Shown here piece after piece: positions 1 through 64,000 of a DNA stretch of 64,000 nucleotides (position 1 is the stretch's first letter; each line of letters begins with the position of its first letter). The position numbers were made by a program, and so were the translations under genes. The notes under the pieces are model-generated. The model had not been told where the DNA came from and did not search any database. It saw only the letters and a list, made by a program, of their open reading frames with translations. The stretch is from contig JAXHVO010000065.1 in the NCBI GenBank assembly GCA_034189135.1, positions 18,164-82,163 on the forward strand, in the 5' to 3' direction. The stretch comes from Thermodesulfobacteriota bacterium (GTDB taxonomy: Bacteria; Desulfobacterota; Desulfobacteria; Desulfobacterales; JAUWMJ01).

Positions 1-191
1 CTTTTTAAAATATTTTTGTTAATTTAAACTAAAAGTTATGGGTTGCTTTCAAGCAACAATCATTTATTATATATACAAAGAAGATCAGGGTTGTCAATAA
101 AAAATAGTAAAGCCAATGCTTCTTGACTTGAAAATGAAAAGACTCTATTTACGATTGATTATTAAAAACCCTTCAATTGACAATAAACAAT
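1..191. other. AT-rich intergenic, no gene seen
   Basis: I see no open frame with a ribosome site here and no RNA gene. The stretch is AT-rich and leads into a palindromic repeat just before argS. It may hold the argS promoter, but I could not pick a convincing -35/-10 pair. Confidence 0.5.
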
Positions 192-325
192 TGATGAAGT
201 CGTAAAAAGCAACTTTTCACCACTGAGCTCACAGAGAACACAGAAAATATCTTGTTTAATTAATTAGTTATATCTGTGAGCTCTGTGTCCTCTGTGGTAA
301 ATTCGATTTTTTTACGAAACCATCA
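192..325. repeat. Family A palindromic element, copy 1
   Basis: An imperfect inverted repeat. The left arm runs from TGATGAAGTCGTAAAAA through CACCACTGAGCTCACAGAG. The right arm ends in CTCTGTGGTAAATTCG and TTTTTACGAAACCATCA. The same ends recur near 11437, 14838, 39850 and 54292, and as right-half fragments near 8664, 16638 and 18586. It sits directly upstream of argS, with no gene inside. Confidence 0.8.
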
Positions 326-350
326 AAAATAAATATGGTGTAAAAATACT

Positions 351-2039
351 ATGAAGCAAAGAATTAAAGAATTGATTAATAGAGCTTTGAAGAAAGCTTA
401 TAAAAAAGGTGATTTACATTTTTCTGAATTTCCTAAAGTAGAGGTGGAAGAACCAAAGGCACGGATGCATGGCGATTTTTCGACCAATATAGCCATGATT
501 ATGGCCTCTTCCCAGAAGATGGCACCTAAAAAAATTGCTGAAACAATGATAAACCATATGAACGATTCCACTGATATCATTTTAAAGATTGAGGTTGCCG
601 GACCGGGGTTTATTAATTTTTATTTAAAGGAATCGGCATGGTATCCTGTGTTGCGAAGGGTTTATGAAGAAGGAGAACGCTATGGGTCATCAAATATGGG
701 AAAAGGCGAGAAAGTCCAGGTGGAATTTGTAAGTTCCAATCCCACGGGGCCACTTCATGTCGGTCACGGCCGTGGGGCTGCCGTTGGTGACAGTGTGGGC
801 AATATCCTTTCTTTTTGCGGATACGATGTTCAAAAGGAATACTACATCAATGATTCAGGGAGGCAGATTCACACCCTGGGGCGTTCCGTTTTTTACCGTT
901 ATAAGGAGCTTTTTGGAGAAAAAATAGAGTTTCCTTCTACCTGCTACCAGGGAGGTTATATACGAGATATTGCAGAAAAGATAAAAGATACGGATGGAAA
1001 AAAAAATATTGGCCCCAATGAAGAGCCGGATGAAATGAAAGCTGAAGAGAGGGCTGTTTCATATTGTGCCAGACTGGCGGCGGAAAAAATCCTTCAAGGA
1101 ATCCGCCAGGATCTCGATTCTTTTGGCGTCCGGTTTAACAAATGGTTCAGCGAACAAAGCCTGTACGATTCAGGCATGGTCGATTCGGTCATCCATGATT
1201 TTAAGCAAAAGAAAATGATTTATGAAAAGGACGGGGCCCTGTGGTTTAAAACAAGTGATTTCGGTGATGAAAAGGATCGTGTGGTGGTAAAGAAAAATGG
1301 CGAGAAGACCTATTTTGCTTCGGACATCGCCTATCACCAGGAAAAGTATGAAAGGGGTTTTGGCCGGGTCATAGATGTGTGGGGAGCGGATCATCACGGA
1401 TATATACCGCGCATGAGCGCTTCTATCCAGGCATCAGGTAGGGACAAGGATCAGTTTCATGTTATTTTGGTTCAACTGGTTAACCTTCTTCGGGGCGGAG
1501 AACCGGTGGCGATGTCTACCCGTGCGGGAGAGTTTGTTACCTTAAATGATGTAATAAACGAAGTGGGACGTGACGCGGCCAGGTTTATTTTTTTGACACG
1601 CCATTACGACAGCCCCCTTGATTTTGATCTGGAGCTTGCAAAGAAAAAGACCAGTGACAATCCTGTTTATTATGTCCAGTATGTCCATGCGCGCATATCG
1701 AGTATTATCAGAAAAGCCGCAGAAAGAAAAATAAACGATGGCACAACCGATGACGAAGCCGTCGCCAGGTTAATACAGCCTGAGGAAGTAGATTTGATGA
1801 AAGCACTGGCCCGTTACCCGGAGACCTTAGAAAACAGCGCAAAACTAATGGAGCCCCACAGAATCACGTTTTTCCTTATGAACCTTGCTTCTTTGTTTCA
1901 TGCCTATTATAACAAACACCGGGTGTTAACGGATGACCCGGTATTAAGCCGTGGCAGGCTGTATCTGATTACAGCGGTTCAGCAGGTGATCCGGAACGGT
2001 CTAACCCTGCTGGGTGTATCGGCTCCAAAGAGGATGTAA
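351..2039 (+). CDS. argS: Arginyl-tRNA synthetase
   Basis: Class I aminoacyl-tRNA synthetase that charges tRNA-Arg in the cytoplasm. The 562-aa length is normal for the family. An N-terminal Add-1 type domain covers about residues 1-90. The HIGH-type motif reads HVGHG at residues 136-140, inside the conserved context [21 protein letters not shown] near residue 388 occupies the KMSKS loop position. A C-terminal anticodon-binding (DALR) domain follows from about residue 440. The ATG at 351 is the first in frame and gives the conserved N-terminus; the Shine-Dalgarno is weak. A family A repeat lies immediately upstream, and a GxxExxY-bearing repeat element starts right at the stop codon. Confidence 0.97.
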
Positions 2040-2498
2040 AAAAATTACCACGGAAGGCCACGGAATATCACTGGAAAAATAACATGGGCAAATTGCTTTA
2101 TGAAGAAATAACTTATAAAATTATCGGGTCAGCTCGGGAAGTACATAAACAACTGGGACCAGGTTATCTGGAATCAGTTTACGAAGACGCTCTATGTTAC
2201 GAACTTGATTTGTTAAAAATAGACTATGAACGACAAATAGAGTTAGATGTACAATATAAAGAAGTTATATTTTCAAAAAAGTTTCGAGCTGATCTTTTAA
2301 TAGAAAACAAAATTCTTGTTGAGAACAAGGCGATAAAAAAAATAACAAATCAGGACGAAGCCCAATTAATCAATTATCTTAAAACAACCCGTTTGAGGGT
2401 GGGATTGTTATTTAATTTTGGAGCAGATAAGTTTGAAATGCTAAGAAGAGTATTTTAATTATCCGGTGTAACTCCGTGCTGTTCCGTGGTAAAAAAAA
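2038..2498. repeat. Inverted-repeat element carrying the GxxExxY gene
   Basis: The left arm (2046-2074) begins TTACCACGGAAGGCCACGGA. The right arm (2463-2491) ends in its near reverse complement, CTCCGTGCTGTTCCGTGGTAA. The arms flank the 124-aa gene at 2084-2458 with nothing else between them. The arm ends resemble those of the gene-free family B elements at 3209 and 27211, so the short copies may be internal-deletion forms of this one. That relationship is inference. No target-site duplication could be identified with confidence. Confidence 0.7.
2084..2458 (+). CDS. GxxExxY family protein
   Basis: A 124-aa cytoplasmic protein of the GxxExxY family; the signature is seen as GPGYLESVYEDAL at about residues 25-37. 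The later ENKAIKKI and LINYLKTTRLRVGLLFNFG segments are also typical. The pattern of acidic and lysine residues (RADLLIENKILVENKA) resembles a PD-(D/E)xK nuclease-like core, but function is unestablished. The family is widespread as small orphan genes in repeat-rich genomes. It has no operon partner here. The gene is more AT-rich than argS and is bounded on both sides by inverted repeat arms, which suggests insertion as a unit between argS and the SPOR gene. The Shine-Dalgarno is weak. Confidence 0.88.
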   Translation: MGKLLYEEITYKIIGSAREVHKQLGPGYLESVYEDALCYELDLLKIDYERQIELDVQYKEVIFSKKFRADLLIENKILVENKAIKKITNQDEAQLINYLKTTRLRVGLLFNFGADKFEMLRRVF

Positions 2499-2502
2499 TA
2501 AA

Positions 2503-3198
2503 ATGACAAAAAACGAACCGGCAGATAAGGAAAAACCTTCCCCCTGGAAAAATCGCAAACACTTGACCATGTGGGCTTTAATCGTTTTATTTGTTGCGGC
2601 TTGGATGTTTGCCCTGGGAATCTTTGTGGGCAGAAAAACCACGCCCGTCGCCTTTAATTTAGATAAGCTTGAGGGAGAACTGGCAGCTTTAAAGCAGGCG
2701 GACATTGAGAAACAGCGAAAAAAGGCGAAAATTGACTCAGATACGGCCAATGGAAAAATTGACTTCGATTATTATGACAAATTAAAGGAGAGTAAAAATA
2801 TCAATAAGAGAAAGCCTGCGACAAAAAAGCCCAAAATAAAGCCTTTATCCGAAAAAAAAATAAAAAAAAGAACAAAAAAGAAAGATATAAAAACTCAGAT
2901 CGCAAAACCTTCAAAACCACCTCAAAAAGAAAAGAGTATAAAGCCTGAAAGAAAGAATAAAGGTGAAAAAAAACTGACCATACAGGTTGCCTCACTAAAA
3001 GATTCGAAAGATGCAGACCGGATGGTGGAAAGACTGAAAAAGAAGGGATATGCTGCATACAAGGTCATGGGCGTTATTCCAGACAAGGGAATATGGTTCA
3101 GGGTCAGGGTGGGGCATTATAAAAGCAGTGCCGGAGCTTCCGACACAATAAGGCGTCTGGAAAAAGACGGCTTGGATGTGTTTCTGGTGAACAGGTAA
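2503..3198 (+). CDS. SPOR-domain inner-membrane protein
   Basis: A 231-aa bitopic protein. It has a short cytoplasmic N-terminus, one membrane segment at about residues 18-38 (LIVLFVAAWMFALGIFVG), a long Lys-rich charged linker (about 75-150), and a C-terminal SPOR domain (about 155-231, starting KLTIQVASLKDSKDADRM). SPOR domains bind denuded peptidoglycan glycans at division sites. The frame stays open back to a GTG at 2476, but that codon lies inside the repeat arm, so the ATG at 2503 (MTKNEPAD) is the likely start. Linkage of a SPOR protein to argS is common in related bacteria (general knowledge). Confidence 0.85.
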   Translation: MTKNEPADKEKPSPWKNRKHLTMWALIVLFVAAWMFALGIFVGRKTTPVAFNLDKLEGELAALKQADIEKQRKKAKIDSDTANGKIDFDYYDKLKESKNINKRKPATKKPKIKPLSEKKIKKRTKKKDIKTQIAKPSKPPQKEKSIKPERKNKGEKKLTIQVASLKDSKDADRMVERLKKKGYAAYKVMGVIPDKGIWFRVRVGHYKSSAGASDTIRRLEKDGLDVFLVNR

Positions 3199-3208
3199 TT
3201 GAAAAAGG

Positions 3209-3288
3209 TTACCACGGATTTACACGGAGAGCCACTGAATTTTAATTTTTTAATATCTGTAAAATTTCCGTGAAAATCCGTGGTAAAA
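3209..3288. repeat. Family B palindromic element, copy 1
   Basis: An imperfect inverted repeat. The left arm is TTACCACGGATTTACACGGA and the right arm ends CCGTGAAAATCCGTGGTAA, with a short AT-rich centre. It is related to the elements at 27211, 52501 and 53457. It contains no gene and lies in the transcribed gap between the SPOR gene and gatC. Confidence 0.75.
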
Positions 3289-3311
3289 CTATTGAAAGCG
3301 AGGAATAGATT

Positions 3312-3599
3312 TTGAAAATTTCAAAAGAAGAAGTACTGCACGTGGCTGAACTTGCCCGTCTTGAGCTGGATGAGGAGTCTATTGACCGGTTTGCCGGTCA
3401 GATTGGAGAAATATTGGAGTATGTGGATACGTTAAACCAACTTGACACCAAAGATATCTCACCGACTTCCCATGCAATATTTTTAAACAATGCGTTTCGT
3501 CAGGACGAGGAGAGAAAGCATCTGGATAATGATGAAGCCCTTGCCAATGCACCTGAAAAAGAGGATGGTGGTTTTATTGTGCCTAAAGTGGTGGGATAA
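3312..3599 (+). CDS. gatC: Asp/Glu-tRNA amidotransferase subunit C
   Basis: A 95-aa subunit of the GatCAB amidotransferase, which converts mischarged Glu-tRNA-Gln or Asp-tRNA-Asn to the amide form. The family signature is clear: [16 protein letters not shown] at the N-terminus, then [20 protein letters not shown], and the C-terminal FIVPKVVG. The start is a TTG at 3312, preceded by AGGAA at suitable spacing; no ATG fits. gatA follows 80 bp downstream, separated by a short 7-bp repeat array. gatB is not in the window. Confidence 0.95.
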
Positions 3600-3607
3600 A
3601 AGAGACA

Positions 3608-3635
3608 CGAGTTTCGGGTTTCGCGTTACGGGTTT
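3608..3635. repeat. Heptad array (family H), 4 units
   Basis: Four consecutive 7-bp units (CGAGTTT, CGGGTTT, CGCGTTA, CGGGTTT) in the gatC-gatA gap. They belong to the CGGGTTR family found throughout the window. No inverted partner is seen nearby, so this is a solo array. Confidence 0.75.
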
Positions 3636-3679
3636 CTGCCGAGATAAAGTTACAGGAAATCGACAATAAGGAATACTTA

Positions 3680-5140
3680 ATGAAGCTTCATGAACTTACC
3701 ATACACCAAGCCCACGAGCTGTTAAAACAAAGAGAGATATCCTCTACAGAGCTTACCCGGGCTGTTTTAGACCGCATTGAGACGGTGGATAACAAGGTTG
3801 GCGCTTATATTTCCGTGGCCGGGGATATGGCGATGAAACAGGCTCAGGTTGCCGACCGGGCCATTTCAAATGGAAAATGCCGGCCGCTGACCGGGATTCC
3901 TCTGGCGATCAAGGATCTTATTTGCACCAAGGGGCTTCAGACCACCTGTGCCTCAAAAATTCTTGAAAATTTTATTCCGCCTTATAATGCCACAGTTATT
4001 AAAAAGTTGAACAACCAGGGAGCCGTAATAATCGGGAAAACCAACATGGATGAATTCGCCATGGGTTCATCCACGGAAAATTCGGGCTTGAAACTCACCT
4101 GTAATCCCTGGAATATGGAGCACATTCCGGGTGGATCCAGCGGGGGATCAGCAGCAGCAGTTGCGGCGGATATGTGCCTGGGAGCACTTGGTTCGGATAC
4201 GGGCGGGTCCATCCGGCAGCCTGCATCGCATTGCTCGGTTGCCGGATTGAAACCGACATACGGCAGGGTTTCACGTTTCGGGCTGGTGGCCTTTGCCTCT
4301 TCTCTGGATCAGATCGGACCCCTGGCAAAAGATGTGACTGATTGCGCGATACTGTTAAACACGGTTTCCGGTTATGACCCTAACGATTCTACCTCAGTGC
4401 CTGAGGGCGTGCCTGATTATACATCATCCCTGAAAAAAGGTCTTAAAGGGATGACCGTGGGAATTATTACAGAGTATGGTGCAACAGAAGGTCTGGACCC
4501 CGATGTTTTCCATGCGGTGAATCATGCGGTCAGTACCATGGAAAATTTGGGCGCAACATGCATTGAAGTGGCTTTGCCCCACACTGAATATGCCGTTGCG
4601 GCATATTATGTGATCGCACCGGCCGAGGCAAGCTCAAACCTTGCCCGATATGACGGGGTGAAATACGGTTTTAGGGATAAACACAAGACCGAGCTGACAG
4701 GCATGTATAAAAGCACACGGTCACAGGGATTCGGCTCAGAGGTTCAGCGTCGTATCATTATAGGCACATACTGTCTTTCTGCCGGTTATTACGATGCATA
4801 TTACGGCAAGGCATCGCAGGCCAGGACACTGATTATGGAGGATTTTAAAAAAGCGTTTCATTCCTGTGACGTAATATTATCGCCAGTGGCCCCCACACCG
4901 GCATTTAAAATAGGGGAAAATTCGGATGATCCGCTTACCATGTATCTTTCTGATATATTTACCCTTTCGGCAAATTTGGCAGGAATACCCGGCATGTCTG
5001 TTCCCTGTGGATTTTCTAAAAAAGGCCTTCCCATCGGCCTTCAGATAATGGGAAGCCATTTCGGCGAGGAAAAAATTCTAAAAACAGCATATAATTTCGA
5101 ACAGGCAACGAATTTTCATAAGAAAAAGCCGATATTATAA
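3680..5140 (+). CDS. gatA: Asp/Glu-tRNA amidotransferase subunit A
   Basis: A 486-aa amidase-signature enzyme that releases ammonia from Gln/Asn for the GatCAB transamidation. The Ser-cisSer-Lys triad is visible: K78 in PLAIKDL, S153 in GGSSGGS, and S177 in [10 protein letters not shown]. Length and the [10 protein letters not shown] region match bacterial GatA. It lies in an apparent operon with gatC. Since a GlnRS gene is present at 18919, the complex may mainly serve Asn-tRNA formation here; that depends on whether AsnRS exists elsewhere in the genome. Confidence 0.97.
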
Positions 5141-5150
5141 ACTTTGATTC

Positions 5151-5178
5151 TTGATTTGAACTAACCTTATGATATACT
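5151..5178 (+). promoter_or_regulatory. Putative sigma-70 promoter of the toxin-antitoxin pair
   Basis: TTGATT at 5151-5156 and TATACT at 5173-5178 are 16 bp apart, about 75 bp upstream of the antitoxin start. It is a motif match only. Confidence 0.4.
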
Positions 5179-5254
5179 ACATATTCAAATTTAAAATCGT
5201 ACAATAATCTGATAAATTTAGTTTTTGTGAATGAGTTAAAAAGGAGTTAAGAAA

Positions 5255-5494
5255 ATGTCATTGGTTGAAACGAATGAAAAAAATAATGCAGAAATAAATT
5301 CTTATCCTTTAAGTAATGTTCAAATGGAACTTTTAAAATTATACTCTACGAATTTGAAAGAAACTGATTTGGAGGAATTAAAAAAAGTACTAGCCAATCA
5401 CTTTGCCGGCAAAGCAACGAAGGAAGCTGATCAAATATGGAAGCAAAAAAAAATGTCGACAGATACAATGGAAAAATGGTTGAATGAAGAATAA
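5255..5494 (+). CDS. Putative antitoxin of a PIN-domain toxin-antitoxin pair
   Basis: A 79-aa acidic protein. It is predicted helical, with NVQMELLKLYSTNLKETDLEELKKVL in its first half and a WKQKKMSTDTMEKWLNEE tail. It resembles the small proteins that precede COG1569 PIN toxins, though sequence identity to a named antitoxin family is not certain. A strong AAGGAGTTAAG ribosome site precedes the ATG. It overlaps the PIN gene by 11 bp (5484-5494), the usual translational coupling of antitoxin and toxin. The role is inferred mainly from this arrangement. Confidence 0.7.
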   Translation: MSLVETNEKNNAEINSYPLSNVQMELLKLYSTNLKETDLEELKKVLANHFAGKATKEADQIWKQKKMSTDTMEKWLNEE

Positions 5495-5900
5495 AAGATT
5501 TGTGTTTGATACAAATGTCCTGCTTGTTTCCATATCCAGCAAGTCTCCATACCATTGGATATTTCAAAAATTGATTCAACAGTATTTTGAACTGGCTGTT
5601 ACGAATGATATCCTTTCAGAATATGAAGAAATTATATCAAATAAGTATTCTAAAAGTGTCGCAGAAAATATTATTCGAACCCTCCTCTTCCTTCCCAATG
5701 TTATTTTAACCAACATTTATTTCAACTGGAACCTGATAAAACATGACAGAGATGATGATAAATTCGTAGATTGCGCGATAGCATCAAATTCAGATGCAAT
5801 AATCACACATGATAAGCATTTCAACGTTTTAAAAAATGTTCCCTTTCCCAGGGTAACTGTCATGAATATTTTTGAGTTTGAAAAATATTATAAAGGGTAA
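5484..5900 (+). CDS. PIN-domain toxin (COG1569 type)
   Basis: A 138-aa putative ribonuclease toxin. PIN-domain acidic residues are visible: Asp in FVFDTNVLL (about residue 8), Glu in ILSEYEEI (about 47), and Asp in DRDDDKFVDCAIAS (about 95-98). The IITHDKHF segment is typical of this 'putative toxin-antitoxin system toxin component, PIN family'. These enzymes need metal ions and cleave RNA. The pair forms a compact module between gatA and a conserved small gene, with no transposase nearby. Confidence 0.85.
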   Translation: MKNKRFVFDTNVLLVSISSKSPYHWIFQKLIQQYFELAVTNDILSEYEEIISNKYSKSVAENIIRTLLFLPNVILTNIYFNWNLIKHDRDDDKFVDCAIASNSDAIITHDKHFNVLKNVPFPRVTVMNIFEFEKYYKG

Positions 5901-6000
5901 CCGTTTAGCCATCCAAACATACAGTTGAGATATGAATGATATATAATCTTAATATCTCCATGGCCTAGGGTATAACCTATTGCTATAAAAGGAAAATGTT

Positions 6001-6177
6001 ATGAGCATTCAACCGGAAGGCGAAGATTTAAGAAAAGCGGTCAAGTGGGTTTCCCAACAGCGAAAGGCAACCCCAGAAGCAAATCTGCAGAAACTGGTTC
6101 AAGAAGCAAGCTTAAGATTCAACCTGTCGCCGGCGGACGGAGAGTTTCTGGCCAGGTTTGTCAAAGAGGAAGAGTAG
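6001..6177 (+). CDS. Conserved small protein (58 aa)
   Basis: A short gene with a good ribosome site (AAAAGGAAAA before the ATG). The protein starts MSIQPEGEDLRKAVKWVS and ends FNLSPADGEFLARFVKEEE. It is charged, predicted all-helical and lacks a signal peptide or Cys residues. I recall similar small proteins in other Desulfobacterota but cannot name a family or function. It is the last gene before a heptad-repeat element, whose array begins 3 bp after its stop codon. Confidence 0.7.
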   Translation: MSIQPEGEDLRKAVKWVSQQRKATPEANLQKLVQEASLRFNLSPADGEFLARFVKEEE

Positions 6178-6179
6178 GT

Positions 6180-6665
6180 CGGGTTGCGGGTTGCGCGTTA
6201 CGGGTTGCGAGTTGCGGGTTACGAGTTGCGCGGAGCGGGTTTTTAATGATTAGAGTGGTATTATGAAGAGCTACAAAGATTTAGAAATATACAAATTATC
6301 ATATGAACTGGCGGTTAAAATTCATAAAATATCTCTGAAGCTTCCTAAATACGAATTATACGAAGAAGGAAGCCAGATAAGAAGATCATCAAAGGGAATA
6401 ACGGCTTGTATCGTTGAAGGGTATGGGAGAAGAAAATATAAAGCAGATTTTGTAAAATATTTGGTATATGCGCATGCTTCATGTGATGAAACGATCCTTC
6501 ACTTAAATTTTATAAAAGATACTGATGAATTTGATAAAAACGAATTAAATGATTTATTAAAGAGTTACGATGAACTGGGCCGAAAAATCAATCAGTTTAT
6601 TAAGTATGTAAAATCAAAATGGGAATAAACACGCAACTCGTAACGCGTAACCCGCAACCCGTAAC
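6180..6665. repeat. Inverted heptad-array element carrying a four-helix-bundle gene
   Basis: The left array (6180-6242) holds nine 7-bp units: CGGGTTG, CGGGTTG, CGCGTTA, CGGGTTG, CGAGTTG, CGGGTTA, CGAGTTG, CGCGGAG, CGGGTTT. The right array (6634-6665) holds the reverse-complement units CAACTCG, TAACGCG, TAACCCG, CAACCCG. Between them is one 121-aa gene. The arms could pair into a long stem in RNA or DNA. Gene-free versions lie at 25025-25176, 43214-43279 and 44381-44448. Confidence 0.8.
6263..6628 (+). CDS. Four helix bundle protein (23S rRNA IVS type)
   Basis: A 121-aa protein of the four-helix-bundle family first found in 23S rRNA intervening sequences, related in fold to the Avd accessory protein of diversity-generating retroelements. 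Typical segments are MKSYKDLEIYKLSYELAVKI, then SQIRRSSKGITACIVEGYGR (about residues 41-60), and a final helix around DELGRKINQFIKYV. The family is a basic, probably nucleic-acid-binding pentamer; its biological role is unsettled. The gene is distinctly AT-rich, has a poor ribosome site, and is framed on both sides by inverted heptad arrays. It looks like cargo of that element rather than part of the mutL locus. Confidence 0.9.
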   Translation: MKSYKDLEIYKLSYELAVKIHKISLKLPKYELYEEGSQIRRSSKGITACIVEGYGRRKYKADFVKYLVYAHASCDETILHLNFIKDTDEFDKNELNDLLKSYDELGRKINQFIKYVKSKWE

Positions 6666-6736
6666 ATTCTTCATTACCTGCAAAATAACAGATGAAAATG
6701 ATCAAAGTTGTTTTCTCATAACACGGAATTTATAGA

Positions 6737-8551
6737 ATGCCACACATAAAAATCCTTCCTGAAATTCTTTCCAACAAAATCGCCGCCGGTGAGGTGGTGG
6801 AGCGCCCTGCTTCGGTTGTCAAAGAGCTGATCGAAAACTCACTGGATGCAGAAAGCAAAAAGATTATCATCGAGGTGGAAAATGGCGGACGATTCATGAT
6901 ACGGGTTTCCGACAACGGTGTCGGAATGAACCACGACGATGCCCTTTTATCCGTTGAACGTTATGCCACCAGCAAAATATTCACCGATCGAGACCTGTTT
7001 TCCATCAACACCCTGGGTTTCAGGGGGGAAGCACTTCCCAGTATTGCTTCTGTTGCTAAATTTTCCCTGGTGGCCAGGGACAAATTTTCTGAAGTGGGTA
7101 CTCAAATTCATGTAGACGGGGGCAGGGTTAAAAAAGTCGAACAGATCGGCGCTCCGGTGGGAAGCCTGATTACGGTAAAACAGCTTTTTTATAACACCCC
7201 TGCCAGACGCAAGTTTTTAAAAACAGTGAACACGGAGATGGGCCATATAGCGGATACGGTTGCGGCCGCAGCACTTTACCGGTCTGATGTGCATTTTACC
7301 CTTTATCACAATGCAAAAATGGTAAAAAACTGGCTGCCGACTTCCGATCCTGTTGACCGGGCGGCGGATGTTCTGGGGAAAGATATCAGAGCCCATCTTT
7401 ATCCTTTGAATTATAAAGGCGGCAACCTGGGCATTGATGGCTGGATTGTCTCTCCTACGGTCACCCGTCGCACCTTTAAAGGGGTCTATATCTATGTGAA
7501 CGGCAGGGTGGTTCGTGACAGGGTTGTCCGGCATGCCCTGCTGGAAGGGTATGCCCAAAGATTGATGAAGAGTACATTTCCGGTGGCGGTTCTTTTTATA
7601 AACGTTCCTTTTGATCAGGTGGATGTCAATGTGCACCCCACCAAAAACGAAGTACGGTTTGTCCGGCAAAAAGAGGTGCACGATCTGGTTAAAAGGGCTG
7701 TTGGGGAAACTTTACAACAGGCCGATCGGCCCACATGGGGCCCACGCAAATCGATAGAAGACAGGCGGACTATTGAACAGTCGCAGGTAGCAGAGGAATC
7801 TATCGGATACAGAAGCATTGGGAGGAGCGCTTCGCTTGACGAAGAAGGAGCGATACGCTTCAACCAACAACCCGTACCCCGCAACTCGCAACACGAAACC
7901 CGCACCCCGTACCCCGAAACTCGCATCCCGCAACCTGCAACTCAAACTCCCCTCTGGGGAGAAAAACGATTCTCAGATTTAAGAGTGATCGGTCAACTGC
8001 ACCACACTTACATCCTTTGCGAGTCAAAAGATACGCTTTTTTTGATTGACCAGCATGCCGCCCATGAAAGGATTGTTTTTGAGCAGCTTAAAAAAAGATC
8101 AAAGGGTTTGAAAACAGCCTCACAGAGACTTCTGATTCCTGAAACCATTGACATGGGATACCTGGAGGCGGAAATGCTTACCGGCCTGATACCCGAGTTT
8201 GAAAAATTCGGGCTTGAAATGGAGCACTTTGGCGGAAACACCTTTGTGGTAAAATCTGTTCCCGGCATCCTTTCAGGCAAACCGGTGAAGCCCCTTATCA
8301 TGGAAATGGTGGAAAAGATGATTCAAACCGGTTTTTCCCCGGGCCTGGAAAAGGCCATGGACGAGCTGATGATATCGATGGCCTGCCACAGTGCCATCAG
8401 GGCAAATCAGCCTTTGACCGATGCGCAGATCAAAGGCTTGCTCGACCAGCTCGATCATTGCGAAAATCCCTCCCACTGTCCCCACGGTCGTCCCACCTGG
8501 ATTCAATGGACCCTAAAAGACCTCGAAAAATCCTTTGGTAGAATCGTGTGA
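6737..8551 (+). CDS. mutL: DNA mismatch repair protein MutL
   Basis: A 604-aa protein. The GHKL ATPase domain (about 1-330) shows ENSLDA, DNGVGM and GFRGEAL. The C-terminal dimerisation/endonuclease domain (about 420-600) keeps the metal-binding motif DQHAAHERIVFE near residue 438, ACHSAIRA, and CPHGRP near residue 580. It should therefore be a nicking MutL, as in organisms lacking MutH. The linker between them is unusual: residues about 376-402 are encoded by eleven to twelve 7-bp units of the CAACCCG repeat family, read in frame. Further arrays lie just before the gene (6634-6665) and after it (8561-8618). Confidence 0.97.
   Translation: MPHIKILPEILSNKIAAGEVVERPASVVKELIENSLDAESKKIIIEVENGGRFMIRVSDNGVGMNHDDALLSVERYATSKIFTDRDLFSINTLGFRGEALPSIASVAKFSLVARDKFSEVGTQIHVDGGRVKKVEQIGAPVGSLITVKQLFYNTPARRKFLKTVNTEMGHIADTVAAAALYRSDVHFTLYHNAKMVKNWLPTSDPVDRAADVLGKDIRAHLYPLNYKGGNLGIDGWIVSPTVTRRTFKGVYIYVNGRVVRDRVVRHALLEGYAQRLMKSTFPVAVLFINVPFDQVDVNVHPTKNEVRFVRQKEVHDLVKRAVGETLQQADRPTWGPRKSIEDRRTIEQSQVAEESIGYRSIGRSASLDEEGAIRFNQQPVPRNSQHETRTPYPETRIPQPATQTPLWGEKRFSDLRVIGQLHHTYILCESKDTLFLIDQHAAHERIVFEQLKKRSKGLKTASQRLLIPETIDMGYLEAEMLTGLIPEFEKFGLEMEHFGGNTFVVKSVPGILSGKPVKPLIMEMVEKMIQTGFSPGLEKAMDELMISMACHSAIRANQPLTDAQIKGLLDQLDHCENPSHCPHGRPTWIQWTLKDLEKSFGRIV
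7861..7944. repeat. Heptad array inside the mutL linker
   Basis: Twelve 7-bp units in the CAACCCG orientation, for example CAACCCG, TACCCCG, CAACTCG, AAACCCG, CACCCCG, CATCCCG. They encode a Pro/Arg/Gln/Thr-rich linker without a stop codon. Three units equal seven codons, so the reading frame cycles through the repeat. Confidence 0.85.
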
Positions 8552-8560
8552 CGGGGGGTG

Positions 8561-8618
8561 CGGGTTTCGGGTTGCGAGTTGCGGGTTTCGGGTTGCGAGT
8601 TTCGGGTTACGGGTTTTT
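8561..8618. repeat. Heptad array downstream of mutL
   Basis: Eight 7-bp units of the CGGGTTR family (CGGGTTT, CGGGTTG, CGAGTTG and variants), starting 9 bp after the mutL stop. They are inverted relative to the array inside mutL, so a mutL transcript could fold between them. Confidence 0.8.
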
Positions 8619-8663
8619 GCTTTTTATGGCAGAATATGATAACAAAATAAGTGATTAAGAAAT

Positions 8664-8690
8664 TCCTCTGTGATCTCCGCGGTAAATGAT
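8664..8690. repeat. Family A right-half fragment
   Basis: A short match to the right arm of family A (CTCTGTGATCTCCGCGGTAA) between mutL and the next gene, with no left arm. Confidence 0.5.
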
Positions 8691-8704
8691 TAAAATCAGG
8701 AAAA

Positions 8705-9055
8705 ATGGATAAAAGTTCGAGAAAAGAAAAACTTTTAAAAAAGCTCATCAAGGAAAATATTTTGTGGAGCTATGATGCGTCTGTGGCTTCAGATATTTCC
8801 GATTCGATCCTTATAGAGCATACGTTGATTTACGCCGATGTGGATCAAATCAAGGAACTGTTTTTAATTTTCAGTAAAGAAAAAATAAAAAGGGTATGGG
8901 ATAATAAAATTATCCCTGATAACAGGTATATAAGGCTTAACTATTACCTGGGAAAGTTCTTTTTTAACATTAAAGATGTGCAAACTTATATCGACGAAAA
9001 ATCGATCATAAACAGCCGTTATGAAAAAATTAGACGCATTAGCACAGAAAACTAA
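8705..9055 (+). CDS. Putative antitoxin-like partner of an AbiEii nucleotidyltransferase
   Basis: A 116-aa protein with the pattern of the DUF6922-like partners of AbiEii-type enzymes: an early LLKKLIKENILWSYD, a middle HTLIYADVDQIKELFLIF, and a C-terminal NKIIPDNRYIRLNYYLGKFFF. These partners are thought to neutralise or direct the downstream nucleotidyltransferase. The AGGAAAA before the ATG supports the start. It overlaps the next gene by 35 bp (9021-9055), indicating coupled translation. The family assignment is from pattern memory and is moderately sure. Confidence 0.7.
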   Translation: MDKSSRKEKLLKKLIKENILWSYDASVASDISDSILIEHTLIYADVDQIKELFLIFSKEKIKRVWDNKIIPDNRYIRLNYYLGKFFFNIKDVQTYIDEKSIINSRYEKIRRISTEN

Positions 9056-9665
9056 AAAGGTGCTTATCGCATTGTCCAAGCTGGAGGAATTAAGGCAGTT
9101 TACTTTTGTTGGCGGGTCGGCTTTATCTGTGTATCTTAAGCATAGAATGAGTGAGGATCTCGACTTTTTTTCATGGGGAAATGAACTTAGAAACGAGGCT
9201 TTACTGCGAGAAATTAAAAATACATTTCCCAAAGGTTTTAAAATCGAAACCCTTAATAAAAAGCAGCTTAATCTTAAAATTGAAGGTGTAAAAATAACCT
9301 TTTTTGCCAATAACTGGGAAGAGCTGAAAAATAATGAAAAACTTGCAGGCAATATCAATATTGCACCCATTCAGTTGCTGACCGGAATGAAAATAAATTC
9401 GCTTTTTTTAAGGGCGAAATTCAGGGATTATTATGACCTGTATGTCATCAACAAAGAAAAGTATACCATCGAACGGATGTATGAAATTATCAAAGCATAC
9501 ATGCCTGAAATAAATAAAAAGCTGTTTCAAACCGCGCTGATCTTTACCGATGACATAGAAGATGATAACATAGATCATCTAAAACCAAAATATGATGTAA
9601 ACCCGGATCAAATAAGAAACAGTTTTGCAGCACAGATCGATAACTGGATTAAGCAGCAGCGATAG
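9021..9665 (+). CDS. AbiEii/AbiGii-type nucleotidyltransferase toxin
   Basis: A 214-aa DNA polymerase beta-fold nucleotidyltransferase. The signature GGSALSVYL at residues 31-39, followed by MSEDLDFF at 43-50, gives the glycine motif and the two catalytic aspartates. PIQLLTGMKINSL and RDYYDLYVI downstream are also typical of the AbiEii family. Members act as toxins in type IV-like toxin-antitoxin or abortive-infection systems, in some cases by adding nucleotides to tRNA (family knowledge). With the overlapping upstream gene it forms the second toxin-antitoxin-like module of the window. A terminator follows at 9731. Confidence 0.85.
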   Translation: MKKLDALAQKTKKVLIALSKLEELRQFTFVGGSALSVYLKHRMSEDLDFFSWGNELRNEALLREIKNTFPKGFKIETLNKKQLNLKIEGVKITFFANNWEELKNNEKLAGNINIAPIQLLTGMKINSLFLRAKFRDYYDLYVINKEKYTIERMYEIIKAYMPEINKKLFQTALIFTDDIEDDNIDHLKPKYDVNPDQIRNSFAAQIDNWIKQQR

Positions 9666-9730
9666 TCGTAAACATTTGGATAACGCAACGTTTTTGACAA
9701 TCTCTGTAACAGACTTTGTTTGCAAAAGAA

Positions 9731-9764
9731 AACCCCGCATCGGAAAAAGACGCGGGGTTTTTTT
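9731..9764. terminator. Bidirectional rho-independent terminator
   Basis: The stem AACCCCGC / GCGGGGTT is followed by a T-run on the plus strand and preceded by AAAAG on the left, so it can also act on the minus strand. It lies between the convergent nucleotidyltransferase gene and porin gene. Confidence 0.85.
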
Positions 9765-9786
9765 GGTCGAATCACTTTAACTGCAG

Positions 9787-11280
9787 CTAGAATAAAAGCT
9801 CAAGTTTATGATACAGTACGAAAGTGTCTTCAACGTCTGTTGCCGGGTTGCCCATCTCCCAATAATCACCGGCATCAAGGGCGGCGTAAGTGGCCGTATA
9901 GGTCAGGTTATCAAAAATCTTCCAGTTAAGTGTTAAATCGTACTCCAGACCGTGATCATCATCCCAGCCGGCTGTCACATCGTCCGCCTTTGATTTGGCA
10001 ACGATGGCGCCCAGGCTGAGGTTGTCCAGCACATTGTAGTCCACGCCGAAATAATAGACCTGGTAACCGTCCCAGGATGCCTTGCCGCCGCCCACAGGAT
10101 TTCCCAGTCCGCCGAGGGTTTCTTCAAGACCGGCTATATCGCTGTATAGGATTAAAGTTTTTGCCCAGTCATAGCCGGGCTCAATATAACCGAAGGATTC
10201 CACATCATCATCGGTGTAATCCGCATCCCCGCTTGAAAGGGCATATCCCGCCTGGAACGTCAGCGGGCCGACATCATAAGTTCCTTCAAGGTTGTAGGCC
10301 ATCAGTGTGGCATCTTTTGAATCCGTACCGGCGCTGTTGATGATATCGTAGTCGGCATCCGCCGTTGCGTAAGCCAGTTCGCCCTGAATACCGACAGGAC
10401 CGAATTTTCCCTCAAAATAGGGAATAAGAATGTGAGCCGTTGCTTCACAGGTGGAAAGGTTATTGGTATCGATTCCTGCTCCCAGAATCTGGCCGTAAAG
10501 GGCGCCGCCGTCAGGAGGAGAACCTGCCTGGAGAGCTGCCATATAACTGCCGAGGTCATATCCTGCGTTATTAGCCAATTGTGTTGCGGCTGCCGTATCT
10601 GAAGCCTGGGCCATATCCTGAAAGGTTCTGTATTTGTAATAGCCGTACAGCAGACCTGCTTTGAATCCTTCGCCCTTGTACGTGGCTGTAAGATAGTACT
10701 TGTCATTGTCGGAGCTGCCTTCATTCACGTCATCAGAGTCATACTCCGCGTTTTTTTCGTAAACACCGGCCAGGTATAGATTGTTAATTGGAACGATCCA
10801 GGTTACCCTGTCACGGGGACCCGCGCTGTCAATAAAGTCAGTTCCCCAGACATTACCATTCTGGCGTCCCACAAGAAACATGCCTATACCTGTTTTGAAC
10901 TGCAAATAGGCCCAGTCCCAGTCGATGTTGTCATCATACTCTTCACTGTCAACAACGCTAGTTCCGGCGGGGCCTCCCGCAGAATTAAAAAGCTGTACGC
11001 CCGTGACTGTGGCGTTGTCGGCATCAGCATTGCCCCAATTAGTTGCCAGCGCATCAAACCTGGTGATAAGACTGAGGTTGTCGGAAAATTTAAATACCGG
11101 TTTCAGCCGCAGCTCCATTGTCAGGTAGTCATTCTGATGGTTGTCCCTCAAATCCGGGTGTTCGTGGTACAGGCCTTCGGTGTAATAGTGCCCGTCAACC
11201 TCGAATTCAAGAGCCATGGCCGGCATAGCCACAATAAACACAAAAGAAACCGCAAGGGCAGTCATTATCATCTTTTTCAT
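9787..11280 (-). CDS. Outer-membrane porin-like beta-barrel protein
   Basis: A 497-aa secreted protein. The Sec signal peptide is MKKMIMTALAVSFVFIVAMP with cleavage near AMALEF. The mature part is acidic, Gly/Asp/Tyr-rich, with alternating amphipathic strands such as LSLITRFDAL and LTYTATYAAL. It ends in the terminal Phe (LELLF) recognised by the BAM machinery. This type of barrel with a DNLSLITRFDAL region is common in Desulfobacterales. The substrate is unknown. The ATG at 11280 has an AAGGAG site just upstream. A second, perfect anti-16S sequence lies further upstream at about 11366-11378. Confidence 0.88.
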   Translation of the reverse strand: MKKMIMTALAVSFVFIVAMPAMALEFEVDGHYYTEGLYHEHPDLRDNHQNDYLTMELRLKPVFKFSDNLSLITRFDALATNWGNADADNATVTGVQLFNSAGGPAGTSVVDSEEYDDNIDWDWAYLQFKTGIGMFLVGRQNGNVWGTDFIDSAGPRDRVTWIVPINNLYLAGVYEKNAEYDSDDVNEGSSDNDKYYLTATYKGEGFKAGLLYGYYKYRTFQDMAQASDTAAATQLANNAGYDLGSYMAALQAGSPPDGGALYGQILGAGIDTNNLSTCEATAHILIPYFEGKFGPVGIQGELAYATADADYDIINSAGTDSKDATLMAYNLEGTYDVGPLTFQAGYALSSGDADYTDDDVESFGYIEPGYDWAKTLILYSDIAGLEETLGGLGNPVGGGKASWDGYQVYYFGVDYNVLDNLSLGAIVAKSKADDVTAGWDDDHGLEYDLTLNWKIFDNLTYTATYAALDAGDYWEMGNPATDVEDTFVLYHKLELLF

Positions 11281-11365
11281 ACGTTTTCTCCTTTTTTAAT
11301 TGATAAATTCGCGAAATGTCGAATTTACCGGGCTTTGAGCTGCCCGGTGGTTGAATCCTTTTTAA

Positions 11366-11378
11366 ATCACCTCCTTTT
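11366..11378 (-). promoter_or_regulatory. Extended Shine-Dalgarno sequence far upstream of porin start
   Basis: On the minus strand AAAAGGAGGTGAT matches the 16S rRNA 3' end over about 12 nt. It is about 86 nt before the porin start codon, which has its own AAGGAG site. The plus-strand porin at 13681 has the same sequence about 75 nt upstream. No convincing open frame follows it. It may be a ribosome standby or RNA-stability element. Confidence 0.45.
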
Positions 11379-11436
11379 CTTATTGCAGCCTTATTTTTAT
11401 TATAGATTGATCACAAAAACACGTATTTGTAATCAT

Positions 11437-11565
11437 TGATGGCGTCATAAAAAGTCAAATTTACCACAGAGGCCACGGAGATCACTGAGATAAATAATTA
11501 ATAAAATATTCTCTGTGTTCTTTGTGAGCTCAGTGGTTAAAAATTGGCCTTTCACCAACCCATCA
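11437..11565. repeat. Family A palindromic element, copy 2
   Basis: It begins TGATGGCGTCATAAAAA and AATTTACCACAGAGGCCACG and ends CAGTGGTTAAAAATTGG then CCAACCCATCA. It lies between the porin promoter region and the FG-GAP gene, with no gene inside. The rest of the 11281-11596 gap holds only the porin leader. Confidence 0.8.
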
Positions 11566-11596
11566 TCATTGATTTTTTAACAAAAAAAACAAAAAA

Positions 11597-13240
11597 TCAC
11601 TCCGGATTTTCCCAGGCGATAATATGGCTTCTTTTCTTTTTTATAATCGAACCGGATTGGGTGATAACCGGAAATACAATCTCGCTTATGCCGTCATTGT
11701 CCATATCTCCCACGGCAAGATCGCTGATGTATCCGGAAATTTCGTCCGTTTTCCATTTTTGCTTGAGTGTAACGTTATTCCAGGTCAGGCATTCAATCCA
11801 CCCGCTGTCAAAGTTTCTATAGCGCTTAAAAATACTGCTGGTTGTTGCCTGGGTTCTGACGGTAACAATCTCGTTTTTCCCATCCTGATCAAAATCGGTA
11901 ATAAAGATGCGCTGGGGCAGGTAGAACCTGTCCATCTGCTTATTTTCACCCTTTACGGGAAACTCTAGATAAGCGGCACTGCCGCCGTAGCGTTCCCTGC
12001 TTTTGAATTCTTCATTTCCGGTTTTGTCCAAAATCACCAGTCGGTTGTCTTTGGTAAAAACGACTGTCATTTCCCGACCGTCATTTAACACATTGCCGTA
12101 GGCAAAGCTGTAAATGTTCACTCTATCGGGAAGTTCCAGCCGGTCTGCCGGCTCATATCCCTTATTCTTCCATTTAAGTTCGACGACGCCGGACAGAAAC
12201 AGGCTGCCTGACGGGTCTATCTCATAATCACCGCCTGTTCCCAGCATCCCGCGCTTTTGCCCCAGAAGAATATTTCCCCTTCCCGGAATACTTAACACCC
12301 GGTAGTAAAAATTTGCGCCCGGTACTATTTTTTTGAATTTCAAGCCGTCGTATTCCAAAATAAAAGAGTTCAGCTGTCCTTTTCCGGAAAGGCTGGTTAC
12401 AAATATTTCCGCCTTTTGGTTATTGTTTATGTCCGCCACATCCACATATAAAAAGGTGTGATAGCCCTTACCCTTTAGCTCTGCTTTTTTCACCAGGCTT
12501 CCGTTTTCAACGCGATAGATAAAAAGCTCATTTTTGCTGATAAAAACCGTTTCATTGTTGCCGTCGCCGTCCACGTCTCCGATCGCCATGCTGTTAATTT
12601 TTTTGTCAAACTTTCTGCTTTTCCAGATGCCGGGGGATGTTTTAGCTTTTGCCGGTGAAACTTGTTTTTCAGCCGGTTTTTCTACAGGCTTTACCATCGG
12701 CGGCGGGCTTTGGGGAGGGGTTGGTTTTTCTTCTTTTTGAACCGGTGGCGGCAACACGACTTCTTTTCCACCGGACAGATGCCTATGGATCCCCTCGGCA
12801 AAAAGATTGACATGGGAAAGGGCATCTCCGCGGTGTTCTCCGTATTGGTTGGATGTCACCAGCGCCTCGTTTTTCTTAACCTCTATGAACTTGGCATGGG
12901 TGCTGATGCTGTTGCCAAAAACAGTCAGGCTTCCGATGATAACGTAATCCGCTTTGAGGTCCGTGGCCAGTTTTACGGCGGTCTCTTCGGCAAGATCTCC
13001 CTCTGAAGGCCAGGTGTCCGGAGGTTTTATGATCACCACCCGGTCCTTTTTCGCCAGCCGGGCTGACAGCATGTCGATAATGCCCGTATTAAGAAAAGAC
13101 AGGTCGTCTTTGGAATGAATATTAAACGGGGAAATAAGAATTTTTACCGGTTCGGCGGCCGGAACGGGGTTTATAAATAGTATGAAGCATAGAACAAGGA
13201 AAAATAGGGTAACAAGGACTCGGCGCTTTTTAATTTCCAA
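11597..13240 (-). CDS. Secreted FG-GAP/VCBS repeat protein, paralogue 1
   Basis: A 547-aa exported protein. The start is a TTG with GAGGAG upstream. A signal peptide covers about residues 1-28. The N-terminal domain (about 30-165) resembles TolB-N/CsgG-type folds: KILISPFNIHSKDDLSFL, DYVIIGSLTVFG. A Pro-rich linker (about 170-205) follows, then a beta-propeller region with Ca-binding-like repeats: GDVDGDGNNE, ADINNNQKAE, DFDQDGKNE, GDMDNDGISE. It is a close paralogue of the gene at 16675-18351, with the same domain order and many identical motifs. The function is unknown; a periplasmic or surface scaffold is plausible. Confidence 0.85.
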   Translation of the reverse strand: MEIKKRRVLVTLFFLVLCFILFINPVPAAEPVKILISPFNIHSKDDLSFLNTGIIDMLSARLAKKDRVVIIKPPDTWPSEGDLAEETAVKLATDLKADYVIIGSLTVFGNSISTHAKFIEVKKNEALVTSNQYGEHRGDALSHVNLFAEGIHRHLSGGKEVVLPPPVQKEEKPTPPQSPPPMVKPVEKPAEKQVSPAKAKTSPGIWKSRKFDKKINSMAIGDVDGDGNNETVFISKNELFIYRVENGSLVKKAELKGKGYHTFLYVDVADINNNQKAEIFVTSLSGKGQLNSFILEYDGLKFKKIVPGANFYYRVLSIPGRGNILLGQKRGMLGTGGDYEIDPSGSLFLSGVVELKWKNKGYEPADRLELPDRVNIYSFAYGNVLNDGREMTVVFTKDNRLVILDKTGNEEFKSRERYGGSAAYLEFPVKGENKQMDRFYLPQRIFITDFDQDGKNEIVTVRTQATTSSIFKRYRNFDSGWIECLTWNNVTLKQKWKTDEISGYISDLAVGDMDNDGISEIVFPVITQSGSIIKKKRSHIIAWENPE

Positions 13241-13605
13241 CGGGTGTTAGCTCCTCAATGAGATGAATGCATGATTTGTATGTTTAATTTTATTTTCAAT
13301 AGCATGAATTATATTAAAATAAAAGAATAATTTTGCTGATTTTACAAAAGTCTGATATTTATCATTCAGTGATAATTTTACATCTGCGCCGGTGACAACA
13401 GCCATGAACCGACTGTATTTATAATAAATTATATTTTATATAAATATTAAAAAAAACTTGACATTGCAACTACCGGTTGTTAGAAAATATCTGCATTATA
13501 TTATCTTATAATGAAATGCACCATTTATTTTTTCTTTTAAGTGTTTAGCTTTGCTGTTTATATGGCATTGGCTAAGTTTCTAAATAAAATCCCAAAAAGG
13601 AGGTG
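13241..13605. other. Intergenic region with porin promoter
   Basis: An AT-rich gap between divergent genes. Apart from the candidate promoter at 13458-13486 and the extended Shine-Dalgarno at 13594-13606, I see no gene, RNA or repeat. Confidence 0.5.
13458..13486 (+). promoter_or_regulatory. Putative sigma-70 promoter for the porin at 13681
   Basis: A perfect TTGACA at 13458-13463 is followed after 17 bp by TAGAAA at 13481-13486. The predicted leader would be nearly 190 nt and include the AAGGAGGTGAT sequence. Confidence 0.45.
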
Positions 13606-13606
13606 A
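13594..13606 (+). promoter_or_regulatory. Extended Shine-Dalgarno sequence far upstream of porin start
   Basis: AAAAAGGAGGTGAT matches the 16S 3' end almost completely but lies about 75 nt before the ATG at 13681, which has its own TAGGAGGAAA site. An ATG at 13606 opens a 15-codon frame ending at 13653, but the spacing is too short for efficient initiation. The same arrangement is seen at the porin on the other strand. Confidence 0.45.
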
Positions 13607-13680
13607 TGATAAAAGGTAAGAAATTGTTTATTAAGGAAATTAACACAGGTTAATTGTAATAATTTAGGAGGAAATATCAG

Positions 13681-14751
13681 ATGAAAAAACTTTTTATATT
13701 GATTGTAGCTGTTGCAATGGTCGCTGCATTTACCGTTCCGGCCATGGCAGAGGCTGAGTGGAATTTTTACGGAAGTGCCCGTTTTACCACCTTTTCTGTT
13801 GATGATGATCCGGATACACCCGGTGTAGACTCCGACAGAGATACCACGTGGGATCAACAGGGGAACAGCCGTATCGGCGCAACCGTTAAATTCAACGACG
13901 AGATCGGCGGCGGGTTTGAAATGAGTGATAGTTTCGGGAAAAGAAAACTTTACGGCACCTACAATTTTGGTGCAGGCCAGCTTCTCATTGGCCAGACTTA
14001 TACCCCGGCCGATTACTTCTACTCAAATTCCGTGTATGACGGTGACGGGGACCTGCTCGGCGTGGGTCAGTTCTATTCAGGCCGCCTGCCCATGATCCAG
14101 TTGAAAGTGGCCGGTTTTAAAGTCGCTCTGGTTAAACCGAACGTAGAGGATTATACTCAGGTACCAGCTGTCAATTATGACGCCGATACCGTATTTCCCA
14201 AAATTGAGCTTTCTTACGGTTTCAAAACCGATATGTTCTTTTTCGACGTTTTCGGCGGTTACCAGGTGGTCGAATATGAATCGACAACTGCGGCACTACC
14301 GGACGCTGATGACGTTGAGTCTTATATACTCGGCGGCGGCGGCGGTGTGAACTTCGGCCCTGTGTTTATCAAGGCGATGGCGCATATTTCCCAGAATGCC
14401 GGCGATTATGGCTCCTATAACCCGCATGATGTTGTAGATAGCGCATCGATTTCACCCGCAACCGGCAATGTGGAAGACAACGATGGTATGGGTTACCTCG
14501 GAGTGGTCGGATTTAAACTCGGCGATGCCGCAACCATTGAAGGAGGTTACGGTTACCAGGAGAATGATACAGGTATAGCCGGAGATAAAGAAGACGAAAC
14601 TTCACAGTACTACGTGAACTGCACCATCAATATCGCACCGGGTTTCTTTATTGTTCCTGAAGTTGGCAAGATTGACCGCGATAAAGATGAGAATAATGCC
14701 GACGAAGGCGATATTACTTACTTCGGTGCAAAATGGCAGATTAACTTCTAA
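13681..14751 (+). CDS. Outer-membrane porin
   Basis: A 356-aa porin. The signal peptide MKKLFILIVAVAMVAAFTVP is cleaved near AMAEAEW. The mature chain starts with WNFYGSARF, a typical first barrel strand. It carries Gly/Asp-rich loops, the strand-loop pattern YSGRLPMIQLKVAGFKVAL, and ends in IDRDKDE...AKWQINF with the BAM-recognised terminal Phe. It belongs to the general porin type abundant in Desulfobacteraceae. The TAGGAGGAAATATC ribosome site fixes the start. A strong terminator follows at 14791. It is probably highly expressed, judging from the promoter, ribosome site and terminator. Confidence 0.9.
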   Translation: MKKLFILIVAVAMVAAFTVPAMAEAEWNFYGSARFTTFSVDDDPDTPGVDSDRDTTWDQQGNSRIGATVKFNDEIGGGFEMSDSFGKRKLYGTYNFGAGQLLIGQTYTPADYFYSNSVYDGDGDLLGVGQFYSGRLPMIQLKVAGFKVALVKPNVEDYTQVPAVNYDADTVFPKIELSYGFKTDMFFFDVFGGYQVVEYESTTAALPDADDVESYILGGGGGVNFGPVFIKAMAHISQNAGDYGSYNPHDVVDSASISPATGNVEDNDGMGYLGVVGFKLGDAATIEGGYGYQENDTGIAGDKEDETSQYYVNCTINIAPGFFIVPEVGKIDRDKDENNADEGDITYFGAKWQINF

Positions 14752-14790
14752 GACCTTAAAAAACATAAGGCTTGAAGTATTGAAAAACAA

Positions 14791-14822
14791 AAACCCGGGG
14801 CAATATGCCCCGGGTTTTTTAT
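14791..14822 (+). terminator. Rho-independent terminator after the porin
   Basis: AAACCCGGGG, a 7-nt loop, then CCCCGGGTTTTTT: a perfect GC-rich stem followed by a T-run, 40 bp after the porin stop. Confidence 0.9.
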
Positions 14823-14837
14823 TGCGGGTTTCAAATT

Positions 14838-14958
14838 TGATGGGTTCGTAAAAAACAGAATTTACCACGGAGAACAATAAGCTCCCAGAGGTAACAAATT
14901 AATAAAATAAGCTATTCTCTGTGGTCTCTGTGAACTCTGTGGTAAAAAATTCGAAAAC
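14838..14958. repeat. Family A palindromic element, copy 3
   Basis: It begins TGATGGGTTCGTAAAAA and AATTTACCACGGAG and ends TGAACTCTGTGGTAAAAAATTCG; the outer right end is diverged. It lies downstream of the DUF4143 gene, whose other side carries a family A half at 16638. Confidence 0.75.
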
Positions 14959-15147
14959 CCCCTTTCCCTTAATCCTTTTTTCGTGTTTTCGCCTGGCGCA
15001 AACGGATGCAAGCCTTTCTTTTGTAGCTGCACACAGGGTTAGCTCCATAAGCGCTAAGTTGTTTTCGGAGTCTACTCTTACCTGCGCTATCCCTTATTGA
15101 GAAGTTACCATTTAATGAGATCTGAATAAAGATATATCTGTCCGTTA
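14959..15147. other. Intergenic, nothing recognised
   Basis: It contains the palindrome TAAGCGCTAA-like segment near 15047 but no open frame, tRNA or match to the repeat families of the window. It could be a decayed remnant; I cannot identify of what. Confidence 0.35.
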
Positions 15148-16479
15148 TTAAGCTGATAAAGCGCCGATTCTTCCCGCCAGATAGATGGGAATATTTTGTA
15201 TTACTTGTCCGTTTTTGATTTTCAAGGGTCTAATTGATATTTTGACAGCCCTTTCAGGCTTGTATTTAATGAGGAATTGTTGTAAACTTTTGGCTCGTGT
15301 TCTTGATCCTGCCTTGACCTCTATGGGAACAATATTTTCTTTTACTACACTTAAATATTCAATTTCCGAATTCCGCTCAGTCCAGGAGTAAAGCTGCTTA
15401 TTTCCTGCGGCAACTAACTCCTGTGCAACAAAGTTCTCAGCAAAATATCCCTTGGTTATTCCGTAATCCTGATGAAAGACTGATTCGGGAGAAAGTGCGA
15501 GCATACTGCTGAGTAGCCCTATGTCAAACAGGAATAATTTGAATTGATTTTTCTTACAGAACGTTTCAAGGGGTAATTCAGCTCTGTTGCATACCTTCAC
15601 CTTGATCAAAAGGCCTGCTTTCTCAAGCCATGCGATAGGTCCTTGAAGTTCGGCAAAGCTCCTTTTCCCATGGATAGCTTCTTTAAACTTATATCGCTTG
15701 ACTGAGCCCTCAATATTCCTCGAAAGCTGCATGGGAACGTTTTCAAAAACCGATACGATATGGATCGAATTGGTTTTTCCCGAATGCTTTGCAAAATCTT
15801 TGTAGTAGCTTTCTACGAGTCCAGACTGTATAGTTCTTGCCTCGCGCATGGCTTCTGCACGGAATTTGCGCTGTAGTATATAGGTCGATATAACCTCAGG
15901 CATTCCACCGACTACGAAGTACTCTTTTAACCTTTCCCAGAGCTTTACATGGGCCATTTCGGGAAGCGTGCCTTTGTCAAGGGCACAATGAAGTTGTTCC
16001 AGCAGCATCTGTTGATCCAGCGCTAAAAGGAATTCTTCGAAACTCAAAGGATACAAATTAAGGAACTCAACTTTTCCAACCGGGAACGGTTCCGGAGAAA
16101 GGTTAACACCAAGAAGAGAACCAGCGCAGCACAACGCCAGTGTCGGCATTTTTTCGCAGAAATATTTCAAACTGGTGATAGCTCTGGGGCATTCCTGTAT
16201 TTCATCGAAAATTATTAGGTCGGATTTCGGATCAATTTTCCCACCCAGATGTAGTGAAAGTTCTGTCAAGATCCTTTTAGGAGCAAGATCCTGTGAAAAA
16301 ATTCCCGTCAGCCTGCGGTCCAATTCAAAATTGAAAACATGATAATTTTTAAATTCCCTTTGACCGAAGTTCTCCAGGAGATAGCTTTTTCCTACCTGCC
16401 TTGCTCCTTGTAGAAGCAAGGGTTTTCGCCGACCGGACGTTTTCCAGGATAATAGCTGCTGATATACCAAACGCTCCAT
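15148..16479 (-). CDS. AAA ATPase with DUF4143 (COG1373)
   Basis: A 443-aa ATPase. Walker A is GARQVGKS (about residues 24-31) and Walker B is LIIFDEIQECPRAI (about 90-103). The C-terminal DUF4143 half includes a PD-(D/E)xK-like segment, ERNSEIEYL...VPIEVKAG. These proteins are common singletons, often in accessory regions, with unknown role. The frame is open to 16617, but the conserved N-terminus MERLVYQQLLSWK begins at 16479 with GAGGG upstream, so I use that start. Family A elements lie on both sides (14838 and a half at 16638), suggesting a possible accessory insertion. Confidence 0.85.
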   Translation of the reverse strand: MERLVYQQLLSWKTSGRRKPLLLQGARQVGKSYLLENFGQREFKNYHVFNFELDRRLTGIFSQDLAPKRILTELSLHLGGKIDPKSDLIIFDEIQECPRAITSLKYFCEKMPTLALCCAGSLLGVNLSPEPFPVGKVEFLNLYPLSFEEFLLALDQQMLLEQLHCALDKGTLPEMAHVKLWERLKEYFVVGGMPEVISTYILQRKFRAEAMREARTIQSGLVESYYKDFAKHSGKTNSIHIVSVFENVPMQLSRNIEGSVKRYKFKEAIHGKRSFAELQGPIAWLEKAGLLIKVKVCNRAELPLETFCKKNQFKLFLFDIGLLSSMLALSPESVFHQDYGITKGYFAENFVAQELVAAGNKQLYSWTERNSEIEYLSVVKENIVPIEVKAGSRTRAKSLQQFLIKYKPERAVKISIRPLKIKNGQVIQNIPIYLAGRIGALSA

Positions 16480-16637
16480 AAATACCCTCAATAATACTTT
16501 AAGGGAGAATAAAATCGTATTTTTTGTACTTTTTGCAACCAATTTATATGATCTGGATGCTTTTGTCAACAGATATTCGAATGTTCCTGAATTGCCCGAA
16601 TGCATGGCAGACGGCAAAACGTACCAGGAAGCTATTT

Positions 16638-16672
16638 CATGTGATCTCAGTGCTCTCCGTGGTGAATCTTTC
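16638..16672. repeat. Family A right-half fragment
   Basis: GATCTCAGTGCTCTCCGTGG matches the right arm of family A (compare the 39850 copy, with nearly identical wording). No left arm is present. Confidence 0.55.
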
Positions 16673-16674
16673 TT

Positions 16675-18351
16675 TTACTTCCCTATCTCATAGGCAATAA
16701 TGGCACTTTTCGGTGTGGTTGCTATGATCGTTCCCTCTTTGGATATCACAGCGGCTACCAGCTCTTTTTTTCCGTCATTGTCAAAATCGGCGATGGCAAA
16801 ATCCCGAATGTGGCCTGAAATGCTGCGTGTTTTCCAAAAGGGCCTTAGTCCCAGACCGTCCCAGTCAAGAGATTCGATGTGGGATTTTGAGAATTTTCTA
16901 AACTGTGTGGTTATTCGGGATATTTGTCCTTCGTTTTTCACTGTGATGACCTCGGGTGTCCCATCCGCATTGGAGTCCCATACCAGGATGCGCATCGGCA
17001 GATACTTCCGGTTTTCGATATCCCCCGGGTTGGCTATCGGTACGGAAAAATAGAGCGTACTCCCGCCAAAAGGGTCGCTCCCTTTCCAGATTTCCTTGCC
17101 TGACCGGTCTATAATCTGTATTTTATCACTATCGCTGTAGGATACAACGGCATCTTCACCGCTTTTTAAAATATTTCCAAGCGTCAGTCCCATGAGATTA
17201 CTGCGAGGTGATGTTTTGACCCGATTCCCCGGAACGTATTCGTCGTTATCCCAATGCATGTGATAGGTTTTCCCTGAAAAAGGATCGACCGTGTTGTTTT
17301 TCTGTCCCAACAGGAGGCTTTTCGCCCCGGAAACCTCAACCACCCGGTAATACCAGTAGCTCCGATTAACAATCCTCGTATAGGCTTGTCCGTTATATTC
17401 CACTACAAAGGAGCGGACGCTGTTTTTCTGGGGGTTCAGGCCGGTTACGAAGATTTCCGCATATCCGTTGCCGTTAATATCAGCCGCATCCACTCCGATA
17501 AAATAGTTAGTCTCGTTTTCAACTATTTTTTCGGCAGGGCCAAGACGATTATTTTTATGTCGGTAAAGAAGGACATCGTGGGGGGTTATGACGACCGTTT
17601 CCATTTTGCCGTCCCCGTTCACATCGCCTATGGCAATGCCGTTGATCAGATGCCTGTAGTTGGTACTCTTCCAGAATACCGGTGATCTTTCCTTGCGTTC
17701 TGGAGACATAATAAAGGGTGAACTTTCTCCGGTGCTTCTATCATCACCAACCATCCCGTCTTTTTCCAGAAGTTTTTCCGGATGGATACGGGTGTTCGGC
17801 TGGTCCTGTTGGGCTTGGGGCTGTTTCGTCTGAGAAGGGACAGGACGTTTACTGAGAGGAATGAAACGGCCGAAAACTTTTTCATTGATATCCCGGGCAA
17901 AAAGGTTGATTTTCGGGATGACCTCGTCCATCCCCTGGCTCTGGTCGAAAAAGGGAAAGACAGGCTTGCTTCCCGAGACATCTATCATTTTGGCATCAAT
18001 ACTTACACTGCTGCCGAAAATCGTGAGGCTGCCGAAAAGGACAAAATCTGCATTCAGTTTTTCTCCGATCCGCTGGGCCGTTATTTCGTTGACAGGGCCG
18101 GTAACCGTTTCAAAGGCCTTTTCAGTTTCCTCCCTCTCGATCACCTGTACTCTATCTGGAATGGAAAGGCGGGATGAAAGCATGTCATAGATGCCATCTC
18201 TTAAAAATGTTAGGTCTTTCTCAGCATTCATCTTAAAGGGAATGAGAGCGACTCTTTTCGGCTCTTCCGCCAATAAATGAATATTTGACAATAGGATAAA
18301 AATAAAACTTAAAAAAAGGATTTTGATTGTTGAATGGATTATATCTTTCAA
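16675..18351 (-). CDS. Secreted FG-GAP/VCBS repeat protein, paralogue 2
   Basis: A 558-aa exported protein, paralogous to the gene at 11597-13240. The start is a TTG with GGAGG 7 nt upstream. A signal peptide covers about residues 1-28 (ILFLSFIFILLSNIHLLA). The N-terminal TolB-N/CsgG-like domain has VALIPFKMNAEKDLTFL and ADFVLFGSLTIFG. The propeller repeats are GDVNGDGKME, ADINGNGYAE, DSNADGTPE and DFDNDGKKE. The two copies share the motif order through to the C-terminus (SHIESLDW versus GWIECLTW). They flank a porin pair and the ATPase. A heptad array begins about 18 bp upstream of its start, inside the presumed promoter region. Confidence 0.85.
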   Translation of the reverse strand: MKDIIHSTIKILFLSFIFILLSNIHLLAEEPKRVALIPFKMNAEKDLTFLRDGIYDMLSSRLSIPDRVQVIEREETEKAFETVTGPVNEITAQRIGEKLNADFVLFGSLTIFGSSVSIDAKMIDVSGSKPVFPFFDQSQGMDEVIPKINLFARDINEKVFGRFIPLSKRPVPSQTKQPQAQQDQPNTRIHPEKLLEKDGMVGDDRSTGESSPFIMSPERKERSPVFWKSTNYRHLINGIAIGDVNGDGKMETVVITPHDVLLYRHKNNRLGPAEKIVENETNYFIGVDAADINGNGYAEIFVTGLNPQKNSVRSFVVEYNGQAYTRIVNRSYWYYRVVEVSGAKSLLLGQKNNTVDPFSGKTYHMHWDNDEYVPGNRVKTSPRSNLMGLTLGNILKSGEDAVVSYSDSDKIQIIDRSGKEIWKGSDPFGGSTLYFSVPIANPGDIENRKYLPMRILVWDSNADGTPEVITVKNEGQISRITTQFRKFSKSHIESLDWDGLGLRPFWKTRSISGHIRDFAIADFDNDGKKELVAAVISKEGTIIATTPKSAIIAYEIGK

Positions 18352-18369
18352 AAAATGGTCCTCCAGCTA

Positions 18370-18439
18370 CGGGTTACGGGTTACGGGTTACGGGTTACGG
18401 GTTACGCGTTACGAGTTGCGGGTTACGAGTCACGGGTTG
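18370..18439. repeat. Heptad array, 10 units
   Basis: Five identical CGGGTTA units, then CGCGTTA, CGAGTTG, CGGGTTA, CGAGTCA and CGGGTTG. This is the most regular array of family H in the window. Confidence 0.9.
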
Positions 18440-18585
18440 GGGTTTTATTTTCATTCTGATTCCACGCACTTCAAATACTTATTAATTTTTTTTCCCAATA
18501 TATCTAAAACCCTCAACCTGCTAGCTTTTACAAGTGCAATTAAGATCGAGTCCATTAAAACCGGATATTTGCTAAATATTTATCT

Positions 18586-18633
18586 CTGTGATCTCCGTGT
18601 GCTCCGTGGTAAATCGAATTTCTACGAAACCAT
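18586..18633. repeat. Family A right-half fragment
   Basis: CTCTGTGATCTCCGTGTGCT, then CCGTGGTAAATCGAA and TACGAAACCATCA: a complete right arm and terminus of family A without a left arm. Confidence 0.7.
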
Positions 18634-18850
18634 CATTATTATACCGGTTGCAGGGTTGTCAATCCTTATAAAAGATGGAAAAATTAATTTTGTGTAATAC
18701 TTGACAAATATGTAAAAAATCAAAAAGATTTTTTTGTCATTTGTGTAAAAACTGCTTTATTTTTAAAGAAATATTGTAAAATATCTAACTTGCTAAACAA
18801 AAGCTTTTCATATATAAAAAAAAGTAATGGTTCAATGGTTCACCTGCAAC

Positions 18851-18908
18851 TCTGAACTCTGAACTCTGAACTCTGAACCTTTGAACCCTGAACATCTGAA
18901 CCATGAAC
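18851..18908. repeat. Heptad array of a second sequence type (TCTGAAC)
   Basis: Four perfect TCTGAAC units followed by variants CTTTGAAC, CCTGAAC, ATCTGAAC and CATGAAC. The unit length matches family H but the sequence differs. The array stops directly at the glnS ribosome site (GAGGAAAA). Confidence 0.85.
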
Positions 18909-18918
18909 GAGGAAAAAT

Positions 18919-20628
18919 ATGAAAACAGAAGATGCGAGACAGCCGGTACCTGTTCCCAACTTTATTAGAACGATTGTTGCCCAGGACCTGGAGACCAATA
19001 AATACGGCGGCAGGGTCGTCACCCGGTTTCCACCGGAGCCCAACGGTTACCTGCACATCGGCCACGCCAAATCCATCTGCCTGAACTTCGGTATTGCTGC
19101 GGAAAACAAAGGAGGGGTTTGCAACTTGAGATTCGATGACACAGATCCCAGCAAGGAAGAAATGGAGTATGTGGAATCGATCCAGTCAGATGTCCGATGG
19201 CTGGGATTTGACTGGGAAGAGCGGATGTTTTTTTCATCGGACTATTTCGAAAAGCTTTACCAATATGCGATGCAGCTAATCAAATCAGACAAAGCCTATG
19301 TGGACAGCCTGAGCGCACAGGAAATTAAAGAGTACCGGGGAACGCTGACTGAACCTGGTCGTGAAAGCCCGTATCGCAATCGCAGCATTGAAGAAAATGT
19401 GAATTTATTTACCCGTATGCGGGCGGGTGAATATGATGACGGCGCCCATGTGCTTCGGGCCAAAATTGATATGGTATCTCCCAATATGCTGATGCGCGAC
19501 CCGACCTTGTATCGCATTAAGCATGTGTCTCATTACAGGACCGGTGACCGGTGGTGCATTTATCCCATGTACGATTTCACCCATTGCCTGTCCGATTCCA
19601 TTGAAGGCATCACCCATTCCATCTGCACACTGGAATTTGAAATAAATCGCCGGCTTTACGACTGGGTTTTGGATGAGTTGAACGTTTATCATCCCCAGCA
19701 GATTGAGTTTGCCCGCCTGAATTTGACTTTCACGGTATTGAGCAAGCGCAAGCTAATAGAACTGGTGGAAGGCGGGCATGTCACCGGATGGGACGATCCG
19801 AGAATGCCGACTATTTCCGGTTTGAGAAGACGCGGATACACTCCGGCTTCCATCCGAAACTTTTGCGAACGGATTGGGGTGGCCAAAAGAGACAGCATGG
19901 TAGATATGGCCCTTCTTGAGTACAGCGCAAGGGAGGACCTGAATAAGCATGCTCCCCGCGTAATGGGGGTGCTGCGGCCGCTTAAGGTGGTCATAGATAA
20001 CTATCCCGAAGGTCAGGTGGAACAGCTGGAGGCGGAGAACAATCCGGAGGATTCAGCGGCGGGGAAAAGAAAAATACCTTTTTCACGAGTGTTGTACATC
20101 GAAAAGGAGGATTTCATGGAGGATCCTCCCAGAAAGTTTTTTCGTCTGGCACCGGGGCGTGAAGTCAGGTTAAAGCACGCGTATTATGTTAAATGTTCAG
20201 GTATGGTCAAAGATGAAAAAACAGGCGAGGTGATCGAAGTCCATTGCACCTATGATCCCAAGACGCGGGGCGGATGGTCTGAAGACGGGCGAAAGGTAAA
20301 AGGAACATTGCACTGGGTCTCGGCAGACCATGCGCTTAAGGCGGAGGTGCGGTTATATGACCATCTGTTTGTCAAAGAAAATCCTTCCGAGACAAAAGAC
20401 GGCGTCGACTTTAAAAGCTATTTGAATCCAAACTCGCTGGAAAGATTGACCTCGTGCCTGGTTGAACCGAGCCTGGCCGGTGCAGTGCCGGGGAGTCGCT
20501 ACCAGTTTTTAAGACAGGGCTATTTTTGTGTGGATTCCAAAGATTCTTCAGACGACGCACTGGTATTTAACCGAACGGTCACTCTGCGGGATACATGGGC
20601 GAAGATCCAAAGGTCCCGGAAAAAGTAG
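18919..20628 (+). CDS. glnS: Glutaminyl-tRNA synthetase
   Basis: A 569-aa class I synthetase that charges tRNA-Gln directly. The HIGH motif is YLHIGHAKS (about residues 43-51) and the KMSKS-equivalent is VLSKRKL (about 274). RFDDTDP, the GlnRS/GluRS signature, and [14 protein letters not shown] confirm the GlnRS subtype. A C-terminal beta-barrel anticodon-binding domain is present (about 345-560). There is no YqeY-like extension. GAGGAAAA precedes the ATG. Bacterial GlnRS is usually of eukaryote-like origin; its presence with gatCA suggests GatCAB is not needed for Gln-tRNA here. Confidence 0.97.
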
Positions 20629-20705
20629 GCGATGAAAAAAGTTTTTGACTTTTTACCATTTAAAGTGGAACCTGAGTTCTTAAAGGGTTGATTCATGTCT
20701 AAGGT

Positions 20706-20908
20706 ATGAATCGAAACGGTTATATTATTTTCTTCCAGGGGATATGAATCTAATCAGTTGCAGCGTGTCCGGATATTTGGGATAAAGTGGTTCAGTTGCC
20801 AAACGATATAAATGGGGCCATCTATCCCAAGTATCCGGACACTGCGGAAAAATGGAATAGATGGCCCACATATCCCCTTACAGAAAAAAATATAACCGTT
20901 TCGATTCA
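20706..20908. repeat. Nested palindromic element (about 200 bp)
   Basis: Outer arms: 20707-20745 (starting TGAATCGAAACGGTTATA) and 20869-20908 (ending TATAACCGTTTCGATTCA). Inner arms: 20760-20781 (GCAGCGTGTCCGGATATTTG) and 20826-20845 (CAAGTATCCGGACACTGC). A third pair, GGGCCATCTATCC and ATAGATGGCCC, lies between the arms. There is no open frame. It resembles a non-autonomous (MITE-like) element or a strong structured RNA. The remaining bases of the 20629-20962 gap show nothing else. Confidence 0.8.
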
Positions 20909-20962
20909 GATCTGATTTTGAGTCTGTGTAGCTTGAGTTATAAATGATAGTGGGGAGTTGAG

Positions 20963-21886
20963 GTGAAGCTGAATATACATAAGTACAGGGGATTGTTTTT
21001 TAAAACAATCCTTTTTCTTGCTGTTTTTTCAACCCTGTTGGTGTTTACCGGTACTGTCTTTTCCGGCCGGCAGGGAGACACGGCCAAACATTGTCTATGG
21101 TCAATTGAAACAGAAAATAACACCATATTTATGCTGGGATCCCTTCATATATCACCGGCGGAGATATACCCGCTGCCTGAAATCATCGAACGCGCATATG
21201 ATCAATGCGCCAAGGTCATATTTGAAGCAGATATGGAAGCGGTGAATGACCCTTCCTTTCAGACCAGGATCATGACTCTGGGTGTTTATCCCCAGGGAGA
21301 TAAGCTTGAAAACAACGTTTCAGCGCAGACGTTTAACGCATTAAAAAAAAGAGCCGATGCCACCGGCATACCGATACAGCAGCTAAACCGTTTGAAACCC
21401 TGGTTATGTGCACTTTCCATCACCAGTATTGAACTTTTAAAGCTTGGATTTAATCCGGCTTACGGCATAGATATGTATTTTTTTAACCGGGCAAAAAAAG
21501 ATGGAAAAGAGATACTGGGTTTTGAAACCGCCGAATTTCAGCTGAAGCTCATGACCCAAATGACCGGCAGACAGGAAGAGATGATGCTCAGACAAACTTT
21601 AAAAGATCTTGAAGTCATTGAAAAAGATGCCGCAAGTCTGGTTACATACTGGAAAAACGGGGACGCAAACAAGCTGGATTCCTTTATTACCAGGAACCTC
21701 AAAGAGTTTCCCCAACTGTATGATCGCTGGTTTACCAGTAGAAACCATCGGTGGCTGTCGGAAATTAAAAAGCTGACCGGGGAAAAGGAAAATATCTTTA
21801 TCATCGTTGGTGCAGGTCATCTGGTGGGAAGAGATGGCCTGGTCGAGCTTTTAAGAAAGCAAAACTATAAAATCCGTCAAAGATGA
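20963..21886 (+). CDS. TraB/GumN family protein
   Basis: A 307-aa exported protein of the TraB/GumN (Tiki-like metalloprotease fold) family. The GTG start has GGGGAG upstream. A hydrophobic signal or anchor lies at about residues 12-32 (FFKTILFLAVFSTLLVF). Family motifs are the first GxxH at FMLGSLHIS (about 56-64), Glu in VIFEADME (about 89), and the second GxxH at IVGAGHLVGRDGL near the C-terminus. A second, membrane-type TraB protein is encoded at 37610-38836. The substrate is unknown. Confidence 0.87.
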   Translation: MKLNIHKYRGLFFKTILFLAVFSTLLVFTGTVFSGRQGDTAKHCLWSIETENNTIFMLGSLHISPAEIYPLPEIIERAYDQCAKVIFEADMEAVNDPSFQTRIMTLGVYPQGDKLENNVSAQTFNALKKRADATGIPIQQLNRLKPWLCALSITSIELLKLGFNPAYGIDMYFFNRAKKDGKEILGFETAEFQLKLMTQMTGRQEEMMLRQTLKDLEVIEKDAASLVTYWKNGDANKLDSFITRNLKEFPQLYDRWFTSRNHRWLSEIKKLTGEKENIFIIVGAGHLVGRDGLVELLRKQNYKIRQR

Positions 21887-21893
21887 TGTCGTC

Positions 21894-22002
21894 GTAGAAA
21901 GTCCCATCTACTGCGTTGCAGCAGTTTTTCAGAAACTCGGCATACTACATGTATTGCCTCGTTTCTGAAAAACCACTGCGCCTTGTATATGAAACTTTCT
22001 AC
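21894..22002. repeat. Palindromic element before the FKBP gene
   Basis: Left arm GTAGAAAGTCCCATCTACTG then GCAGTTTTTCAGAAACTCGG. Right arm GCCTCGTTTCTGAAAAACCA then ATGAAACTTTCTAC. It forms a long imperfect hairpin. A longer reading of the FKBP frame would run through it, which argues for the downstream start. Confidence 0.7.
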
Positions 22003-22053
22003 TTAGCCATCGGTAATATTTTTTCGAGTTTATTAAAGATAAAAGGGGGAATA

Positions 22054-22776
22054 ATGGTGAAACCTGTTGGGGTGATGATTGCCATACTGGTACTGTCCAT
22101 GTTGTTTCCGGCGTGCTCGCCTGTAGAAAAACAAATTACCAAGAAAGATATAAAAACCGATGCGGATAAAATAAGTTACACCCTGGGCATGGAATTCGGG
22201 CCGTCTTTGAAGCCGTTTGAAAACGAGATCGATATGGCTTTATTCGCCAAAGGCCTTGAAGACAGCCATAAAAATAATGAGGCACTTCTTTCCCCTGAAG
22301 AGATTGAGGAAACCAGGAAAAGGATTTCTAAAAAAGTCCAGGCATATCGACAAAGAGAGAAGAACAGGTTGGCCGAAAAAAATCTGAAAGAAGGTCAGGC
22401 GTTTCTGGCGGAAAACAAGAAAAAGCAAGGGGTGGTGACCACTGAAAGCGGCCTGCAGTATATTGTTGTGAACGAGGGCAGCGGCCCCAAGCCGAAAAAA
22501 ACAGATCGGGTTAAGGTCCATTATCGTGGAATGCTGATTGACGGTACGGAGTTCGACAGTTCCTACAAAAGGGGCAAAAGCGTCGTGTTTTCACTGCAAG
22601 GCATCATCCCCGGGTGGATCGAAGCACTCCAATTGATGACTGCCGGAAGTAAATACACGCTCTTCATTCCTCCGGATCTCGGATATGGCAATATTGGCGC
22701 AGGTCGCCTAATAGGGCCTAACGCTGTTCTTATTTTCGAGGTAGAACTGCTTGGCATTGAAAAACCCAAAAAATAA
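22054..22776 (+). CDS. FKBP-type peptidyl-prolyl isomerase, lipoprotein
   Basis: A 240-aa lipoprotein. The signal peptide ends in the lipobox LFPAC (Cys about residue 21). An N-terminal FKBP_N dimerisation region follows (DKISYTLGMEFG, about 38-130), then a C-terminal FKBP domain (about 145-235) with VKVHYRGMLIDGTEFDSS, GIIPGWIEAL and IPPDLGYG. It resembles FkpA/Mip, periplasmic foldases. The frame is open to 21916, but that part is the palindromic repeat; the ATG at 22054 has AAGGGGGA upstream and gives a proper signal peptide. Confidence 0.92.
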   Translation: MVKPVGVMIAILVLSMLFPACSPVEKQITKKDIKTDADKISYTLGMEFGPSLKPFENEIDMALFAKGLEDSHKNNEALLSPEEIEETRKRISKKVQAYRQREKNRLAEKNLKEGQAFLAENKKKQGVVTTESGLQYIVVNEGSGPKPKKTDRVKVHYRGMLIDGTEFDSSYKRGKSVVFSLQGIIPGWIEALQLMTAGSKYTLFIPPDLGYGNIGAGRLIGPNAVLIFEVELLGIEKPKK

Positions 22777-22809
22777 CTGTAATACAATTAATTGCAGGAG
22801 GTCATGGCT

Positions 22810-23907
22810 ATGTCAGATATGAAACCAGAAGACAATGCTTTGTCAGAAACATCGGAGAAAGATTCCAAAGTTTCCAAACCAAAATCGAGATTTAAAACAA
22901 TATTCAAAATTCTCGTCGGCCTGGCAGTGATTTTGTTGATTTCATCCGTTTTTTTTCTGGAATATATCAGGCCGAACGAATTCGGTATAAAAATTGTGAG
23001 AGTGGGGATACATCGCGGCGTTCAGAAAAAAATTTATCAGGCAGGTCTGCACCTGGTGCTTCCTTTTGGACTCCAGGAGATAAACCGTCTTCCAAAGGAT
23101 ATTCAGGTCCTGGAATTAACCAACTTTCCTGAAATGGCGACTCAGTCTTCCAGGCATGAAAAAGCCGCTCATATTCAGACATCGGACGGTTTTTTTGTGG
23201 ATGTGGACGTATCCATTCTTTACCGAATTGAAGACCCCTATATGGTTTTTACCACCATAGGACCTGGAAATCTTTATGAAAACAACGGTATCATACCCAA
23301 AGCAGAACCGGTGCTGAAAGCAACTCTTGGGGAGCTGACCACAGAAGAATTTTACAACAGCCCTTTAAGGGTCGAAAAGGCAAAAGCTGCCAAAGAGATG
23401 CTTAACAAAGAATTGAAATCAAAGGGACTACGAGTGGAAAATGTTCTGGTGCGTTATTTTACTTATAGTGCTGAAATACAGAAAAATATAGAGGAGAAAA
23501 AGCTCAAAGACCAGCTGGTGTTTAAGAATCAGTCTGAAGCAAAAGCGGCGATTGAGGAGGCGACTTTAAAAAAGATCGAACAGGAAGGAAAGGCCACCGT
23601 GCTGGTAGAACTTGAAAAGGGGAAAGCCTATGTGACCAGAAAACTGGCGGAAAAGGACCTCTATGTCAGAAAAAAGAAGGCGGAGGCAAACCTTCTGGTT
23701 AAGCTTGCCGAAGCGGAAAAAATTCGCCTTAAAAATGATGCCCTGACCGGAATAGGCGCACAGCGAATGGTGGGGCTGAAAATGGCCGAAGCATACAAGA
23801 GCCTGGACAAAATTATTTTACCGAGTGACGGTCCTGCCGGAGTAAATCCGCTGGATCTAGACAATACATTGAAGTTGTTCGATGTGCGTAAAGGAGGTGC
23901 AAAATGA
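22810..23907 (+). CDS. SPFH/band-7 membrane protein (HflK-like position)
   Basis: A 365-aa bitopic protein. The N-terminus is polar and cytoplasmic. One membrane helix lies at about residues 33-53 (TIFKILVGLAVILLISSVFF). The SPFH domain covers about 55-225 (RPNEFGIKIVRVG, YRIEDPYMVFTTIGPGNLYE), and an Ala/Glu/Lys-rich coiled coil lies at about 225-320. SPFH proteins form oligomeric membrane microdomains or protease-regulating cages. AGGAGG is 8 nt before the ATG at 22810 and only 2 nt before the one at 22804, so the former is preferred. It overlaps the next SPFH gene by 4 bp. Confidence 0.88.
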   Translation: MSDMKPEDNALSETSEKDSKVSKPKSRFKTIFKILVGLAVILLISSVFFLEYIRPNEFGIKIVRVGIHRGVQKKIYQAGLHLVLPFGLQEINRLPKDIQVLELTNFPEMATQSSRHEKAAHIQTSDGFFVDVDVSILYRIEDPYMVFTTIGPGNLYENNGIIPKAEPVLKATLGELTTEEFYNSPLRVEKAKAAKEMLNKELKSKGLRVENVLVRYFTYSAEIQKNIEEKKLKDQLVFKNQSEAKAAIEEATLKKIEQEGKATVLVELEKGKAYVTRKLAEKDLYVRKKKAEANLLVKLAEAEKIRLKNDALTGIGAQRMVGLKMAEAYKSLDKIILPSDGPAGVNPLDLDNTLKLFDVRKGGAK

Positions 23908-24941
23908 GGCATCTTTTTATATTGATTATAATGGCCGGTATGCTGTTTCTTTTTGGTGGTTGTGTGTTTAATACTACCGGTGATACTGAAGTGGGCGTGA
24001 GAACAATCAAATTTGGTATTATTGCAAAAAAGGGAGTAGAAGATAAGGTATATGCTCCGGGAGCCACTTATTTTTTTCTTCCCTACATCAATGACTGGCA
24101 CACCTTTGATACAAAACTCCAGAACCTGGAGATGACCTTTGATCCGGACAGGGGGGACAGAAAATCAAGAGATGACCTGCTGTTTAAAACCATTGACGGT
24201 AATGATATCAGTCTGGATGTGATCATCGTTTATAGAATTGACCCGGCAAAGGCGCCTTATATTCTCCAATATGTGGCGCAGAATGACAAAGCGTTGCGAG
24301 AAAAGATTGTGCGCACGGTTGCCAGAAGCAAACCCAGAGACATCTTCGGAGAACTGACGACGGAAGAGTTCTATGTGGCTGAAAAACGTGAACTTCAGGC
24401 ACACAGATCAAAGGAAGTCCTGCAGGAAATTCTGGGTCCAATGGGAATCATCATTGAAAAAGTGTTAACCAAAAACTATAGATTTAACGTCGAATATCAA
24501 AAGGCCATCGAAGACAAAAAGGTGGCAGACCAGATGGTTGAAAAAAACAAGTCCGGCCAGCGCGCAACCGAAGAAGAATATAAACGAAAGCTCGAAGAAG
24601 TCAGGGGTGAAGTCAACAAGATGGTAGCGGATGTGGATGGAGAATACCTGAAAGCGAAAATAGAAGCCGACGTTTATTATGAGAAACAAAAACTTCTCGC
24701 AGAGGCCATAAAAACCGAAGCCGTTGCCGAAGCAAAAGGGATACAAGAGATGAATGACGCCATGGCCAGGCAGGGAGGGGAAGCACTGGTTAAACTCAAA
24801 ATCGCAGAAGCGCTTCAAGGGAAAAAGATGATGCTGCTTCCGGTTTCAGAGGGCGGCATGAACCTTAAAACAACCGATATCAACCAGCTGATCAATACAA
24901 TGGGGGTGAAAGCGCTTTCAACCAAGAAGGGTGAAAAGTAG
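23904..24941 (+). CDS. SPFH-domain lipoprotein
   Basis: A 345-aa protein, translationally coupled to the preceding SPFH gene (ATGA overlap). The signal peptide ends in FLFGGCVF, a plausible lipobox with Cys at about residue 20, instead of the usual membrane helix. The SPFH domain (about 30-200) has VGVRTIKFGIIAKKGVEDKV and IFGELTTEEFY, the latter shared with its partner. A coiled coil with AEAIKTEAVAEAKGIQEMND follows. The two proteins probably form a hetero-oligomeric, HflKC-like complex. A lipid anchor on one subunit is unusual. Confidence 0.85.
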   Translation: MRHLFILIIMAGMLFLFGGCVFNTTGDTEVGVRTIKFGIIAKKGVEDKVYAPGATYFFLPYINDWHTFDTKLQNLEMTFDPDRGDRKSRDDLLFKTIDGNDISLDVIIVYRIDPAKAPYILQYVAQNDKALREKIVRTVARSKPRDIFGELTTEEFYVAEKRELQAHRSKEVLQEILGPMGIIIEKVLTKNYRFNVEYQKAIEDKKVADQMVEKNKSGQRATEEEYKRKLEEVRGEVNKMVADVDGEYLKAKIEADVYYEKQKLLAEAIKTEAVAEAKGIQEMNDAMARQGGEALVKLKIAEALQGKKMMLLPVSEGGMNLKTTDINQLINTMGVKALSTKKGEK

Positions 24942-25017
24942 AGTCTTTATTCTATCAAATAAAGCTTGGTTCTGTAGGCCAGGTCAGAGATAACTGGCAA
25001 TGCCGAATTGATTAACA

Positions 25018-25176
25018 CATGTTACGGGTTGCGAGTTGCGAGTGATGAAATGAATTTTATCTCAATTTTTTGTTTAAAAATGGTCGTTCAAAATAGGGTA
25101 GAAAATAATCAACGAAATTTAGTGTAAGAAATAGCAAAACGCTGTTTGCAACCCGAAACCCGCAATTCGCAACGCG
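25018..25176. repeat. Empty heptad inverted element
   Basis: Left units CGGGTTG, CGAGTTG (25025-25038). Right units CAACCCG, AAACCCG, CAATTCG, CAACGCG (25149-25176). About 110 bp of gene-free AT-rich DNA lies between. It has the same arm design as the four-helix-bundle element at 6180-6665. Confidence 0.75.
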
Positions 25177-25238
25177 TGGTGTTTAAGATGAAACCTCTAC
25201 AGGGAGTAATCAAGGCCGAGCCTTTTTAACTCGGATAT

Positions 25239-25625
25239 TTATTTTTTCAGAATTCGGGCCTGTCCGTCAAAAAAGCAGCCTTGGGCCACAGTGATTTTCC
25301 CTGCATTGATATCGCCGATCATGCGGCCGTTGGATCTTAGTTCTACATGGTCTGCCGATTTAATACATCCATTGATCTCTCCTTCAATGATCACCCTTCG
25401 GGCACGGACTGTTCCTTCAATTCTTCCTGTTTTTTCAATCCATACCATCCGTTTGCAGTCAATGTCGCCTTTGAAATCACCCGAAATCCTAAGGGTATCT
25501 TCTCCTTTTATATTCCCGGTGAAACGGGTATCGGAAGCAATAACGGTTACTGCCGATCCCACCTCGTCTTCAAGGGATTTCTGATCTATTTTGATAAATT
25601 TACCCTTATTTTTGTTAAAAATCAT
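25239..25625 (-). CDS. Bactofilin
   Basis: A 128-aa polymer-forming cytoskeletal protein. The beta-helical core (about residues 28-120) shows the short hydrophobic repeats VTVIASDTRFTGNIKGEDTL, RISGDFKGDIDC, GRIEGTVRARRVIIEGEING and GRMIGDINAGKITVAQGC. Bactofilins polymerise without nucleotide and often scaffold peptidoglycan enzymes or chromosome-segregation proteins. It lies divergent to an HU gene and an HU-TM-LysM fusion, a suggestive association with DNA/cell-wall organisation. Confidence 0.93.
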   Translation of the reverse strand: MIFNKNKGKFIKIDQKSLEDEVGSAVTVIASDTRFTGNIKGEDTLRISGDFKGDIDCKRMVWIEKTGRIEGTVRARRVIIEGEINGCIKSADHVELRSNGRMIGDINAGKITVAQGCFFDGQARILKK

Positions 25626-25713
25626 CCTGTATTCTCCGGCTACCGGTTTAGCCCTTTATCATTGGTAAGTTTATACTCAAATACTGTAAGCGTCAAGTTT
25701 GCCGTATATTTCG

Positions 25714-25742
25714 TTGACGAAAACATAACGGTACGCTATTAA
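25714..25742 (+). promoter_or_regulatory. Putative sigma-70 promoter for the HU genes
   Basis: TTGACG at 25714-25719, a 17-bp spacer, and TATTAA at 25737-25742. It would give a leader of about 160 nt before the GTG at 25907. The rest of the 25626-25906 gap shows no gene. Confidence 0.4.
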
Positions 25743-25906
25743 ATAAAGGAGCATCTACCGATATGACTATCCCGGAACCCAGCTGATATGGAAGATGTTA
25801 ATATATGACACTACAATTGGGATAGACAAACCGGAAAAAGGATGATCAAACATTTGCTTCTTGAATTCAGGACTCCTCGAACCCTATCCATATTACGGAG
25901 CTGCCT

Positions 25907-26200
25907 GTGAATAATAGTGAATTTATCAAACGCTTGTCTGAGAGGACAGGACGGTCGCAGCGTGAAATCAGACGGTTATTGGGCCATATTACTGCGATCA
26001 TCCGAAAAACGCTGGATGAAGATTTAAGATTCACTATACCCAGGCTCGGTACCTTTGGAACCCGTATCCGACAAAAACGAAAAGCCTATCATCCACTTGT
26101 TAAAAAGTATATGATGCTGCCGCCCAAGCGAATCGTATCTTTCAATGCCAGTTCCATCCTTAGAAAAAACGTAAAAGGCGAAAGCCATGAAAAGAAATGA
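25907..26200 (+). CDS. HU-family DNA-binding protein
   Basis: A 97-aa protein of the HU/IHF fold. The N-terminal helices are EFIKRLSERTGRSQREIRRL. FTIPRLGTFGTRIRQKRKAY corresponds to the core strand and the start of the DNA-binding arm; the arm is shorter and divergent from canonical HU. The C-terminal segment IVSFNASSILRKNV is typical. The GTG start has ACGGAG 6 nt upstream. It overlaps the following HU-LysM fusion gene by 14 bp, so the two are likely co-translated and could heterodimerise through their HU domains (inference). Confidence 0.85.
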   Translation: MNNSEFIKRLSERTGRSQREIRRLLGHITAIIRKTLDEDLRFTIPRLGTFGTRIRQKRKAYHPLVKKYMMLPPKRIVSFNASSILRKNVKGESHEKK

Positions 26201-27170
26201 TAAGATAACCTTTTCGGATCTGGTGGGGCGTATTGCAGATGAGGCAAAAGTTTCCCAGAATGCGACACGCCACTTACTCAAAGAAATGTCATCCATTATC
26301 GATGACCGGCTTGTCCAAGAGGGTAAGGTCAGTATCAGCGGCCTGGGGATTTTTAAGCTTAAATGGCAAGCCGCCAAAACGGGTATGAATCCACAGACCG
26401 GTGAACCGATTGAAATTTCATCACAAAACCGGGTTGTTTTCAAACCGGCAGCGGATTTGCGCAGGTATATAAACCGGAGCTATGAAAATGAACAACCTGA
26501 ATACATTGATGATGTCAAAGATACCCCAGCGGTTTATTCCGAAAAACCGAATTTTCGCACAAGATGGCCCACCACCAAGCGGGTGGGTTTACTTATTGTG
26601 CTTATATTGCTTATTTTGTCAGCTATTTTTTATGTATTCAAGCCCTCTGTTAAATCGCCGGTCACGGTTAAGAGAAATCTGCAACAGGGGACGGAAAAAG
26701 TTCCAGGTCAGCCTGCTGAAAAATTGCTTACAGGTAAAAAATCGGTCGATTCTCCTTTCAAATCAGTTGTTTCATCCGGGGGTGCAGCTCACCCGGTGGA
26801 CAAATCCGGATATACCCAACATATTACAACAGGAGACACCCTTTGGATGATTTCGAAAGCGTTTTATGCGGATCCATTCCTGTGGCCCAACATATTCCGG
26901 GTCAATCTCAGCGTGATCAAAGATCCGGATGTGCTTGAAGTCGGTGAAACAATCCGTACCCCACCCCTTGAGGGGACGGCTGAGCATTTGACTCCAAGGG
27001 ATAGGATGAACATTGCCGATGGCTATTTCCAGGTATATTTGGCCTATCGTCGGCTGGGGAAAAAAAAGGCGCCACTTTTCCTGCGGGTGGCCAGACAATA
27101 TAATGTGCCGGAAATATCCGCCCGATACAAAGATAAATTAGAGAAAAGTAAACCTGCTTCGAATAAATAG
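26187..27170 (+). CDS. HU-domain / transmembrane / LysM fusion protein
   Basis: A 327-aa protein. The N-terminal HU-like domain (about 1-95) has FSDLVGRIADEAKVSQNATR, ISGLGIFKLKWQAAKTGMNP and RVVFKPAADLRRYIN, keeping the DNA-arm PQTGEPI segment. A single membrane helix lies at about 132-151 (GLLIVLILLILSAIFYVF). A C-terminal LysM-type domain (about 208-258) has HITTGDTLWMISKAFYADP and IKDPDVLEVGETI. With positive residues before the helix, the topology is N-in/C-out, placing HU in the cytoplasm and LysM in the periplasm. It could tether DNA to peptidoglycan. The function is inferred. Confidence 0.85.
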   Translation: MKRNDKITFSDLVGRIADEAKVSQNATRHLLKEMSSIIDDRLVQEGKVSISGLGIFKLKWQAAKTGMNPQTGEPIEISSQNRVVFKPAADLRRYINRSYENEQPEYIDDVKDTPAVYSEKPNFRTRWPTTKRVGLLIVLILLILSAIFYVFKPSVKSPVTVKRNLQQGTEKVPGQPAEKLLTGKKSVDSPFKSVVSSGGAAHPVDKSGYTQHITTGDTLWMISKAFYADPFLWPNIFRVNLSVIKDPDVLEVGETIRTPPLEGTAEHLTPRDRMNIADGYFQVYLAYRRLGKKKAPLFLRVARQYNVPEISARYKDKLEKSKPASNK

Positions 27171-27183
27171 TTTTTTCCATTCA

Positions 27184-27303
27184 GGGCTTGAGACCTGAAA
27201 TTAAAAAGATTTACCACGGAGTTTCACTGAGAGACACTGAACTTTAATGGTTAATATCGGTGAAATTTTCGAGCACATCCGTGGTAAAAATATGAAGGAC
27301 AAA
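27184..27303. repeat. Family B palindromic element, copy 2
   Basis: TTACCACGGAGTTTCACTGA at 27211 and the right end ACATCCGTGGTAAAAATATG. The flanking GGCTTGAGACCTGAAATTAA and ATATGAAGGACAAATT are also shared with the copy at 53429-53551, so the element is about 120 bp. Confidence 0.8.
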
Positions 27304-27394
27304 TTTCCAATTTCCACGTTCAGCGAACACTCACCTCATTGAATGATATTTCGCATTCACTGATAATTGAAGGCGTGATGGCAAAGGAGGATTT

Positions 27395-28426
27395 ATGAAA
27401 TTCGAGGCCCAAGAAAAAGAAACCGTCATTTTAAACCCTGTCAAGAACATGGAACGCAGATCGATCTCCAGTGAAATACGCCTGGATCCCCTGACAGGCA
27501 GAAGTGCGCGAATCTGCCATTTTATGGAACTAAAATGGGAAAAGCCGGATTTTGAAAAAATAATTGCCGGAACCGAAGAATATTGTCCCTTTTGCCCGGA
27601 CAAGGTCATGAAAGTCACCCCTTTATTTCCTAAAGAGATCGTGCCGGAAGGTCGAATGGTTTCAGATGATATGGTTCTTTTTCCCAACATCGCTCCTTAC
27701 GACAGCCTGGGTGCGGTGGCAACCCTTGGCAGCCGTCATTATATTCCCATGACAGAAATTAAGCCTGAGCGTATTGCCAAGGCATTTCGTCTTGCCATGG
27801 ATTTTTTTAGTCGAATCCACCAAATCGGACATGCGGAATCGGTGTATCACATTATTAACTGGAATTACATGCCGGCTTCAGGAAGTTCCTTGATTCATGG
27901 CCATCTTCAGGTGTTTTCCACCTCTTTTGCGCCAAACCTGATGCGGGAGGAACTGGAAGCGGCAAAGACATATTTGGAGGTGAACCAAACGAATTATTGG
28001 GATGATCTTGTGAAAAGGGAAAAAGCAAGCGGAAAACGGTTTTTAGGAACCATCGGCCGCAGCAACTGGTTCAGCGCATATGCTCCCATGGGAGTTGCCG
28101 GCGATGTGCTGGCAGTGGTGGATGATGTTCGATCCACCCTTGAACTGACGGATGATGATCTCTTAGACCTGGCAAGAGGTCTCACCCGGGCCATGGCTGC
28201 CTATGATAAAATGGGTATTTACAATTTTAACATGAATTTTTTCACCGGCAAAGAAACCGATGATTTTGCGCGATTTCACCTGCTGTTTTCACCCCGGACT
28301 TTTTTCAACCAGGCATTGGGCACTCCCGACATAGGTGCTCTGAGAAACCTTTTTAACGAAACCCTTTGCATGGCTTTTCCCGAGGATATAAACAAAATGC
28401 TTAAACCGGAGTTTTTATCAATATGA
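27395..28426 (+). CDS. GalT/HIT-superfamily nucleotidyltransferase-like protein
   Basis: A 343-aa protein resembling galactose-1-phosphate uridylyltransferase and Ap4A phosphorylase-type enzymes. A CPFCPDK motif (about residues 65-71) could bind zinc. The HIT-like active segment is SSLIHGHLQVF (about 165-175). Other conserved parts are NWNYMPASGS and FNMNFFTGKETDDFARFHLL. The substrate cannot be given; a sugar-1-phosphate or dinucleotide is possible. AAAGGAGG fixes the ATG. It overlaps the following binding-protein gene by 4 bp. Confidence 0.75.
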   Translation: MKFEAQEKETVILNPVKNMERRSISSEIRLDPLTGRSARICHFMELKWEKPDFEKIIAGTEEYCPFCPDKVMKVTPLFPKEIVPEGRMVSDDMVLFPNIAPYDSLGAVATLGSRHYIPMTEIKPERIAKAFRLAMDFFSRIHQIGHAESVYHIINWNYMPASGSSLIHGHLQVFSTSFAPNLMREELEAAKTYLEVNQTNYWDDLVKREKASGKRFLGTIGRSNWFSAYAPMGVAGDVLAVVDDVRSTLELTDDDLLDLARGLTRAMAAYDKMGIYNFNMNFFTGKETDDFARFHLLFSPRTFFNQALGTPDIGALRNLFNETLCMAFPEDINKMLKPEFLSI

Positions 28427-29265
28427 AGCAAAAAAGTTTAGCGGTTATTCCAGCCGGCAGATCGGACGATCTGCATCACCTTGAAATTGCTGATTCAGCA
28501 GACCTTGTACTTTTTATGGCAGGAAATCAGTTTATGGTTATGGATGAAATCATTGGGAAGTTTCAACATAAGTACCCGGATATCAAAAAGATTTTTTATG
28601 AAACGCTTCCTCCCGGATTGGAGTTGAAACAGATTTTATCCGGAGGCGCTGTTTATAAAGATCAAATAATTGATGTCACGCCCGACATTTACACCTCGGT
28701 CAATAAAAAAGGAATGAATATTCTTGAAGAATCGGGTTTTATAACGAAGAATGACTATCGACTTTACCTGCATAACCGGCTAACCCTGATGGTGCCTGAA
28801 GGAAATCCGGCTAAAATAAAATCTGTATTGGACCTGGGTCGTGATGACGTTCGTATCTCCCAGCCGGACCCTGAGAATGAAGACATTGCCTTTCATATCA
28901 TGGATATGTACCGGCAGACCGGTGGAGAAGATCTTGTCCACCGGATCATGGAAGAAAAAAGAGCCGAAGGGACAACCATATTTACCATTGTTCATCACCG
29001 GGAAACCCCGTTGCGCATTTTAAAACAGACGGTGGATGTGGGACCGGTATGGACCACGGAAATAATCCATGCCGGGTCGTCCGGCCTTAAATTTGATGTG
29101 GTTGAACCGGGCAAGGACCTTGATCAAAGAGACCAGATCAACTATTATATATGCAAATTAGCGAACTCCCCCAATCCTGAAAATGCCCGGAAGTTTCTGG
29201 ATTTTATTACCTCTCCCACGGCTCAAAATATATATAAAAAATATGGTTTCTTACCGGAATTATAA
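28423..29265 (+). CDS. Periplasmic-binding-protein-like (tungstate/molybdate type) without signal peptide
   Basis: A 280-aa protein with the type II solute-binding fold: DLVLFMAGNQFMVMDEIIGKF at the N-terminus, LTLMVPEGNPAKIKSVLDLG, PVWTTEIIHAG, and the C-terminal ARKFLDFITSPTAQNIYKKY, which is typical of ModA/WtpA-like proteins. It lacks any hydrophobic leader, so it is predicted cytoplasmic, unusual for this fold. No permease or ATPase genes are adjacent. It is coupled by an ATGA overlap to the GalT-like gene and overlaps mtgA. It may act as a cytosolic ligand sensor (inference). Confidence 0.75.
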   Translation: MKQKSLAVIPAGRSDDLHHLEIADSADLVLFMAGNQFMVMDEIIGKFQHKYPDIKKIFYETLPPGLELKQILSGGAVYKDQIIDVTPDIYTSVNKKGMNILEESGFITKNDYRLYLHNRLTLMVPEGNPAKIKSVLDLGRDDVRISQPDPENEDIAFHIMDMYRQTGGEDLVHRIMEEKRAEGTTIFTIVHHRETPLRILKQTVDVGPVWTTEIIHAGSSGLKFDVVEPGKDLDQRDQINYYICKLANSPNPENARKFLDFITSPTAQNIYKKYGFLPEL

Positions 29266-29965
29266 TAATTACTTTAGATCTACGCTGAGAGTACTTAAGA
29301 AGGTGGTTCTTCTGTTTTTGCTAATCACCATCCTGCCGGTTTTGTCTTTGCGGTGGATTTCACCGCCAACCACTTCCTTTATACTGCAGCATAAATTTAA
29401 TGGGTGGTGGAATGATAAAAAGAATGTCAACATTCGTTACCGGTGGGTTGATTTGAGTAAAATATCGCTTCATGCACCGCTTGCCGTTGTTGCAGCAGAA
29501 GACCAAAAATTTCCCGTGCACTGGGGATTTGACAGTGAGTCGATTGAAGAAGCCTGGCGGGAGCGGGCCAACGGCACACGTGTTCGCGGGGCAAGCACGA
29601 TTTCCCAGCAGGTGGCTAAAAACCTGTTTTTATGGCCGGGGCGCAGTTTCTTAAGAAAAGGAGTGGAGGCCTATTTTACCACGCTCATAGAGCTGTTATG
29701 GCCAAAGCGTCGAATTATTGAAGTCTATCTCAATATTGCCGAGTTTGGCAATGGTATTTTCGGAATAGCGGCAGCGGGAAAAACATTTTTCAAAAAACCA
29801 CCCATACGACTCTCGCGGTGGGAATGTGCGCTTCTGGCGGCAGTGCTTCCCAACCCCAAGCGATTTCGGGCAGATAGGCCCTCAACCTATGTTTTACACC
29901 GCACCGAATGGATCCATAGTGAGATGGATCGTCTGGATAGGGCCAGGTACCTGAATAGCCTATAA
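29243..29965 (+). CDS. mtgA: Monofunctional peptidoglycan glycosyltransferase
   Basis: A 240-aa GT51 enzyme that polymerises lipid II into glycan strands. An N-terminal membrane anchor lies at about residues 17-37 (VVLLFLLITILPVLSL). GT51 motifs: AAEDQKFPVHWGFD (catalytic Glu about residue 81), GASTISQQVAKNLFL, and EVYLNIAEFGNGIFG. There is no transpeptidase domain. The ATG at 29243 lies inside the end of the preceding gene (23-bp overlap); upstream sequence in this frame is not family-like. The start is moderately certain, and GTG codons further on are alternatives. Confidence 0.93.
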   Translation: MVSYRNYNNYFRSTLRVLKKVVLLFLLITILPVLSLRWISPPTTSFILQHKFNGWWNDKKNVNIRYRWVDLSKISLHAPLAVVAAEDQKFPVHWGFDSESIEEAWRERANGTRVRGASTISQQVAKNLFLWPGRSFLRKGVEAYFTTLIELLWPKRRIIEVYLNIAEFGNGIFGIAAAGKTFFKKPPIRLSRWECALLAAVLPNPKRFRADRPSTYVLHRTEWIHSEMDRLDRARYLNSL

Positions 29966-29999
29966 TCTCAAAAAGCTCTTGAAGAGGGAAGTCTTTTTT

Positions 30000-30138
30000 G
30001 AACGTCGAACATCGAACGTTGAACAGTGAACATCGAATGACGCAATCGATGGATTTATGCAGAGAGACCGATATTCTCTGCTGGTTTATTAATGGGTATA
30101 AAATACCTTATTCAACGTTCGATGCTCAACGTTCATAG
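30000..30138. repeat. Inverted heptad element of a third sequence type (TCGAACR)
   Basis: Left units TCGAACA, TCGAACG, TTGAACA, GTGAACA, TCGAATG (30005-30039). Right units TTCAACG, TTCGATG, CTCAACG, TTCATAG (30111-30138). The spacer of about 70 bp has no gene. Unit length 7 is kept while the sequence differs from family H. It occupies most of the 29966-30234 gap. Confidence 0.8.
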
Positions 30139-30234
30139 AGTTTAATTTTGAATGCCACGGACTTCGGACATGGATTCTTTACTCACCACAGAGCAGCAGA
30201 ATAGACAAAACAACTCATTTTAGGAATAAAACAT

Positions 30235-30942
30235 ATGGCAGATCGATTCCCGCAGGTGTTATTGTGCCAAAGGATGTTCCTTTTCCTGCTTCTGTCATTA
30301 GTATTGGTAGTCATATGTGGTGGATGCACGTTCATAATCAAACAAAAGCGCCCTGAAGAGACGGTTTCAACCACCCTGCCTTGGGATGTGAAAAATTATG
30401 CTGATTTTTTAAAACAGAATATAAAAAATATGAATGAAAGATACTCCACCGAATATGCATCTTACAATTTTGTGGTGGATACAGACAGGGGAAGTACGCG
30501 CATACAGAACCTGATTGAACCCGAAATAGCACTAGAAATTAAAGACCGGCCGTGGTCTGAACACATGCAAGATGACTATAAGTTATATAAAATTTTTAAG
30601 TATGTACAAAATAATTATGTTTTTTTTGCTGAGCCGGCTAAATGGCCGACAGTTAAAGAGACAGTGAAAAGAAAAAAAGGGGATTGCAAGAGTTTGTCCC
30701 TGCTGCTGATGTCTTTATTGATATCCGCAGACATTGAAACCCATGCCGCAATTTCAAACGGACACATGTGGGTCAATGTTTTTTATGATAACAGATGGCA
30801 TGTTCTGGAAATTGATAATGATGCGGAAAGACAAAAAATTTATACAATCCCCGGATTTTACGACTATCCGCTTTATAAGATATATGCCGACCATACTGAA
30901 AAAAGGGTATTAAAGAAATCTTTCCCAAAACATGGTCCGTAA
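30235..30942 (+). CDS. Transglutaminase-like lipoprotein
   Basis: A 235-aa exported protein. The signal region MFLFLLLSLVLVVICGGC gives a lipobox (Cys about residue 31). The transglutaminase-like Cys-His-Asp triad is visible as GDCKSLSLLLMSLL, NGHMWVNVFY and WHVLEIDND. Proteins of this type act as periplasmic cysteine peptidases or amidases on envelope components; the substrate is unknown. The ATG at 30235 has AGGAATAAAA upstream; a second ATG at 30274 is possible, with a poorer ribosome site. Confidence 0.8.
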   Translation: MADRFPQVLLCQRMFLFLLLSLVLVVICGGCTFIIKQKRPEETVSTTLPWDVKNYADFLKQNIKNMNERYSTEYASYNFVVDTDRGSTRIQNLIEPEIALEIKDRPWSEHMQDDYKLYKIFKYVQNNYVFFAEPAKWPTVKETVKRKKGDCKSLSLLLMSLLISADIETHAAISNGHMWVNVFYDNRWHVLEIDNDAERQKIYTIPGFYDYPLYKIYADHTEKRVLKKSFPKHGP

Positions 30943-30951
30943 TTTCAGTAG

Positions 30952-31755
30952 TCAGACATTCCCGTGTCTCAGAGCGATCTTTTCAAACATGATGACAAGC
31001 CCGGTAGCAAGGGTATACAGGGATTCAATGTTGAGATTTTTCTGGGCGGTTGAATCGAAAAAGATATTCAGACTCGATTCAAGACCATCTTCGGGCTTCC
31101 AGTAACAAATCAGGATGGGTACTTTTGGTAGTGGGTGTAAAACAAGGGAAATATCAGAGGAGTAATGATTTTCCACCCGCCTTCCGTTGAACAGGCGAAT
31201 CAGGTCCTCAAAAAGATTGGTATGAGTATCGGCCACTTTTTTTAGGGGTTTTTCACATCGCTGCTGGAAAAGTCGATACCGCGCCTTACCGCCTTTCAGT
31301 TCCCTGAAGGGGACCCATTTCCCTGAAACAGGCACTCCCGCACCCTCTGTTATGTAGGTAATTACCGGAAGGGCGATCCAGGTATGGACATGTATGTCGG
31401 TGGTAATGTTTCCTTCGGTGTCAATACTAAAGTTTTTACCGAGAATATTGATCGTCAATTTATTATGCGAAAATCCAGCTCCCAATCTCTGTGCAGCCAA
31501 AGAAAGGTCTATGGTAGTAATTTTTCTTTTCAACTGCTCAATTTTTTTGTACTGCTCCTGTTCCAAGGTCATCCGGGTGTCAGCCACGCCATACTTGTTG
31601 AGTGTCTTACTATCAACATAAGGGCATTCATCAAGTTTTTTTTGACCTTGGAACACTGCGGCCGCAAAGGCCAGGCATGTCGGTTTGTTACATTTCCTAC
31701 AATTGGATTTATTAAGTAACTTGAAGACCTCCATCGTATTACTAAATTGGGCCAT
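30952..31755 (-). CDS. DUF3786 protein with Fe-S cluster motif
   Basis: A 267-aa cytoplasmic protein. The N-terminal CRKCNKPTCLAFA followed by a later Cys (C-x2-C-x4-C-x16-C, about residues 18-43) matches the 4Fe-4S motif of corrinoid/Fe-S protein and related methyl-transfer subunits. The rest is DUF3786, with HTWIALPVITYITEGAGVPV and FRELKGGKARYRLFQQR. Such proteins occur mostly in anaerobes. The role is unknown; one-carbon or corrinoid metabolism is a guess from the Fe-S motif. The frame opens at 31809, but AAGGAG before the ATG at 31755 marks the start. Confidence 0.85.
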   Translation of the reverse strand: MAQFSNTMEVFKLLNKSNCRKCNKPTCLAFAAAVFQGQKKLDECPYVDSKTLNKYGVADTRMTLEQEQYKKIEQLKRKITTIDLSLAAQRLGAGFSHNKLTINILGKNFSIDTEGNITTDIHVHTWIALPVITYITEGAGVPVSGKWVPFRELKGGKARYRLFQQRCEKPLKKVADTHTNLFEDLIRLFNGRRVENHYSSDISLVLHPLPKVPILICYWKPEDGLESSLNIFFDSTAQKNLNIESLYTLATGLVIMFEKIALRHGNV

Positions 31756-31837
31756 GTGGTCATTCTCCTTTTTTCGTTTTAAAAAAGTGAATTTAATAAT
31801 TATACCCATGAGGCGATAAAAGCAAAATAATTATCAA

Positions 31838-31908
31838 TGGTAATTCCCCGGTCAAACCTTAGGTTTCATGCTTCGTTGTGCCCGGTCTGGCATGAAAATT
31901 TATGAGAA
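31838..31908. repeat. Family C element, right half
   Basis: AATTCCCCGGTCAAACCTTA, then GGTTTCATGCTTCGTTGTGC and CATGAAAATTTATGAGAAA. It matches the right halves at 45380-45448 (inverted) and 48602-48670. It lies upstream of the TrmB promoter. Confidence 0.75.
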
Positions 31909-32000
31909 ACACTATAAGATTAAGAAGCAGAATAAAAACATAGCCTAATTGGGCTATTTCTCAGATTTTATTTTTTGTCGGTTCAATAAAATAAAAAATC

Positions 32001-32029
32001 TTGACACGGCTTTTCCGGCCGGTTATATA
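32001..32029 (+). promoter_or_regulatory. Sigma-70 promoter of the TrmB-aminotransferase operon
   Basis: TTGACA at 32001-32006, a 17-bp spacer, and TATATA at 32024-32029. The TTG of the -35 box is also the first possible start codon of the open frame, which shows the longer reading of the gene is false. Confidence 0.75.
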
Positions 32030-32057
32030 TGTTGCTAACAAAGTAGCAACATATATA
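32024..32057 (+). promoter_or_regulatory. Perfect palindromic operator overlapping the -10 box
   Basis: TATATATGTTGCTA (32024-32037) and its exact reverse complement TAGCAACATATATA (32044-32057) are separated by 6 nt. The left arm covers the -10 box and the right arm the likely transcription start, a repressor geometry. The adjacent TrmB-like regulator is the obvious candidate to bind it. Confidence 0.75.
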
Positions 32058-32060
32058 GCT

Positions 32061-32849
32061 ATGGAAAATATCAATAAATTACGTGAGCTTGGCTTTTCCA
32101 AATACGAAATATCATGTTACCTGTCACTGGTGTCCAACCACCCGATCAACGGATCACAGTTGAGTCGGCTTTCAGGGATTTCCAGATCACGGATTTACGA
32201 CGTTTTGCGCAACATGACCAGAAAAGGGATTGTCCTGGAAGTCGAAAACGGTCTGTATGCCCCCCTTCCTCCTGATGAGTTGATGAAAAGACTCCGCACT
32301 CAGTTTGATTCCAATCTTTCTATTTTTAAAAAAGAGATTAAAGCTGTTTCTAAAGAAACGAGTTATGAATATATCTGGTTTATCCGTGGCTATTTGGAGG
32401 TAATGAAAAAAGCCGGTGAGATGATCCGTTCAGCCCGTGAAGAGCTTTATGTCAGGCTTTTTCCCCAGGCAGGTGAAATACTTGAAAAAGATATCAAGGA
32501 TGCCGAGGCCAGAGGTGTGGGTATCAGGTATGTTGCCATGGGAGATATGCCGTTGACATTTGATGTTCAGGTTATTCACCCGGAAACTGCAGGTATTGCC
32601 GATACGATTGGAGGTCGATCATTTGATATCATTTCTGATAAATCCGAGGCGCTTGTCGGCATTTTTGAGCCGAATAAAGAGGACCTTTCTCCAATCAACT
32701 GGACCAGGAATAGATTATTCATAATTTCTGCCCGCGACAGTCTTCGACATGACTTCTATCATTATTTTCTTTCCAAAATCTACGATCTAAAACAGCAGCT
32801 TACAGAAAGGGATAAAAGAATCTATGAGTTTATTAAATCTGACGATTAA
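32061..32849 (+). CDS. TrmB-family transcriptional regulator
   Basis: A 262-aa regulator. An N-terminal winged helix (about 1-75) reads LRELGFSKYEISCYLSLV...NGSQLSRLSGISRSRIYDVL. A C-terminal ligand-binding TrmB-like region follows, with a PLD-like AREELYVRLFPQAGEILEKD and later GIFEPN. TrmB proteins are most common in archaea, where they sense sugars and other metabolites. The ATG at 32061 lies 4 bp after a perfect palindrome that overlaps the promoter, implying autoregulation. The Shine-Dalgarno is poor. An aminotransferase gene follows after 36 bp, probably in the same operon. Confidence 0.85.
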   Translation: MENINKLRELGFSKYEISCYLSLVSNHPINGSQLSRLSGISRSRIYDVLRNMTRKGIVLEVENGLYAPLPPDELMKRLRTQFDSNLSIFKKEIKAVSKETSYEYIWFIRGYLEVMKKAGEMIRSAREELYVRLFPQAGEILEKDIKDAEARGVGIRYVAMGDMPLTFDVQVIHPETAGIADTIGGRSFDIISDKSEALVGIFEPNKEDLSPINWTRNRLFIISARDSLRHDFYHYFLSKIYDLKQQLTERDKRIYEFIKSDD

Positions 32850-32885
32850 TTTTTAAATTAATAAAACTGTGAAAGGAGGATTTCT

Positions 32886-34211
32886 ATGAAATTACCCAAA
32901 ATAAAGACTTCTCTTCCGGGTCCGAAAGCGGCATCTTTAATTAATATAGATCGAGATCGTGTGTCTCCCTCATATACCCGGGGCTACCCGTTGGTTGCTG
33001 AAAAGGCATTGGGGGTGTGGATAGATGATCCGGATGGCAATACTTTTCTTGATTTTACTGCCGGCATCGCCGTATGTGCGACCGGACACTGTCACCCCAA
33101 AGTCGTCAGTGCCATAAAAAAACAGGCAGATAAGCTGATTCACATGTCAGGGACCGATTTTTATTATACCTCGCAAATTGCGCTGGCCGACAAGCTGGCA
33201 CGACTTGTACCGGGAGACGGAAATAATAAGGTGTATTTTGGAAACTCGGGTGCTGAGTCAGTGGAAGCCGCCTTCAAGCTTGCCCGCTGGTTTACCAAAC
33301 GGGAGCTTAACATCGCTTTTTTTGGTTCATTTCACGGCCGAACCATGGGGGCATTGTCTCTCACAGCAAGTAAGGTGATTCAAAAAAAACATTACAATCC
33401 CCTTATACCGGGAATTACCCATATCCCTTATGCTTACTGTTATCGATGCCCATACAACATGTGTTATCCTGATTGCGGCATCGAATGTGTGCGTTGGGTA
33501 GAGGATAACCTATTTCGCACCACCATGCCTCCGGAAGAGGTGGCGGCTATATTTGTCGAGCCGATACAGGGGGAGGGGGGGTATGTCGTGCCGCCTTTGG
33601 AGTTCCACGTTGAATTGCAGAGAGTGGCAAAAAAATACGGAATTCTTTACGTGGTTGATGAAGTACAGGCAGGAATGGGCCGTACCGGAAAGATGTTTGC
33701 CATGGAACACTTTGGCGTGGAACCGGATATCATGGCTTTGGCCAAGGGGATTGCATCAGGTATGCCTCTGGGTGCAATGGTGGCAAAATCCGACATCATG
33801 GTCTGGGAGGCCGGTTCTCACGCTTCTACATTTGGCGGGAATCCGATCTCATGCAGCGCCGCACTGGCAACCATCGAACTGTTGGAAGACGAATTGATGG
33901 AAAATGCCAAAATACGCGGAGAATATATGATGGCCCGGCTTGGCGAACTACAAAATTCCATAGAGTGTATCGGCGATGTTCGCGGCAAGGGTTTGATGAT
34001 CGGTGTTGAACTGGTAAAGGATCGCGAAACAAAAGAGCGTGCCGCCACCTGGCGAAACGAGGTGGTTCTCAAGGCCTTTGAAAAGGGGCTGCTACTCCTT
34101 GGATGTGGTGAGAATACAATCCGTTTTTCACCCGCCCTGACCGTAAGCAAACAAGAGATAGATGTATGCCTTTCTATCTTTGAAGAGGCGCTGCGTGAAG
34201 TGACGACCTGA
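32886..34211 (+). CDS. Class III PLP-dependent aminotransferase (4-aminobutyrate/ornithine type)
   Basis: A 441-aa fold-type I PLP enzyme. It shows PLP-binding [15 protein letters not shown], the Asp in [15 protein letters not shown], and the Schiff-base Lys in [18 protein letters not shown] (about residue 286). A Cys-rich insertion, [18 protein letters not shown], is typical of the archaeal/Thermococcales-like branch that includes GABA and ornithine aminotransferases and broad amino-acid racemases. The exact substrate cannot be fixed. AAAGGAGG gives a strong ribosome site. Co-transcription with a TrmB regulator also recalls archaeal gene organisation. Confidence 0.88.
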
Positions 34212-34218
34212 ATCCTGC

Positions 34219-34312
34219 AGGGCCCATAGGCAATTCCCCGGTCGAACCGAGCTAAGATGGAAAAGCGACTGTTTGTTTCTAATGAATATATTCCATAACT
34301 CAGGCGATGAGT
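34219..34312. repeat. Family C element, left half (inverted)
   Basis: GGGCCCATAGGCAATTCCCC then GGTCGAACCGAGCTAAGATGG is shared with 45644-45682. The continuation on the minus strand, ATATATTCATTAGAAACAAA, matches the left half at 48541-48600. The rest of the gap to 34508 holds nothing firm. Confidence 0.7.
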
Positions 34313-34508
34313 TAATTCAGAGTGGGCAATTTTACTGTTAAGATGCGGTTTTGGTTGAATCTTGCCTTCTAATGTGATTTGAAAATAATACTGCGAAACC
34401 TTAACCGGACATGAGTTGCTATTTTTTATTTTTAAGTTTAATGTTACGGGCAATGCTTCGGTATAAAACAGCTGAATTGTTCCGGTCACTTTTTTTCAGG
34501 AGGCGGCA

Positions 34509-34652
34509 ATGTCAAAAGAATTATCTTGCCCTGTTGAAAGACGTTCCCAAAAAGATAGAAGAAAAAAATTCACTTTAAGTCGGTTTATTTACAAGGGAAT
34601 AGACAAAAACCTGGAAAGAAGAAAGATTAGCGACCGAAGGTCCCGGTCTTAA
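34509..34652 (+). CDS. Small Arg/Lys-rich protein (47 aa)
   Basis: A short gene with a strong AGGAGG 5 nt before the ATG. It starts MSKELSCPVERRSQKDRRKK and ends LERRKISDRRSRS. The repeated ERRxxxDRR pattern is frequent in small delta-proteobacterial proteins, but I know no function. It is very basic, so nucleic-acid or membrane binding is possible. It lies 12 bp before the HsdR_N-like gene, probably in the same transcript. Confidence 0.6.
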   Translation: MSKELSCPVERRSQKDRRKKFTLSRFIYKGIDKNLERRKISDRRSRS

Positions 34653-34663
34653 GGGGATGATGG

Positions 34664-35221
34664 GTGGACAGGAGGCAAACATTGGCGGATTTGACTAAAC
34701 CGGGTAATGTCATCATCGATTTCGTTACCGGAAAAGAGATACCGGATGTGGGCCCTGAGGCTAACCGGCAAAGGGTGGAACGGGTTTTGGTCGAGCAAAA
34801 GGGATACGCAAAAGAAGACATCGAAGTTGATGCTCCCCTTGAGGTTGAGATCGCGGGAAAAGAATACCGGTCAAGTGTCGATCTGGTGGTCAGTGTGGAT
34901 GGTAAGCGTTTGATGGCTGTTAAATGTGCGGCAGGCTCTCTGGGGTCAAGAGAAAGAGAAATTATTGCGGCTTCCAGGCTTCTTGATAATTATCAAATTC
35001 CTTTTTCTGTCGCTTCGGATGGGAAAACCGCCATTGTACTGGATACCGTATCCGGGAAAAAACTGGGGGAGGGTCTTCATGCGATTCCTGCAAAAGAGGA
35101 GATAAAAAAGAGTTCCTCTGCCACGCGGCCTCAACCTCTGCCTGAGAAACGTTTTGAAAAAGAAAAGCTTATTTTTCGCAGCTATGACAGCATGAACGTA
35201 AATGTAACACGCAATATGTAA
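34664..35221 (+). CDS. HsdR_N-like (PD-(D/E)xK fold) protein, probably inactive
   Basis: A 185-aa protein with a type I restriction HsdR N-terminal-like domain (about 25-130): PEANRQRVERVLVEQKGYAK, then SSVDLVVSVDGKRLMAVKC. In active relatives the last segment reads like VVECKAP; here the catalytic Glu and Lys positions are Lys and Ala, so nuclease activity is doubtful. There is no helicase or methylase nearby. It is a common solitary gene in Desulfobacterota. The GTG start has GGGG upstream. The C-terminal tail is Lys/Ser-rich. Confidence 0.75.
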   Translation: MDRRQTLADLTKPGNVIIDFVTGKEIPDVGPEANRQRVERVLVEQKGYAKEDIEVDAPLEVEIAGKEYRSSVDLVVSVDGKRLMAVKCAAGSLGSREREIIAASRLLDNYQIPFSVASDGKTAIVLDTVSGKKLGEGLHAIPAKEEIKKSSSATRPQPLPEKRFEKEKLIFRSYDSMNVNVTRNM

Positions 35222-35272
35222 AGAGCAAATAGGTCTTTATCGAAGCCCTTATTTTAAAACAATGAGAGTAAT

Positions 35273-35956
35273 ATGGATAGCAAGCAAAGCTTTCTTTTAA
35301 ATATTCCCGGTTTCAGAGGTCTTTCCAAAAACCAGGTCGAACAAGTTGGGCGGATAGCTGTTGAAAAAAAAATAATGAAAGGAAAAATCATTTTTTCTGA
35401 AGGAGATGAGGGGAATGGGTTTTATATCGTGGTTAAAGGACGGGTGAAAGTTTTTAAAGTTTCACCGGAAGGAAAGGAGCATATTCTTCATATTGTGGGG
35501 CCTGGAGAAACGTTCGGTCAGGTCGCTGTTTATGCCGGGAGGTCATTTCCTGCAAGTTCAGAGGCAATTAGCCAAAGCCATCTGCTCTTTATCCCCAGAG
35601 TTGCATTTGTGGGGCTAATTGCCGACAATCCATCACTGGCAATGAGTATGTTGGCGGTTCTTTCCCTGCGGCTAAGAGAATTTACCATTCAGATTGAAAA
35701 TCTTTCTTTAAAAGAGGTTCCTGGGCGTCTTGCATCCTACCTTATTTATCTCGCTGATGAGCAAAAAACAGAGGATACTATTTCTTTACCGATTTCAAAA
35801 GGGCAGCTGGCCAGTCTCCTTGGAACCATTCCTGAAACCTTGTCGCGAATTTTTACCAAAATGAGCAGCCAAAATCTAATTCAGGTAAGCGGTGGAGAAA
35901 TAAAAATTTCAGACCGCACCGGACTTGATGATCTGGCTATGCATGGAAAGCTTTAA
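35273..35956 (+). CDS. Crp/Fnr-family transcriptional regulator
   Basis: A 227-aa regulator. The cyclic-nucleotide-binding domain (about 12-130) has GKIIFSEGDEGNGFYIVVKG, RVKVFKVSPEGKEHILHIVG and PGETFGQVAVYAG. A C-terminal winged helix follows with ISKGQLASLLGTIPETLSRI (about 180-199). There is no Fnr-type N-terminal Cys cluster, so it probably does not sense oxygen through Fe-S. The ligand is unknown. purN begins 2 bp after its stop. Confidence 0.92.
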   Translation: MDSKQSFLLNIPGFRGLSKNQVEQVGRIAVEKKIMKGKIIFSEGDEGNGFYIVVKGRVKVFKVSPEGKEHILHIVGPGETFGQVAVYAGRSFPASSEAISQSHLLFIPRVAFVGLIADNPSLAMSMLAVLSLRLREFTIQIENLSLKEVPGRLASYLIYLADEQKTEDTISLPISKGQLASLLGTIPETLSRIFTKMSSQNLIQVSGGEIKISDRTGLDDLAMHGKL

Positions 35957-35957
35957 A

Positions 35958-36764
35958 ATGGAAAATAAGTTTCGCATCGGAGTGCTCATATCAGGAAGTG
36001 GAACAAACCTGCAGGCGATCATCGATTCCTGTGAAACAGGTAAAATAAAAGGCAAACTGGCATTTGTAGGCTCGGACAATCCCAATGCCAAGGGTCTTGA
36101 AAGGGCTCGCAGGCATAAAATTCCTACGTTAGTAGTGGACTACTCTTCCATGATAAAACGATTGAACAGGAAAACGGAAAAAGCCCTGCTGCCTGATGAC
36201 TTTAACTTTGATGATTTGCTGTCCAAGCAAACTCTCTTGTTAGGGAACGCCAATTCCAAAAAAACCAAAACATTTATAATGACGCGCGCAATAATTGAAA
36301 AAGAGCTTCTGGATAAGATGAAACCCTACCCTTTTGACCTTCTTGTACTGGCAGGTTTTATGAGAAATTTAACTCCGTATTTTATCGACAGGGTGAATAC
36401 GAATCCTGGTTATCCCCGCATAATGAACATCCATCCTGCACTCCTTCCATCATTTCCCGGAACGGATGGATATGGAGATACGTTTCGCTATGGGTGCAAG
36501 GTGGGTGGCTGTACGGTTCACTTTATTGATTATGGGGAAGATACAGGGCCAATCATCGGCCAGAAATCATTTCAGATCGAAAAGGATGACACACTGGATA
36601 CGATTAAAAAAAAAGGATTGGCATTGGAATGGGAGCTTTATGCGGAATGTATCAACCTGTTTGCCGAAAACAGGCTTAAGACAGTCAAGGTTCCATATAG
36701 GCTGAAAAACGGTGAACAAAAAGAAAGGACCGTGGTAAAAATATTAGATTCTTCTCCACTTTAG
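35958..36764 (+). CDS. purN: Phosphoribosylglycinamide formyltransferase with insertion
   Basis: A 268-aa GAR transformylase (purine step 3, 10-formyl-THF dependent). It shows VLISGSGTNLQAIIDSC at the N-terminus, catalytic MNIHPALLPSFPG, and the Asp in YGEDTGPIIGQ. It is longer than the usual 190-220 aa because about 50 residues (about 63-112, including LNRKTEKALLPDDFNFDDLL) are inserted between TLVVDY and RAIIEKELL. The ATG at 35958 follows the Crp stop immediately; the longer frame from 35925 lies within crp. The insertion's role is unknown. Confidence 0.88.
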   Translation: MENKFRIGVLISGSGTNLQAIIDSCETGKIKGKLAFVGSDNPNAKGLERARRHKIPTLVVDYSSMIKRLNRKTEKALLPDDFNFDDLLSKQTLLLGNANSKKTKTFIMTRAIIEKELLDKMKPYPFDLLVLAGFMRNLTPYFIDRVNTNPGYPRIMNIHPALLPSFPGTDGYGDTFRYGCKVGGCTVHFIDYGEDTGPIIGQKSFQIEKDDTLDTIKKKGLALEWELYAECINLFAENRLKTVKVPYRLKNGEQKERTVVKILDSSPL

Positions 36765-36804
36765 CTGAAGGAAAGGCCCCGAGGGTTGAGGGGTTTCTGG
36801 AGTT

Positions 36805-37557
36805 TTACAAATACGTTCTTGCACCGACATATCTGGATCTATAATATTTTCCTGAAAGTGAATCTCTGCGGATTTTTTTGCCGGTTCCCGATGCGTGGAT
36901 AAATTTATTATTTCCCGTATATATCCCCACGTGAGATATTTTTTTCCATCCTATGGTTGCAAAAAAAACCAGGTCTCCTTTTATTAACTGACTGCGTAAA
37001 ACAGGTTTTCCGACTTTCCACTGTTGTATGGAAGAGCGTGGGAGATTCAATCCGTTCAGCCGATAAACCGTCATGGTTAGCCCACTGCAATCAAACCCTT
37101 TTTGGGGAGAAGCCCCCCCCCATAGATACGGAACCCCAATAAAATTTTCGGCTGTTTTTACAATGGAACTTCTGATGCTGTTTTCATCTCTCAGATACTG
37201 TGGGCTGACAATATAAAAGTTATCAATAGTGCCATTGGCCTTAAGGAGTTCGGCTTTTTTGCGGGCTGCATTTTTGGTGGGAAAGTTGCCGAAGCGAACC
37301 TTATACAAACCCGATTGGTGAACAAAATGATACGCATTGAGTCCCTGACGTTGCAAGGTGTTGGTCAGCCTTAGCGCATTTCTTTGATTGGAAAATGCTC
37401 CGGCCTGAACGGCAAAATGAGCTGGGGCAAGAAATTTGGTTGAAATATATGGTGTTGAAGTCGGAGTCACAGTTGTAGAACCACCGCAACCTGATAAAAA
37501 CAATAAGAGGATAACAACAATATGGACTTTAGCACAAGATTGGTATTTGGTTCCCAT
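36805..37557 (-). CDS. SPOR plus NlpC/P60 lipoprotein endopeptidase
   Basis: A 250-aa lipoprotein. The signal peptide has lipobox LFLSGC (Cys about residue 24). A SPOR domain (about 45-120) has FAVQAGAFSNQRNALRL and YKVRFGNFPTKNAARKKA. A C-terminal NlpC/P60 domain (about 130-250) has the catalytic Cys in FDCSGL, His in SHVGIY and a second His in FIHASG. It likely cuts peptidoglycan stem peptides and is placed at denuded glycans by SPOR. It faces purN convergently. Confidence 0.93.
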   Translation of the reverse strand: MGTKYQSCAKVHIVVILLLFLSGCGGSTTVTPTSTPYISTKFLAPAHFAVQAGAFSNQRNALRLTNTLQRQGLNAYHFVHQSGLYKVRFGNFPTKNAARKKAELLKANGTIDNFYIVSPQYLRDENSIRSSIVKTAENFIGVPYLWGGASPQKGFDCSGLTMTVYRLNGLNLPRSSIQQWKVGKPVLRSQLIKGDLVFFATIGWKKISHVGIYTGNNKFIHASGTGKKIRRDSLSGKYYRSRYVGARTYL

Positions 37558-37609
37558 GGTTTTGGCCCTTAGAGTTTGTGCGAATATGAAGCTATTTTTA
37601 TACGAGCCG

Positions 37610-38836
37610 TTAAAGCAATTTGACGATTAACGGTAGAGCGACAAATGTACCCACGGCGCTGCCAAGGTTGGTAAATACAACGACCAGAAGTATTCGTGTC
37701 ACTTTGTTTTTCCAAAAACCACGTATAGAAATAATATCTTCGGGCAGGCTTTCAATATCCCTGACTCTTGGCTTTCTAGAAAATGCCTCCACAAGCCCGG
37801 AGACCCACCCTGCTGCAATCAGCGGGTTTAGAGAGGTTAACGGAGCAGCCAGAACGGAAGATAAAATGGTAAGGGGATGTGCAAAGGCGATGGCTGCACC
37901 AAGGCCTGCCAGTACTCCGTTTGCCAACAGCCAGTATTTTATCATTTCTTTTCCGGTGGCAGCTCCTCCGTAAAAAAAGCCCGCCACAAAAAGCATCAGG
38001 ATGACTGCGGGAATCATCCATTTTAAAATACCGGAAGCCTTTCCTTTGGGTGGCAGTTGTTCCAGGGGTTCAATATCGATATTTACATTCCAGTATTTTT
38101 TAATTCCCGGCACATGACCGGCACCCACAACGGCAACAATAGTATTACCTGGAGCTGTTTGTATTTTATGAGCAAGGTATCTATCCCGCTCATCTATCAG
38201 GATATCTTTTAATACCGGAAGTGATTTACCAACATCGGCCAACAGCGTTTCAAGCACATCATTTTGCTTTATTTTTTCAATGTCTTGTTCGCTTATCTCA
38301 TCGACTCCTCCCATCGATAAAATGAGTTGAAAGAACAGCTTAAACTTGCTCCAGAATCCCATGGTACGCCATGTTCTTGAAAGGGTGATACGGATGTCCC
38401 GATCTGCAAGGTGTATGTTGGCCCCCAGAGCTTCTCCTGTCTCAATGGCTTGAATCATTTCCTGACCGGGTTTAATATCAAATTTGCTGGCAATCCTTTT
38501 TTGAAATGACGATAGCAGGAGGTTGGTAAGAAGCAGAAAAGATTTTTTCTCCCTGATGACTTTGACAATATCCGTATCTTGCCACATTTCCTTTTGGCGG
38601 ATGGCCTTATATCTGGATTCGCAGAGCTCAATGCAGACGGTATCGGGTTTTTCCTCTTCGATGACCTCTTTTACCAGCTGAGTGCTTTCTTTAGAAACAT
38701 GAGCAGTTCCCAAAATAATAATTTCTTTGTCTTCCAAGTCAAGGCGGTGTATCATATTGCTGTTATTTATCATTGTGATAGTGTATATATTTCCTTTACC
38801 GAGTGACTCAAGTTTCGCATCCTTGATTTCAATCAC
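37610..38836 (-). CDS. TraB/PrgY-type membrane protein
   Basis: A 408-aa protein. The N-terminal TraB domain (about 30-260) has IIILGTAHVSKESTQL, VCIELCESRY and VVGAGHVPGIKKYW, the conserved GxxH/Glu/GxxH set. Three to four C-terminal membrane helices follow (about 270-408, for example WMIPAVILMLFVAGFFYG). It is related to Enterococcus PrgY and eukaryotic TRABD, a putative metallopeptidase group. The start is a GTG at 38836 with a weak ribosome site; the ATG at 38773 is an alternative that still keeps the domain. Confidence 0.87.
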   Translation of the reverse strand: MIEIKDAKLESLGKGNIYTITMINNSNMIHRLDLEDKEIIILGTAHVSKESTQLVKEVIEEEKPDTVCIELCESRYKAIRQKEMWQDTDIVKVIREKKSFLLLTNLLLSSFQKRIASKFDIKPGQEMIQAIETGEALGANIHLADRDIRITLSRTWRTMGFWSKFKLFFQLILSMGGVDEISEQDIEKIKQNDVLETLLADVGKSLPVLKDILIDERDRYLAHKIQTAPGNTIVAVVGAGHVPGIKKYWNVNIDIEPLEQLPPKGKASGILKWMIPAVILMLFVAGFFYGGAATGKEMIKYWLLANGVLAGLGAAIAFAHPLTILSSVLAAPLTSLNPLIAAGWVSGLVEAFSRKPRVRDIESLPEDIISIRGFWKNKVTRILLVVVFTNLGSAVGTFVALPLIVKLL

Positions 38837-39032
38837 GGTCCAGGCGGTGAAAAGCCTCTACCGTCTAAAGCTTTAATTGAATTGATGGGTGCGATACGGG
38901 AGCATTTGATTTTAAAGCTACGTCATCTATGCGTAGATTTTTTTGCTATGACGGATTAATATAACAACTACACTTGAGGTGTCAATGCAAGTTCAACGCC
39001 TGCAATGATTAAAAAATGGAGGTTATGATTGA

Positions 39033-39848
39033 ATGGCACATGAAATTGAACAGAATACCGGCAGTTATTTAATAGAAAAAGAGCCATATTATGTGCAGAC
39101 AGATAATGAGGTCGCCCTTTTTGAGGCTGCTTATAATGCCAGGCTCCCGGTTATGCTAAAAGGGCCGACAGGTTGCGGTAAAACAAGATATGTCGAATAT
39201 ATGGCATATCGATTAAAACGGCCACTGATAACCGTGGCCTGTCATGAAGACCTGTTTGCATCTGATCTGATAGGTCGTTATCTGCTGAAAAGCGATGAAA
39301 CCGTATGGGTCGATGGTCCATTGACAAATGCTGTGCGCAATGGCGCCATATGTTATCTTGACGAAATTGTAGAAGCCCGCAAGGATACAACCGTGGTGAT
39401 TCATCCTTTGACAGACAATCGAAGAACACTGAGCATAGATAAAAAAGGTGAAACCATACGCGCACATAAGGATTTTATGATGGTGATCTCATATAATCCA
39501 GGATATCAATCTGTGCTGAAGGATTTAAAACAAAGCACACGTCAGCGTTTTGTCGCCCTTGAATTTAATTATCCGGAAGCCGAAAAAGAAGCCCGGATCG
39601 TTTCTCATGAAGGAGAAATTGAAATGGAAACCGCCATGAGACTGGTTACTCTGGCAGAAAAAATAAGGAGTATCAGGGAGCATGGCCTGGCAGAAGGGGC
39701 AAGTACCCGCCTGTTGATATATGCCTCTCAGTTGATAAAAAGAGGCACACCGGTGCACCAGGCATGTAAAACAGCAATATGCCTCCCGCTTACAGACGAT
39801 GAAAGGCTTCAGGAAACCTTGAACGATCTAATAGAAGATATTTTTTAG
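39033..39848 (+). CDS. norQ: NorQ/CbbQ-type MoxR AAA+ ATPase
   Basis: A 271-aa AAA+ chaperone ATPase. Walker A is GPTGCGKT (about 44-51), Walker B is [10 protein letters not shown], and [15 protein letters not shown] is typical of the NorQ/CbbQ/NirQ group. These ATPases work with a VWA-domain partner to insert metal or activate an enzyme, such as NO reductase or Rubisco. The VWA partner follows at 39986. No NorB/NorC or Rubisco genes are nearby, so the client is unknown; the symbol refers to family only. GGAGG lies 11 nt upstream of the ATG. Confidence 0.88.
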
Positions 39849-39849
39849 C

Positions 39850-39978
39850 GGTTTTGTAAAGACTAATCGTTCACCACAAAGCTCGCAGAGAGCACAGAGA
39901 ATATATTGTTATATTAATTAGTTGCCTCTGTGGTCTCAGTGCTCTCCGTGGTAAATTTGATTTCTGAGAAACCACCTG
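39850..39978. repeat. Family A palindromic element, copy 4
   Basis: TTCACCACAAAGCTCGCAGA on the left and TCTCAGTGCTCTCCGTGGTA then GAGAAACCACC on the right. It lies between the ATPase gene and the VWA gene, ending just before the latter's start codon, so it would be transcribed within the operon. Confidence 0.8.
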
Positions 39979-39985
39979 TTTTTCT

Positions 39986-42706
39986 ATGGAAAAAGAAAAT
40001 CCTTTAAAATTGCTTGCTATAGCTGACCCTGATCTGGCGGAAATGGTTTCAGCGGGACTGAAAAAGAAAAAACGATCCATTTCTGCTGGAAATATAAAGA
40101 TGCTGGTTGATGAAACCCTGTGGGGATTGTCTGTTGAAATGTCTCTCGGGCGTGCCATTGCCGAGGGATACATTAAGTTCATGGAAAATAAAAACCGCGA
40201 TAAGCTGTTGCAATATCGTGATTTAACCCGCAAAGGCGGAAGCGTGGGGCCGACCTTTGGTCGGCTTATGGCTATATACCTTGTTCCCGTGTTAAAACAT
40301 GGTGACGGCAGAATGCTTAACATGTTTCTGGATGCCGTTGATGTGATGCAACAAAAGGGAACCCATACGCTAAAAAGCCCCTTAAAATCTCTAGCCCTTT
40401 TATTAGACACCGGGAATAATCAGGCAGCAGCAGAGTATCTTAAACTCCTTGGCACCACTTTTTCCCAAGGTTTGACTTATAGCCAGTGCCAACATTTTTC
40501 TTATGTGCTGCCCAAAACGGTACTTTCCTTTTCTTCTTCCAAGCGCCCATGGCAAATTAAACAGTTGATAAGACTGGTAAGTGAAGACATTCGTCTGGTC
40601 GATCCTTTTCTTGATGGCATGGAAAAATGCTTGTATCTTCTTTCAAAAGAAGCGTTGGATAAATTTGTATCTTTAGGCCTCAAAAAAGCAAAGCAAAACA
40701 TGACGCTTGGTATAAAATTTTTATCCCTTACCTCCAAACTGGGTATTGATACCTATGAGGGTATGCAAATAACGGTACCCATTACACAGGTCAAACAGCA
40801 GATAAACCATTATCTTCGGGCTCGAACCGGCCTGATGATTCCCATACGGCCTCTGTCCATGATGGCAAAATTTCAAAGTGATGAGGGTGATAGTAAAACA
40901 GGCGCTTGCTGCGACGGGAAATTTATTTACCTGCCCGATGAAATAAGTTTCTTTAAAACAAAGGAAGAAAACATCAAACTGTATAAATGCCTTGCCCGGT
41001 TTGAATCCGGCTGTTTTGAATTTAACACATTCGATTTTGATTTAGAAAGAGCAAGGGAAAAATACTTCCGGATCAACTCTTTGGCGAAAAGGGCACCCGT
41101 CCAGGAGAAAATGTCCGATTTGCAGCGATTTTTCCTGCTTTTTCCCCATAAAGAGCTGGCATCCGACCTGTTTACAATTTTTGAGCAGGGCCGTATTAGA
41201 ACATTATTTGCCAGGCGGTATCCCGGCTTGGTGAGAAATTTTCTGCCGGTACTTCAAGAGGAAGCGCTGTGCATCTTCAACCAAGAAAGATGTGTGAAGC
41301 CTGTTTATCTGCTGTATTTACGAATTGCCCTTGGATGTTCTACTGATGAAGGTTTGTACCCGGATGAAGGGTATATAAAAAAGGCTGCCGAGCGATTTGA
41401 AAAAAAAATCAGGGAAGACCATACGGTTGAAGTATGTGCCCATTTGGTCAGTTGTACCTATCCGGAAATAGAGTCGATTTTAAAGCAGAACCCGATCGGT
41501 GATCAGCTAGCGGAAGGTTATCTGTCGGTAAAGTTTCCCTTTGGACGTAAACTTCGGCCAGATCTTTTTTATCTGGCAAACAGTCATATGGAAAATATGG
41601 CTCAAACAGTTAAGGTGATGCTTGAAGCAAAAGGATATAAAGTTTATAAATCTGAGATAAGAAACTGCCTTGATGCCAACCATGGTACTTTATCTCATGA
41701 GGATATACAAGATATGATCGGAACGGGTGAATTTCGCGGAATAAAAATTCAGGAAATAGTCGATTCTGTAAAACCTCAAACCGTTGATATATCCCTTGCT
41801 GATGCCGATACAAATAAGACTTTCTGGTACAAAGAATGGGACTGCAATATTCAAGACTATCTTAATGACCATGTAAGAGTGGTGGAAAAATTGCTCAATG
41901 GATACCAGGACAATTTTTATAACGATGTCCTTGAGCAGTATCGGTGTTTGGTACAAAAGATTAAATATGCGTTTGAACATTTAAGACCGGAAGGGCTTAA
42001 AATATTAAGGCAATGGGTAGAGGGAGATGAATTTGATTACAGGGCCCTTTTGGATTTTGTCATGGACAAAAAGGCGAGGATAATGCCTTCCGACAGGCTT
42101 TATATTAAACGGATAAAACAGCAAAGAGATGTGGCTGTTTTGCTTTTGGTAGATCTTTCCAGGTCTACGGCAAATACTGTTTACCGCTCTAAAGCTTCTG
42201 TTCTTGATATTGAAAAAGAGGCCATTGTGCTTTTCTGTGAGGCCCTTGAAGTCGTGGGTGATGCCTTTGCAATTGCAGGGTTTTCTGGAACCGGTCGCCT
42301 GGGAGTTGATTATTTTAATATAAAAGAATTTGATGAGGATATGGGGACTTCTGTCCGGCAGCGAATAAGTGCCATGGCTCCGCAGCGAAGCACCCGGATG
42401 GGCGCAGCCATTCGCCATGCTGCCGGAAAATTTGACCGGGTATCTTCCAAAGTCCGCCTGATGATCATTTTAAGCGACGGTTTTCCGAATGATGTTGACT
42501 ACAAGCAGGAATATGCTATCAAGGATACACGTAAGGCCATATCCGAAGTGCACTCCAAGAATATTTACGTTCACTCTATAACGGTTAACCTTGCCCAATA
42601 CTCAAAGCTGGACGATCTTTATGGGGATGTGAAGCACAACATTATTTCGGATATTCGTGAACTTCCCGACAAGCTTTTGCGTATTTACAGCGGGTTGACC
42701 CGATAG
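39986..42706 (+). CDS. NorD-like VWA-domain protein
   Basis: A 906-aa protein. A long N-terminal helical region (about 1-500) is followed by a NorD/CbbO-type region and a C-terminal VWA domain (about 715-905). The VWA domain has MIDAS motif LLLVDLSRSTANT (about 720-732) and ILSDGFPNDVDY. It is longer than typical NorD (600-650 aa), with an extra helical N-terminus resembling HEAT-type repeats. It pairs functionally with the upstream MoxR ATPase as a remodelling complex. The absence of a client gene in the window is notable. There is no clear Shine-Dalgarno because a repeat precedes the gene. Confidence 0.85.
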   Translation: MEKENPLKLLAIADPDLAEMVSAGLKKKKRSISAGNIKMLVDETLWGLSVEMSLGRAIAEGYIKFMENKNRDKLLQYRDLTRKGGSVGPTFGRLMAIYLVPVLKHGDGRMLNMFLDAVDVMQQKGTHTLKSPLKSLALLLDTGNNQAAAEYLKLLGTTFSQGLTYSQCQHFSYVLPKTVLSFSSSKRPWQIKQLIRLVSEDIRLVDPFLDGMEKCLYLLSKEALDKFVSLGLKKAKQNMTLGIKFLSLTSKLGIDTYEGMQITVPITQVKQQINHYLRARTGLMIPIRPLSMMAKFQSDEGDSKTGACCDGKFIYLPDEISFFKTKEENIKLYKCLARFESGCFEFNTFDFDLERAREKYFRINSLAKRAPVQEKMSDLQRFFLLFPHKELASDLFTIFEQGRIRTLFARRYPGLVRNFLPVLQEEALCIFNQERCVKPVYLLYLRIALGCSTDEGLYPDEGYIKKAAERFEKKIREDHTVEVCAHLVSCTYPEIESILKQNPIGDQLAEGYLSVKFPFGRKLRPDLFYLANSHMENMAQTVKVMLEAKGYKVYKSEIRNCLDANHGTLSHEDIQDMIGTGEFRGIKIQEIVDSVKPQTVDISLADADTNKTFWYKEWDCNIQDYLNDHVRVVEKLLNGYQDNFYNDVLEQYRCLVQKIKYAFEHLRPEGLKILRQWVEGDEFDYRALLDFVMDKKARIMPSDRLYIKRIKQQRDVAVLLLVDLSRSTANTVYRSKASVLDIEKEAIVLFCEALEVVGDAFAIAGFSGTGRLGVDYFNIKEFDEDMGTSVRQRISAMAPQRSTRMGAAIRHAAGKFDRVSSKVRLMIILSDGFPNDVDYKQEYAIKDTRKAISEVHSKNIYVHSITVNLAQYSKLDDLYGDVKHNIISDIRELPDKLLRIYSGLTR

Positions 42707-42720
42707 TCGGTGTTATTATT

Positions 42721-43149
42721 ATGATTATATACGACGATATATTTTCCTGGGAAGGATTTGGCGGCAAGCTGCGTATTGGAAGTGGAAAGTGCAGACTGCG
42801 GATCTTTGACCTTAAACAGGGTACTGAGAAAGGGCTTGACTATATAAGACCCATTATCGCCGTGGTTTCGGATATTTCCAGAAGCAATATTAGCATCAAA
42901 AGCTGCTCCGGTCATATTGCCACCAAGGTCATCAGAGAATTCAATATTGATCCAAGCCGTATGTTATATGTGGAATATTATCCTGCAGTCATGTATGGTG
43001 AAAAGAACGAAAAAATGATACCGGAAAGATATGATGCCATAGAATTTTCCTGGCATGAGGATAAAGCAATAAAACCAAAATGGAGAACCTTAAAGCCACC
43101 GCTGGTCGATTTAATTGAGAGATTGATGGAAGAAAGACTAACCCAATAA
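42721..43149 (+). CDS. Conserved hypothetical protein next to the NorQD-like pair
   Basis: A 142-aa soluble protein starting MIIYDDIFSWEGFGGKLRI, with RIFDLKQG, IRPIIAVVSDISRSNISIKS, and C-terminal RYDAIEFSWHEDKAIKPKWR. I do not recognise a characterised family. It starts 14 bp after the VWA gene, so it is likely the third gene of that operon and may be an accessory factor or substrate adaptor of the complex (inference from position). Confidence 0.65.
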   Translation: MIIYDDIFSWEGFGGKLRIGSGKCRLRIFDLKQGTEKGLDYIRPIIAVVSDISRSNISIKSCSGHIATKVIREFNIDPSRMLYVEYYPAVMYGEKNEKMIPERYDAIEFSWHEDKAIKPKWRTLKPPLVDLIERLMEERLTQ

Positions 43150-43204
43150 TAAGATTTATTGTTATATATTGCGTTTTAATAAACTTGTTCATTTGATTAC
43201 CATG

Positions 43205-43320
43205 TAAGTGTTCCGGGTTACGTGTTGCGAGTTATTAGTCGGAAATAATCCTTTTTTACAACCCGTACCACCTAACTTGTAACAATTGCGTGTGACATAA
43301 AAAGAACTTTCTGATAAATA
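43205..43320. repeat. Empty heptad hairpin, copy upstream of the ArsC fusion
   Basis: Left units CGGGTTA, CGTGTTG, CGAGTTA (43214-43234). Right units CAACCCG, TACCACC, TAACTTG (43259-43279). The right flank GTGACATAAAAAGAACTTTC resembles that of the copy at 44381-44480, so the fusion gene lies between two related copies in direct orientation. Confidence 0.7.
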
Positions 43321-43357
43321 GGATTTGGTAATTTACCTTATTGAGGGAAAAAATATT

Positions 43358-44332
43358 ATGCTGGTACTAGGATTACAGGGAAGTCCCCGAAAAAATGGCA
43401 ACACCGATTATTTTTTAAAGGCATTTATGAACGAAGCTGAAAAGTCAGGGGTTAAAACCCATACCGTAGAGGTTGCTAAAAAGAATATTCAACCGTGCAG
43501 GGGATGCGGTTTTTGTGAGAAACACGGGAAGTGCGTCATTGACGATGACGATATGACCGGAGAGATCTATTCTCTACTTCGACAGGCGGATGTTATTGTG
43601 GCTGCCACACCCGTTTTTTTCTACTCCGCAACAGCACAGTTAAAGGCTCTAATTGACAGAAGCCAAACACTGTGGTCAAGGAAATATAAACTAAACGTGG
43701 TCGATCCGGGCAGGAAAACGAGACAGGGATTCCTTCTTTCTATAGGCGCGACCAAGGGAAAAAACCTGTTTGATGGTCTTAAGTTGACTATGAAATATTT
43801 TTATGATGCAACCGGGGCCGGATTTCACGGCAGCCTGACTTACCGCAGGATTGAAAATAAAGGAGATATCAAAAAGCATCCCACAGTTCTCGATGATATA
43901 CAGGAAGCTGCCGGCAGCCTTTTAAAGCCGTTTCTTGGCAGAAAGAAAATTATTTTTGCATGCATCGGGAACACATGTCGAAGTCAGATGGCCTCCGCCT
44001 TTGCCCAATCCTATGCCGGTGATAGAATAGAGGCTTTAAGCGGTGGCAGCAAGCCGGAGCATGAGATTAATCCGGTCATGGTTGAAGCAATGGGGGAAAG
44101 GGGAATAGATATGGCGTTTAGGAAAACCCAATCTTTAGAATCCGCCATTTCCCAGGTAAAACCGGATATGATTATTACCATGGGATGTGGCGAAGAATGT
44201 CCCTATGTCCCGGGAGCAACGGTAAAGGATTGGGAGGTGCCGGACCCCGCCGGAAAATCGATGGATTTCATGCGAACGGTTCGTGATGAGATAAAACAGA
44301 GAGTAGAAGGGCTTATAAAGAGCCTGACCTAA
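43358..44332 (+). CDS. FMN reductase - arsenate reductase (ArsC/LMW-PTP) fusion
   Basis: A 324-aa two-domain protein. The N-terminal NADPH-dependent FMN reductase/flavodoxin-fold domain (about 1-185) has VLGLQGSPRKNGNTDYFL, CRGCGFCEKHGKC and ATPVFFYSATAQLKALIDR. The C-terminal thioredoxin-type ArsC/low-MW phosphatase domain (about 195-324) has the P-loop FACIGNTCRSQMA with Cys 202, the second Cys pair region TMGCGEECPYVPG, and the acid loop DWEVPDPAGKS. The fusion could couple flavin electrons to arsenate reduction. It is a single continuous frame. The ATG at 43358 follows GAGGG; the longer TTG start adds nothing conserved. Confidence 0.87.
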   Translation: MLVLGLQGSPRKNGNTDYFLKAFMNEAEKSGVKTHTVEVAKKNIQPCRGCGFCEKHGKCVIDDDDMTGEIYSLLRQADVIVAATPVFFYSATAQLKALIDRSQTLWSRKYKLNVVDPGRKTRQGFLLSIGATKGKNLFDGLKLTMKYFYDATGAGFHGSLTYRRIENKGDIKKHPTVLDDIQEAAGSLLKPFLGRKKIIFACIGNTCRSQMASAFAQSYAGDRIEALSGGSKPEHEINPVMVEAMGERGIDMAFRKTQSLESAISQVKPDMIITMGCGEECPYVPGATVKDWEVPDPAGKSMDFMRTVRDEIKQRVEGLIKSLT

Positions 44333-44369
44333 CCAAAATGCTCTTTTTCAGCTTGTTTGGCTGCTGCCA

Positions 44370-44485
44370 GATAAGTGTTTCGGGTTACGAGTTGCGGGTT
44401 TAAAAAGCAGATGAAGGTTCCGATGAACAACACGAAACGCGTAACAATATCATATGACACAAAAAGAAACTGCTGCTAAATAGAA
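44370..44485. repeat. Empty heptad hairpin, copy downstream of the ArsC fusion
   Basis: Left units CGGGTTA, CGAGTTG, CGGGTTT (44381-44401). Right units CAACACG, AAACGCG, TAACAAT (44428-44448). The flanks (TAAGTGTTTCGGG, and GACACAAAAAGAAAC) match the copy upstream of the fusion gene. Confidence 0.7.
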
Positions 44486-44506
44486 CTGATCAATTACGCG
44501 ATCAGG

Positions 44507-45355
44507 CTAAAATACAATCCCGGTATATCCAACAAAACTGTCACCAGGACTTTTATCATAACTGGTGGCATAGGTGATCTCTTCCGCTTGCTTGGCTCCC
44601 AGCTCTTTTGCAGCAGCTATTGCTGTTGCGGCGGCTCCTGCACAACATGCATTCTGGTTTGACAATGCTTCATTGATCACATCTTCCGGTTTCATGGCGA
44701 CCATTGCATCAATCACCCGGCGATCATTTTCATTTCGTGCCCAGTCAACTGCCGCTTGCCCCGTTCCTTTGGGTACAAACCCATAGTTGGGTCCATAATG
44801 GGTCAGGTCTGTGGAGCCGAGGATATTGATTCTCAGGCCCAGCTTCTTGCCGATCTCGACAACGGCTTTTCCGATTTTAAGAGAATCTTTTGCCGGAGGA
44901 ACACCAAGGGGAAGGATTTTAACCGTATCAAAGAAATATTTTATAAATGGAAGCTGGAGTTCAATGGTATTGTCCTGGGGAAGGTGATCAGGCGTTTCAA
45001 TATTAAAGGAAAATCGGCCGGTGAGTTCTTTTGCCAGGGATTTTTCTATTTGGATATCACCAAAGGGGGTTTCCCAGGCGCCTTCTTTCATAATATAGCA
45101 AGGTGAGCTTGAATGAAGATGCATTCCAAAAATCACAAAAACATCGGGCGGGTTGTTTTTTTTGAGAGAATGAATCACATGACAGGCAATACTTCCGGAA
45201 AAAAACCAGCCGGCATGGGGCACGATTCCGCCTACCGGATTTTCAATTGAGGAAGCTTTTATTTTTTCTTCAAGAAAACGGCTTATTTCCCTTTCGCATT
45301 CTTCGGAACTGCCAGGATACCAGGAACCGGCAAAATCGGCTTTTTTAATATTCAT
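44507..45355 (-). CDS. amrB: MEMO1-family protein (AmmeMemoRadiSam system protein B)
   Basis: A 282-aa protein of the MEMO1 family, which has a non-heme-iron dioxygenase-like fold. Visible motifs are FAGSWYPGSSEECEREI, GGIVPHAGWFFSGSIA, IFGMHLHSSS, LPQDNTIELQLPFIKYFF, and SDLTHYGPNYG, containing the metal-binding His residues. It usually occurs with AMMECR1 and a radical SAM protein; neither is adjacent. The frame extends upstream to 45418, but those codons lie in a family C repeat, and GAAGG before the ATG at 45355 supports the shorter start. Confidence 0.87.
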   Translation of the reverse strand: MNIKKADFAGSWYPGSSEECEREISRFLEEKIKASSIENPVGGIVPHAGWFFSGSIACHVIHSLKKNNPPDVFVIFGMHLHSSSPCYIMKEGAWETPFGDIQIEKSLAKELTGRFSFNIETPDHLPQDNTIELQLPFIKYFFDTVKILPLGVPPAKDSLKIGKAVVEIGKKLGLRINILGSTDLTHYGPNYGFVPKGTGQAAVDWARNENDRRVIDAMVAMKPEDVINEALSNQNACCAGAAATAIAAAKELGAKQAEEITYATSYDKSPGDSFVGYTGIVF

Positions 45356-45379
45356 CTTTGCTACCTTCATATAGTAATT

Positions 45380-45682
45380 TTCATAAATTTTCATGCTCGA
45401 CTGGGCACAACGAGGCATGAAACCTAAGGTTCGACCGGGGAATTGCCTATGGGCCCGTTACCAGACCTAACATATTAGATCGGTATGTAACACGCCCCCT
45501 ATCTTCTCAGTTAAACCCATACAGGCAGAGACGATCAACGCCGCCGTGGGATTCTTTCCCCTGGGGCTGGCTCAAATCTAATTGAAGTCTGCCTCAGGCA
45601 GACCGTACGTTCATTTCTTAATAAGATGGTTATGTCTGGTAACGGGCCCATAGGCAATTCCCCGGTCGAACCGAGCTAAGAT
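45380..45682. repeat. Family C element, full copy with long palindromic core
   Basis: A 39-bp perfect inverted repeat (45428-45466 and 45634-45672, core GGTTCGACCGGGGAATTGCC) encloses 167 bp with no gene. Outside it lie the right-half sequence (45380-45427, GCATGAAACCT side) and the left-half end (CGAGCTAAGAT at 45673-45682). The copy at 48541-48670 has the same outer parts but a spacer of only about 16 bp. Confidence 0.85.
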
Positions 45683-45711
45683 TTAAAAACAATATAGAAG
45701 TTTATTAAATA

Positions 45712-46062
45712 TCAATCCTTTATCCATGCTGACGAGGCGGTTACCAGAATGATACAGTTCTCCTTACCGGTATTCAACAGCGAATGCCTTGATCCGGTGG
45801 GGATCCAGGTGGCATCGCCCACCGCCACCTGCCTTTTATCATCGTCTACCTGGATTTCGCCTGATCCGCTCAGTATAAAATATATTTCTTCCATGGGATC
45901 AACATGTTCTTCAATTTTCCTGCCCGGTTCAAGGGTTGCCATGGCAAAGAAACCGATTTCTTTAAGGGTGCGCCGGTCCAGTATCATCTGCGCTACTGCT
46001 CCACCATGGGCAATGTAAGTGGTTTCCATGACTTCCTTATCATTTATATTTCTGACAATCAT
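45712..46062 (-). CDS. Cupin-domain protein
   Basis: A 116-aa single-domain cupin. The metal-binding motifs are seen as EPGRKIEEHVDPMEEIYFIL (cupin 1) and WIPTGSRHSLLNTGKENC (cupin 2). It may be a small isomerase or a binding or sensor protein; the substrate is unknown. AAAGGAATAATAA precedes the ATG. The 46063-46239 gap behind it holds a degenerate heptad fragment near 46107. Confidence 0.88.
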   Translation of the reverse strand: MIVRNINDKEVMETTYIAHGGAVAQMILDRRTLKEIGFFAMATLEPGRKIEEHVDPMEEIYFILSGSGEIQVDDDKRQVAVGDATWIPTGSRHSLLNTGKENCIILVTASSAWIKD

Positions 46063-46239
46063 TTATTATTCCTTTCTTTGTATCCTGGCCATGAAGGGTT
46101 TTACAGGATACGTGGTGCGGGTTACGGGGAAAAAAAGAGTTATTTTCTCTAACACCTTGCAATCGCATCCTTAGGACACCACCCAACAAAAAAGTTTTAA
46201 AAAAAGATATAATGGATCGCGATGACTGTTGTTGTATGA

Positions 46240-47406
46240 TTAATATGGTTTTGCGATTTTTCCGAAAGCCCTTATTTCATCGGGAAGATCTTCCACTTGA
46301 ATAGTGGGATCCACCCCAAAGGCAAAAGACCTTTCAACGACATTTTCCAACTGAATCACATTGCCGGGCCAATTATATTTCAATAAATAATCCATCGCAT
46401 CTAAAGATACATTTAGAATCTTTTTTTCGCTCCTGTTTTTAAATTTATGTAAAAAATAGATGATAAGCAGACAGATATCTTCTTTTCGTTCCCTCAATGG
46501 GGGTATCTTAATGGAAACGGCATTAAGATAATTGAAGAATTTTCGTTCTAGGCTTCCGTTTTCCAGGCTTTCTTTAGTGTCTTTGTTGGTTGCAGAGATT
46601 ATCCTTAACCCAAAATCAAGCTTTTCATTGTTGGCGTCTGATTCCATTTGTTTATGCTGCAGCGCCCGGAGGAGTTCGTTCTGAATATCGGGCTGAATTT
46701 CAGCAATTTCATCCAGGAAGATGGTTCCGCCTTCATAAGGTTTTAAAAGGTCGATAAAGGTCTCGGGTTTAATTTTTTTAGGGAGTTTTTTTGCCAGACT
46801 ACTGCAATTAAAAGGGGTAAAGGGTTTGTCTTTCCGCGGACTGTTTTGGTGGATAACATGCGCGGTTAACTCTTTTCCCGTCCCGCTTTCACCCTGAATT
46901 AAAACGTTGGGGCTGTGGGGTTTCATTCTGTCAATTATTTCATAAATTTCCTGCATCCTCAGACTGATACCAACCATCTTGCCATATTTATGTCTTTCTT
47001 TTATTCTTTTCTTCAGCAATGCATTCTCACGCTTAATCTTTTTTTCCTCGACAATTCGATCAATGATTATTTTTAAAAGATTAAGTTTAAAGGGCTTCTG
47101 GAGGTAATCATAGCTTCCTGTTTTCATTGCTTTAACGGCTGACTCCAGGGTTCCGTGGCCCGTTACAATAATGACTTCGATATCGGGACTGTATTCTTTT
47201 ATTCTTGCCAGGAGTTCGATGCCGTCGAGCCCGGGCATTTTGAAATCGGTAAAAACAATATCAAAATTTTTATCTTTTAATAATTGTAGCGCTTCATCGC
47301 CGCTTTCCGCAAGGGAGACCTTATAACCTTGTCTGGTAAGATATTTATCTACAATGTTCAGTATTGCACTATCATCATCAACAAACAGGATTTTATAATC
47401 TTCCAT
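46240..47406 (-). CDS. Degenerate NtrC-type response regulator (no GAFTGA, no HTH)
   Basis: A 388-aa protein. A receiver domain (about 1-120) has phospho-Asp 54 in VFTDFKMPG and Lys in YLQKPFK. An AAA+ sigma-54 activator-like domain follows (about 140-370) with Walker A GESGTGKE and GGTIFLDEIAEI. The stretch that should carry GAFTGA is replaced by a shorter SSLAKKLPKKIKPETFIDLL, the usual FREDLYYRL segment is LERKFFNYL, and no C-terminal Fis-type helix-turn-helix follows. It probably cannot activate sigma-54 itself. GGAGG sets the ATG at 47406. Confidence 0.85.
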   Translation of the reverse strand: MEDYKILFVDDDSAILNIVDKYLTRQGYKVSLAESGDEALQLLKDKNFDIVFTDFKMPGLDGIELLARIKEYSPDIEVIIVTGHGTLESAVKAMKTGSYDYLQKPFKLNLLKIIIDRIVEEKKIKRENALLKKRIKERHKYGKMVGISLRMQEIYEIIDRMKPHSPNVLIQGESGTGKELTAHVIHQNSPRKDKPFTPFNCSSLAKKLPKKIKPETFIDLLKPYEGGTIFLDEIAEIQPDIQNELLRALQHKQMESDANNEKLDFGLRIISATNKDTKESLENGSLERKFFNYLNAVSIKIPPLRERKEDICLLIIYFLHKFKNRSEKKILNVSLDAMDYLLKYNWPGNVIQLENVVERSFAFGVDPTIQVEDLPDEIRAFGKIAKPY

Positions 47407-47540
47407 AGATACCTCCAAAACACGCGAGGAATATTTTTTCAAAAATTTTCGGCAAACTGCCAGCTACCGGTGGAGCAATTTTTTATTTGCATCATGTTTT
47501 TGTCTCATTTTTATCCATGACAGCAAGGTTGGTACTTTTT

Positions 47541-48527
47541 TTAGACTTCCTTGTTTATTTTATGCCTTTTTATTTTTTCCACCAAGGTGGTTCGTTTAAT
47601 CTGGAGAAAATCAGCCGCTTTGTTTTTAATCCAGTTTGTTTTTTCAAGCGCATTGATAATAAGGGCTTTTTCATATTCGGTTACGGCGGTATTGAAATCA
47701 ATTCCTTCATTCGGGATGCCAATTTCAGGCAGAGTTCCCGGTTGTTTTATTGTTTTAAGTTTTAGCGGGAGATCCTGTTCCTTTATTTCAGAACTTTCGC
47801 ATAGTACCACAAGCCTTTCAATCAGGTTCTTAAGCTCCCGTACATTTCCCGGCCAAGAATAATTCGTCAATATTTTCAAAGCTTCGTTTGAAATCGTTAG
47901 AAGATCCTTTTTCTTTTCGCGGCAGAACATGTCAATAAAATGAGAAACCAGCAAAGGTAAGTCCGATTTTTTTTCTTTTAGCGGTGGAAGCACCATGGGT
48001 ATGACGTAAAGGCGATAAAACAAATCTTCCCGGAAATTTCCTTTTTGGACCTCTTCCTCCAAATCCCGATGGGTGGCAGCGATTACCCTTACATTCGCCC
48101 TTAGGGTTTTGCTACCGCCTACAGGCTCAAATTCATTTTCTTCCAGGACTCTTAACACTTTTACCTGGAGGTCGGTGCTCATATCACCGATTTCATCTAA
48201 AAATATTGTTCCTCCTTCCGCCAATTCAAATTTTCCCGGTTTGTTTGCTATCGCGCCGGTAAATGCGCCTTTAACATGCCCGAAAAGTTCGCTTTCCAAA
48301 AGACCTTCACTAATTGCGCCGCAATTGATCTGGATAAAAGGATTCCGGCTTCGTTCGGAGCTTTCATGAATCGCTTTAGCAATCAGCCCTTTGCCTGTTC
48401 CGGTTTCTCCGTTAATGATGATGGTGGTGTTGCTGTTTGACACTTTTTTGACAATATTGAAAATTTCCTTCATTGGATCACTCTGGCCAATGATATTATC
48501 AAATATATGTTTTTTATCGTTTTTCAT
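47541..48527 (-). CDS. Sigma-54 activator lacking a receiver domain
   Basis: A 328-aa protein with a full AAA+ domain (about 10-245): Walker A GETGTGKG, ELFGHVKGAFTGAIANKPGK, GGTIFLDEIGDM, and FREDLFYRLYVIPMVLPPL. A Fis-type HTH (about 285-325) has ALEKTNWIKNKAADFLQIKR. It has no N-terminal sensor or receiver, like PspF. Control may come in trans: the next gene in the same direction carries a receiver but has lost the GAFTGA loop and HTH, so the two are complementary. Confidence 0.9.
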   Translation of the reverse strand: MKNDKKHIFDNIIGQSDPMKEIFNIVKKVSNSNTTIIINGETGTGKGLIAKAIHESSERSRNPFIQINCGAISEGLLESELFGHVKGAFTGAIANKPGKFELAEGGTIFLDEIGDMSTDLQVKVLRVLEENEFEPVGGSKTLRANVRVIAATHRDLEEEVQKGNFREDLFYRLYVIPMVLPPLKEKKSDLPLLVSHFIDMFCREKKKDLLTISNEALKILTNYSWPGNVRELKNLIERLVVLCESSEIKEQDLPLKLKTIKQPGTLPEIGIPNEGIDFNTAVTEYEKALIINALEKTNWIKNKAADFLQIKRTTLVEKIKRHKINKEV

Positions 48528-48540
48528 CGTTTAAAACGGA

Positions 48541-48670
48541 ATATATTCATTTGAAACAAACATTCGTTTTTCCATCTTAATTCGGTTCGTCCGGGCAAAC
48601 AGGCGATTTCCCGGACGAACTTTAGGTTTCATGTATCGTTGTGCCCAGTCGAGCATGTAAATTTATGAGA
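48541..48670. repeat. Family C element, compact copy
   Basis: ATATATTCATTTGAAACAAA and CCATCTTAATTCGG form the left half. A hairpin GTTCGTCCGGG / CCCGGACGAAC is followed by TTTAGGTTTCATGTATCGTT and the rest of the right half. It lies between the PLP lyase and the sigma-54 activator gene. Confidence 0.8.
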
Positions 48671-48711
48671 ATGATTATAGCCGGCCATCGTCCTAAATAG
48701 AACTTGCAGTT

Positions 48712-49932
48712 TTAGATCAGACCCACTGCTTTAACTGCCCGCTCTATTTGCTCAATGCGTGCGTCAAGGCTGCCGGTAAATCCGATTGCTACCCGCACCA
48801 GACCTGGTGAAAGTCCCATTTTTAACTGATCTTCAGGGGGAATCTCCGAAGAAGTGGACGAACCGGAACAGGATATCAGCGTGTCAAAATAACCTAAAGA
48901 CACGGCAATGTATCCGAATCGTTCCTTATTCTGTAATATGGACATCAATTCTTCAGCCTTTGCCCGGGTCTTGCAATCAATTGTAAGCATCCCTCCATAA
49001 CCATAACTAGTATTTATCAACGATTTCATAAGCTCATGCTGGGGATGGGAAGACAGTCCCGGATATGTTACCGGAGCACCCATTTCTTCAAGATGGCCGG
49101 CGATAGCCATGGCTCGCATGCTATGCTCTTTCATACGAATCGCAAGGTGTGGTATGCGCTGGATAACATCAAAGGCGACCCGTGGATCAATAGTCGGGCC
49201 CAACAGCATGACTCGACCCGTGTGAAGGTCCATGAGTTTATAAATAAAATCCTTGTCAGCACATACGGCACCTGCAATGAGGTCGCTGGCACCGTTTATG
49301 AATTTAGTCATTGAATATACAACAATATCGGCACCCAGCTGCATGGGAGATATCACCATGGGGGTAAAAGTATTATCAACAACAAGCTTAATGCCGCGCT
49401 GGTTTGCCAATTTTGATAATGCAGGGATATCAGCAATATTGAGCGTGGGGTTGCCGACTGCTTCAGTGTAAATAACACGTGTTTTTGCAGTGATGGCTGC
49501 TTCAAATGCAGCAGTATCGGTGGGATCAACAAAAGTAGTCGTGATATCAATCTGGGGGAAGAGCTCATCCAGCAAAGCATGTGTTCCACCGTAAATAGTG
49601 TTACTGGATACAATATGATCTCCATGGTTACAGAGTTGCAGCAAGGTACTTGATATTGCAGACATACCGCTTGCTGTGCATACGGCTGCTTCACTTCCCT
49701 CCATTGCACTGAGATATCGTGACAGTATGTCCACTGTCGGATTGAAATGACGGCTGTACAGAAAACACCCGCCCTTATCAGGGCCCCTGATTCCATCAAA
49801 GATTTCCGGCATAATCCCCGGTTCCATAACCGTAAAAGTCGAGGATCTGGATATGGATGGGGCAACCCCACCGTGTTCACCGAACTCTCTGCGTGCTTTC
49901 CATAAAGCCTGTTCTGGATTATAATTTTTCAT
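48712..49932 (-). CDS. Cys/Met-metabolism PLP enzyme (methionine gamma-lyase type)
   Basis: A 406-aa gamma-family PLP enzyme. PLP Lys lies in YSMTKFINGASDLIAG (about residue 208), the phosphate-binding region is CTASGMSAISSTLLQL, and YTEAVGNPTLNIADIP plus VVDNTFTP are typical. It could be methionine gamma-lyase, cystathionine gamma-synthase or O-acetylhomoserine sulfhydrylase; sequence alone does not decide. The N-terminal AxWKARREFGEHGG segment and the 406-aa length fit the lyase/synthase group. TAGGAG before the ATG. Confidence 0.88.
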   Translation of the reverse strand: MKNYNPEQALWKARREFGEHGGVAPSISRSSTFTVMEPGIMPEIFDGIRGPDKGGCFLYSRHFNPTVDILSRYLSAMEGSEAAVCTASGMSAISSTLLQLCNHGDHIVSSNTIYGGTHALLDELFPQIDITTTFVDPTDTAAFEAAITAKTRVIYTEAVGNPTLNIADIPALSKLANQRGIKLVVDNTFTPMVISPMQLGADIVVYSMTKFINGASDLIAGAVCADKDFIYKLMDLHTGRVMLLGPTIDPRVAFDVIQRIPHLAIRMKEHSMRAMAIAGHLEEMGAPVTYPGLSSHPQHELMKSLINTSYGYGGMLTIDCKTRAKAEELMSILQNKERFGYIAVSLGYFDTLISCSGSSTSSEIPPEDQLKMGLSPGLVRVAIGFTGSLDARIEQIERAVKAVGLI

Positions 49933-50058
49933 TTTTTGCTCCTATATATTGAATTAACGATAACGCGTTGTATGTAATTGCTGTTTGTTGTGTAAATAAA
50001 GTTTTCTATCCAGCCGTTTCGAAGTCTGCGCTTATCTGTAAAGGTCTCATCATGCTTT

Positions 50059-51591
50059 TCAATTAAATTGCAATACTGAGCTGCGGGTCATTCCGGATCC
50101 GACAGAATCGTTAAGGATAATCTTTGCATGCCTTAGATTATCAAGATTTCTGTTTACAGGAAAACCCTGGATGGTGTCTTCCTCTAATGCCCCGCGCAGA
50201 AGATCATAAGGGAGCCTTTGTATGCAAACAACAGAGCAGTTACCTCGCGTGTGAATGTTATTTACCATATGGTTTTCAATAAAATCCTTTACAGTCTTTT
50301 TCTTGTCGGGTTTGGCATCCCAAAAAACTTGTTCCAGCGTCAGGGGGATCATGGCGAAATTTGCCTGGTGCTCAATAAGAAGGTCGATATCGTACATGGT
50401 CAGGTTGTTTCTGGCCAGCAAGGTGGTTATATGTTTGGTTGCTCCCCGGGTGGCATACAGAAAAACCCCCTTTCCGTCCATATCTCCGAAGAAGTCTCCA
50501 TTTTCCGGAATGGCTTGAATATAATCACCAAAACAGCCATGCGTGCTCGTATGTGTGTCCACAACACCTTTCCCGGGCGCTTTGAAGGAAAAGCCTTTTC
50601 CTTGATGAATTGTAATGACGGCATTAAAATCGGAAGACAGGTAAATTGAAACCACTGACTTGTATTTTCCGGATTCCACATAAGCCCTGGCAATTTTATT
50701 TACCAGCGCCGGATCTTGCTTAAGAGATTTAATGTCAAAGGCAAAAGATTGAATTTTTTGATCATAAAAATTTAAAGCCTCCTTAAAGCGTTGGAAAATT
50801 CCTTTTGCCGTCTCTTCAGGATACATCTGTTCAACCATGCTGTGCTGAACCCTTGCCGCAAGCGCTGGAACCCTGTAATTGATTTGTCCGAGCTGGTTGT
50901 CAATAATGATTCCATCGATTTTATTGTGCCCGTTTAGCTCAATGATCGTTGCAGCCATGTCTGCAATAAAAGTTTCCTTTAAGGGCGCGGTGATTTTCTC
51001 TTTGCAGGTATAATTACCGTCTGGCTTTAAGGTTGCTTTTGTTTCAAGGGCCGTCGCTAAAGCATCATCCCCAAAAATAATACCTGCGGTGTCGTCTTCT
51101 TTAAAAGCATTGGCACGGTGGATGTTTTCAGCCCCAACAATGACGGAAATATCATCTGCCTTAAGAATCCCTGTCAGTGAGAGCATGAACACAAGCTCTG
51201 CTGCCACATTAAATCCCGGGCAACCGGCATACAGATCAATCACAATGGTATTTGGACAGTACTGCTTAATAAGCTCAAAGGGGTACCTGACCAAAGGTCC
51301 CGGGTCATATTTGTCGTCCCCCACATTGGTGGCACCGATGATGATTTTTATCCGGGAAGGATCGAAATCCGCTGTATCCAAAAGATCTTTAAGGGCAATG
51401 ACCCCGATCCTTTCATCAGGCCCGGCCGCCATTCTTGTACGGATACCGATTCTTTCTTCGATGGTTTGGTTGTTTACCGGAATACCGCCTTTAAATGACA
51501 TTCCTTTCTTTGCATAAATTGAATTATCTACAACAGTGCCGCCATTCCATGCACCCTGTGCGGTGATTTCCAGAATAGAATCCGTGGCCAA
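50059..51591 (-). CDS. Thiolase-fold 3-oxoacyl-ACP synthase III-like protein
   Basis: A 510-aa protein, longer than FabH (about 320) or HMG-CoA synthase (about 390). The KAS III catalytic set is visible: Cys in DLYAGCPGFNVAAEL (about 127), His in LLIEHQANFAMIP, and Asn in TRGNCSVVC. Middle residues (about 200-330) form an extra segment with ELNGHNKIDGIIIDNQLGQI. The product is unknown; beta-ketoacyl or HMG-type condensation is possible. The TTG start has GGGAGG 7 nt upstream. It lies about 5 kb from the DarB-like KAS III at 56733. Confidence 0.78.
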   Translation of the reverse strand: MATDSILEITAQGAWNGGTVVDNSIYAKKGMSFKGGIPVNNQTIEERIGIRTRMAAGPDERIGVIALKDLLDTADFDPSRIKIIIGATNVGDDKYDPGPLVRYPFELIKQYCPNTIVIDLYAGCPGFNVAAELVFMLSLTGILKADDISVIVGAENIHRANAFKEDDTAGIIFGDDALATALETKATLKPDGNYTCKEKITAPLKETFIADMAATIIELNGHNKIDGIIIDNQLGQINYRVPALAARVQHSMVEQMYPEETAKGIFQRFKEALNFYDQKIQSFAFDIKSLKQDPALVNKIARAYVESGKYKSVVSIYLSSDFNAVITIHQGKGFSFKAPGKGVVDTHTSTHGCFGDYIQAIPENGDFFGDMDGKGVFLYATRGATKHITTLLARNNLTMYDIDLLIEHQANFAMIPLTLEQVFWDAKPDKKKTVKDFIENHMVNNIHTRGNCSVVCIQRLPYDLLRGALEEDTIQGFPVNRNLDNLRHAKIILNDSVGSGMTRSSVLQFN

Positions 51592-51830
51592 TATGTTTCC
51601 TCCCGATATAAAAGATTCAACCGCTCACAGGTATCAGATTTATGGTTCACTGTTTAGGGTGGCGGTTTTGGTTGTATCTACCACTTGCCGGGGTGCATTA
51701 ATAGTTTCATTTTAATAAGTAGCTTGTATTTTACTTTATCGCAAGACCAATTATACTAAGGGAGTTGATATTTCAGGCCAAACGTCTCCGTTGTTAAACC
51801 CCTGAACCCTGAGCGTACATCCGTAAAAGA

Positions 51831-52430
51831 TTACAGGTGCTTAAAGCTGTAATAGAATTTCAGGACTTTATCTACATAATTCTGGGTTTCTTTGAATGGA
51901 GGTATCGTTTTGTAAAGGTCAACAACAGAAGGACCTGCATTGTAAGCTGCAAGAGACAGTGACAACTCTCCGTTGAAGCGTTTAAGAAGCTTTTTGAAAT
52001 ATCGTGCGCCTCCCATTATATTTTCCAGCGGGTCAAATGGATCTGCTATTTGAAGAGCTTTGAGATTTTTTGGCATAATCTGCATAAGCCCCAAAGCGCC
52101 TTTTTTTGAAACAGCCCGTGGATTAAAGTCTGATTCGGCTTTAATGATTGCTTTAAGCAGCGGAAAAGAAACGCCGTGTTGCTGTGAAGCTTTGGTGATA
52201 TATCGGTCATATTTTTCAGATGAATATGACGCTGAGGCTTTTTTCAATCTTTCCCGGATATATACCCGATAATCGCCGTCAGAGGATGTGGGAACGTTGG
52301 TAAAGTGTGCCACCCCCTCTTTGTCTATGTACATATAGATATCCGCACATAGCGGCAACACAGTCATAAATAAAAAGCAAAATACAAAGAAAATACTGGT
52401 ACAAATCAGCTTAATGTTTTTTATCCCCAC
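51831..52430 (-). CDS. SLT-type lytic transglycosylase with DUF4124
   Basis: A 199-aa exported protein. A signal peptide covers about 1-29. A DUF4124-type N-terminal segment (IYMYIDKEGVAHFTNVPTS) precedes the lysozyme-like SLT domain (about 75-195), with catalytic Glu in AIIKAESDFNPRAVS, then GALGLMQIMP and SLAAYNAGPSVV. It cleaves glycan strands to 1,6-anhydro ends. The GTG start with GGGAAA upstream is reasonable. Confidence 0.92.
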   Translation of the reverse strand: MGIKNIKLICTSIFFVFCFLFMTVLPLCADIYMYIDKEGVAHFTNVPTSSDGDYRVYIRERLKKASASYSSEKYDRYITKASQQHGVSFPLLKAIIKAESDFNPRAVSKKGALGLMQIMPKNLKALQIADPFDPLENIMGGARYFKKLLKRFNGELSLSLAAYNAGPSVVDLYKTIPPFKETQNYVDKVLKFYYSFKHL

Positions 52431-52777
52431 TTGATCATTTCCCGGTTTCCATTCATTGCCATAAAAGAAAAGGCTTCACCCAATGTTGAAATTAGAAATT
52501 TGGCCTTCATATGCTTATCACTGATTTACAGGGAAATTTCACCGAGATTAAAAATTACCATTCAGTGTCTTTCGGTGAAATTCCATGGTACGTTTTTTCT
52601 GAAAAATTGAAGCTCAGTTTAGCCCAATTACGGCATAAAAGCAAGTAAAAACATACATTTTTTAATGTAATCTTAACAACTTCGGTTTAATTTTTTCTTA
52701 TTTTAATGGCTGTTACATCAAAAAATTTAAAAAAAAATAAACATCTTATTTTATTTTTGAAATAATTCTGATAGGGT
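52431..52777. other. Gap with family B copy and AT-rich DNA
   Basis: A family B element occupies 52501-52591. The remaining right side is very AT-rich and probably holds the DUF2062 promoter; no gene is seen. Confidence 0.5.
52501..52591. repeat. Family B element, copy 3 (inverted)
   Basis: TTACAGGGAAATTTCACCGA, then TTAAAAATTACCATTCAGTG and TCTTTCGGTGAAATTCCATGG: nearly the exact reverse complement of 53466-53530. The two copies bracket the DUF2062 gene. Confidence 0.85.
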
Positions 52778-53416
52778 GTGAATTCTTTCACATTTTCGAT
52801 TAATAAAAGCCCTATGTACAAAAATGAAAATAGAAATCAAATAATTAGCAATAATAAAGTATTAATCGCTTTAAAGAAGGGTTATCGGAGATTTTTAAAA
52901 ATCAGAGGTCATCCCAATGAAATCGCCTTGGGTTTAGCCTTGGGACTTTTTGTGGGAATGACCCCCTCCATGGGTTTCCATACGGCAATTGCGGTTTTTT
53001 TAGCGGCTCTTTTCAAATGGAATAAGATATCGGCCGCCGTAGGCGTGTGGGTAACAAACCCGCTAACCGCACCTATTATTTACGGCGTCAACTACTTTAT
53101 AGGGGCAAAACTGATTGGATTGCCGAAAGCCTATTTGCTCTCAGAGGCTCATGGCTTTACCAGAATTTATAAGATAATGCTCAAAGCCCCGGAGATTTTT
53201 TGGGCATTGATCATCGGTGGTATTGTGCTGGGGCTGCCTTTGGCTGTTGCAGGTTACTATTTTTCCTATTCGGTGGTTCAGAAATATCAAGACGATATTA
53301 AACAAAGGCTGGCAAGATCGAAAGAGAAGTTGGCTCAAAAGAAAGAGATGAGAATTAGAAAAAAGATGGAGAAAGATGCAGCGGTCATCGACTTTAAAAT
53401 GAATGAAAAAAAATAG
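52778..53416 (+). CDS. DUF2062 membrane protein
   Basis: A 212-aa inner-membrane protein of the DUF2062 family. It has a basic N-terminus, then IALGLALGLFVGMTPSMGFH (about 48-67), AIAVFLAALFKWNKISAAVG, VTNPLTAPIIYGVNYFIG, and a last helix FWALIIGGIVLGLPLAVAGY, followed by a charged Lys-rich cytoplasmic tail (about 170-212). The function is unknown. The frame opens with GTG at 52778; ATG at 52814 is an alternative start and neither has a strong ribosome site. The gene lies between inverted family B copies. Confidence 0.82.
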   Translation: MNSFTFSINKSPMYKNENRNQIISNNKVLIALKKGYRRFLKIRGHPNEIALGLALGLFVGMTPSMGFHTAIAVFLAALFKWNKISAAVGVWVTNPLTAPIIYGVNYFIGAKLIGLPKAYLLSEAHGFTRIYKIMLKAPEIFWALIIGGIVLGLPLAVAGYYFSYSVVQKYQDDIKQRLARSKEKLAQKKEMRIRKKMEKDAAVIDFKMNEKK

Positions 53417-53428
53417 TTGTAGGCGTTC

Positions 53429-53551
53429 ACGGCTTGAAAGCTGAAATTAAAAAAAATTACCACGGAGTTTCACCGAAAGACACTGAATGGTAATTTTTAA
53501 TCTCGGTGAAATTTCCCTGTAAATTTGTGGTAAAAAATATGAAGGCCAAAT
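53429..53551. repeat. Family B element, copy 4
   Basis: CGGCTTGAAAGCTGAAATTA, TTACCACGGAGTTTCACCGA at 53457, then TTTGTGGTAAAAAATATGAA. It is the best match to the copies at 27184 and 52501. Confidence 0.85.
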
Positions 53552-53643
53552 CGCTGTTTTCTAATTTAATGATTCCTTAACTGGTTACCAATATTTTTTT
53601 TGCTACTGGAATCTGTTGGCGGGAGCAAGGTTTTCTGAAATTT

Positions 53644-54279
53644 ATGAAAATCACCATCATTTATGACAACACAGCCTGGGATAAAAGCCTTGAGGCGGAC
53701 TGGGGATTTTCCTGCCTTGTAGAGGCTTGGGGAAAAAGCATACTGTTTGACACGGGGGCAAAAGGAAATATTCTGCTTGGCAATATGGATAAACTGGGCA
53801 TTGATCCAGGCAAAGTGGACGAAATTTTTATCTCCCACTCACATTGGGACCATGTGGGAGGGCTATCCGACTTTCTAAGAAAAAATCCTGTTAAAGTCTA
53901 TATTCCAGCTTCTTGTCCCAACCCCGGTTTTACCGACCAATGGATCAGGATAAAAGATTCCTTGCGGATTCACCAAAATATTTTTTCCACAGGTGAGCTT
54001 AAAGGTATAGAGCAGTCTCTGGTGGTTAAACAAAATGGCCACACTGTCGTCATTGCCGGGTGTTCTCATCCTGGCGTTGGTGAAATCCTAAGGGCAGCCT
54101 CACGACATGGTAAAGTCAACGCGCTTATAGGTGGGCTGCACGGCTTTGACGAGTTTGATTTAATCGACCATATGGAAACGATATGCCCGGTACACTGTAC
54201 ACAGTACATTCAAAAAATCAAGGCGCTATACCCGGAAAAATATATGGAAGGAGGGGCCGGGAAAGTTATTAATTTATAA
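53644..54279 (+). CDS. MBL-fold metallohydrolase (COG1237 type)
   Basis: A 211-aa metallo-beta-lactamase-fold hydrolase. It shows the motif SHSHWDHVGGL (about 65-75), an early Asp in SILFDTGAKGNILL, a metal-binding His in AGCSHPGVGEILR, and GGLHGF near the C-terminus. It belongs to the group annotated as dihydropterin-ribofuranosyl-aminobenzene phosphate synthase-like, typical of anaerobes and archaea; the true reaction is uncertain. It stands between a family B and a family A element. Confidence 0.88.
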   Translation: MKITIIYDNTAWDKSLEADWGFSCLVEAWGKSILFDTGAKGNILLGNMDKLGIDPGKVDEIFISHSHWDHVGGLSDFLRKNPVKVYIPASCPNPGFTDQWIRIKDSLRIHQNIFSTGELKGIEQSLVVKQNGHTVVIAGCSHPGVGEILRAASRHGKVNALIGGLHGFDEFDLIDHMETICPVHCTQYIQKIKALYPEKYMEGGAGKVINL

Positions 54280-54291
54280 GTTCTTATCCGT

Positions 54292-54392
54292 CACTGATCA
54301 CCCGGAGAACATAAATAATATTTTGTTTTATTAACTGGTTATCTTTGTGAGCTCATTGTCCTCAGTGGTAAGTTCGATTTTTTAAGTTCATC
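54292..54392. repeat. Family A palindromic element, copy 5 (diverged)
   Basis: CACTGATCACCCGGAGAACA on the left and TTTGTGAGCTCATTGTCCTC then AGTGGTAAGTTCGATTTTTT and GTTCATCA on the right. Confidence 0.7.
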
Positions 54393-54425
54393 AATATTAC
54401 AAGTCTTAAACAAAGGAAGAAAATC

Positions 54426-54821
54426 ATGATATACGCCTTTGAACAGGAGCAACTTGATAAGACCGAAGATATCCTGGAGAAAAACCTGATCGAAAACGGT
54501 GTTAAAAGCGCTATAGTGCTTGATTTGGCAGGACATATTATTGCCAGCTGTAAAAGCAAGGGGTGCACCCATGATATATATTCACTTGCAGCTCTGGCGG
54601 CAGGTAATTTTGGCGCGGTGAGTGCAATGGCACAGATCGTTGGAGAAGAAGAATTTTCATTGCTTTTTCACAAAGGAGAGGATGAAAATTTGCATTTCAG
54701 TAAAATAAGTGAAGAGTTACTGCTGATCACCACCTTCGGAAATGATGTATCGTTGGGTTTCCTTCGTATGAAAATCAGTGAATCTCTTAATACAATACGG
54801 GATATTTTTAGCGAATCCTAA
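54426..54821 (+). CDS. Roadblock/LC7-domain protein
   Basis: A 131-aa MglB/roadblock-fold protein. It shows LIENGVKSAIVLDLAGHIIA, then the helix SLAALAAGNFGAVSAMAQIV, and FSLLFHKGEDENLHFSKI. Such proteins dimerise and commonly act as GTPase-activating or scaffold partners of MglA-type small GTPases. No GTPase gene is adjacent. AAAGGAAG precedes the ATG. Confidence 0.88.
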   Translation: MIYAFEQEQLDKTEDILEKNLIENGVKSAIVLDLAGHIIASCKSKGCTHDIYSLAALAAGNFGAVSAMAQIVGEEEFSLLFHKGEDENLHFSKISEELLLITTFGNDVSLGFLRMKISESLNTIRDIFSES

Positions 54822-54868
54822 GCGAGCATATTTATATGAATGACTATAAAGGTGCGAAGCTTGATTAA

Positions 54869-56074
54869 TTACATTGTACCCTGTTTTAAAACAAGAAAAA
54901 ACAATTTCCCCGGATGCTGCATATGACCGGCAGCAATTTGGGCATACTTCCCATTTCCCCAGAATAAATCCGCCCTCCCCGGACCCCGTATCGCCCCACC
55001 GGTGTCCTGACTCGAAACAAACCGGGAAAAATCAGTCCAGGCCTGAATTTTACTATCGGCATTTATCAGCGGTTTTTTTGTTTCCACAAAGGCAAGAGAA
55101 GGAAGAGAAAATACCCGCCTGTCCAAGGCAATTGATCTTCCCGGCGTCAATTTGACATTCAGGCAACCCAGAGGGCTATCTTCTTCAATCTTAAAAAATA
55201 CATAGCTGGGATTGAAATTTAATACATCCTCGATTTCTTCAGGATGATTATTTAAATACTCACGGATTTTTTGCATGGACATTTCCGATTGGGGTATTTT
55301 ATCCGAATCAATTAATAATTTGCCGATGCTGCGATAGGGGTGACCATTGGTCGCATGATAATGAACATTAATCGTATCGCCGGTATCAAGGTGAATCCTG
55401 CCTGATCCCTGGATTTGCAGGAAAAAGAGATCGACCGGGTCTTTTAACCAGGCCAGTGGTAGAGATTTTCCTTCAAGCACATTTATTTGTGATATTTCCC
55501 TTCGATCATAATAAGGAACGACCGTTTTATTGGTAAGTCGACCGGCAATGTTTTCACCCTTATACTTTTCCGAAAATGGACTCAGATCAATTTTAATAAG
55601 ATCGTCGGGAGTGGTGAGCACGGGTATGTTATATTCCGCATTCCGCTTTAAGCGGCCCTGTAAAAAAGGTTCGTAATACCCTGTAAACAGGACTTCTCTC
55701 CGACCGTTACGCCCTGCGGACTGATAAACCAGATAGTTGGATTTGATAAAATATTGCAGATCTTTTTGCGATGGTTTTGTTTGTATAAAGCTCAGGAAAT
55801 ATTCAAAGGATCTGATCATATGCGAGGCGGTAAAAAAATCGTCTCCGTATTTAAAAGGTCTGTCTGAAGGGATTTTTTTCAGATATTCAATGCTCTTAAG
55901 GATACTATGCTCCAGTCCGTCATACAACATATCATCGCTGAACCCGGGATGGGATGATGGAGAAAGCCGGATTAGCGGGTACGTCTTTTTAATGGCACAT
56001 CCTGTGAAAAAGAGGGAAAGCAGGGCAAAGATAAAAATGACGGGAATAATATTACGTAAAGATGAGTGATTCAT
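54869..56074 (-). CDS. mltA: Membrane-bound lytic murein transglycosylase A
   Basis: A 401-aa lipoprotein. The signal peptide ends at LFFTGC (Cys about 26). The MltA domain (about 100-330) has FTGYYEPFLQGRLKRN, LPLAWLKDPVDLFFLQIQGS and YHATNGHPYRSIG. A C-terminal 3D domain has the three Asp in DTGGAIRGPGRADLFWG. It releases anhydromuropeptides from glycan strands. It is the second murein transglycosylase gene of this part of the window. Confidence 0.95.
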   Translation of the reverse strand: MNHSSLRNIIPVIFIFALLSLFFTGCAIKKTYPLIRLSPSSHPGFSDDMLYDGLEHSILKSIEYLKKIPSDRPFKYGDDFFTASHMIRSFEYFLSFIQTKPSQKDLQYFIKSNYLVYQSAGRNGRREVLFTGYYEPFLQGRLKRNAEYNIPVLTTPDDLIKIDLSPFSEKYKGENIAGRLTNKTVVPYYDRREISQINVLEGKSLPLAWLKDPVDLFFLQIQGSGRIHLDTGDTINVHYHATNGHPYRSIGKLLIDSDKIPQSEMSMQKIREYLNNHPEEIEDVLNFNPSYVFFKIEEDSPLGCLNVKLTPGRSIALDRRVFSLPSLAFVETKKPLINADSKIQAWTDFSRFVSSQDTGGAIRGPGRADLFWGNGKYAQIAAGHMQHPGKLFFLVLKQGTM

Positions 56075-56143
56075 AATCTGAATGTTGGGGCACTAAAGAA
56101 GACAGCTTCTACGAGACTTTGGGAAAAGAACTGACTAACACAT

Positions 56144-56626
56144 TTATCGTTCAAACCTCCCGCTTTTTCCACCTGATTTCTTAAGCAGACAAATGTCTGA
56201 AATAGTCATTCCCCGGTCATACGATTTGCACATGTCATATACCGTAAGAGCCGCAATTGATACAGCTGTCAAGGCTTCCATTTCAACACCCGTTTGGCTG
56301 AAAATTCTAACAGCCGATTCGATCCTGAAAGAACACGCATCGTTATGCGGATAAAAATCAACGGAAATATGGGTGATGTTTAACGGATGACACATGGGAA
56401 TAAGATCCGAAGTTTTTTTCGCTGCCATTACCCCCGCAATTCTTGCAGCTTCAAGGACATTACCTTTTTTTACTTTCTGATTGAGTATCATTTCAAATGT
56501 TTCCTGATTCATGGAAATGACACCCTGAGCCACAGCGATGCGTTCAGAGGGCTTTTTATCGGTGACATCCACCATGCGGACATGTCCTTTATTGTCTATA
56601 TGGGTAAACGAAGGCTTGGTATCCAT
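56144..56626 (-). CDS. moaC: Cyclic pyranopterin monophosphate synthase
   Basis: A 160-aa MoaC, which with MoaA makes cPMP, the first step of molybdenum cofactor synthesis. Signature residues: MVDVTDKKPSERIAVAQG, GNVLEAARIAGVMAAKKTS, DLIPMCHPL, GVEMEALTAVSIAALTVYDM and the catalytic-region CKSYDRGM. Length is as expected. No other moa/mog genes are adjacent. Confidence 0.96.
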   Translation of the reverse strand: MDTKPSFTHIDNKGHVRMVDVTDKKPSERIAVAQGVISMNQETFEMILNQKVKKGNVLEAARIAGVMAAKKTSDLIPMCHPLNITHISVDFYPHNDACSFRIESAVRIFSQTGVEMEALTAVSIAALTVYDMCKSYDRGMTISDICLLKKSGGKSGRFER

Positions 56627-56732
56627 ACAAATTTCAATCCATCTCCTGTCTTCTCTCTGGTCACCGATAGAACCTGCATGGGTGAGAGGAGAACAGCTTG
56701 GAGGCCATAAGTGGTGTTTTCCAAAAATCTCA

Positions 56733-57878
56733 CTATATGGCAGTAAGCATCATGTAGCAGTGGGAAAAACGTCCGCTTTCCGGAATAAAGCAAAGCAGTT
56801 TCTGGCCTTTTTTTAACTTGCCGGAATGGAAGAGCTCTTCCATTATGATATAGATGGAGGCACTTCCCGTGTTTCCTTTTTGGGTAAGATTGGTAAACCA
56901 TCTTTCATACGGGATCTCAAAATTGATATTTTTCATACCGTTGTAAAATTTATCCCGGAAATACCCCGAAGAATAATGAGGAAGGAACCAGTCGATCTGT
57001 TCAGGTTTAATTTTACGTTTCTTTACCACGCTTGCCAGAGCTTTATCCATTGCTGTTTTAACTATTTCCTGAGCAAGCAGTTTTGTATCCTGCTTTATTA
57101 AAAATTTGTATGGCTCAGCCACAGGATCGATTGATTCCGTTTCTCTCCAGCCGGTCATGGTTCCGTCTTCATTTTTCACACCACCCGCATACATGCAGGT
57201 TTCCAGCTGCCCCGCGTACGAAATATTTTCTATCCAGTCTATTTTTAATGAAATACAATCTTGGTTTTTTTCCCCTGAGAGAAATACTGCACCCGCGCCA
57301 TCTGAAAGCATCCATCTTAAAAATTCCGCATCAAATGCACGTACCGGTTTTTCTTCAAGGTCGTCGCTGGGAGCTATATCGGCAGCAAAAAATTTTGCTC
57401 TTGAGTAGGATGAAGCCAGATCTGAACCGACCGCCACTGCATTTTTTGTACTACCTGTCGCTACATTCATAAAGGCATATTTTAGTGCCGTCATGCCACA
57501 AATACATATGCCCGAAGTGGTTACTGCGTCACAGGGGGGCAATCCAAGTTCACCTAACACCATAAGCGCATGGCCGGGGAATAAAAGATCGGGAGTCGTC
57601 GTTCCGCAGCTCAAACATTCAATATCATCTATGGAAAAATTTTGATAAGGATTGAGTTTGCGAACCGCCTCCGCAGCAAGCTGGGCATTTGTGTGTGTCA
57701 GTTTCCCTGTTGTTCGATCAATGGCATAGTGGCGGGTTTCAATCTTATTATTTCTAAGCATGATCCTTTTTGTTCTCGAAGGGATATCGTTTATCCTGCC
57801 AAGCACGTCCTCAATCTCATCGTTATTTACGGGGCTATGGGGTAAAAATGCAGTTATATCATTAATATAAACGTTCAT
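56733..57878 (-). CDS. KAS III-like beta-ketoacyl synthase (DarB-like)
   Basis: A 381-aa FabH-like condensing enzyme. It has catalytic Cys in TTSGICICGMTALKYA (about residue 123), His in WFLPHYSSGYFRDKF and Asn in LTQKGNTGSASIY. The N-terminus has INDITAFLPHSPVNNDEIED, as in DarB-type synthases of dialkylresorcinol/flexirubin clusters. The neighbouring gene (57974) is DarA-like, supporting a DarAB-type pair. No acyl carrier protein gene is adjacent. AAGGATTGAGTA precedes the ATG. Confidence 0.82.
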   Translation of the reverse strand: MNVYINDITAFLPHSPVNNDEIEDVLGRINDIPSRTKRIMLRNNKIETRHYAIDRTTGKLTHTNAQLAAEAVRKLNPYQNFSIDDIECLSCGTTTPDLLFPGHALMVLGELGLPPCDAVTTSGICICGMTALKYAFMNVATGSTKNAVAVGSDLASSYSRAKFFAADIAPSDDLEEKPVRAFDAEFLRWMLSDGAGAVFLSGEKNQDCISLKIDWIENISYAGQLETCMYAGGVKNEDGTMTGWRETESIDPVAEPYKFLIKQDTKLLAQEIVKTAMDKALASVVKKRKIKPEQIDWFLPHYSSGYFRDKFYNGMKNINFEIPYERWFTNLTQKGNTGSASIYIIMEELFHSGKLKKGQKLLCFIPESGRFSHCYMMLTAI

Positions 57879-57973
57879 TACTCAATCCTTATTATAAAAC
57901 CAGATGAATTTGGCTGCTTACCAATGCATCACCATTAATCTTGCCTGATAATTTATTACCTTGTCTTTCATTG

Positions 57974-58897
57974 TCAATGTTTTAATGAGTTTTGAGAAAA
58001 ATATTCAACCGCCTCTTTTATTTTTTTTCTGTTGACGATACGGGCTACAAAGGAAACAAGGGTTGCCAGAGGAGCAATTAAAAAAATGGCAACTATCAGA
58101 TAATAAAGAAAAAGGCGAACCCTGAAGCTCCTGTTCGGGTCACCCGGGCCCCCTTTTTGTCGAATAAAATTTGACCAGATGTTAAATATTTTCAAAATTC
58201 TTTTTTCAAAGATAATATAAGAAGGAAGCACGCATATGGCTCCATGTTTGTTTAATACCGCCTGGTCTATGTCTATTTTATCTTTTGCTAGTCCTTTTAG
58301 CAGGATATGACCGAACCGTTTTGCATCTTTAATGTCCGTATCCGATACACCAGGACGGGGAAGAATTTTTAAGCAGCGATCTTTTTTCCCGGTGAACATC
58401 CAATAGGCTATGGTCGCAATGCCGACCAGGTTTTTGGCCTTATCCATTAAAACGATATTTCCGGCAATGTTGCCCCCCATATCATATATCCGGGTTTTCA
58501 CTTTTTCCTGTGCCAGCAGCCACATATTGCGGCATCCAATCACGGTAACCACGGGTCGGTTCTTTATGACTTTTTGAGCCTCGGGGGATTGCAGAAAAGC
58601 GGTTACGGGTATGGAAGGGGACATATACCAGACTGTATATGCCAGAACAATGAGATCAAAATTATCATCTGCATTAAAGTTAAAAGGTTCAAGTTCGCAG
58701 GGAATTTCTTGGAATGATTCGGGGAAAACATCACAAAACTGCTGACTGGTCCAGGGAAAGGGAAATTTTTTTTTCGGTTTTAGCTCCTCAAAAACCAATG
58801 ATACATCCTGACTCTTCTCCAGAGGCGACAGGATAGATTTTACAATTTCAGTTAATTGACCAGTCTGAGAAAAATATACAACTAGAACTTTCTTCAT
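57974..58897 (-). CDS. DarA-like flavodoxin-fold protein
   Basis: A 307-aa protein. The N-terminus KKVLVVYFSQTGQLTEIVKS matches flavodoxin-type phosphate-loop folds and the 'dialkylresorcinol condensing enzyme DarA' group. LIVLAYTVWYMSPSIPVTAF and VIGCRNMWLLAQEKV are also typical. A C-terminal membrane helix lies at about 262-288 (LFLYYLIVAIFLIAPLATLV). It is likely paired with the KAS III gene 95 bp downstream to make an alkylated aromatic or related lipid. This is inference from family and pairing. AAAGGTAACAG before the ATG. Confidence 0.75.
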   Translation of the reverse strand: MKKVLVVYFSQTGQLTEIVKSILSPLEKSQDVSLVFEELKPKKKFPFPWTSQQFCDVFPESFQEIPCELEPFNFNADDNFDLIVLAYTVWYMSPSIPVTAFLQSPEAQKVIKNRPVVTVIGCRNMWLLAQEKVKTRIYDMGGNIAGNIVLMDKAKNLVGIATIAYWMFTGKKDRCLKILPRPGVSDTDIKDAKRFGHILLKGLAKDKIDIDQAVLNKHGAICVLPSYIIFEKRILKIFNIWSNFIRQKGGPGDPNRSFRVRLFLYYLIVAIFLIAPLATLVSFVARIVNRKKIKEAVEYFSQNSLKH

Positions 58898-59154
58898 CTG
58901 TTACCTTTGTTACCTTTCAATGATTTTTCTGGTGCAGGACAATTTACAATTAAAATATCCATAAAATCGTAGTCAGATACAATCTGACCAAACCGAAATA
59001 ATAACCACATATAATAATAAAAATCAATAAAAAAGAATGATTCTATCTCTTGATACAGAAATTTGGCAGGAATATTGGTAATCATCGCCTCAGGCTGAAA
59101 AGAGGATTTTTAATTGATAGTCTTAAAACCATTTGTATTTTAGGAGCTTAATAA

Positions 59155-61881
59155 TCATTTATCGACCTCGTGATTCAGTACCTGGCGGACTGTCTGTACA
59201 AATTCATCAGTGGCATAAGGCTTTTGGATGAAATGAACATCGTTCTTTAATGCACCTTGATGAACAATATGATTATCCGTATACCCGGACATAAAAATCA
59301 CCCCGGCTTCCGGAAAAATTTTACTAAATTTCTCAGCCAGCTCTTTTCCGTTCATTTCCGGCATAATAAGATCGGTTATAAGCAAATCAGGTTTAATTTG
59401 TTCCTTGTCGATTAATTTTAAAGCAGCGCTGCCGTTTTTCGCTGAATAAACCCGGTATTTGAAAGATTTCAAAACTGTAACGGTATAATTTCGCACACCT
59501 TCATCGTCTTCAACAATCAAAATAGTTTCGCCAAAACCCGAAATAGCTTCTGTACTGATTTGCTCTTTAGAATTATTTTCGGCTTTTGCTTCAGTTGCCG
59601 GCCAGTAAATCTTGAATGTTGTCCCTTTTCCCGGTTCACTGTAAGCGTAAATGCTGCCTTCATTTTGTTTTACGATACCGTAAACCGTAGCCAGGCCCAG
59701 GCCGGTTCCTTTTCCGATACCTTTGGTTGTAAAGAAGGGCTCGAATATTTTTTGTTTAGTATCCTCATCCATGCCGATTCCGGTGTCGCTGACGGCAAAC
59801 ATGAGATAATGACCTTCCGTAATGCCCTGATGTTGATCGATATATTCTCCACCAACATACATTTTTTTTGTTTCGATTGTTATTTTCTTTTCAGAGGCTT
59901 TATCCGTTTTAGTGTTAATGGCGTCTTTGGCATTTACAACCAGGTTGATTAAAATCTGTTCGATCTGACCGGGATCGGCCATAATTATGGGCGGATCAGG
60001 AATCAATTCCATTTGAACGCTGATATCTTCTTCAATCAGGCGCCTCAGCATTTTTGTTAAATCGGCAATTACCCGGTTGATGTCTAATGCTTCAGATTTA
60101 TATACCTGCTTACGGCTGAAGGCCAGTAACTGCCTGGTCAGGTTTACCGCTTTGTCGCCGGCTGTTTTAATTGAACTGATATCTTTATAAAGAGAATGAG
60201 TGTCGTCAATTTTCATTAAGGCTAATTCACTGTGGCCGTTGATTACTGATAAAAGATTGTTAAAATCATGGGCCACACCTCCGGCCAGTGTGCCGACCGC
60301 TTCCATCTTCTGCGCCTGGCGCAATTGCCCTTCAAGTATTTTTCTGTCGCTGATATCGATTCCGAGCCCGATAAGATATTCCCTATTTTGAAACACCACT
60401 AGTTTTCCGTTTAGAAAAAAAGGTATTTGCCGGCCGACTTTAGTTGTAACCACTTCCTCCCGCGTGGCGTAGCCTTTGCTGAACGCATCTTCCATACCTT
60501 CGGCAATGTTTTGTTTACTTATTCCTGAAAAGAAGTCGAGCATTTGCATTGATTGAAATTCCTGCCTGGAATAACCGGTTATTTTCTCAAAATTTTCATT
60601 CCAATATAAAAACCTGCCGTCCCGGCCAAAAGCATAAAAAATACCGGGCATGCTGTTTATTAAATATCCTAAAAATTTTTGCTGTTCGGCTAATTCTTTT
60701 TTTATTTCTTTACGTTCGCTGATATCCGCAATAATACCTCGAATACCGGCAATTTTGTTGTTTTTAATGATTAACGAGGGGAAGGCAAGAACCGGGAAAG
60801 GGCTTCCATCAGATCGCTGTGCTATGATTTCTATTGATTTAACAATTTGCCCTTTTTGTATTTGCACAATCTTCTTTTCTATTTTTGCATGATAATCATG
60901 ATGAATTAATTGAAAAATGCTGATTTTGTTTTTTAAATCATTTTCAGTATATCCAAATAATGCATAAACATTTTTATTAACAAATGTAATAATACCTTCA
61001 TTATCTATTTCAAACACAGTCTGGGGCAGGTTTTCGACAAATTCACGAAACTTTTTATCGCTTTCCCTGAGTTCATCTTCCATCTTTCTGCGTCCGGTTA
61101 TATCCCGCAAAAGGGCTACGATTTGTTTTCCTTTCGACGTTTCTATCAGCGCCGCGTTGACTTCAACCGGAATGATTGTGCCGTTGTTAAGTATATGATC
61201 GACTTCATGATTCCTGACAACACCTTTTGAGATTACTTCCTGAATCGCTTTTTGGGTTTTTTCCTGATCAGAGCCGGCAGTCCAATGTGAAATATTTTTG
61301 CCTTTTATATCTTCGGCATTTGTAAAACCGGATAGTCGGGTATATTCAGAGTTTGCTTCTATAACATTTCCTTTTATATCGAGAATAGCATAACCGGTTC
61401 CTGTTGCTTCGATCAGCGCTTCTAATTTTTTTTCCCCGGAATCAATCTGTTCCGCGGTCCCTTTTATCGCTGTAATATCTTTATCTACTCCGGAGTATCC
61501 AAGCAATTTACCATTATCATCCAGCATGGGCAGTCCGTTAGTTAATATATGAACTTTTTTGCCTTTTTTCGTCAGATTCATGTTTTCAAGATCAACAATC
61601 GGTTTTTTCTTCCGCATTAAACTAACAAAAATCGCCCTTACCCTTTCAGCTTCATCATCCGGCATTAAATCGAAAGGTGTTTTTCCGACAATTTCTTCAT
61701 CTGAATAACCCAGTATATTCGCCTTTGAACCTGCTGCGTGGGTATAAACGCAGTCGCGGTCAAACTCCCAAAGCCAGTCGCCTGAGCAAAGAGCAATATT
61801 ACGAAAAAACTGCTCGGATTTACGCAGTTTCGATAATTCTTCTAATAGTTGTTTTTCGGTTTTATATTTATCTTCGGTCAT
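59155..61881 (-). CDS. Multi-PAS hybrid histidine kinase
   Basis: A 908-aa sensor. Four to five PAS domains fill about residues 25-530 (for example [40 protein letters not shown]). HisKA has phospho-His in [15 protein letters not shown]. The HATPase has [18 protein letters not shown] and [22 protein letters not shown]-terminal receiver has LIVEDDEG and Asp in [13 protein letters not shown]. No membrane helices are visible, so sensing is cytoplasmic. The frame opens at 61920, but GGAG 6 nt before the ATG at 61881 favours that start. It is the last gene of a signalling operon. Confidence 0.92.
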
Positions 61882-61943
61882 TTTAAGCTCCAACGTTGAT
61901 AAAAAGACTTCATTAAACATGTCAATACAAGCAGGAGTCTCTA

Positions 61944-63269
61944 TTAATTATTAAATCCGAAAGACTGCCAGGGCACTATATCAATCAGCTCCGGTAGTTG
62001 TTTTGCTGTCAATCCTAATATCATCAAAGTCAGTTTAATATCAATTGTTTTCATTCGTTCCAATTCAAATTCCACCCGGAAACGAGTCATTAAAAGATCT
62101 GCCAGGCAGATTAGATGTGTTAATTCCGGATAATTTGATGCCTTATGCGGAGTGTGGTGGTAAGCGACTACTTCTTTTAAGCTTGCCGGAAGCTCCCAGC
62201 GTTCGGCAAGCATTCGACCGGTTTCAGCATGAGAGATTCCGAAAAGTTCCCTTTCCGTTTCGATGAGCGATTTGTCATCTTCAAACATTCGCCGGTAAAA
62301 ATAAGAGTTTTCTTCAGCCACCAGCTGATCTAAAACAGTTTTGCCTATATCATGAAGCAGGCCTGCGGTGTAAGCCACGTCAGGTCGAACCGCTTTGCAG
62401 TATTCAGCTATTTTCTGGGCGGTAATTGCCGTGCCGACAGCATGGTGAAACAGTCCGCCTCTGCTCAGCGAATAACCGCCCTGCGATTGTTCATAGAACA
62501 ATTCAGTGTAAACAGACAAGATCAACTGTAGAATTTTCTTTTCACCCAAAAGAGCAATACTACGGTCAATCGATTCAACCCGCATACTTAAGCCTAAATA
62601 AGAAGAATTGCAAAACTGGAGCACTTTAGCGCTTATAACCTGGTCTTGTCTTACTTCTTCGGCAACTTCCTTTATCTTATTATCACCGCTGTGGAGCATG
62701 CGCATAATTTTCAATGCGGTCTGGGGTATGGGCCGCACGTGTGTTATAGCGGCTTCGAGTCCTTTTTTATCTAATTTTTTGTATTCACCGGCTTCCCTGT
62801 TTTCCGGCAATCTCAAGGGCTCAACGGAAATCTTCAAACTTTGCATATCTAATTTCAAACAACAGCTAAAATATCCCCCGGTTTCAGAGTTTACATGCTC
62901 TATATTCGAGAAGCCGAGATATTCCATAACTATTTCCGTAATTTCACCGCCGATATTCAGTTGCAAGTCCTGCATCGTGACGCTTCCTACAAGTGCGCCA
63001 CCGGCTGCCATAATCTGCAGATTATCTTTTTTAGCACCCGAATCAAATATTTTTTTGAAAAAGAGAGGCAGCCCTGTAGAAGCATATCTGAATAAATTAT
63101 CGGGAGCCGACCCTGCCGGCCTGGGCAGGAGGATATGATATAAACCGCCAATGCGGGCTTTCTCATCAATGACTGCCAGGCCGACGCAGGAGCCCAGATA
63201 GGCGGAAAAAACCACATCATTAGAACGGCCAACCCAGTATTCACCGCTGCCGATTAATTTTTCTATCAT
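61944..63269 (-). CDS. CheD-HDOD fusion protein
   Basis: A 441-aa two-domain protein. The N-terminal CheD (chemoreceptor glutamine deamidase) domain (about 1-155) has catalytic Cys 28 in SAYLGSCVGLAV, His 45 in GGLYHILLP, and IMAAGGALVG. The C-terminal HDOD domain (about 170-375) has HVRPIPQTALKIMRML, VLQFCNSSYLGL, SIALLGEKKILQ and AGLLHDIGKTVLDQL. HDOD proteins are signalling scaffolds. Linking receptor deamidation to HDOD output is unusual. It sits between two hybrid kinase genes with small gaps (62 bp and 72 bp). Confidence 0.9.
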   Translation of the reverse strand: MIEKLIGSGEYWVGRSNDVVFSAYLGSCVGLAVIDEKARIGGLYHILLPRPAGSAPDNLFRYASTGLPLFFKKIFDSGAKKDNLQIMAAGGALVGSVTMQDLQLNIGGEITEIVMEYLGFSNIEHVNSETGGYFSCCLKLDMQSLKISVEPLRLPENREAGEYKKLDKKGLEAAITHVRPIPQTALKIMRMLHSGDNKIKEVAEEVRQDQVISAKVLQFCNSSYLGLSMRVESIDRSIALLGEKKILQLILSVYTELFYEQSQGGYSLSRGGLFHHAVGTAITAQKIAEYCKAVRPDVAYTAGLLHDIGKTVLDQLVAEENSYFYRRMFEDDKSLIETERELFGISHAETGRMLAERWELPASLKEVVAYHHTPHKASNYPELTHLICLADLLMTRFRVEFELERMKTIDIKLTLMILGLTAKQLPELIDIVPWQSFGFNN

Positions 63270-63341
63270 AAACCGTAGTGCTTCAGAAAATTCGGGGTAC
63301 GATACTTGTATTTGAGAGATGTTTACAAAATGTAAATGAGC

Positions 63342-64000
63342 TTATTTTTCATCCAGCACATTTTTAATAATACTGATAAAGCTCTTAAAGCTGAAAGGCT
63401 TAACTGCTTTTCCTTTAAAACCGTATTTTGAGTAATCGGTTAAAACGGGGTCGTTTGAATATCCGCTAGAAACAACGGCTTTCACATTTACATCGATCTT
63501 TAAAAGCGCAGATAGAATCTCTTTTCCTCCCATACTTCCGGGTATGGTAAGATCCAGCACTACGACATCGAATGGTTTACCTTTTTCATAATTTTGCTTA
63601 AATAACCCGATTGCTTCTTTGCCTTCTTCAGCAAAGCATACTTCCATGCCGCATCTTTTTAAAAATTCCCCGGTAATATTACGAACTGCTTCTTCATCAT
63701 CCACAACCAGAGCGCAGCCTGACAGTTGGACATCAAAATTCCTGGTGGTGTTTGTAACTACTGACTCAACGGTGGCGGGCAAGTAAACAGTGAAAACAGA
63801 GCCTTCGTCAACGCGCGAATCAACCGTTATGCAACCTCCGTGTTTTTCTATAATCGAATAAACGGCAGAAAGACCCAGTCCGCGTCCAAGCGTGTTGGTT
63901 GTAAAGAAGGGGTCAAATATTTTTTTTATGTTTTCCGGAGGGATCCCGATACCTTCATCGCGGATGATGATCTTAATATAGTTTCCGGAAGACAGTTGTG
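63342..64000 (-). CDS. Hybrid histidine kinase, C-terminal part (cut by window edge)
   Basis: This partial gene enters from the right edge of the window in the minus direction. The visible part covers the end of the HATPase domain (IRDEGIGIPPENIKKIFDPF, FTTNTLGRGLGLSAVYSII) and a C-terminal receiver (CALVVDDEEAVRNITGEFL, Asp in VVLDLTIPGSMGG). A start at 63782 would be false: that TTG is an internal Leu codon of the kinase. It heads the operon with the CheD-HDOD and PAS-kinase genes. The N-terminus and sensor domain lie outside the window. Confidence 0.9.
   Translation of the reverse strand, partial: QLSSGNYIKIIIRDEGIGIPPENIKKIFDPFFTTNTLGRGLGLSAVYSIIEKHGGCITVDSRVDEGSVFTVYLPATVESVVTNTTRNFDVQLSGCALVVDDEEAVRNITGEFLKRCGMEVCFAEEGKEAIGLFKQNYEKGKPFDVVVLDLTIPGSMGGKEILSALLKIDVNVKAVVSSGYSNDPVLTDYSKYGFKGKAVKPFSFKSFISIIKNVLDEK

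Follow-up and report, generated by a model that had tools for sequence, protein, structure and literature searches.

A small four-helix-bundle gene enclosed by two inverted arrays of 7-bp units, just upstream of mutL, raises the question of what such a combination is and how it came to lie there. We addressed it in a window of 64,000 nucleotides (positions 18164-82163 of contig C65, genome G000), from an uncultured member of an order represented by 96 genomes; the features of the window are given in Table 1. In our reading, the locus is probably an S23 module, that is, a selfish, promoter-less operon passenger in which one small gene is combined with a pair of inverted arrays of the protein's own unit, and in which we infer that S23 itself binds the unit and brings about movement.

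Table 1. Position of the S23 gene, its arms, its neighbours, and related arrays and repeats in the window
Feature	Position	Strand	Remarks
Short solitary array upstream of gatA	3607..3630	+	
Conserved 58-aa gene marking the insertion spacer	6001..6177	+	Upstream of mutL in relatives
Left arm	6180..6242	+	Nine 7-bp CGGGTTR-type units; G-rich strand on +
S23 / 23S_rRNA_IVP four-helix-bundle gene, 121 aa	6263..6628	+	PF05635 and TIGR02436 profiles
Right arm	6628..6667	-	Five complementary units of CGTAACCCGCAAC type
mutL, downstream neighbour	6737..8551	+	Co-directional with the S23 gene
C-rich array of the focal unit inside the mutL reading frame, in a linker	7871..7941	-	Absent from mutL of G001
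Solitary G-rich array, 4 bp past the mutL stop codon	8555..8615	+	Array also present there in G001
Solitary G-rich array	18368..18437	+	Homology with G002 ends at the left edge of the array
Dispersed repeat of a second family, containing an inverted heptad pair	24986..25215	.	Relatives in G002 and in G063 (another family)
MITE copy (approximate ends), heptad hairpin in the middle	43140..43350	.	G001 and G002 lack it in the orthologous gap
Another copy of this MITE (ends approximate)	44325..44525	.	Absent from the orthologous gap in G001

The S23 locus upstream of mutL

The protein encoded between the arms was assigned to the S23 family by PF05635 (91.9 bits; cut-off of 33.8) and TIGR02436 (93.8 bits; cut-off of 24). 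A single AT-rich gene framed by arms, as described in the first-pass annotation, was indeed present, with a GC content of 30% versus 43% for the window. From left to right, the left arm reads CGGGTTG, CGGGTTG, CGCGTTA, CGGGTTG, CGAGTTG, CGGGTTA, CGAGTTG, CGCGGAG, and CGGGTTT; two of these nine units are degenerate, and the right arm, previously credited with at least four units, has five. Lag-7 self-match reached 21.5 in the left array and 16 in the right array. An open reading frame enclosed by complementary arms is a feature of rRNA intervening sequences (IVSs); this element is not located in an rRNA gene, as it sits between the 58-aa gene and mutL, and no Rfam match was found at 5000-9000.

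No match was obtained with PADLOC, the gene was not a Y1/HUH transposase according to profile searches, and no reverse transcriptase was recognised among the open frames at 3.6-9 kb. These frames, from which alone the neighbouring genes were called, correspond to an amidase-like protein (read as gatA), a PIN toxin, the 58-aa gene, and mutL. At 5255-5900, a 79-aa ORF overlaps the start of the PIN_3 toxin-like gene, and the two likely form a toxin-antitoxin pair. When the sequence was read at 6160-6720, no terminal inverted repeat (TIR) or target duplication was seen outside the arms, which counts against an S23 module.

G001, a genome of the same genus, has an 83% identical gene with both arms just upstream of mutL. 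The 58-aa gene was found upstream of mutL in 23 relatives, at a median distance of 62 nt, and the focal element was absent from 28 of the 30 mutL loci sampled in the order; the other mutL loci are too diverged for a base-exact empty site to be defined. The first-pass annotation had raised the prospect of the same gene lying without arms at this locus in most relatives; gene and arms were both present in G001 and were jointly absent from most other mutL loci of the order. Moreover, a different S23 subfamily with different arrays was observed directly upstream of mutL in at least four other genomes (G083, G067, G029, and G016, the copy in G016 being an internal-deletion remnant), so no fewer than two S23 lineages have settled between the 58-aa gene and mutL. 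Among named organisms, the nearest relatives of the focal protein were found in MAGs of Deltaproteobacteria/Desulfobacterales, and most of the genomes compared in this work are MAGs of uneven completeness.

S23 genes are paired with arrays whose unit follows the protein

S23 loci were drawn from the order, from named genomes, from plasmids, and from the genomes behind named loci; they were oriented by profile and compared with matched positions about 1 kb away (n = 137), using a tandem score threshold of at least 10. Among 156 full-length loci from several phyla, lag-7 arrays were detected in 60% (8% of controls), lag-8 arrays in 18% (0 in controls), and lag-9 arrays in 14% (1.5% of controls); multiples of these lags also appeared, and other primary lags did not exceed 3%. 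Complementary inverted arms were present at 67% of the loci and at none of the 137 control positions, and 86.5% of the loci had either arrays or inverted arms. After clustering at 70% identity, which removes shared ancestry among loci only partly, 86 of the 99 clusters were still positive. Within the same loci, 65% of the gaps adjacent to S23 were positive versus 20% of the other intergenic gaps. The thresholds, set on the first sets, were then applied unchanged to a separate gammaproteobacterial family, in which 20 of 24 loci (83%) were positive and arms were found in 71%, versus 0 of 22 controls. The architecture of one S23 gene with inverted arrays is therefore general for the family, with about 4-5 units per arm in two-armed elements (medians of 4.6 and 5.0). 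Approximately 13-17% of S23 genes had no detectable arms, and these count against the S23-module model.

In several Bacteroidota (L119, L120, L124, L126, L129, L133, and L136), the S23 element was read between cysD and cysN, mostly with 9-bp units, and is possibly one old insertion kept vertically.

Unit sequence, whether of 7, 8, or 9 bp, tracked the S23 protein and not the host across phyla. Unrelated S23 genes of G000 had differing units (CGGGTTR, AAGGATTC, GAACATC, GAAATTG, and ACAACTG), and a single Desulfobacterales contig (L086) had three S23 genes in a stretch of about 5 kb, their units being GTTGCAG, GTTGCTG, and GTCCAAA. For cross-phylum pairs of S23 proteins with at least 60% identity (n = 89), the mean unit cosine was 0.39, and 53% of pairs were above 0.3; among same-genome pairs below 45% identity, only 1 out of 63 exceeded 0.3. 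S23 proteins of the focal type with GTT-type arms were 73-78% identical in Brocadia and Scalindua (Planctomycetes), and about 60-70% identical in Bacteroidota and Cloacimonadota, which points to horizontal spread. Within this clade the GTT core was kept, and the unit drifted from GTT[GA]CG[GA] to GTT[GA]CT[GC], GTT[GA]TCG, and the 9-bp GTTGTAATT. These dozens of natural protein/unit pairs could serve to work out a recognition code.

Arms, transcripts, and mobility

S23 genes were co-directional with both neighbours at 124 of 144 loci and opposed to both at 3; for cluster representatives, the corresponding counts were 76 and 1 out of 90. Arm polarity was dropped as a proof of RNA action: an inverted pair whose G-rich strand faces inward reads identically on both strands, so polarity is uninformative on transcription. 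Information on transcription is carried only by this orientation bias and by the avoidance of divergent gaps described below.

Folded as RNA, the focal arms form a 30-bp stem that encloses the ORF (z of -5.5). Together with the co-directional orientation, this stem would suit an explanation in which the arms act by pairing into a single long RNA stem that RNase III cleaves, the S23 segment being released from operon mRNA as in 23S rRNA IVSs, with no need for the protein to recognise the unit. The rRNA IVS of Coxiella provides a parallel: RNase III cleaves its 28-bp stem in vitro, and heptameric GACAGAT repeats lie upstream of the S23 ORF (PMC4990558). However, the unit-order match between the arms of 67 two-armed elements was 16.6, versus 16.1 with shuffled units (p = 0.29), so precise pairing is unconserved beyond the common unit; we rejected the possibility that the arms are literal inverted copies of each other, and an excised RNA stem is weakened as a selected feature. 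Cleavage of a stem also leaves protein-specific units in solitary arrays unexplained, and we consider this explanation unlikely. What is conserved is the repeated unit, not a precise stem, which is a better fit to recognition by a protein than to selection for pairing. The S23 family profile matched 2gsc (E-value of 1.7e-30) and 2rld over its whole length, both of which have five chains in the crystal, and S23 proteins are homologues of Avd from diversity-generating retroelements (match found here; PMC10053308).

A sibling family with AAGGATTC as its unit is transposon-like. Its six copies in G000 are units of 0.4-0.59 kb (approximately 0.5 kb), in which an S23 gene with 8-bp-unit arms lies inside TIRs (GGATCATCTCC../GGTTCTTCTCC.., the right end reading ..GGAGAAGAACC). 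The 8-bp target duplications were perfect in three copies and matched at 7/8 positions in two (5 of the 6 copies), and several of the S23 frames were broken. A deletion series of 398, 349, 193, and 133 bp was also observed, the shrunken copies of 349, 193, and 133 bp retaining their ends and arm remnants; gene-free hairpins thus do arise by deletion in this family. TIRs, target duplications, and internal deletions place it with MITEs and TIR transposons. As this family shows, some S23 modules are simply cargo, which counts against the S23-module model.

The gene-free elements of the same arm design that had been reported at 25018, 43205, and 44370 did contain inverted arrays at all three positions; they proved to be dispersed repeats whose conservation extends beyond the arms, and not just the focal element without its gene. 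Those at 43205 and 44370 belong to a MITE of about 270 bp with ends ACCCTACAACG.../...CGTTGTAGGGT, most copies of which are TA-flanked (21 aligned, from G000-G002). We rejected the idea that they are simple deletions of the focal element, the MITE having other ends. For both copies, gaps lacking the element were identified in same-genus relatives by the orthologous-gap comparison that had been proposed (Table 1). The element at 25018 probably belongs to a MITE-like family with its own ends and a hairpin inside. There is good support for describing the whole as a non-autonomous element family with a small-protein cargo, considering that the gene/array pairing recurs across phyla and that the sibling family has TIRs, 8-bp duplications, and gene-deleted copies.

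Further repeats were noted in the window. Short interspersed repeats at 20683-20919 and 21884-22037 (about 240 and 150 bp), which are not heptad arrays, had dozens of copies in two same-genus genomes, and other dispersed repeats at 27201-27314, 29994-30134, and 39870-39963 had many copies in G001/G002. The repeat at 29994-30134 holds an array of GAACGTC, the unit of another S23 of G000 (L015).

The TIRs, the 8-bp target duplications, and the broken frames of the six sibling copies, as well as the focal-unit hairpins that also ride in a TA-flanked MITE, could be taken to mean that S23 is pure cargo of ordinary TIR transposons, without any role, and that the arrays are by-products of slippage. 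Such transposons would not, however, make the unit track the protein across phyla, and the elements of the focal clade have, by reading, no common sequence outside their arms. We regard pure cargo as distinctly improbable.

Solitary arrays and comparison with known systems

Arrays of the focal unit were not restricted to the S23 gene. In a 455-kb sample of G000, 19 lag-7 arrays scored at least 12, versus 2 after shuffling, and (GTTRCGN)x3 had 66 matches genome-wide, versus none for the reversed control pattern. The array survey also showed that the dispersed inverted pairs share the repeat that flanks the focal gene. Focal-unit arrays were detected in all four genomes of the order with a close relative of the focal S23, and in 12 of the 92 others. 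In G002, an incomplete congener, and in G063, focal-unit arrays occurred with no focal-type S23 gene detected; the case of G063 counts against the S23-module model, though this genome is incomplete. The outer end of the array commonly abutted a gene end, and none of the 73 gaps with focal-unit arrays separated divergent genes, versus 44 of the 285 array-free gaps (p = 3e-5). Focal-unit arrays are thus confined to gaps reachable by transcription.

As a separate observation, genome G076 (3.8 Mb) had 381 matches to the focal-unit pattern and a focal S23 that was 76% identical, making it the best genome found here for the study of array spread. A perfect array of four AACTCTG units was also noted at 18848-18878 of the window.

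Arrays that abut gene ends might instead be the regulon of a host regulator, with S23 acting post-transcriptionally, and the TAACTGA arrays lying just upstream of start codons have been proposed as translational sites (PMC4679880). Two published surveys found no function shared by array-bearing genes (PMC4679880, PMC4692102), and a selfish element better fits the patchy distribution, the high copy number, the broken copies, and the horizontal transfer; a role as host regulator therefore seems very unlikely. Heptad arrays are common in some genomes, but the controls, the held-out replication, and the link between unit sequence and protein leave hardly any room for chance, or generic microsatellites near a small gene, as their source.

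Under the S23-module reading, the S23 gene would have no promoter of its own, and its expression would ride on the host operon. In the transcript, the arms would fold round the ORF as in rRNA intervening sequences, and a pentameric, Avd-like S23 may recognise its own unit as RNA or single-stranded DNA, the 4-5 units of each arm serving as a multi-site platform. Spread would occur in part via transposases that act in trans on TIRs at the flanks, and in part via a putative S23-dependent route that could seed arrays elsewhere.

Several known systems resemble parts of this one. The S23-encoding IVSs of 23S rRNA have the same protein family and an ORF enclosed by inverted arms; unlike them, the focal element lies in an mRNA operon, and the arms consist of tandem copies of a degenerate 7-9-bp unit that goes with the protein lineage. 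REPIN-RAYT systems combine dispersed inverted pairs of short repeats with a single-copy gene flanked by the same repeats. The focal system shares this arrangement, but its gene is a four-helix-bundle gene with no known enzymatic activity, and there is no HUH/Y1 transposase. The sibling and TA families are like MITEs in being non-autonomous, with TIRs, target duplications, and an internal-deletion series; they differ in that their heptad arms are internal, and the focal element has no such ends. Although Avd is homologous to S23, no reverse transcriptase, template, or variable repeat of a diversity-generating retroelement was seen beside the focal gene.

The geometry of the focal-unit arrays, with a heptad period, an intergenic position, and proximity to gene ends, is also that of the GGGNATC repeats of Xanthomonas and Nostoc, which occur between aligned ORFs as convergent inverted pairs, G-rich where they follow stops and C-rich where they precede starts (PMC4692102), and of the TAACTGA repeats of Beggiatoaceae, Cyanobacteria, and Bacteroidetes (PMC4679880). 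Neither paper ties heptad repeats to an S23 gene, and for the horizontal spread of TAACTGA-type repeats "no mechanism is evident" (PMC4679880). In the open-access text searched, no paper linking S23 genes to tandem arrays was found beyond the note on the Coxiella IVS. Elements of the IVS kind are known; to judge from the searchable literature, their occurrence in mRNA operons with tandem units specific to the protein is undescribed.

It is conceivable, though somewhat short of an even chance, that PF05635 comprises many sequence-specific binders, each with its own 7-9-bp word, and that together with their arrays they form a general class of transcription-riding selfish elements generating heptad families (GGGNATC of Xanthomonas, TAACTGA of Beggiatoa, and the cyanobacterial heptads), of which rRNA IVSs, the IVP genes of cas operons, and Avd would be offshoots. 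Such a class would offer one origin for several unexplained heptad repeat families, and a testable biochemical function for an uncharacterised and very widespread protein family. Association of 23S_rRNA_IVP genes with cas operons has been reported (PMC3936711). It may reflect insertion of the element rather than a CRISPR function, as in a plasmid of Pseudanabaena galeata (L142, 389-2553), where an S23 gene with AAAAGCC/AAAAGCT arrays was located between cas6 and cas4.

Finally, two further co-occurrences were recorded. One gammaproteobacterium (G176; L334 and L347) had an exact array of three GGGAATC units as well as an S23 gene with GGGAATA/GGGATTG-like arms, and one S23 locus (L106) had TAACTGA-type units beside it.

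Follow-up and report, generated by a model that had tools for sequence, protein, structure and literature searches.

The mutL gene of the Thermodesulfobacteriota bacterium studied here (assembly GCA_034189135.1, contig JAXHVO010000065.1; the window is the whole stretch of 64,000 nucleotides of this contig that was analysed) carries an array of tandem 7-bp units inside its reading frame. The question raised by this locus is where such a repeat came from, how a mismatch repair gene accommodates it, and whether changes in unit number could act as a mutator switch, as the original prediction had proposed from the sequence.

The array was detected by TRF at period 7 (7868–7941, 10.6 copies, 71% matches, score 64) and at period 35 (7871–7939, 2 copies, 85%, score 103). 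The self-match within the MutL linker was 74% at period 7 versus 36–40% at periods 5, 6 and 8–12, and the period-7 value was reached by none of 1000 codon shuffles, so that the tandem 7-bp units are beyond chance. Together with the open 604-aa ORF, the TRF result confirmed that the array lies inside the mutL frame without breaking it; of the twelve units counted originally, 11 are recognisable, and the twelfth (CAACCAA, 7861–7867) is decayed. The longest perfect period-7 stretch covers 13 of the 77 nt, i.e., under two units, and the array has a single orientation, with no palindrome inside the coding sequence. According to Pfam, the HATPase_c_3, DNA_mis_repair and MutL_C domains occupy residues 25–114, 210–326 and 418–560, respectively, and residues 327–417 represent the linker, which contains the array in full (Table 1). 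In an AlphaFold2 model based on 12 aligned MutL proteins (mean pLDDT 66.7, pTM 0.50, with further low stretches, e.g., residues 1–21 and 74–106), pLDDT was below 50 over residues 332–409, with ordered domains on either side. The assignment of the array to the inter-domain linker thus held, and this linker is predicted to be disordered. The inverted array announced just past the stop codon is also present.

Table 1. Heptad arrays and associated genes in the window (nucleotide positions from the first letter of the window).
Feature	Position	Strand	Details
mutL ORF, 604 aa, intact	6737–8551	+	MutL_C E = 5.5e-42, DNA_mis_repair E = 2.3e-35; array at about residues 378–403
Linker heptad array, 11 units CGNGTTN	7868–7944 (77 nt)	-	5 of 11 units fit all five fixed positions, scored against CG.GTT
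Heptad array of 8 CGNGTTN units, opposite in orientation to the linker array	8561–8616	+	Starts 9 nt past the mutL stop codon
Seven-unit heptad array preceding the 23S rRNA-IVP-type gene	6180–6228	+	
23S_rRNA_IVP gene (four-helix bundle), between two inverted heptad arrays	6263–6628	+	Precedes mutL in G001 as well
Five-unit heptad array following the 23S rRNA-IVP-type gene	6627–6661	-	Inverted partner of 6180–6228; duplex -63.7 kcal/mol
CGNGTTN family, 4 units, between two genes	3608–3635	+	
CGNGTTN family, 10 units	18370–18439	+	
CGNGTTN family inverted pair, 25018–25045 (+) / 25149–25176 (-)	25018–25176		
CGNGTTN family, 4 units	43207–43234	+	
CGNGTTN family inverted pair, 44374–44401 (+) / 44428–44441 (-)	44374–44441		

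The search for three consecutive CGNGTT units yielded 117 overlapping matches (70 + 47) in this genome and none for the reversed pattern, whereas 49 (27 + 22) and 92 (39 + 53) matches were found in the genus-mates G001 and G002, with 1 and 0 matches of the reversed control, respectively; the other 53 genomes searched had 0 to 11 matches (reversed controls, 0 to 8). When neighbours within 250 bp were merged, 100 listed matches of the 117 corresponded to at least 42 sites. Consequently, as judged from these counts against the reversed controls, the mutL array represents a single copy within a dispersed, genus-wide family, a membership that the original prediction had overlooked. The genes flanking the array at 3608–3635 are presumably gatC and gatA.

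Several other observations concern this family and its surroundings. In both species, inverted heptad arrays bracket the 23S_rRNA_IVP gene directly upstream of mutL (6180–6661 in the window; 751–1183 in locus L126 of G001). A mobile element built around the IVP gene was considered and rejected, since arrays on both sides were seen only upstream of mutL, here and in G001 (distinct arrays, as judged by eye and not counted). Dispersed palindromic elements were found in which a heptad array follows outer ends (apparently of three or more types) and is itself followed by a core like TTAATCGGAAATAATCCTTTTTTA and the inverted heptad array; elements with heptad arms were located on many contigs (loci L053, L054, L066, L068, L071, L078, L088, L132, L133, L136, L141, L143 and others). 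In paired inverted arrays, the two variable positions agreed with a frequency of 0.27 versus 0.36 for shuffled partners, and 498 of 500 shuffles reached or exceeded the observed value. The variability at unit positions 3 and 7 was not accepted as proof of constraint: the argument is partly circular, as the loci were fetched with CGNGTT, and regularity drops sharply in the units immediately beyond the seed. Two further arrays with periods 7 and 21 and other units (AACTCTG and TTGAACAGTGAACATCGAACG) are present in the window at 18841–18901 and 29998–30037. Two dispersed repeats were also noted, one at about 21884–22036 with dozens of matches in G001 and G002 (roughly 70–96% identity) and one at 20658–20925 with more than ten matches in G002.

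The history of the linker array was assessed by comparison with relatives. The MutL protein of G001 is 74% identical to the one studied here; its linker has no heptad array, but six units follow the mutL stop codon, and inverted arrays surround the upstream IVP gene in the same arrangement. When the two proteins are aligned, G001 has a 26-residue gap (78 nt) at the position of the 77-nt array and 6 additional residues at other places; relative to the G001 gene, the array is an in-frame insertion, in which it resembles elements of the Rickettsia type. The linker comprises 87 residues in this species and 67 in G001; G022, which follows G001 in MutL score, has 66 (112, 92 and 91, respectively, by a wider stretch), while across the order its length ranges from 46 to 210 with a median of 92 (127 MutL). 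At the shared sites, unit numbers in this species and in G001 were 8 versus 6 after mutL and 7 versus 3 and 5 versus 4 around the IVP gene (one genome per species). No mutL match was found in the genus-mate G002. Since G001 has the post-stop array and no linker array, the latter was probably gained in this species, in frame, and the simplest history reconstructed from these sequences is probably a gain after the split from the known genus-mate. The polarity of this gain rests mainly on G001, because the linker of G022 is as short as that of G001 yet carries its own heptad array of another unit. The suggestion that the linker can host an insertion is thus borne out, in that the array is probably inserted DNA and 14 of 127 MutL linkers host such arrays. 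The case named at the outset as contrary evidence, namely, the same linker protein without heptads, was not found among the relatives; G001 lacks both. It should be noted that the gene order in G001 differs by an apparent single inversion carrying the IVP gene and mutL (window 6174–6204 and 14753–16691; L126 597–747 and 6737–6819), one breakpoint of which falls at the heptad array 6180–6228.

The 127 MutL genes analysed for recurrence were the one in the window, those of 47 out of 50 other matched genomes, and 79 further loci (one genome gave two). Each gene was a single ORF spanning the linker, and no tried locus was dropped at the ORF step; mutL of G083 was included despite a TAG within the match, its ORF spanning the linker. 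Three of the first 51 matched genomes were set aside as fragments (G009, G038 and G057), as were 19 of the 142 matched genomes (G038, G057 and 17 new genomes whose matches were fragmentary, split or truncated). Examination of 11 of the 17 new matches revealed an N run at the linker in G068 and contigs ending at residues 332 and 326 in G082 and G115, respectively. Heptad counts may therefore be low-sided, because assemblies break or show N at the MutL linker (L383 of G068, L384 of G115, L388 of G082), as repeats could cause. For each period, the best self-match over 42 comparisons was evaluated against codon shuffles (p < 0.005). Period 7 was positive in 14 linkers (0.6 expected; again 14 with 1000 shuffles), whereas periods 4, 5, 6 and 8–13 were positive in 0, 0, 0, 1, 1, 0, 1, 2 and 0 linkers, respectively; the harmonics 14 and 21 were positive in 12 and 9 linkers, and the remaining periods from 15 to 24 in 0 to 4.

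The 14 positive linkers span eight families (f1, f8, f21, f28, f30, f51, f54 and f70), so at least some of these arrays are independent, while the within-family pairs (G022 with G081; G029 with G119) may each share one event. The units differ among the positive linkers: CAACNCG here and, for instance, GGACAGA, GGAATTC, GCATCAA, GCAGCCG and ACCACTG elsewhere. Four species of genus g8 have different-looking arrays (L210, L249, L250 and L253). Because period 7 is out of step with the codons, the repetition belongs to the DNA and not to the protein. The longest perfect period-7 stretch ranged from 11 to 25 nt across the 14 linkers. In G029, a long TTTGGTG-type heptad array was observed directly upstream of mutL (L199, 16180–16261), with the frame open into mutL.

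Among equal-length chunks of the folded MutL domains, period 7 was positive in 0–1 of 243 (1 with 1000 shuffles). None of the 48 C-terminal regions of DnaX was positive at period 7 and two were at period 14, and linker regions of FtsK gave 0–1 of 29 (1 with 1000 shuffles); the single FtsK positive (G050) was also positive at periods 5, 6, 8, 11 and 13, i.e., this stretch is periodic in many ways. Of the 14 genomes whose MutL was positive, 12 were represented in each of the DnaX and FtsK controls; 2 of 50 DnaX loci and 1 of 30 FtsK loci had no testable region. The initial numbers of shuffles were 400 for linkers, 200 for domains and 300 for DnaX and FtsK, so that the controls faced a marginally stricter cut-off, and 1000 shuffles were then used throughout. 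The difference between 14 of 127 MutL linkers and 1 of 77 DnaX and FtsK regions had p = 0.011 (Fisher; 0.0012 under the initial shuffle numbers), and that from 1 of 243 domain chunks had p = 2e-6, these values being guides only, because related genomes are not independent draws.

The distribution of period-7 arrays was evaluated by a strict scan (28 comparisons, at least 82%) of 864 kb from seven genomes of the order. Period 7 accounted for 20 arrays and periods 9 and 10 for one apiece, whereas periods 5, 6, 8, 11, 12 and 13 yielded none. Heptads are thus the dominant period of dispersed arrays (20 of 22 in this sample); of the 20, two belong to MutL linkers and a third immediately precedes a mutL, all three in stretches picked to hold mutL. 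All four strict-scan arrays of the present genome were in the window, and its six further 20-kb stretches had none. In 200 kb of E. coli K-12, these scans revealed no arrays of any period. In a looser scan, in which genes were predicted by a simple ORF rule, intergenic DNA (between predicted genes) had 20 arrays per 150 kb, a density biased upward, because five of the seven genomes were chosen for a positive MutL or for holding the window. The MutL linkers had 6 arrays per 36.2 kb (127 linkers), and predicted genes 9 per 714 kb, four of them in MutL linkers, which leaves 5 per 714 kb for other coding sequence. The flanks of 47 mutL loci (124 kb) contained four arrays of period 7 and one of period 8. 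Regarding individual units, the GGAATKC type seen in MutL of G152 had 9–34 matches in each of seven genomes of f8, f28 and f51 and 0–2 in the ten remaining genomes (with up to one mismatch; reversed control 0–1). GGRCAGA had 0 to 5 matches per genome; for the GGACAGA unit of the G157 MutL, one other place was found in the G157 genome. GCARCCN, which overlaps the CGNGTTN family, was present in 9 of the 17 genomes with 1 to 17 matches each (G111 also had 5 in the reversed control), so heptad units are not all lineage-restricted.

Taken together, these data make it likely that the mutL array is a copy of a lineage-specific dispersed 7-bp family that entered the MutL linker after the split from the genus-mate, and that the linker tolerates heptads much like intergenic DNA does. 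A process with a 7-bp step, seen here as a pattern, would make and spread arrays in these genomes; the arrays lie mostly between genes and would settle wherever tolerated, and the long disordered MutL linker takes them up at about the intergenic density (the intergenic figure being biased upward). An insertion would be retained when its total length keeps the frame and is free of stops, and the mutL array would owe its retention to being, by chance, readable in frame. Different lineages hold different heptads in the linker, presumably because the order makes many units and the linker takes them up. We infer that tolerance rather than selection explains the recurrence, and the linker with the array presumably still works. 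The dN/dS values were 0.09 and 0.11 for the two MutL domains and 0.29 for the linker, with dS above 1, which places both domains under purifying selection. Among random 11-unit arrays, 16–25% are open in a given frame in the orientation of the mutL array, and 77–79% in the other. Selection for stop-free units in mutL was considered because a second TACCCCG stands where TAACCCG would be a stop, and rejected: among 308 units of other arrays, TACCCCG occurs 4 times and TAACCCG 52 times (a few arrays were perhaps counted twice, as loci overlap), so chance suffices, given TACCCCG elsewhere and the open fraction. The premise that the linker tolerates any sequence was too strong as a general rule. 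In the parts of the published accounts considered here, E. coli MutL with the linker reduced from 100 to 60 residues reportedly lacks a mutator phenotype (PMC6902014), and shortening or scrambling of the yeast MutL-alpha linker ablates repair (PMC6393296). The prominence of MutL may need more than tolerance as an explanation, because DnaX and FtsK took up practically no heptads; the disordered parts of these two proteins are shorter or mixed with folded ones.

It is unlikely, although with some points in favour, that the heptads grew in place by strand slippage without being copied from elsewhere. Seven nucleotides may correspond to the sequence in contact with the polymerase, which would favour heptanucleotide slippage, according to a proposal of Mrazek 2007 as summarised in PMC4679880, and the 35-bp internal duplication in the mutL array means that it probably grew by duplication at least once. 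However, its unit is that of the genome-wide family, and the linker of G001 has no CGNGTTN array. Arrival of the array by the copying of an existing one is therefore the interpretation we infer over local slippage.

Because each heptad shifts the frame by one base, selection could also have made the MutL linker a landing place in which the order repeatedly places heptads, so that rare unit changes produce transient mutators; this is regarded as improbable. Also improbable is the proposed mutator switch proper, in which gain or loss of a 7-bp unit would shift the mutL frame and toggle mismatch repair. As 7 is not a multiple of 3, one heptad more or less would remove the C-terminal domain of MutL, and MutL is the one of the three proteins tested where heptad arrays clearly recur. 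However, adjacent units differ, and the short perfect stretches here and in the 14 linkers are poor material for 7-bp slippage. None of the 127 MutL genes was frame-shifted in the linker (one genome per species; fragmentary matches set aside), two frame changes among the 11 set-aside matches lay near residues 151 and 232–259, outside the linker, and the low dN/dS values of both domains point in the same direction, so the switch was unsupported. A precedent exists in Salmonella, where a tandem repeat that likewise lies inside mutL switches the gene, and the published description, as far as considered here, reports three 6-bp repeats with observed allele conversion (PMC2955026). The present array differs in having degenerate 7-bp units in the linker, with no variant seen and no perfect repeats able to slip. 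The transcript hairpins considered possible at the outset could indeed form, the duplex of the linker and post-stop arrays having a computed energy of -85.2 kcal/mol versus -43.4 ± 4.9 for shuffles and about 48 array–array pairs being expected in the folded 7840–8640 ensemble; nevertheless, an RNA device controlling translation or decay of the mutL mRNA by this pairing is highly improbable, since the pairing is not conserved (G001 has the post-stop array but no linker partner), three other inverted pairs tested likewise exceed their shuffles, and translating ribosomes would presumably cover the linker array.

A strict long simple sequence repeat (LSSR) consists of perfect, identical units, and the likeness of cyanobacterial STRR to the mutL array is one of length only. 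By its perfect stretch, the mutL array is LSSR-like and not a strict LSSR. Heptanucleotide LSSRs are a known bacterial class, and repeats in coding sequence are most likely multiples of three, according to the summary of Mrazek, Guo and Shah 2007 given in PMC4679880; the arrays studied here share with them tandem 7-bp units above chance and differ in being degenerate and in recurring in one coding linker. The TAACTGA heptamers of Beggiatoaceae, cyanobacteria and Bacteroidetes (PMC4679880) are likewise dispersed, lie in some ORFs, mostly peripherally, and differ in presence or absence between relatives, but they have a single, fixed unit, most copies in the main species sit shortly before start codons, and in the material described there, they do not recur in one gene across families. 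The elements of Geobacter metallireducens, a former deltaproteobacterium, consist of four tandem heptanucleotides (GGGACCG) and are likewise multicopy (49 places), between and within genes; unlike the arrays studied here, they have a fixed number of units and are deemed regulatory by their authors, and the account of them, in the part considered, makes no link to MutL (PMC2700814). Rickettsia palindromic elements (Ogata 2000, 2002, summarised in PMC10969869) are also repeat DNA kept in frame in coding genes, but are described in that summary as palindromes of about 150 bp in many unrelated genes, whereas the mutL copy is a 77-nt array of single orientation. No account of heptad arrays in MutL linkers was found in the open-licence literature among the matches listed. 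Heptanucleotide repeats are thus known, and their recurrence in the linker of one repair protein appears to be new.

Period-7 arrays with unrelated units dominate the sampled tandem repeats of these genomes, which points to a process sensitive to the 7-bp step and not to the sequence. The repeated entry of such arrays, out of step with the codons, into the MutL linker would be a natural record of what this linker tolerates. The MutL linker arrays are also a specific site at which an influence of repeat turnover on the mutation rate could be examined. If the reading by tolerance only is true, they are a warning against taking repeats in repair genes for switches.

Follow-up and report, generated by a model that had tools for sequence, protein, structure and literature searches.

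A conserved pair of overlapping HU genes

Two overlapping genes in the window, by which we mean the entire 64,000-nucleotide stretch of Desulfobacterales DNA analyzed here, form a conserved pair that was overlooked when the second of them was first described from the sequence. The first, HU-S (25907..26200, +), encodes a 97-amino-acid soluble subunit of the HU/IHF type, and the second, HU-T (26187..27170, +), starts with ATG and encodes a 327-amino-acid protein in which an HU domain is followed by a membrane helix, a LysM domain, and a C-terminal tail. We judge the chances to be about evenly balanced that HU-S and HU-T pair up as an IHF-like heterodimer, one subunit of which crosses the membrane and is anchored to peptidoglycan. 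That this split, IHF-like, DNA-bending heterodimer, in which one subunit is itself the anchor, constitutes a direct two-protein tether between nucleoid and cell wall is in our view a credible prospect that falls a little short of even.

Full-length orthologues of HU-T are found in a genome of the same genus (G002, 69% identity) and in two genomes, G020 (41%) and G010 (31%), that represent two other families of the order, and the pair is thus present in 4 genomes from 3 families. HU-S lies directly upstream of HU-T in all 4. The original prediction had HU-T overlapping a separate HU gene, and it does so by 14 bp shared with 25907-26200; with start codons chosen by alignment, the overlap is 14 bp in the window, 14 bp in G002, 8 bp in G020, and 11 bp in G010. 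The GTG start of HU-S is preceded by GGAG, as is the HU-S start in each of the four genomes, and the protein is assigned by Pfam to Bac_DNA_binding (E 8.5e-18, 64.8 bits against a cut-off of 22.4). Since the same architecture occurs in one open frame in 3 further genomes at 69, 41, and 31% identity, an assembly accident as the origin of the HU-T architecture can be ruled out.

Domain anatomy and topology of HU-T

HU-T had been described as an HU domain fused through a membrane helix to a LysM domain, and Pfam, hydropathy, and a profile match to the solved protein Kbp together confirm this description. Residues 10-96 (26214..26474, +) match Bac_DNA_binding (E 2.6e-21, 76.1 bits against a cut-off of 22.4), an assignment consistent with the alignment and with a sequence search in which the HU part matched solved IHF and HU chains, the best of them a single-chain IHF (2.6e-15). 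The protein has one hydrophobic stretch, whose best 19-residue segment (aa 133-151; 26583..26639, +) has a mean hydropathy of 3.07 and which appears in the structure model as a helix at 130-150 with low to middling confidence; a hydropathy scan of the whole protein gave no second window above 1.2. Taken alone, the Pfam assignment of residues 213-259 (26823..26963, +) to LysM is thin, as it barely passes the cut-off (E 2.7e-4, 21.3 bits against 20.9). In a PDB profile search, the LysM domain and tail of the four orthologues, combined into a profile, matched Kbp over its LysM at 4.8e-9, and the structure model also contains this domain. The last 65 residues (aa 263-327; 26973..27167, +) are conserved in the orthologue alignment and mostly helical in the model, with no Pfam match up to E 0.01. 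A SPOR domain was sought in HU-T with Pfam and gave no match up to E 1, and PHROGs returned general HU and LysM-type matches only.

The natural reading of this anatomy is a predicted topology with HU in the cytoplasm and LysM in the periplasm, because HU-T has a single helix, no other hydrophobic stretch, and no hydrophobic N-terminus. The 15 residues on either side of the helix carry net charges (before/after) of +4/+4 in the window, +3/+2 in G002, +2/+1 in G020, and +3/−2 in G010, so that the charge rule would favor a cytoplasmic N-terminus weakly across the orthologues and not at all in the HU-T of the window.

Distribution of the pair

The HU-T family is rare. The searches of the order, class, and phylum samples scored at most the best 4 candidates per genome and could be escaped by strongly diverged members, and within this scope 4 of the 389 order genomes yielded a full-length match to the HU-T profile; 12 genomes matched in all, 8 of them at the HU end only. 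The class sample (389 genomes, E <= 1e-22) likewise yielded full-length members in 4 genomes and none beyond those already known, although the class-sample genomes listed all belong to the same single order as the order sample, which it probably repeats to a large extent. In the phylum sample (395 genomes) the LysM part was matched in the window's genome only, the other 11 of the 12 matching genomes being matched at the HU end alone. With a profile of the LysM domain and tail, 12 of 194 genomes of the order were matched, the four known genomes including the tail and the other eight over the LysM only. A profile of HU-S at E <= 1e-17 recovered 4 of 291 genomes of the order, and these are identical to the four that carry HU-T. 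The survey of the HU-TM-LysM architecture that the original prediction called for therefore finds it conserved, in 4 genomes of 3 families.

Searches beyond these samples added little. None of 1238 matching plasmid records and none of 23 matching phage records cover 80% of the query, and among the best 80 of 401 viral contig stretches no match extends past query residue 124. Public genome contigs contain one relative, whose ORFs are those of the G002 contig. G020 and G010 are each the sole representative of their family among the genomes available for comparison. The third genome of the window's own family (G001, 75% complete) contains no copy of the pair. The flanking gene 27395-28426 also lacks a close counterpart there (31% identity at best), so that loss of the pair and a gap in the assembly look alike in this genome.

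Genomic neighborhood and the bactofilin

A bactofilin gene (25239..25625, −; Pfam E 1.3e-27) lies upstream of the pair, 281 bp from HU-S, and could be a possible, although not a needed, part of the system. The original prediction had it facing HU-T. It is indeed nearby, but it is divergent from HU-S, points away from the pair, and does not directly adjoin HU-T. Conservation of this linkage does not extend beyond the genus. A bactofilin adjoins the pair in 2 of the 4 genomes, the window's and G002, both of one genus; tblastn with the window's bactofilin found no match at E <= 1e-3 in the surroundings of the pair in G020 (19 kb) and G010 (20 kb), and a family search placed the bactofilins of these two genomes on contigs other than the pair's. 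We therefore reject the bactofilin as a fixed partner, as it stands beside the pair in the window and G002 alone.

Other neighbors recur to differing extents. Two SPFH/Band 7 genes lie upstream and a monofunctional peptidoglycan transglycosylase lies downstream of the pair in the window and in G020, and by ORF reading also in G002; neither was recognized by eye in the 20 kb of G010, where two ORFs were scanned. The next gene after the pair (27395-28426, +) has copies that are 92% (G002), 70% (G020), and 68% (G010) identical. The copy in G002 adjoins the pair, that in G010 is about 4 kb off, and the G020 copy sits on a different contig. The gene matches no Pfam family (best E 0.064), and by eye it looks like a relative of galactose-1-phosphate uridylyltransferase.

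Several further genes with related domains were seen along the way. A further HU-bactofilin neighborhood lies in G010 at a site apart from the HU-T locus (L123 5239-6440, G010:C90:26238-27439), where roughly 350 bp separate the HU gene L083 from a bactofilin ORF on the same strand (Pfam E 1.9e-26). Within the window, 36805-37557 (−) joins a SPOR domain (E 1.5e-14) to an NlpC/P60 peptidase (E 1.6e-32) in what by eye is likely a lipoprotein, and 2476-3198 (+), two genes downstream of what by eye is likely an arginyl-tRNA synthetase gene, combines a likely membrane helix (by eye) with a C-terminal SPOR domain (E 6.7e-15).

HU arms, phylogeny, and selection

The arm of the HU domain of HU-T (GMNPQTGEPIEI, within 26214..26474, +) retains the pattern GxNPxTGExIxI. 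Among the four HU-T proteins, 8 of the 14 columns of the arm (64-77) are invariant versus 32 of the 90 columns of the HU domain (8-97). Immediately before NP, the three orthologues have R and the window protein has M. In the alignment of the four HU-S proteins the arm keeps the proline, lacks the usual TG, is basic, and contains an invariant LPPK. The window's HU-S is strongly basic (25 K+R, 8 D+E), whereas the HU domain of its HU-T is only mildly so (17 K+R, 12 D+E).

HU-T and HU-S are types distinct from the ordinary HU/IHF genes of these genomes, of which four or more are present in each of the five genomes searched, the pair excluded. A tree of 33 HU domains, comprising 25 ordinary ones (of 26, the gene L083 being left out), 4 from HU-T, and 4 from HU-S, gathers HU-T into one clade and HU-S into another, both with supports of 99 or more; branches are long, and the attachment of the two clades among the ordinary HU/IHF domains is unsure. 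A separate HU domain (E 1.4e-23) occurs at the C-terminal end, aa 478-561, of a 568-aa frame in G004 (L024 70-1776). This frame, in whose first part Pfam finds no family up to E 0.01, may be a fusion or the product of a wrong start.

A simple Nei-Gojobori count between the window and G002, which gives rough values over such short stretches, yielded dN/dS of 0.18 for the HU domain of HU-T, 0.43 for the helix, 0.30 for the LysM, 0.26 for the tail, and 0.36 and 0.68 for the two linkers; HU-S gave 0.24 and the bactofilin 0.11. By this measure the HU, LysM, and tail are under purifying selection and the linkers are laxer, a pattern expected of a working multidomain protein.

Structure models and the function of the HU pair

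The full-length model of HU-T has a pLDDT of 60.3 and is weak outside the LysM and tail. The blocks covering the LysM (211-260) reach pLDDT 83-93, the mostly helical tail reaches 79-93 except in its last few residues, and the HU part modeled alone (residues 1-100) gives ten-residue blocks of 42-68. Foldseek with the full-length model returned no match at E <= 0.001. When HU-S and the HU domain of HU-T (25907-26514) were modeled as one chain, the one pairing that the modeling covered, the result had a pLDDT of 83.9 and a pTM of 0.73. VIA-align superposed this joined model on the single-chain IHF scIHF2 (2iie) with Z 10.8 and 2.4 A over 136 residues, spanning model residues 1 to 192 and chain residues 3 to 139 of 204, and because 136 residues exceed one half of the model, both halves must take part in the match. 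A missing HU dimer interface had been named as an outcome that would tell against the original prediction; such an interface is predicted as a heterodimer with HU-S, in a single joined-chain model. AF2 may return a dimer for whichever two HU domains it is given, and the joined model favors the heterodimer as support rather than proof.

Three structures rank above scIHF2 by Z, namely 8snb_1K (12.7), 9io5_T (11.8), and 8v3l_A (11.8), with rmsd of 3.3-4.8 A over 145-157 residues. All three come from doublet microtubules or the gliding machinery of Mycoplasma mobile, settings that do not involve DNA binding, and may be tandem HU folds of the CCDC81 type. They speak for a reading in which the HU pair does not bind DNA. 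If it were instead a protein-docking module, HU-T would be an adaptor from the wall to a cytoskeleton or to a complex. There is precedent for such a role in RodZ, whose DNA-binding-like domain acts in protein docking, and in the CCDC81-type HU domains, to which the same purpose has been attributed, and the bactofilin neighbor in 2 of the 4 genomes would fit it as well. We nevertheless regard docking as unlikely, although worth keeping in view. The arm of HU-T is better conserved than the rest of its HU domain, HU-S is strongly basic and retains the arm proline, and the rmsd to scIHF2 is below that of the three higher-ranking chains, while G010 and G020 are without a bactofilin near the pair.

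The LysM invites a different question. It resembles that of Kbp, which is potassium-binding by name, and a DNA-binding domain joined by a membrane helix to a periplasmic sensor is a layout already known from regulators of the ToxR/CadC type. HU-T could on this basis be a one-component regulator that senses the state of the wall or a small ligand through its LysM and, by way of the HU pair, alters transcription of a few genes at the membrane. We think this improbable, since HU/IHF domains are generally architectural and not activating. That HU-T is a chance gene fusion kept by drift, with no membrane or wall role, would suit its rarity (4 of 389 genomes in the order, 1 of 395 in the phylum sample) but deserves very little credence and is strongly disfavored by the orthologues, as the protein and its partner gene persist together in three families, at identities as low as 31%, and its HU, LysM, and tail are under purifying selection.

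A putative link between nucleoid and cell wall

Our preferred reading is of a dedicated IHF-like heterodimer, made up of HU-S and the HU domain of HU-T, which would bind and probably bend DNA. HU-T would span the inner membrane and expose its C-terminal LysM in the periplasm, and because it would thus both cross the membrane and carry a LysM, the heterodimer would keep its bound DNA at the membrane while the LysM would link it to peptidoglycan. Such a tether could perhaps position a region of the chromosome or couple wall growth to the nucleoid.

The steps of this proposal draw on different kinds of evidence. The domain anatomy, the overlapping gene pair, its matching occurrence, and the selection on HU, LysM, and tail are observations, whereas the topology is predicted. 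Pairing of the two subunits is predicted by the joined model and backed by the co-occurrence of HU-S and HU-T, and from the HU arms we infer that the pair may bind DNA. Wall binding is suggested by the LysM, by analogy with Pseudomonas putida FimV, whose LysM binds sacculi (PMC12918733). Binding of HU-T to the wall is not assured, since its LysM falls near the Pfam cut-off and its nearest solved relative, Kbp, is named for potassium binding. The M for R in the arm of the window protein, its mildly basic HU domain, the rarity of the family, the flat charge around the helix with its small bias in two of the three orthologues, the ranking of non-DNA proteins above scIHF2 by Z, and the lack of recognized SPFH and transglycosylase neighbors in G010 also count against a tether. 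Judged from the sequences as a whole, nucleoid-wall tethering by HU-T is a plausible putative function.

The question of how a bacterial chromosome and the envelope are fixed relative to each other is still open, and the links known to date mostly run through several proteins. If the proposed tether is real, a two-gene module linking a DNA-bending dimer to the wall would make this question testable in a reconstituted system.

Comparison with known systems

No HU-LysM protein is named in the titles and abstract openings of the literature listed, a body that covers few subscription papers. A close parallel is the group of HU-membrane-SPOR proteins of Bacteroidota, for which Burroughs, Kaur, Zhang, and Aravind reportedly proposed a chromosome-envelope link in 2017 (Cell Cycle 16:1093). 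These are said to resemble HU-T in that a single chain combines HU domains with a membrane helix and a domain that binds peptidoglycan, and to differ from it in that the wall-binding domain is SPOR and the lineage is Bacteroidota, whereas HU-T has a LysM and belongs to another phylum. HU-T also has one HU domain per chain, with the second HU encoded by a separate overlapping gene. If both proposals hold, they would point to repeated recruitment of the HU fold for linkage to the envelope, each time with a different wall-binding domain. HU-T and HU-S differ from the CCDC81-type HU proteins in falling below the corresponding Pfam cut-offs, HU-T with 18.9 bits against 35 (bac_2) and HU-S with 17.9 against 26 (bac_1) and 13.8 against 35 (bac_2).

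IHF itself, like the proposed pair, is built from two different HU-fold subunits, and the predicted HU-S/HU-T heterodimer superposes on its single-chain form. The pair differs from IHF in the predicted membrane anchoring of the HU-T subunit, in scores far below the IHF equivalog cut-offs of NCBIfam (55.5 bits for HU-T and 33.4 for HU-S, against 111 at best), and in that the genomes with HU-S and HU-T retain ordinary HU/IHF genes too.

HubP and FimV reach DNA through other proteins, whereas HU-T itself carries an HU domain. According to PMC12918733, HubP places oriC at the pole in Vibrio and Shewanella, and in P. putida, FimV plays no part in segregating the chromosome. As described there, HubP and FimV share with HU-T a periplasmic LysM, one membrane region, and a cytoplasmic part, but their LysM is N-terminal and their acidic/TPR-type cytoplasmic part C-terminal, an order reversed in HU-T (PMC12918733). 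A second point of reference is Rv3852, a mycobacterial nucleoid protein whose C-terminal helix holds the DNA-bound protein at the membrane and whose loss disturbs nascent peptidoglycan synthesis (PMC8233713). It is like HU-T in being a nucleoid protein anchored at the membrane and differs from it in that the abstract and passages of PMC8233713 that describe it mention neither an HU nor a peptidoglycan-binding domain. In the BacNOP-PadC-ParABS system of Myxococcus, a bactofilin scaffold organizes the chromosome segregation machinery, and the abstract of PMC5703909 describes no HU or LysM fusion in it. The HU-S/HU-T pair differs further from that system in having a bactofilin adjacent in one genus only.

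To call HU-T a new kind of tether, as the original prediction did, was to overstate the case, given that Rv3852 has been published and that HU-membrane-SPOR proteins were reportedly proposed earlier in a similar role. The principle of a DNA-envelope link is known, and what seem to be new, within the literature and genome samples covered here, are its LysM form, the split of the HU pair over two overlapping genes, and the lineage in which it occurs.
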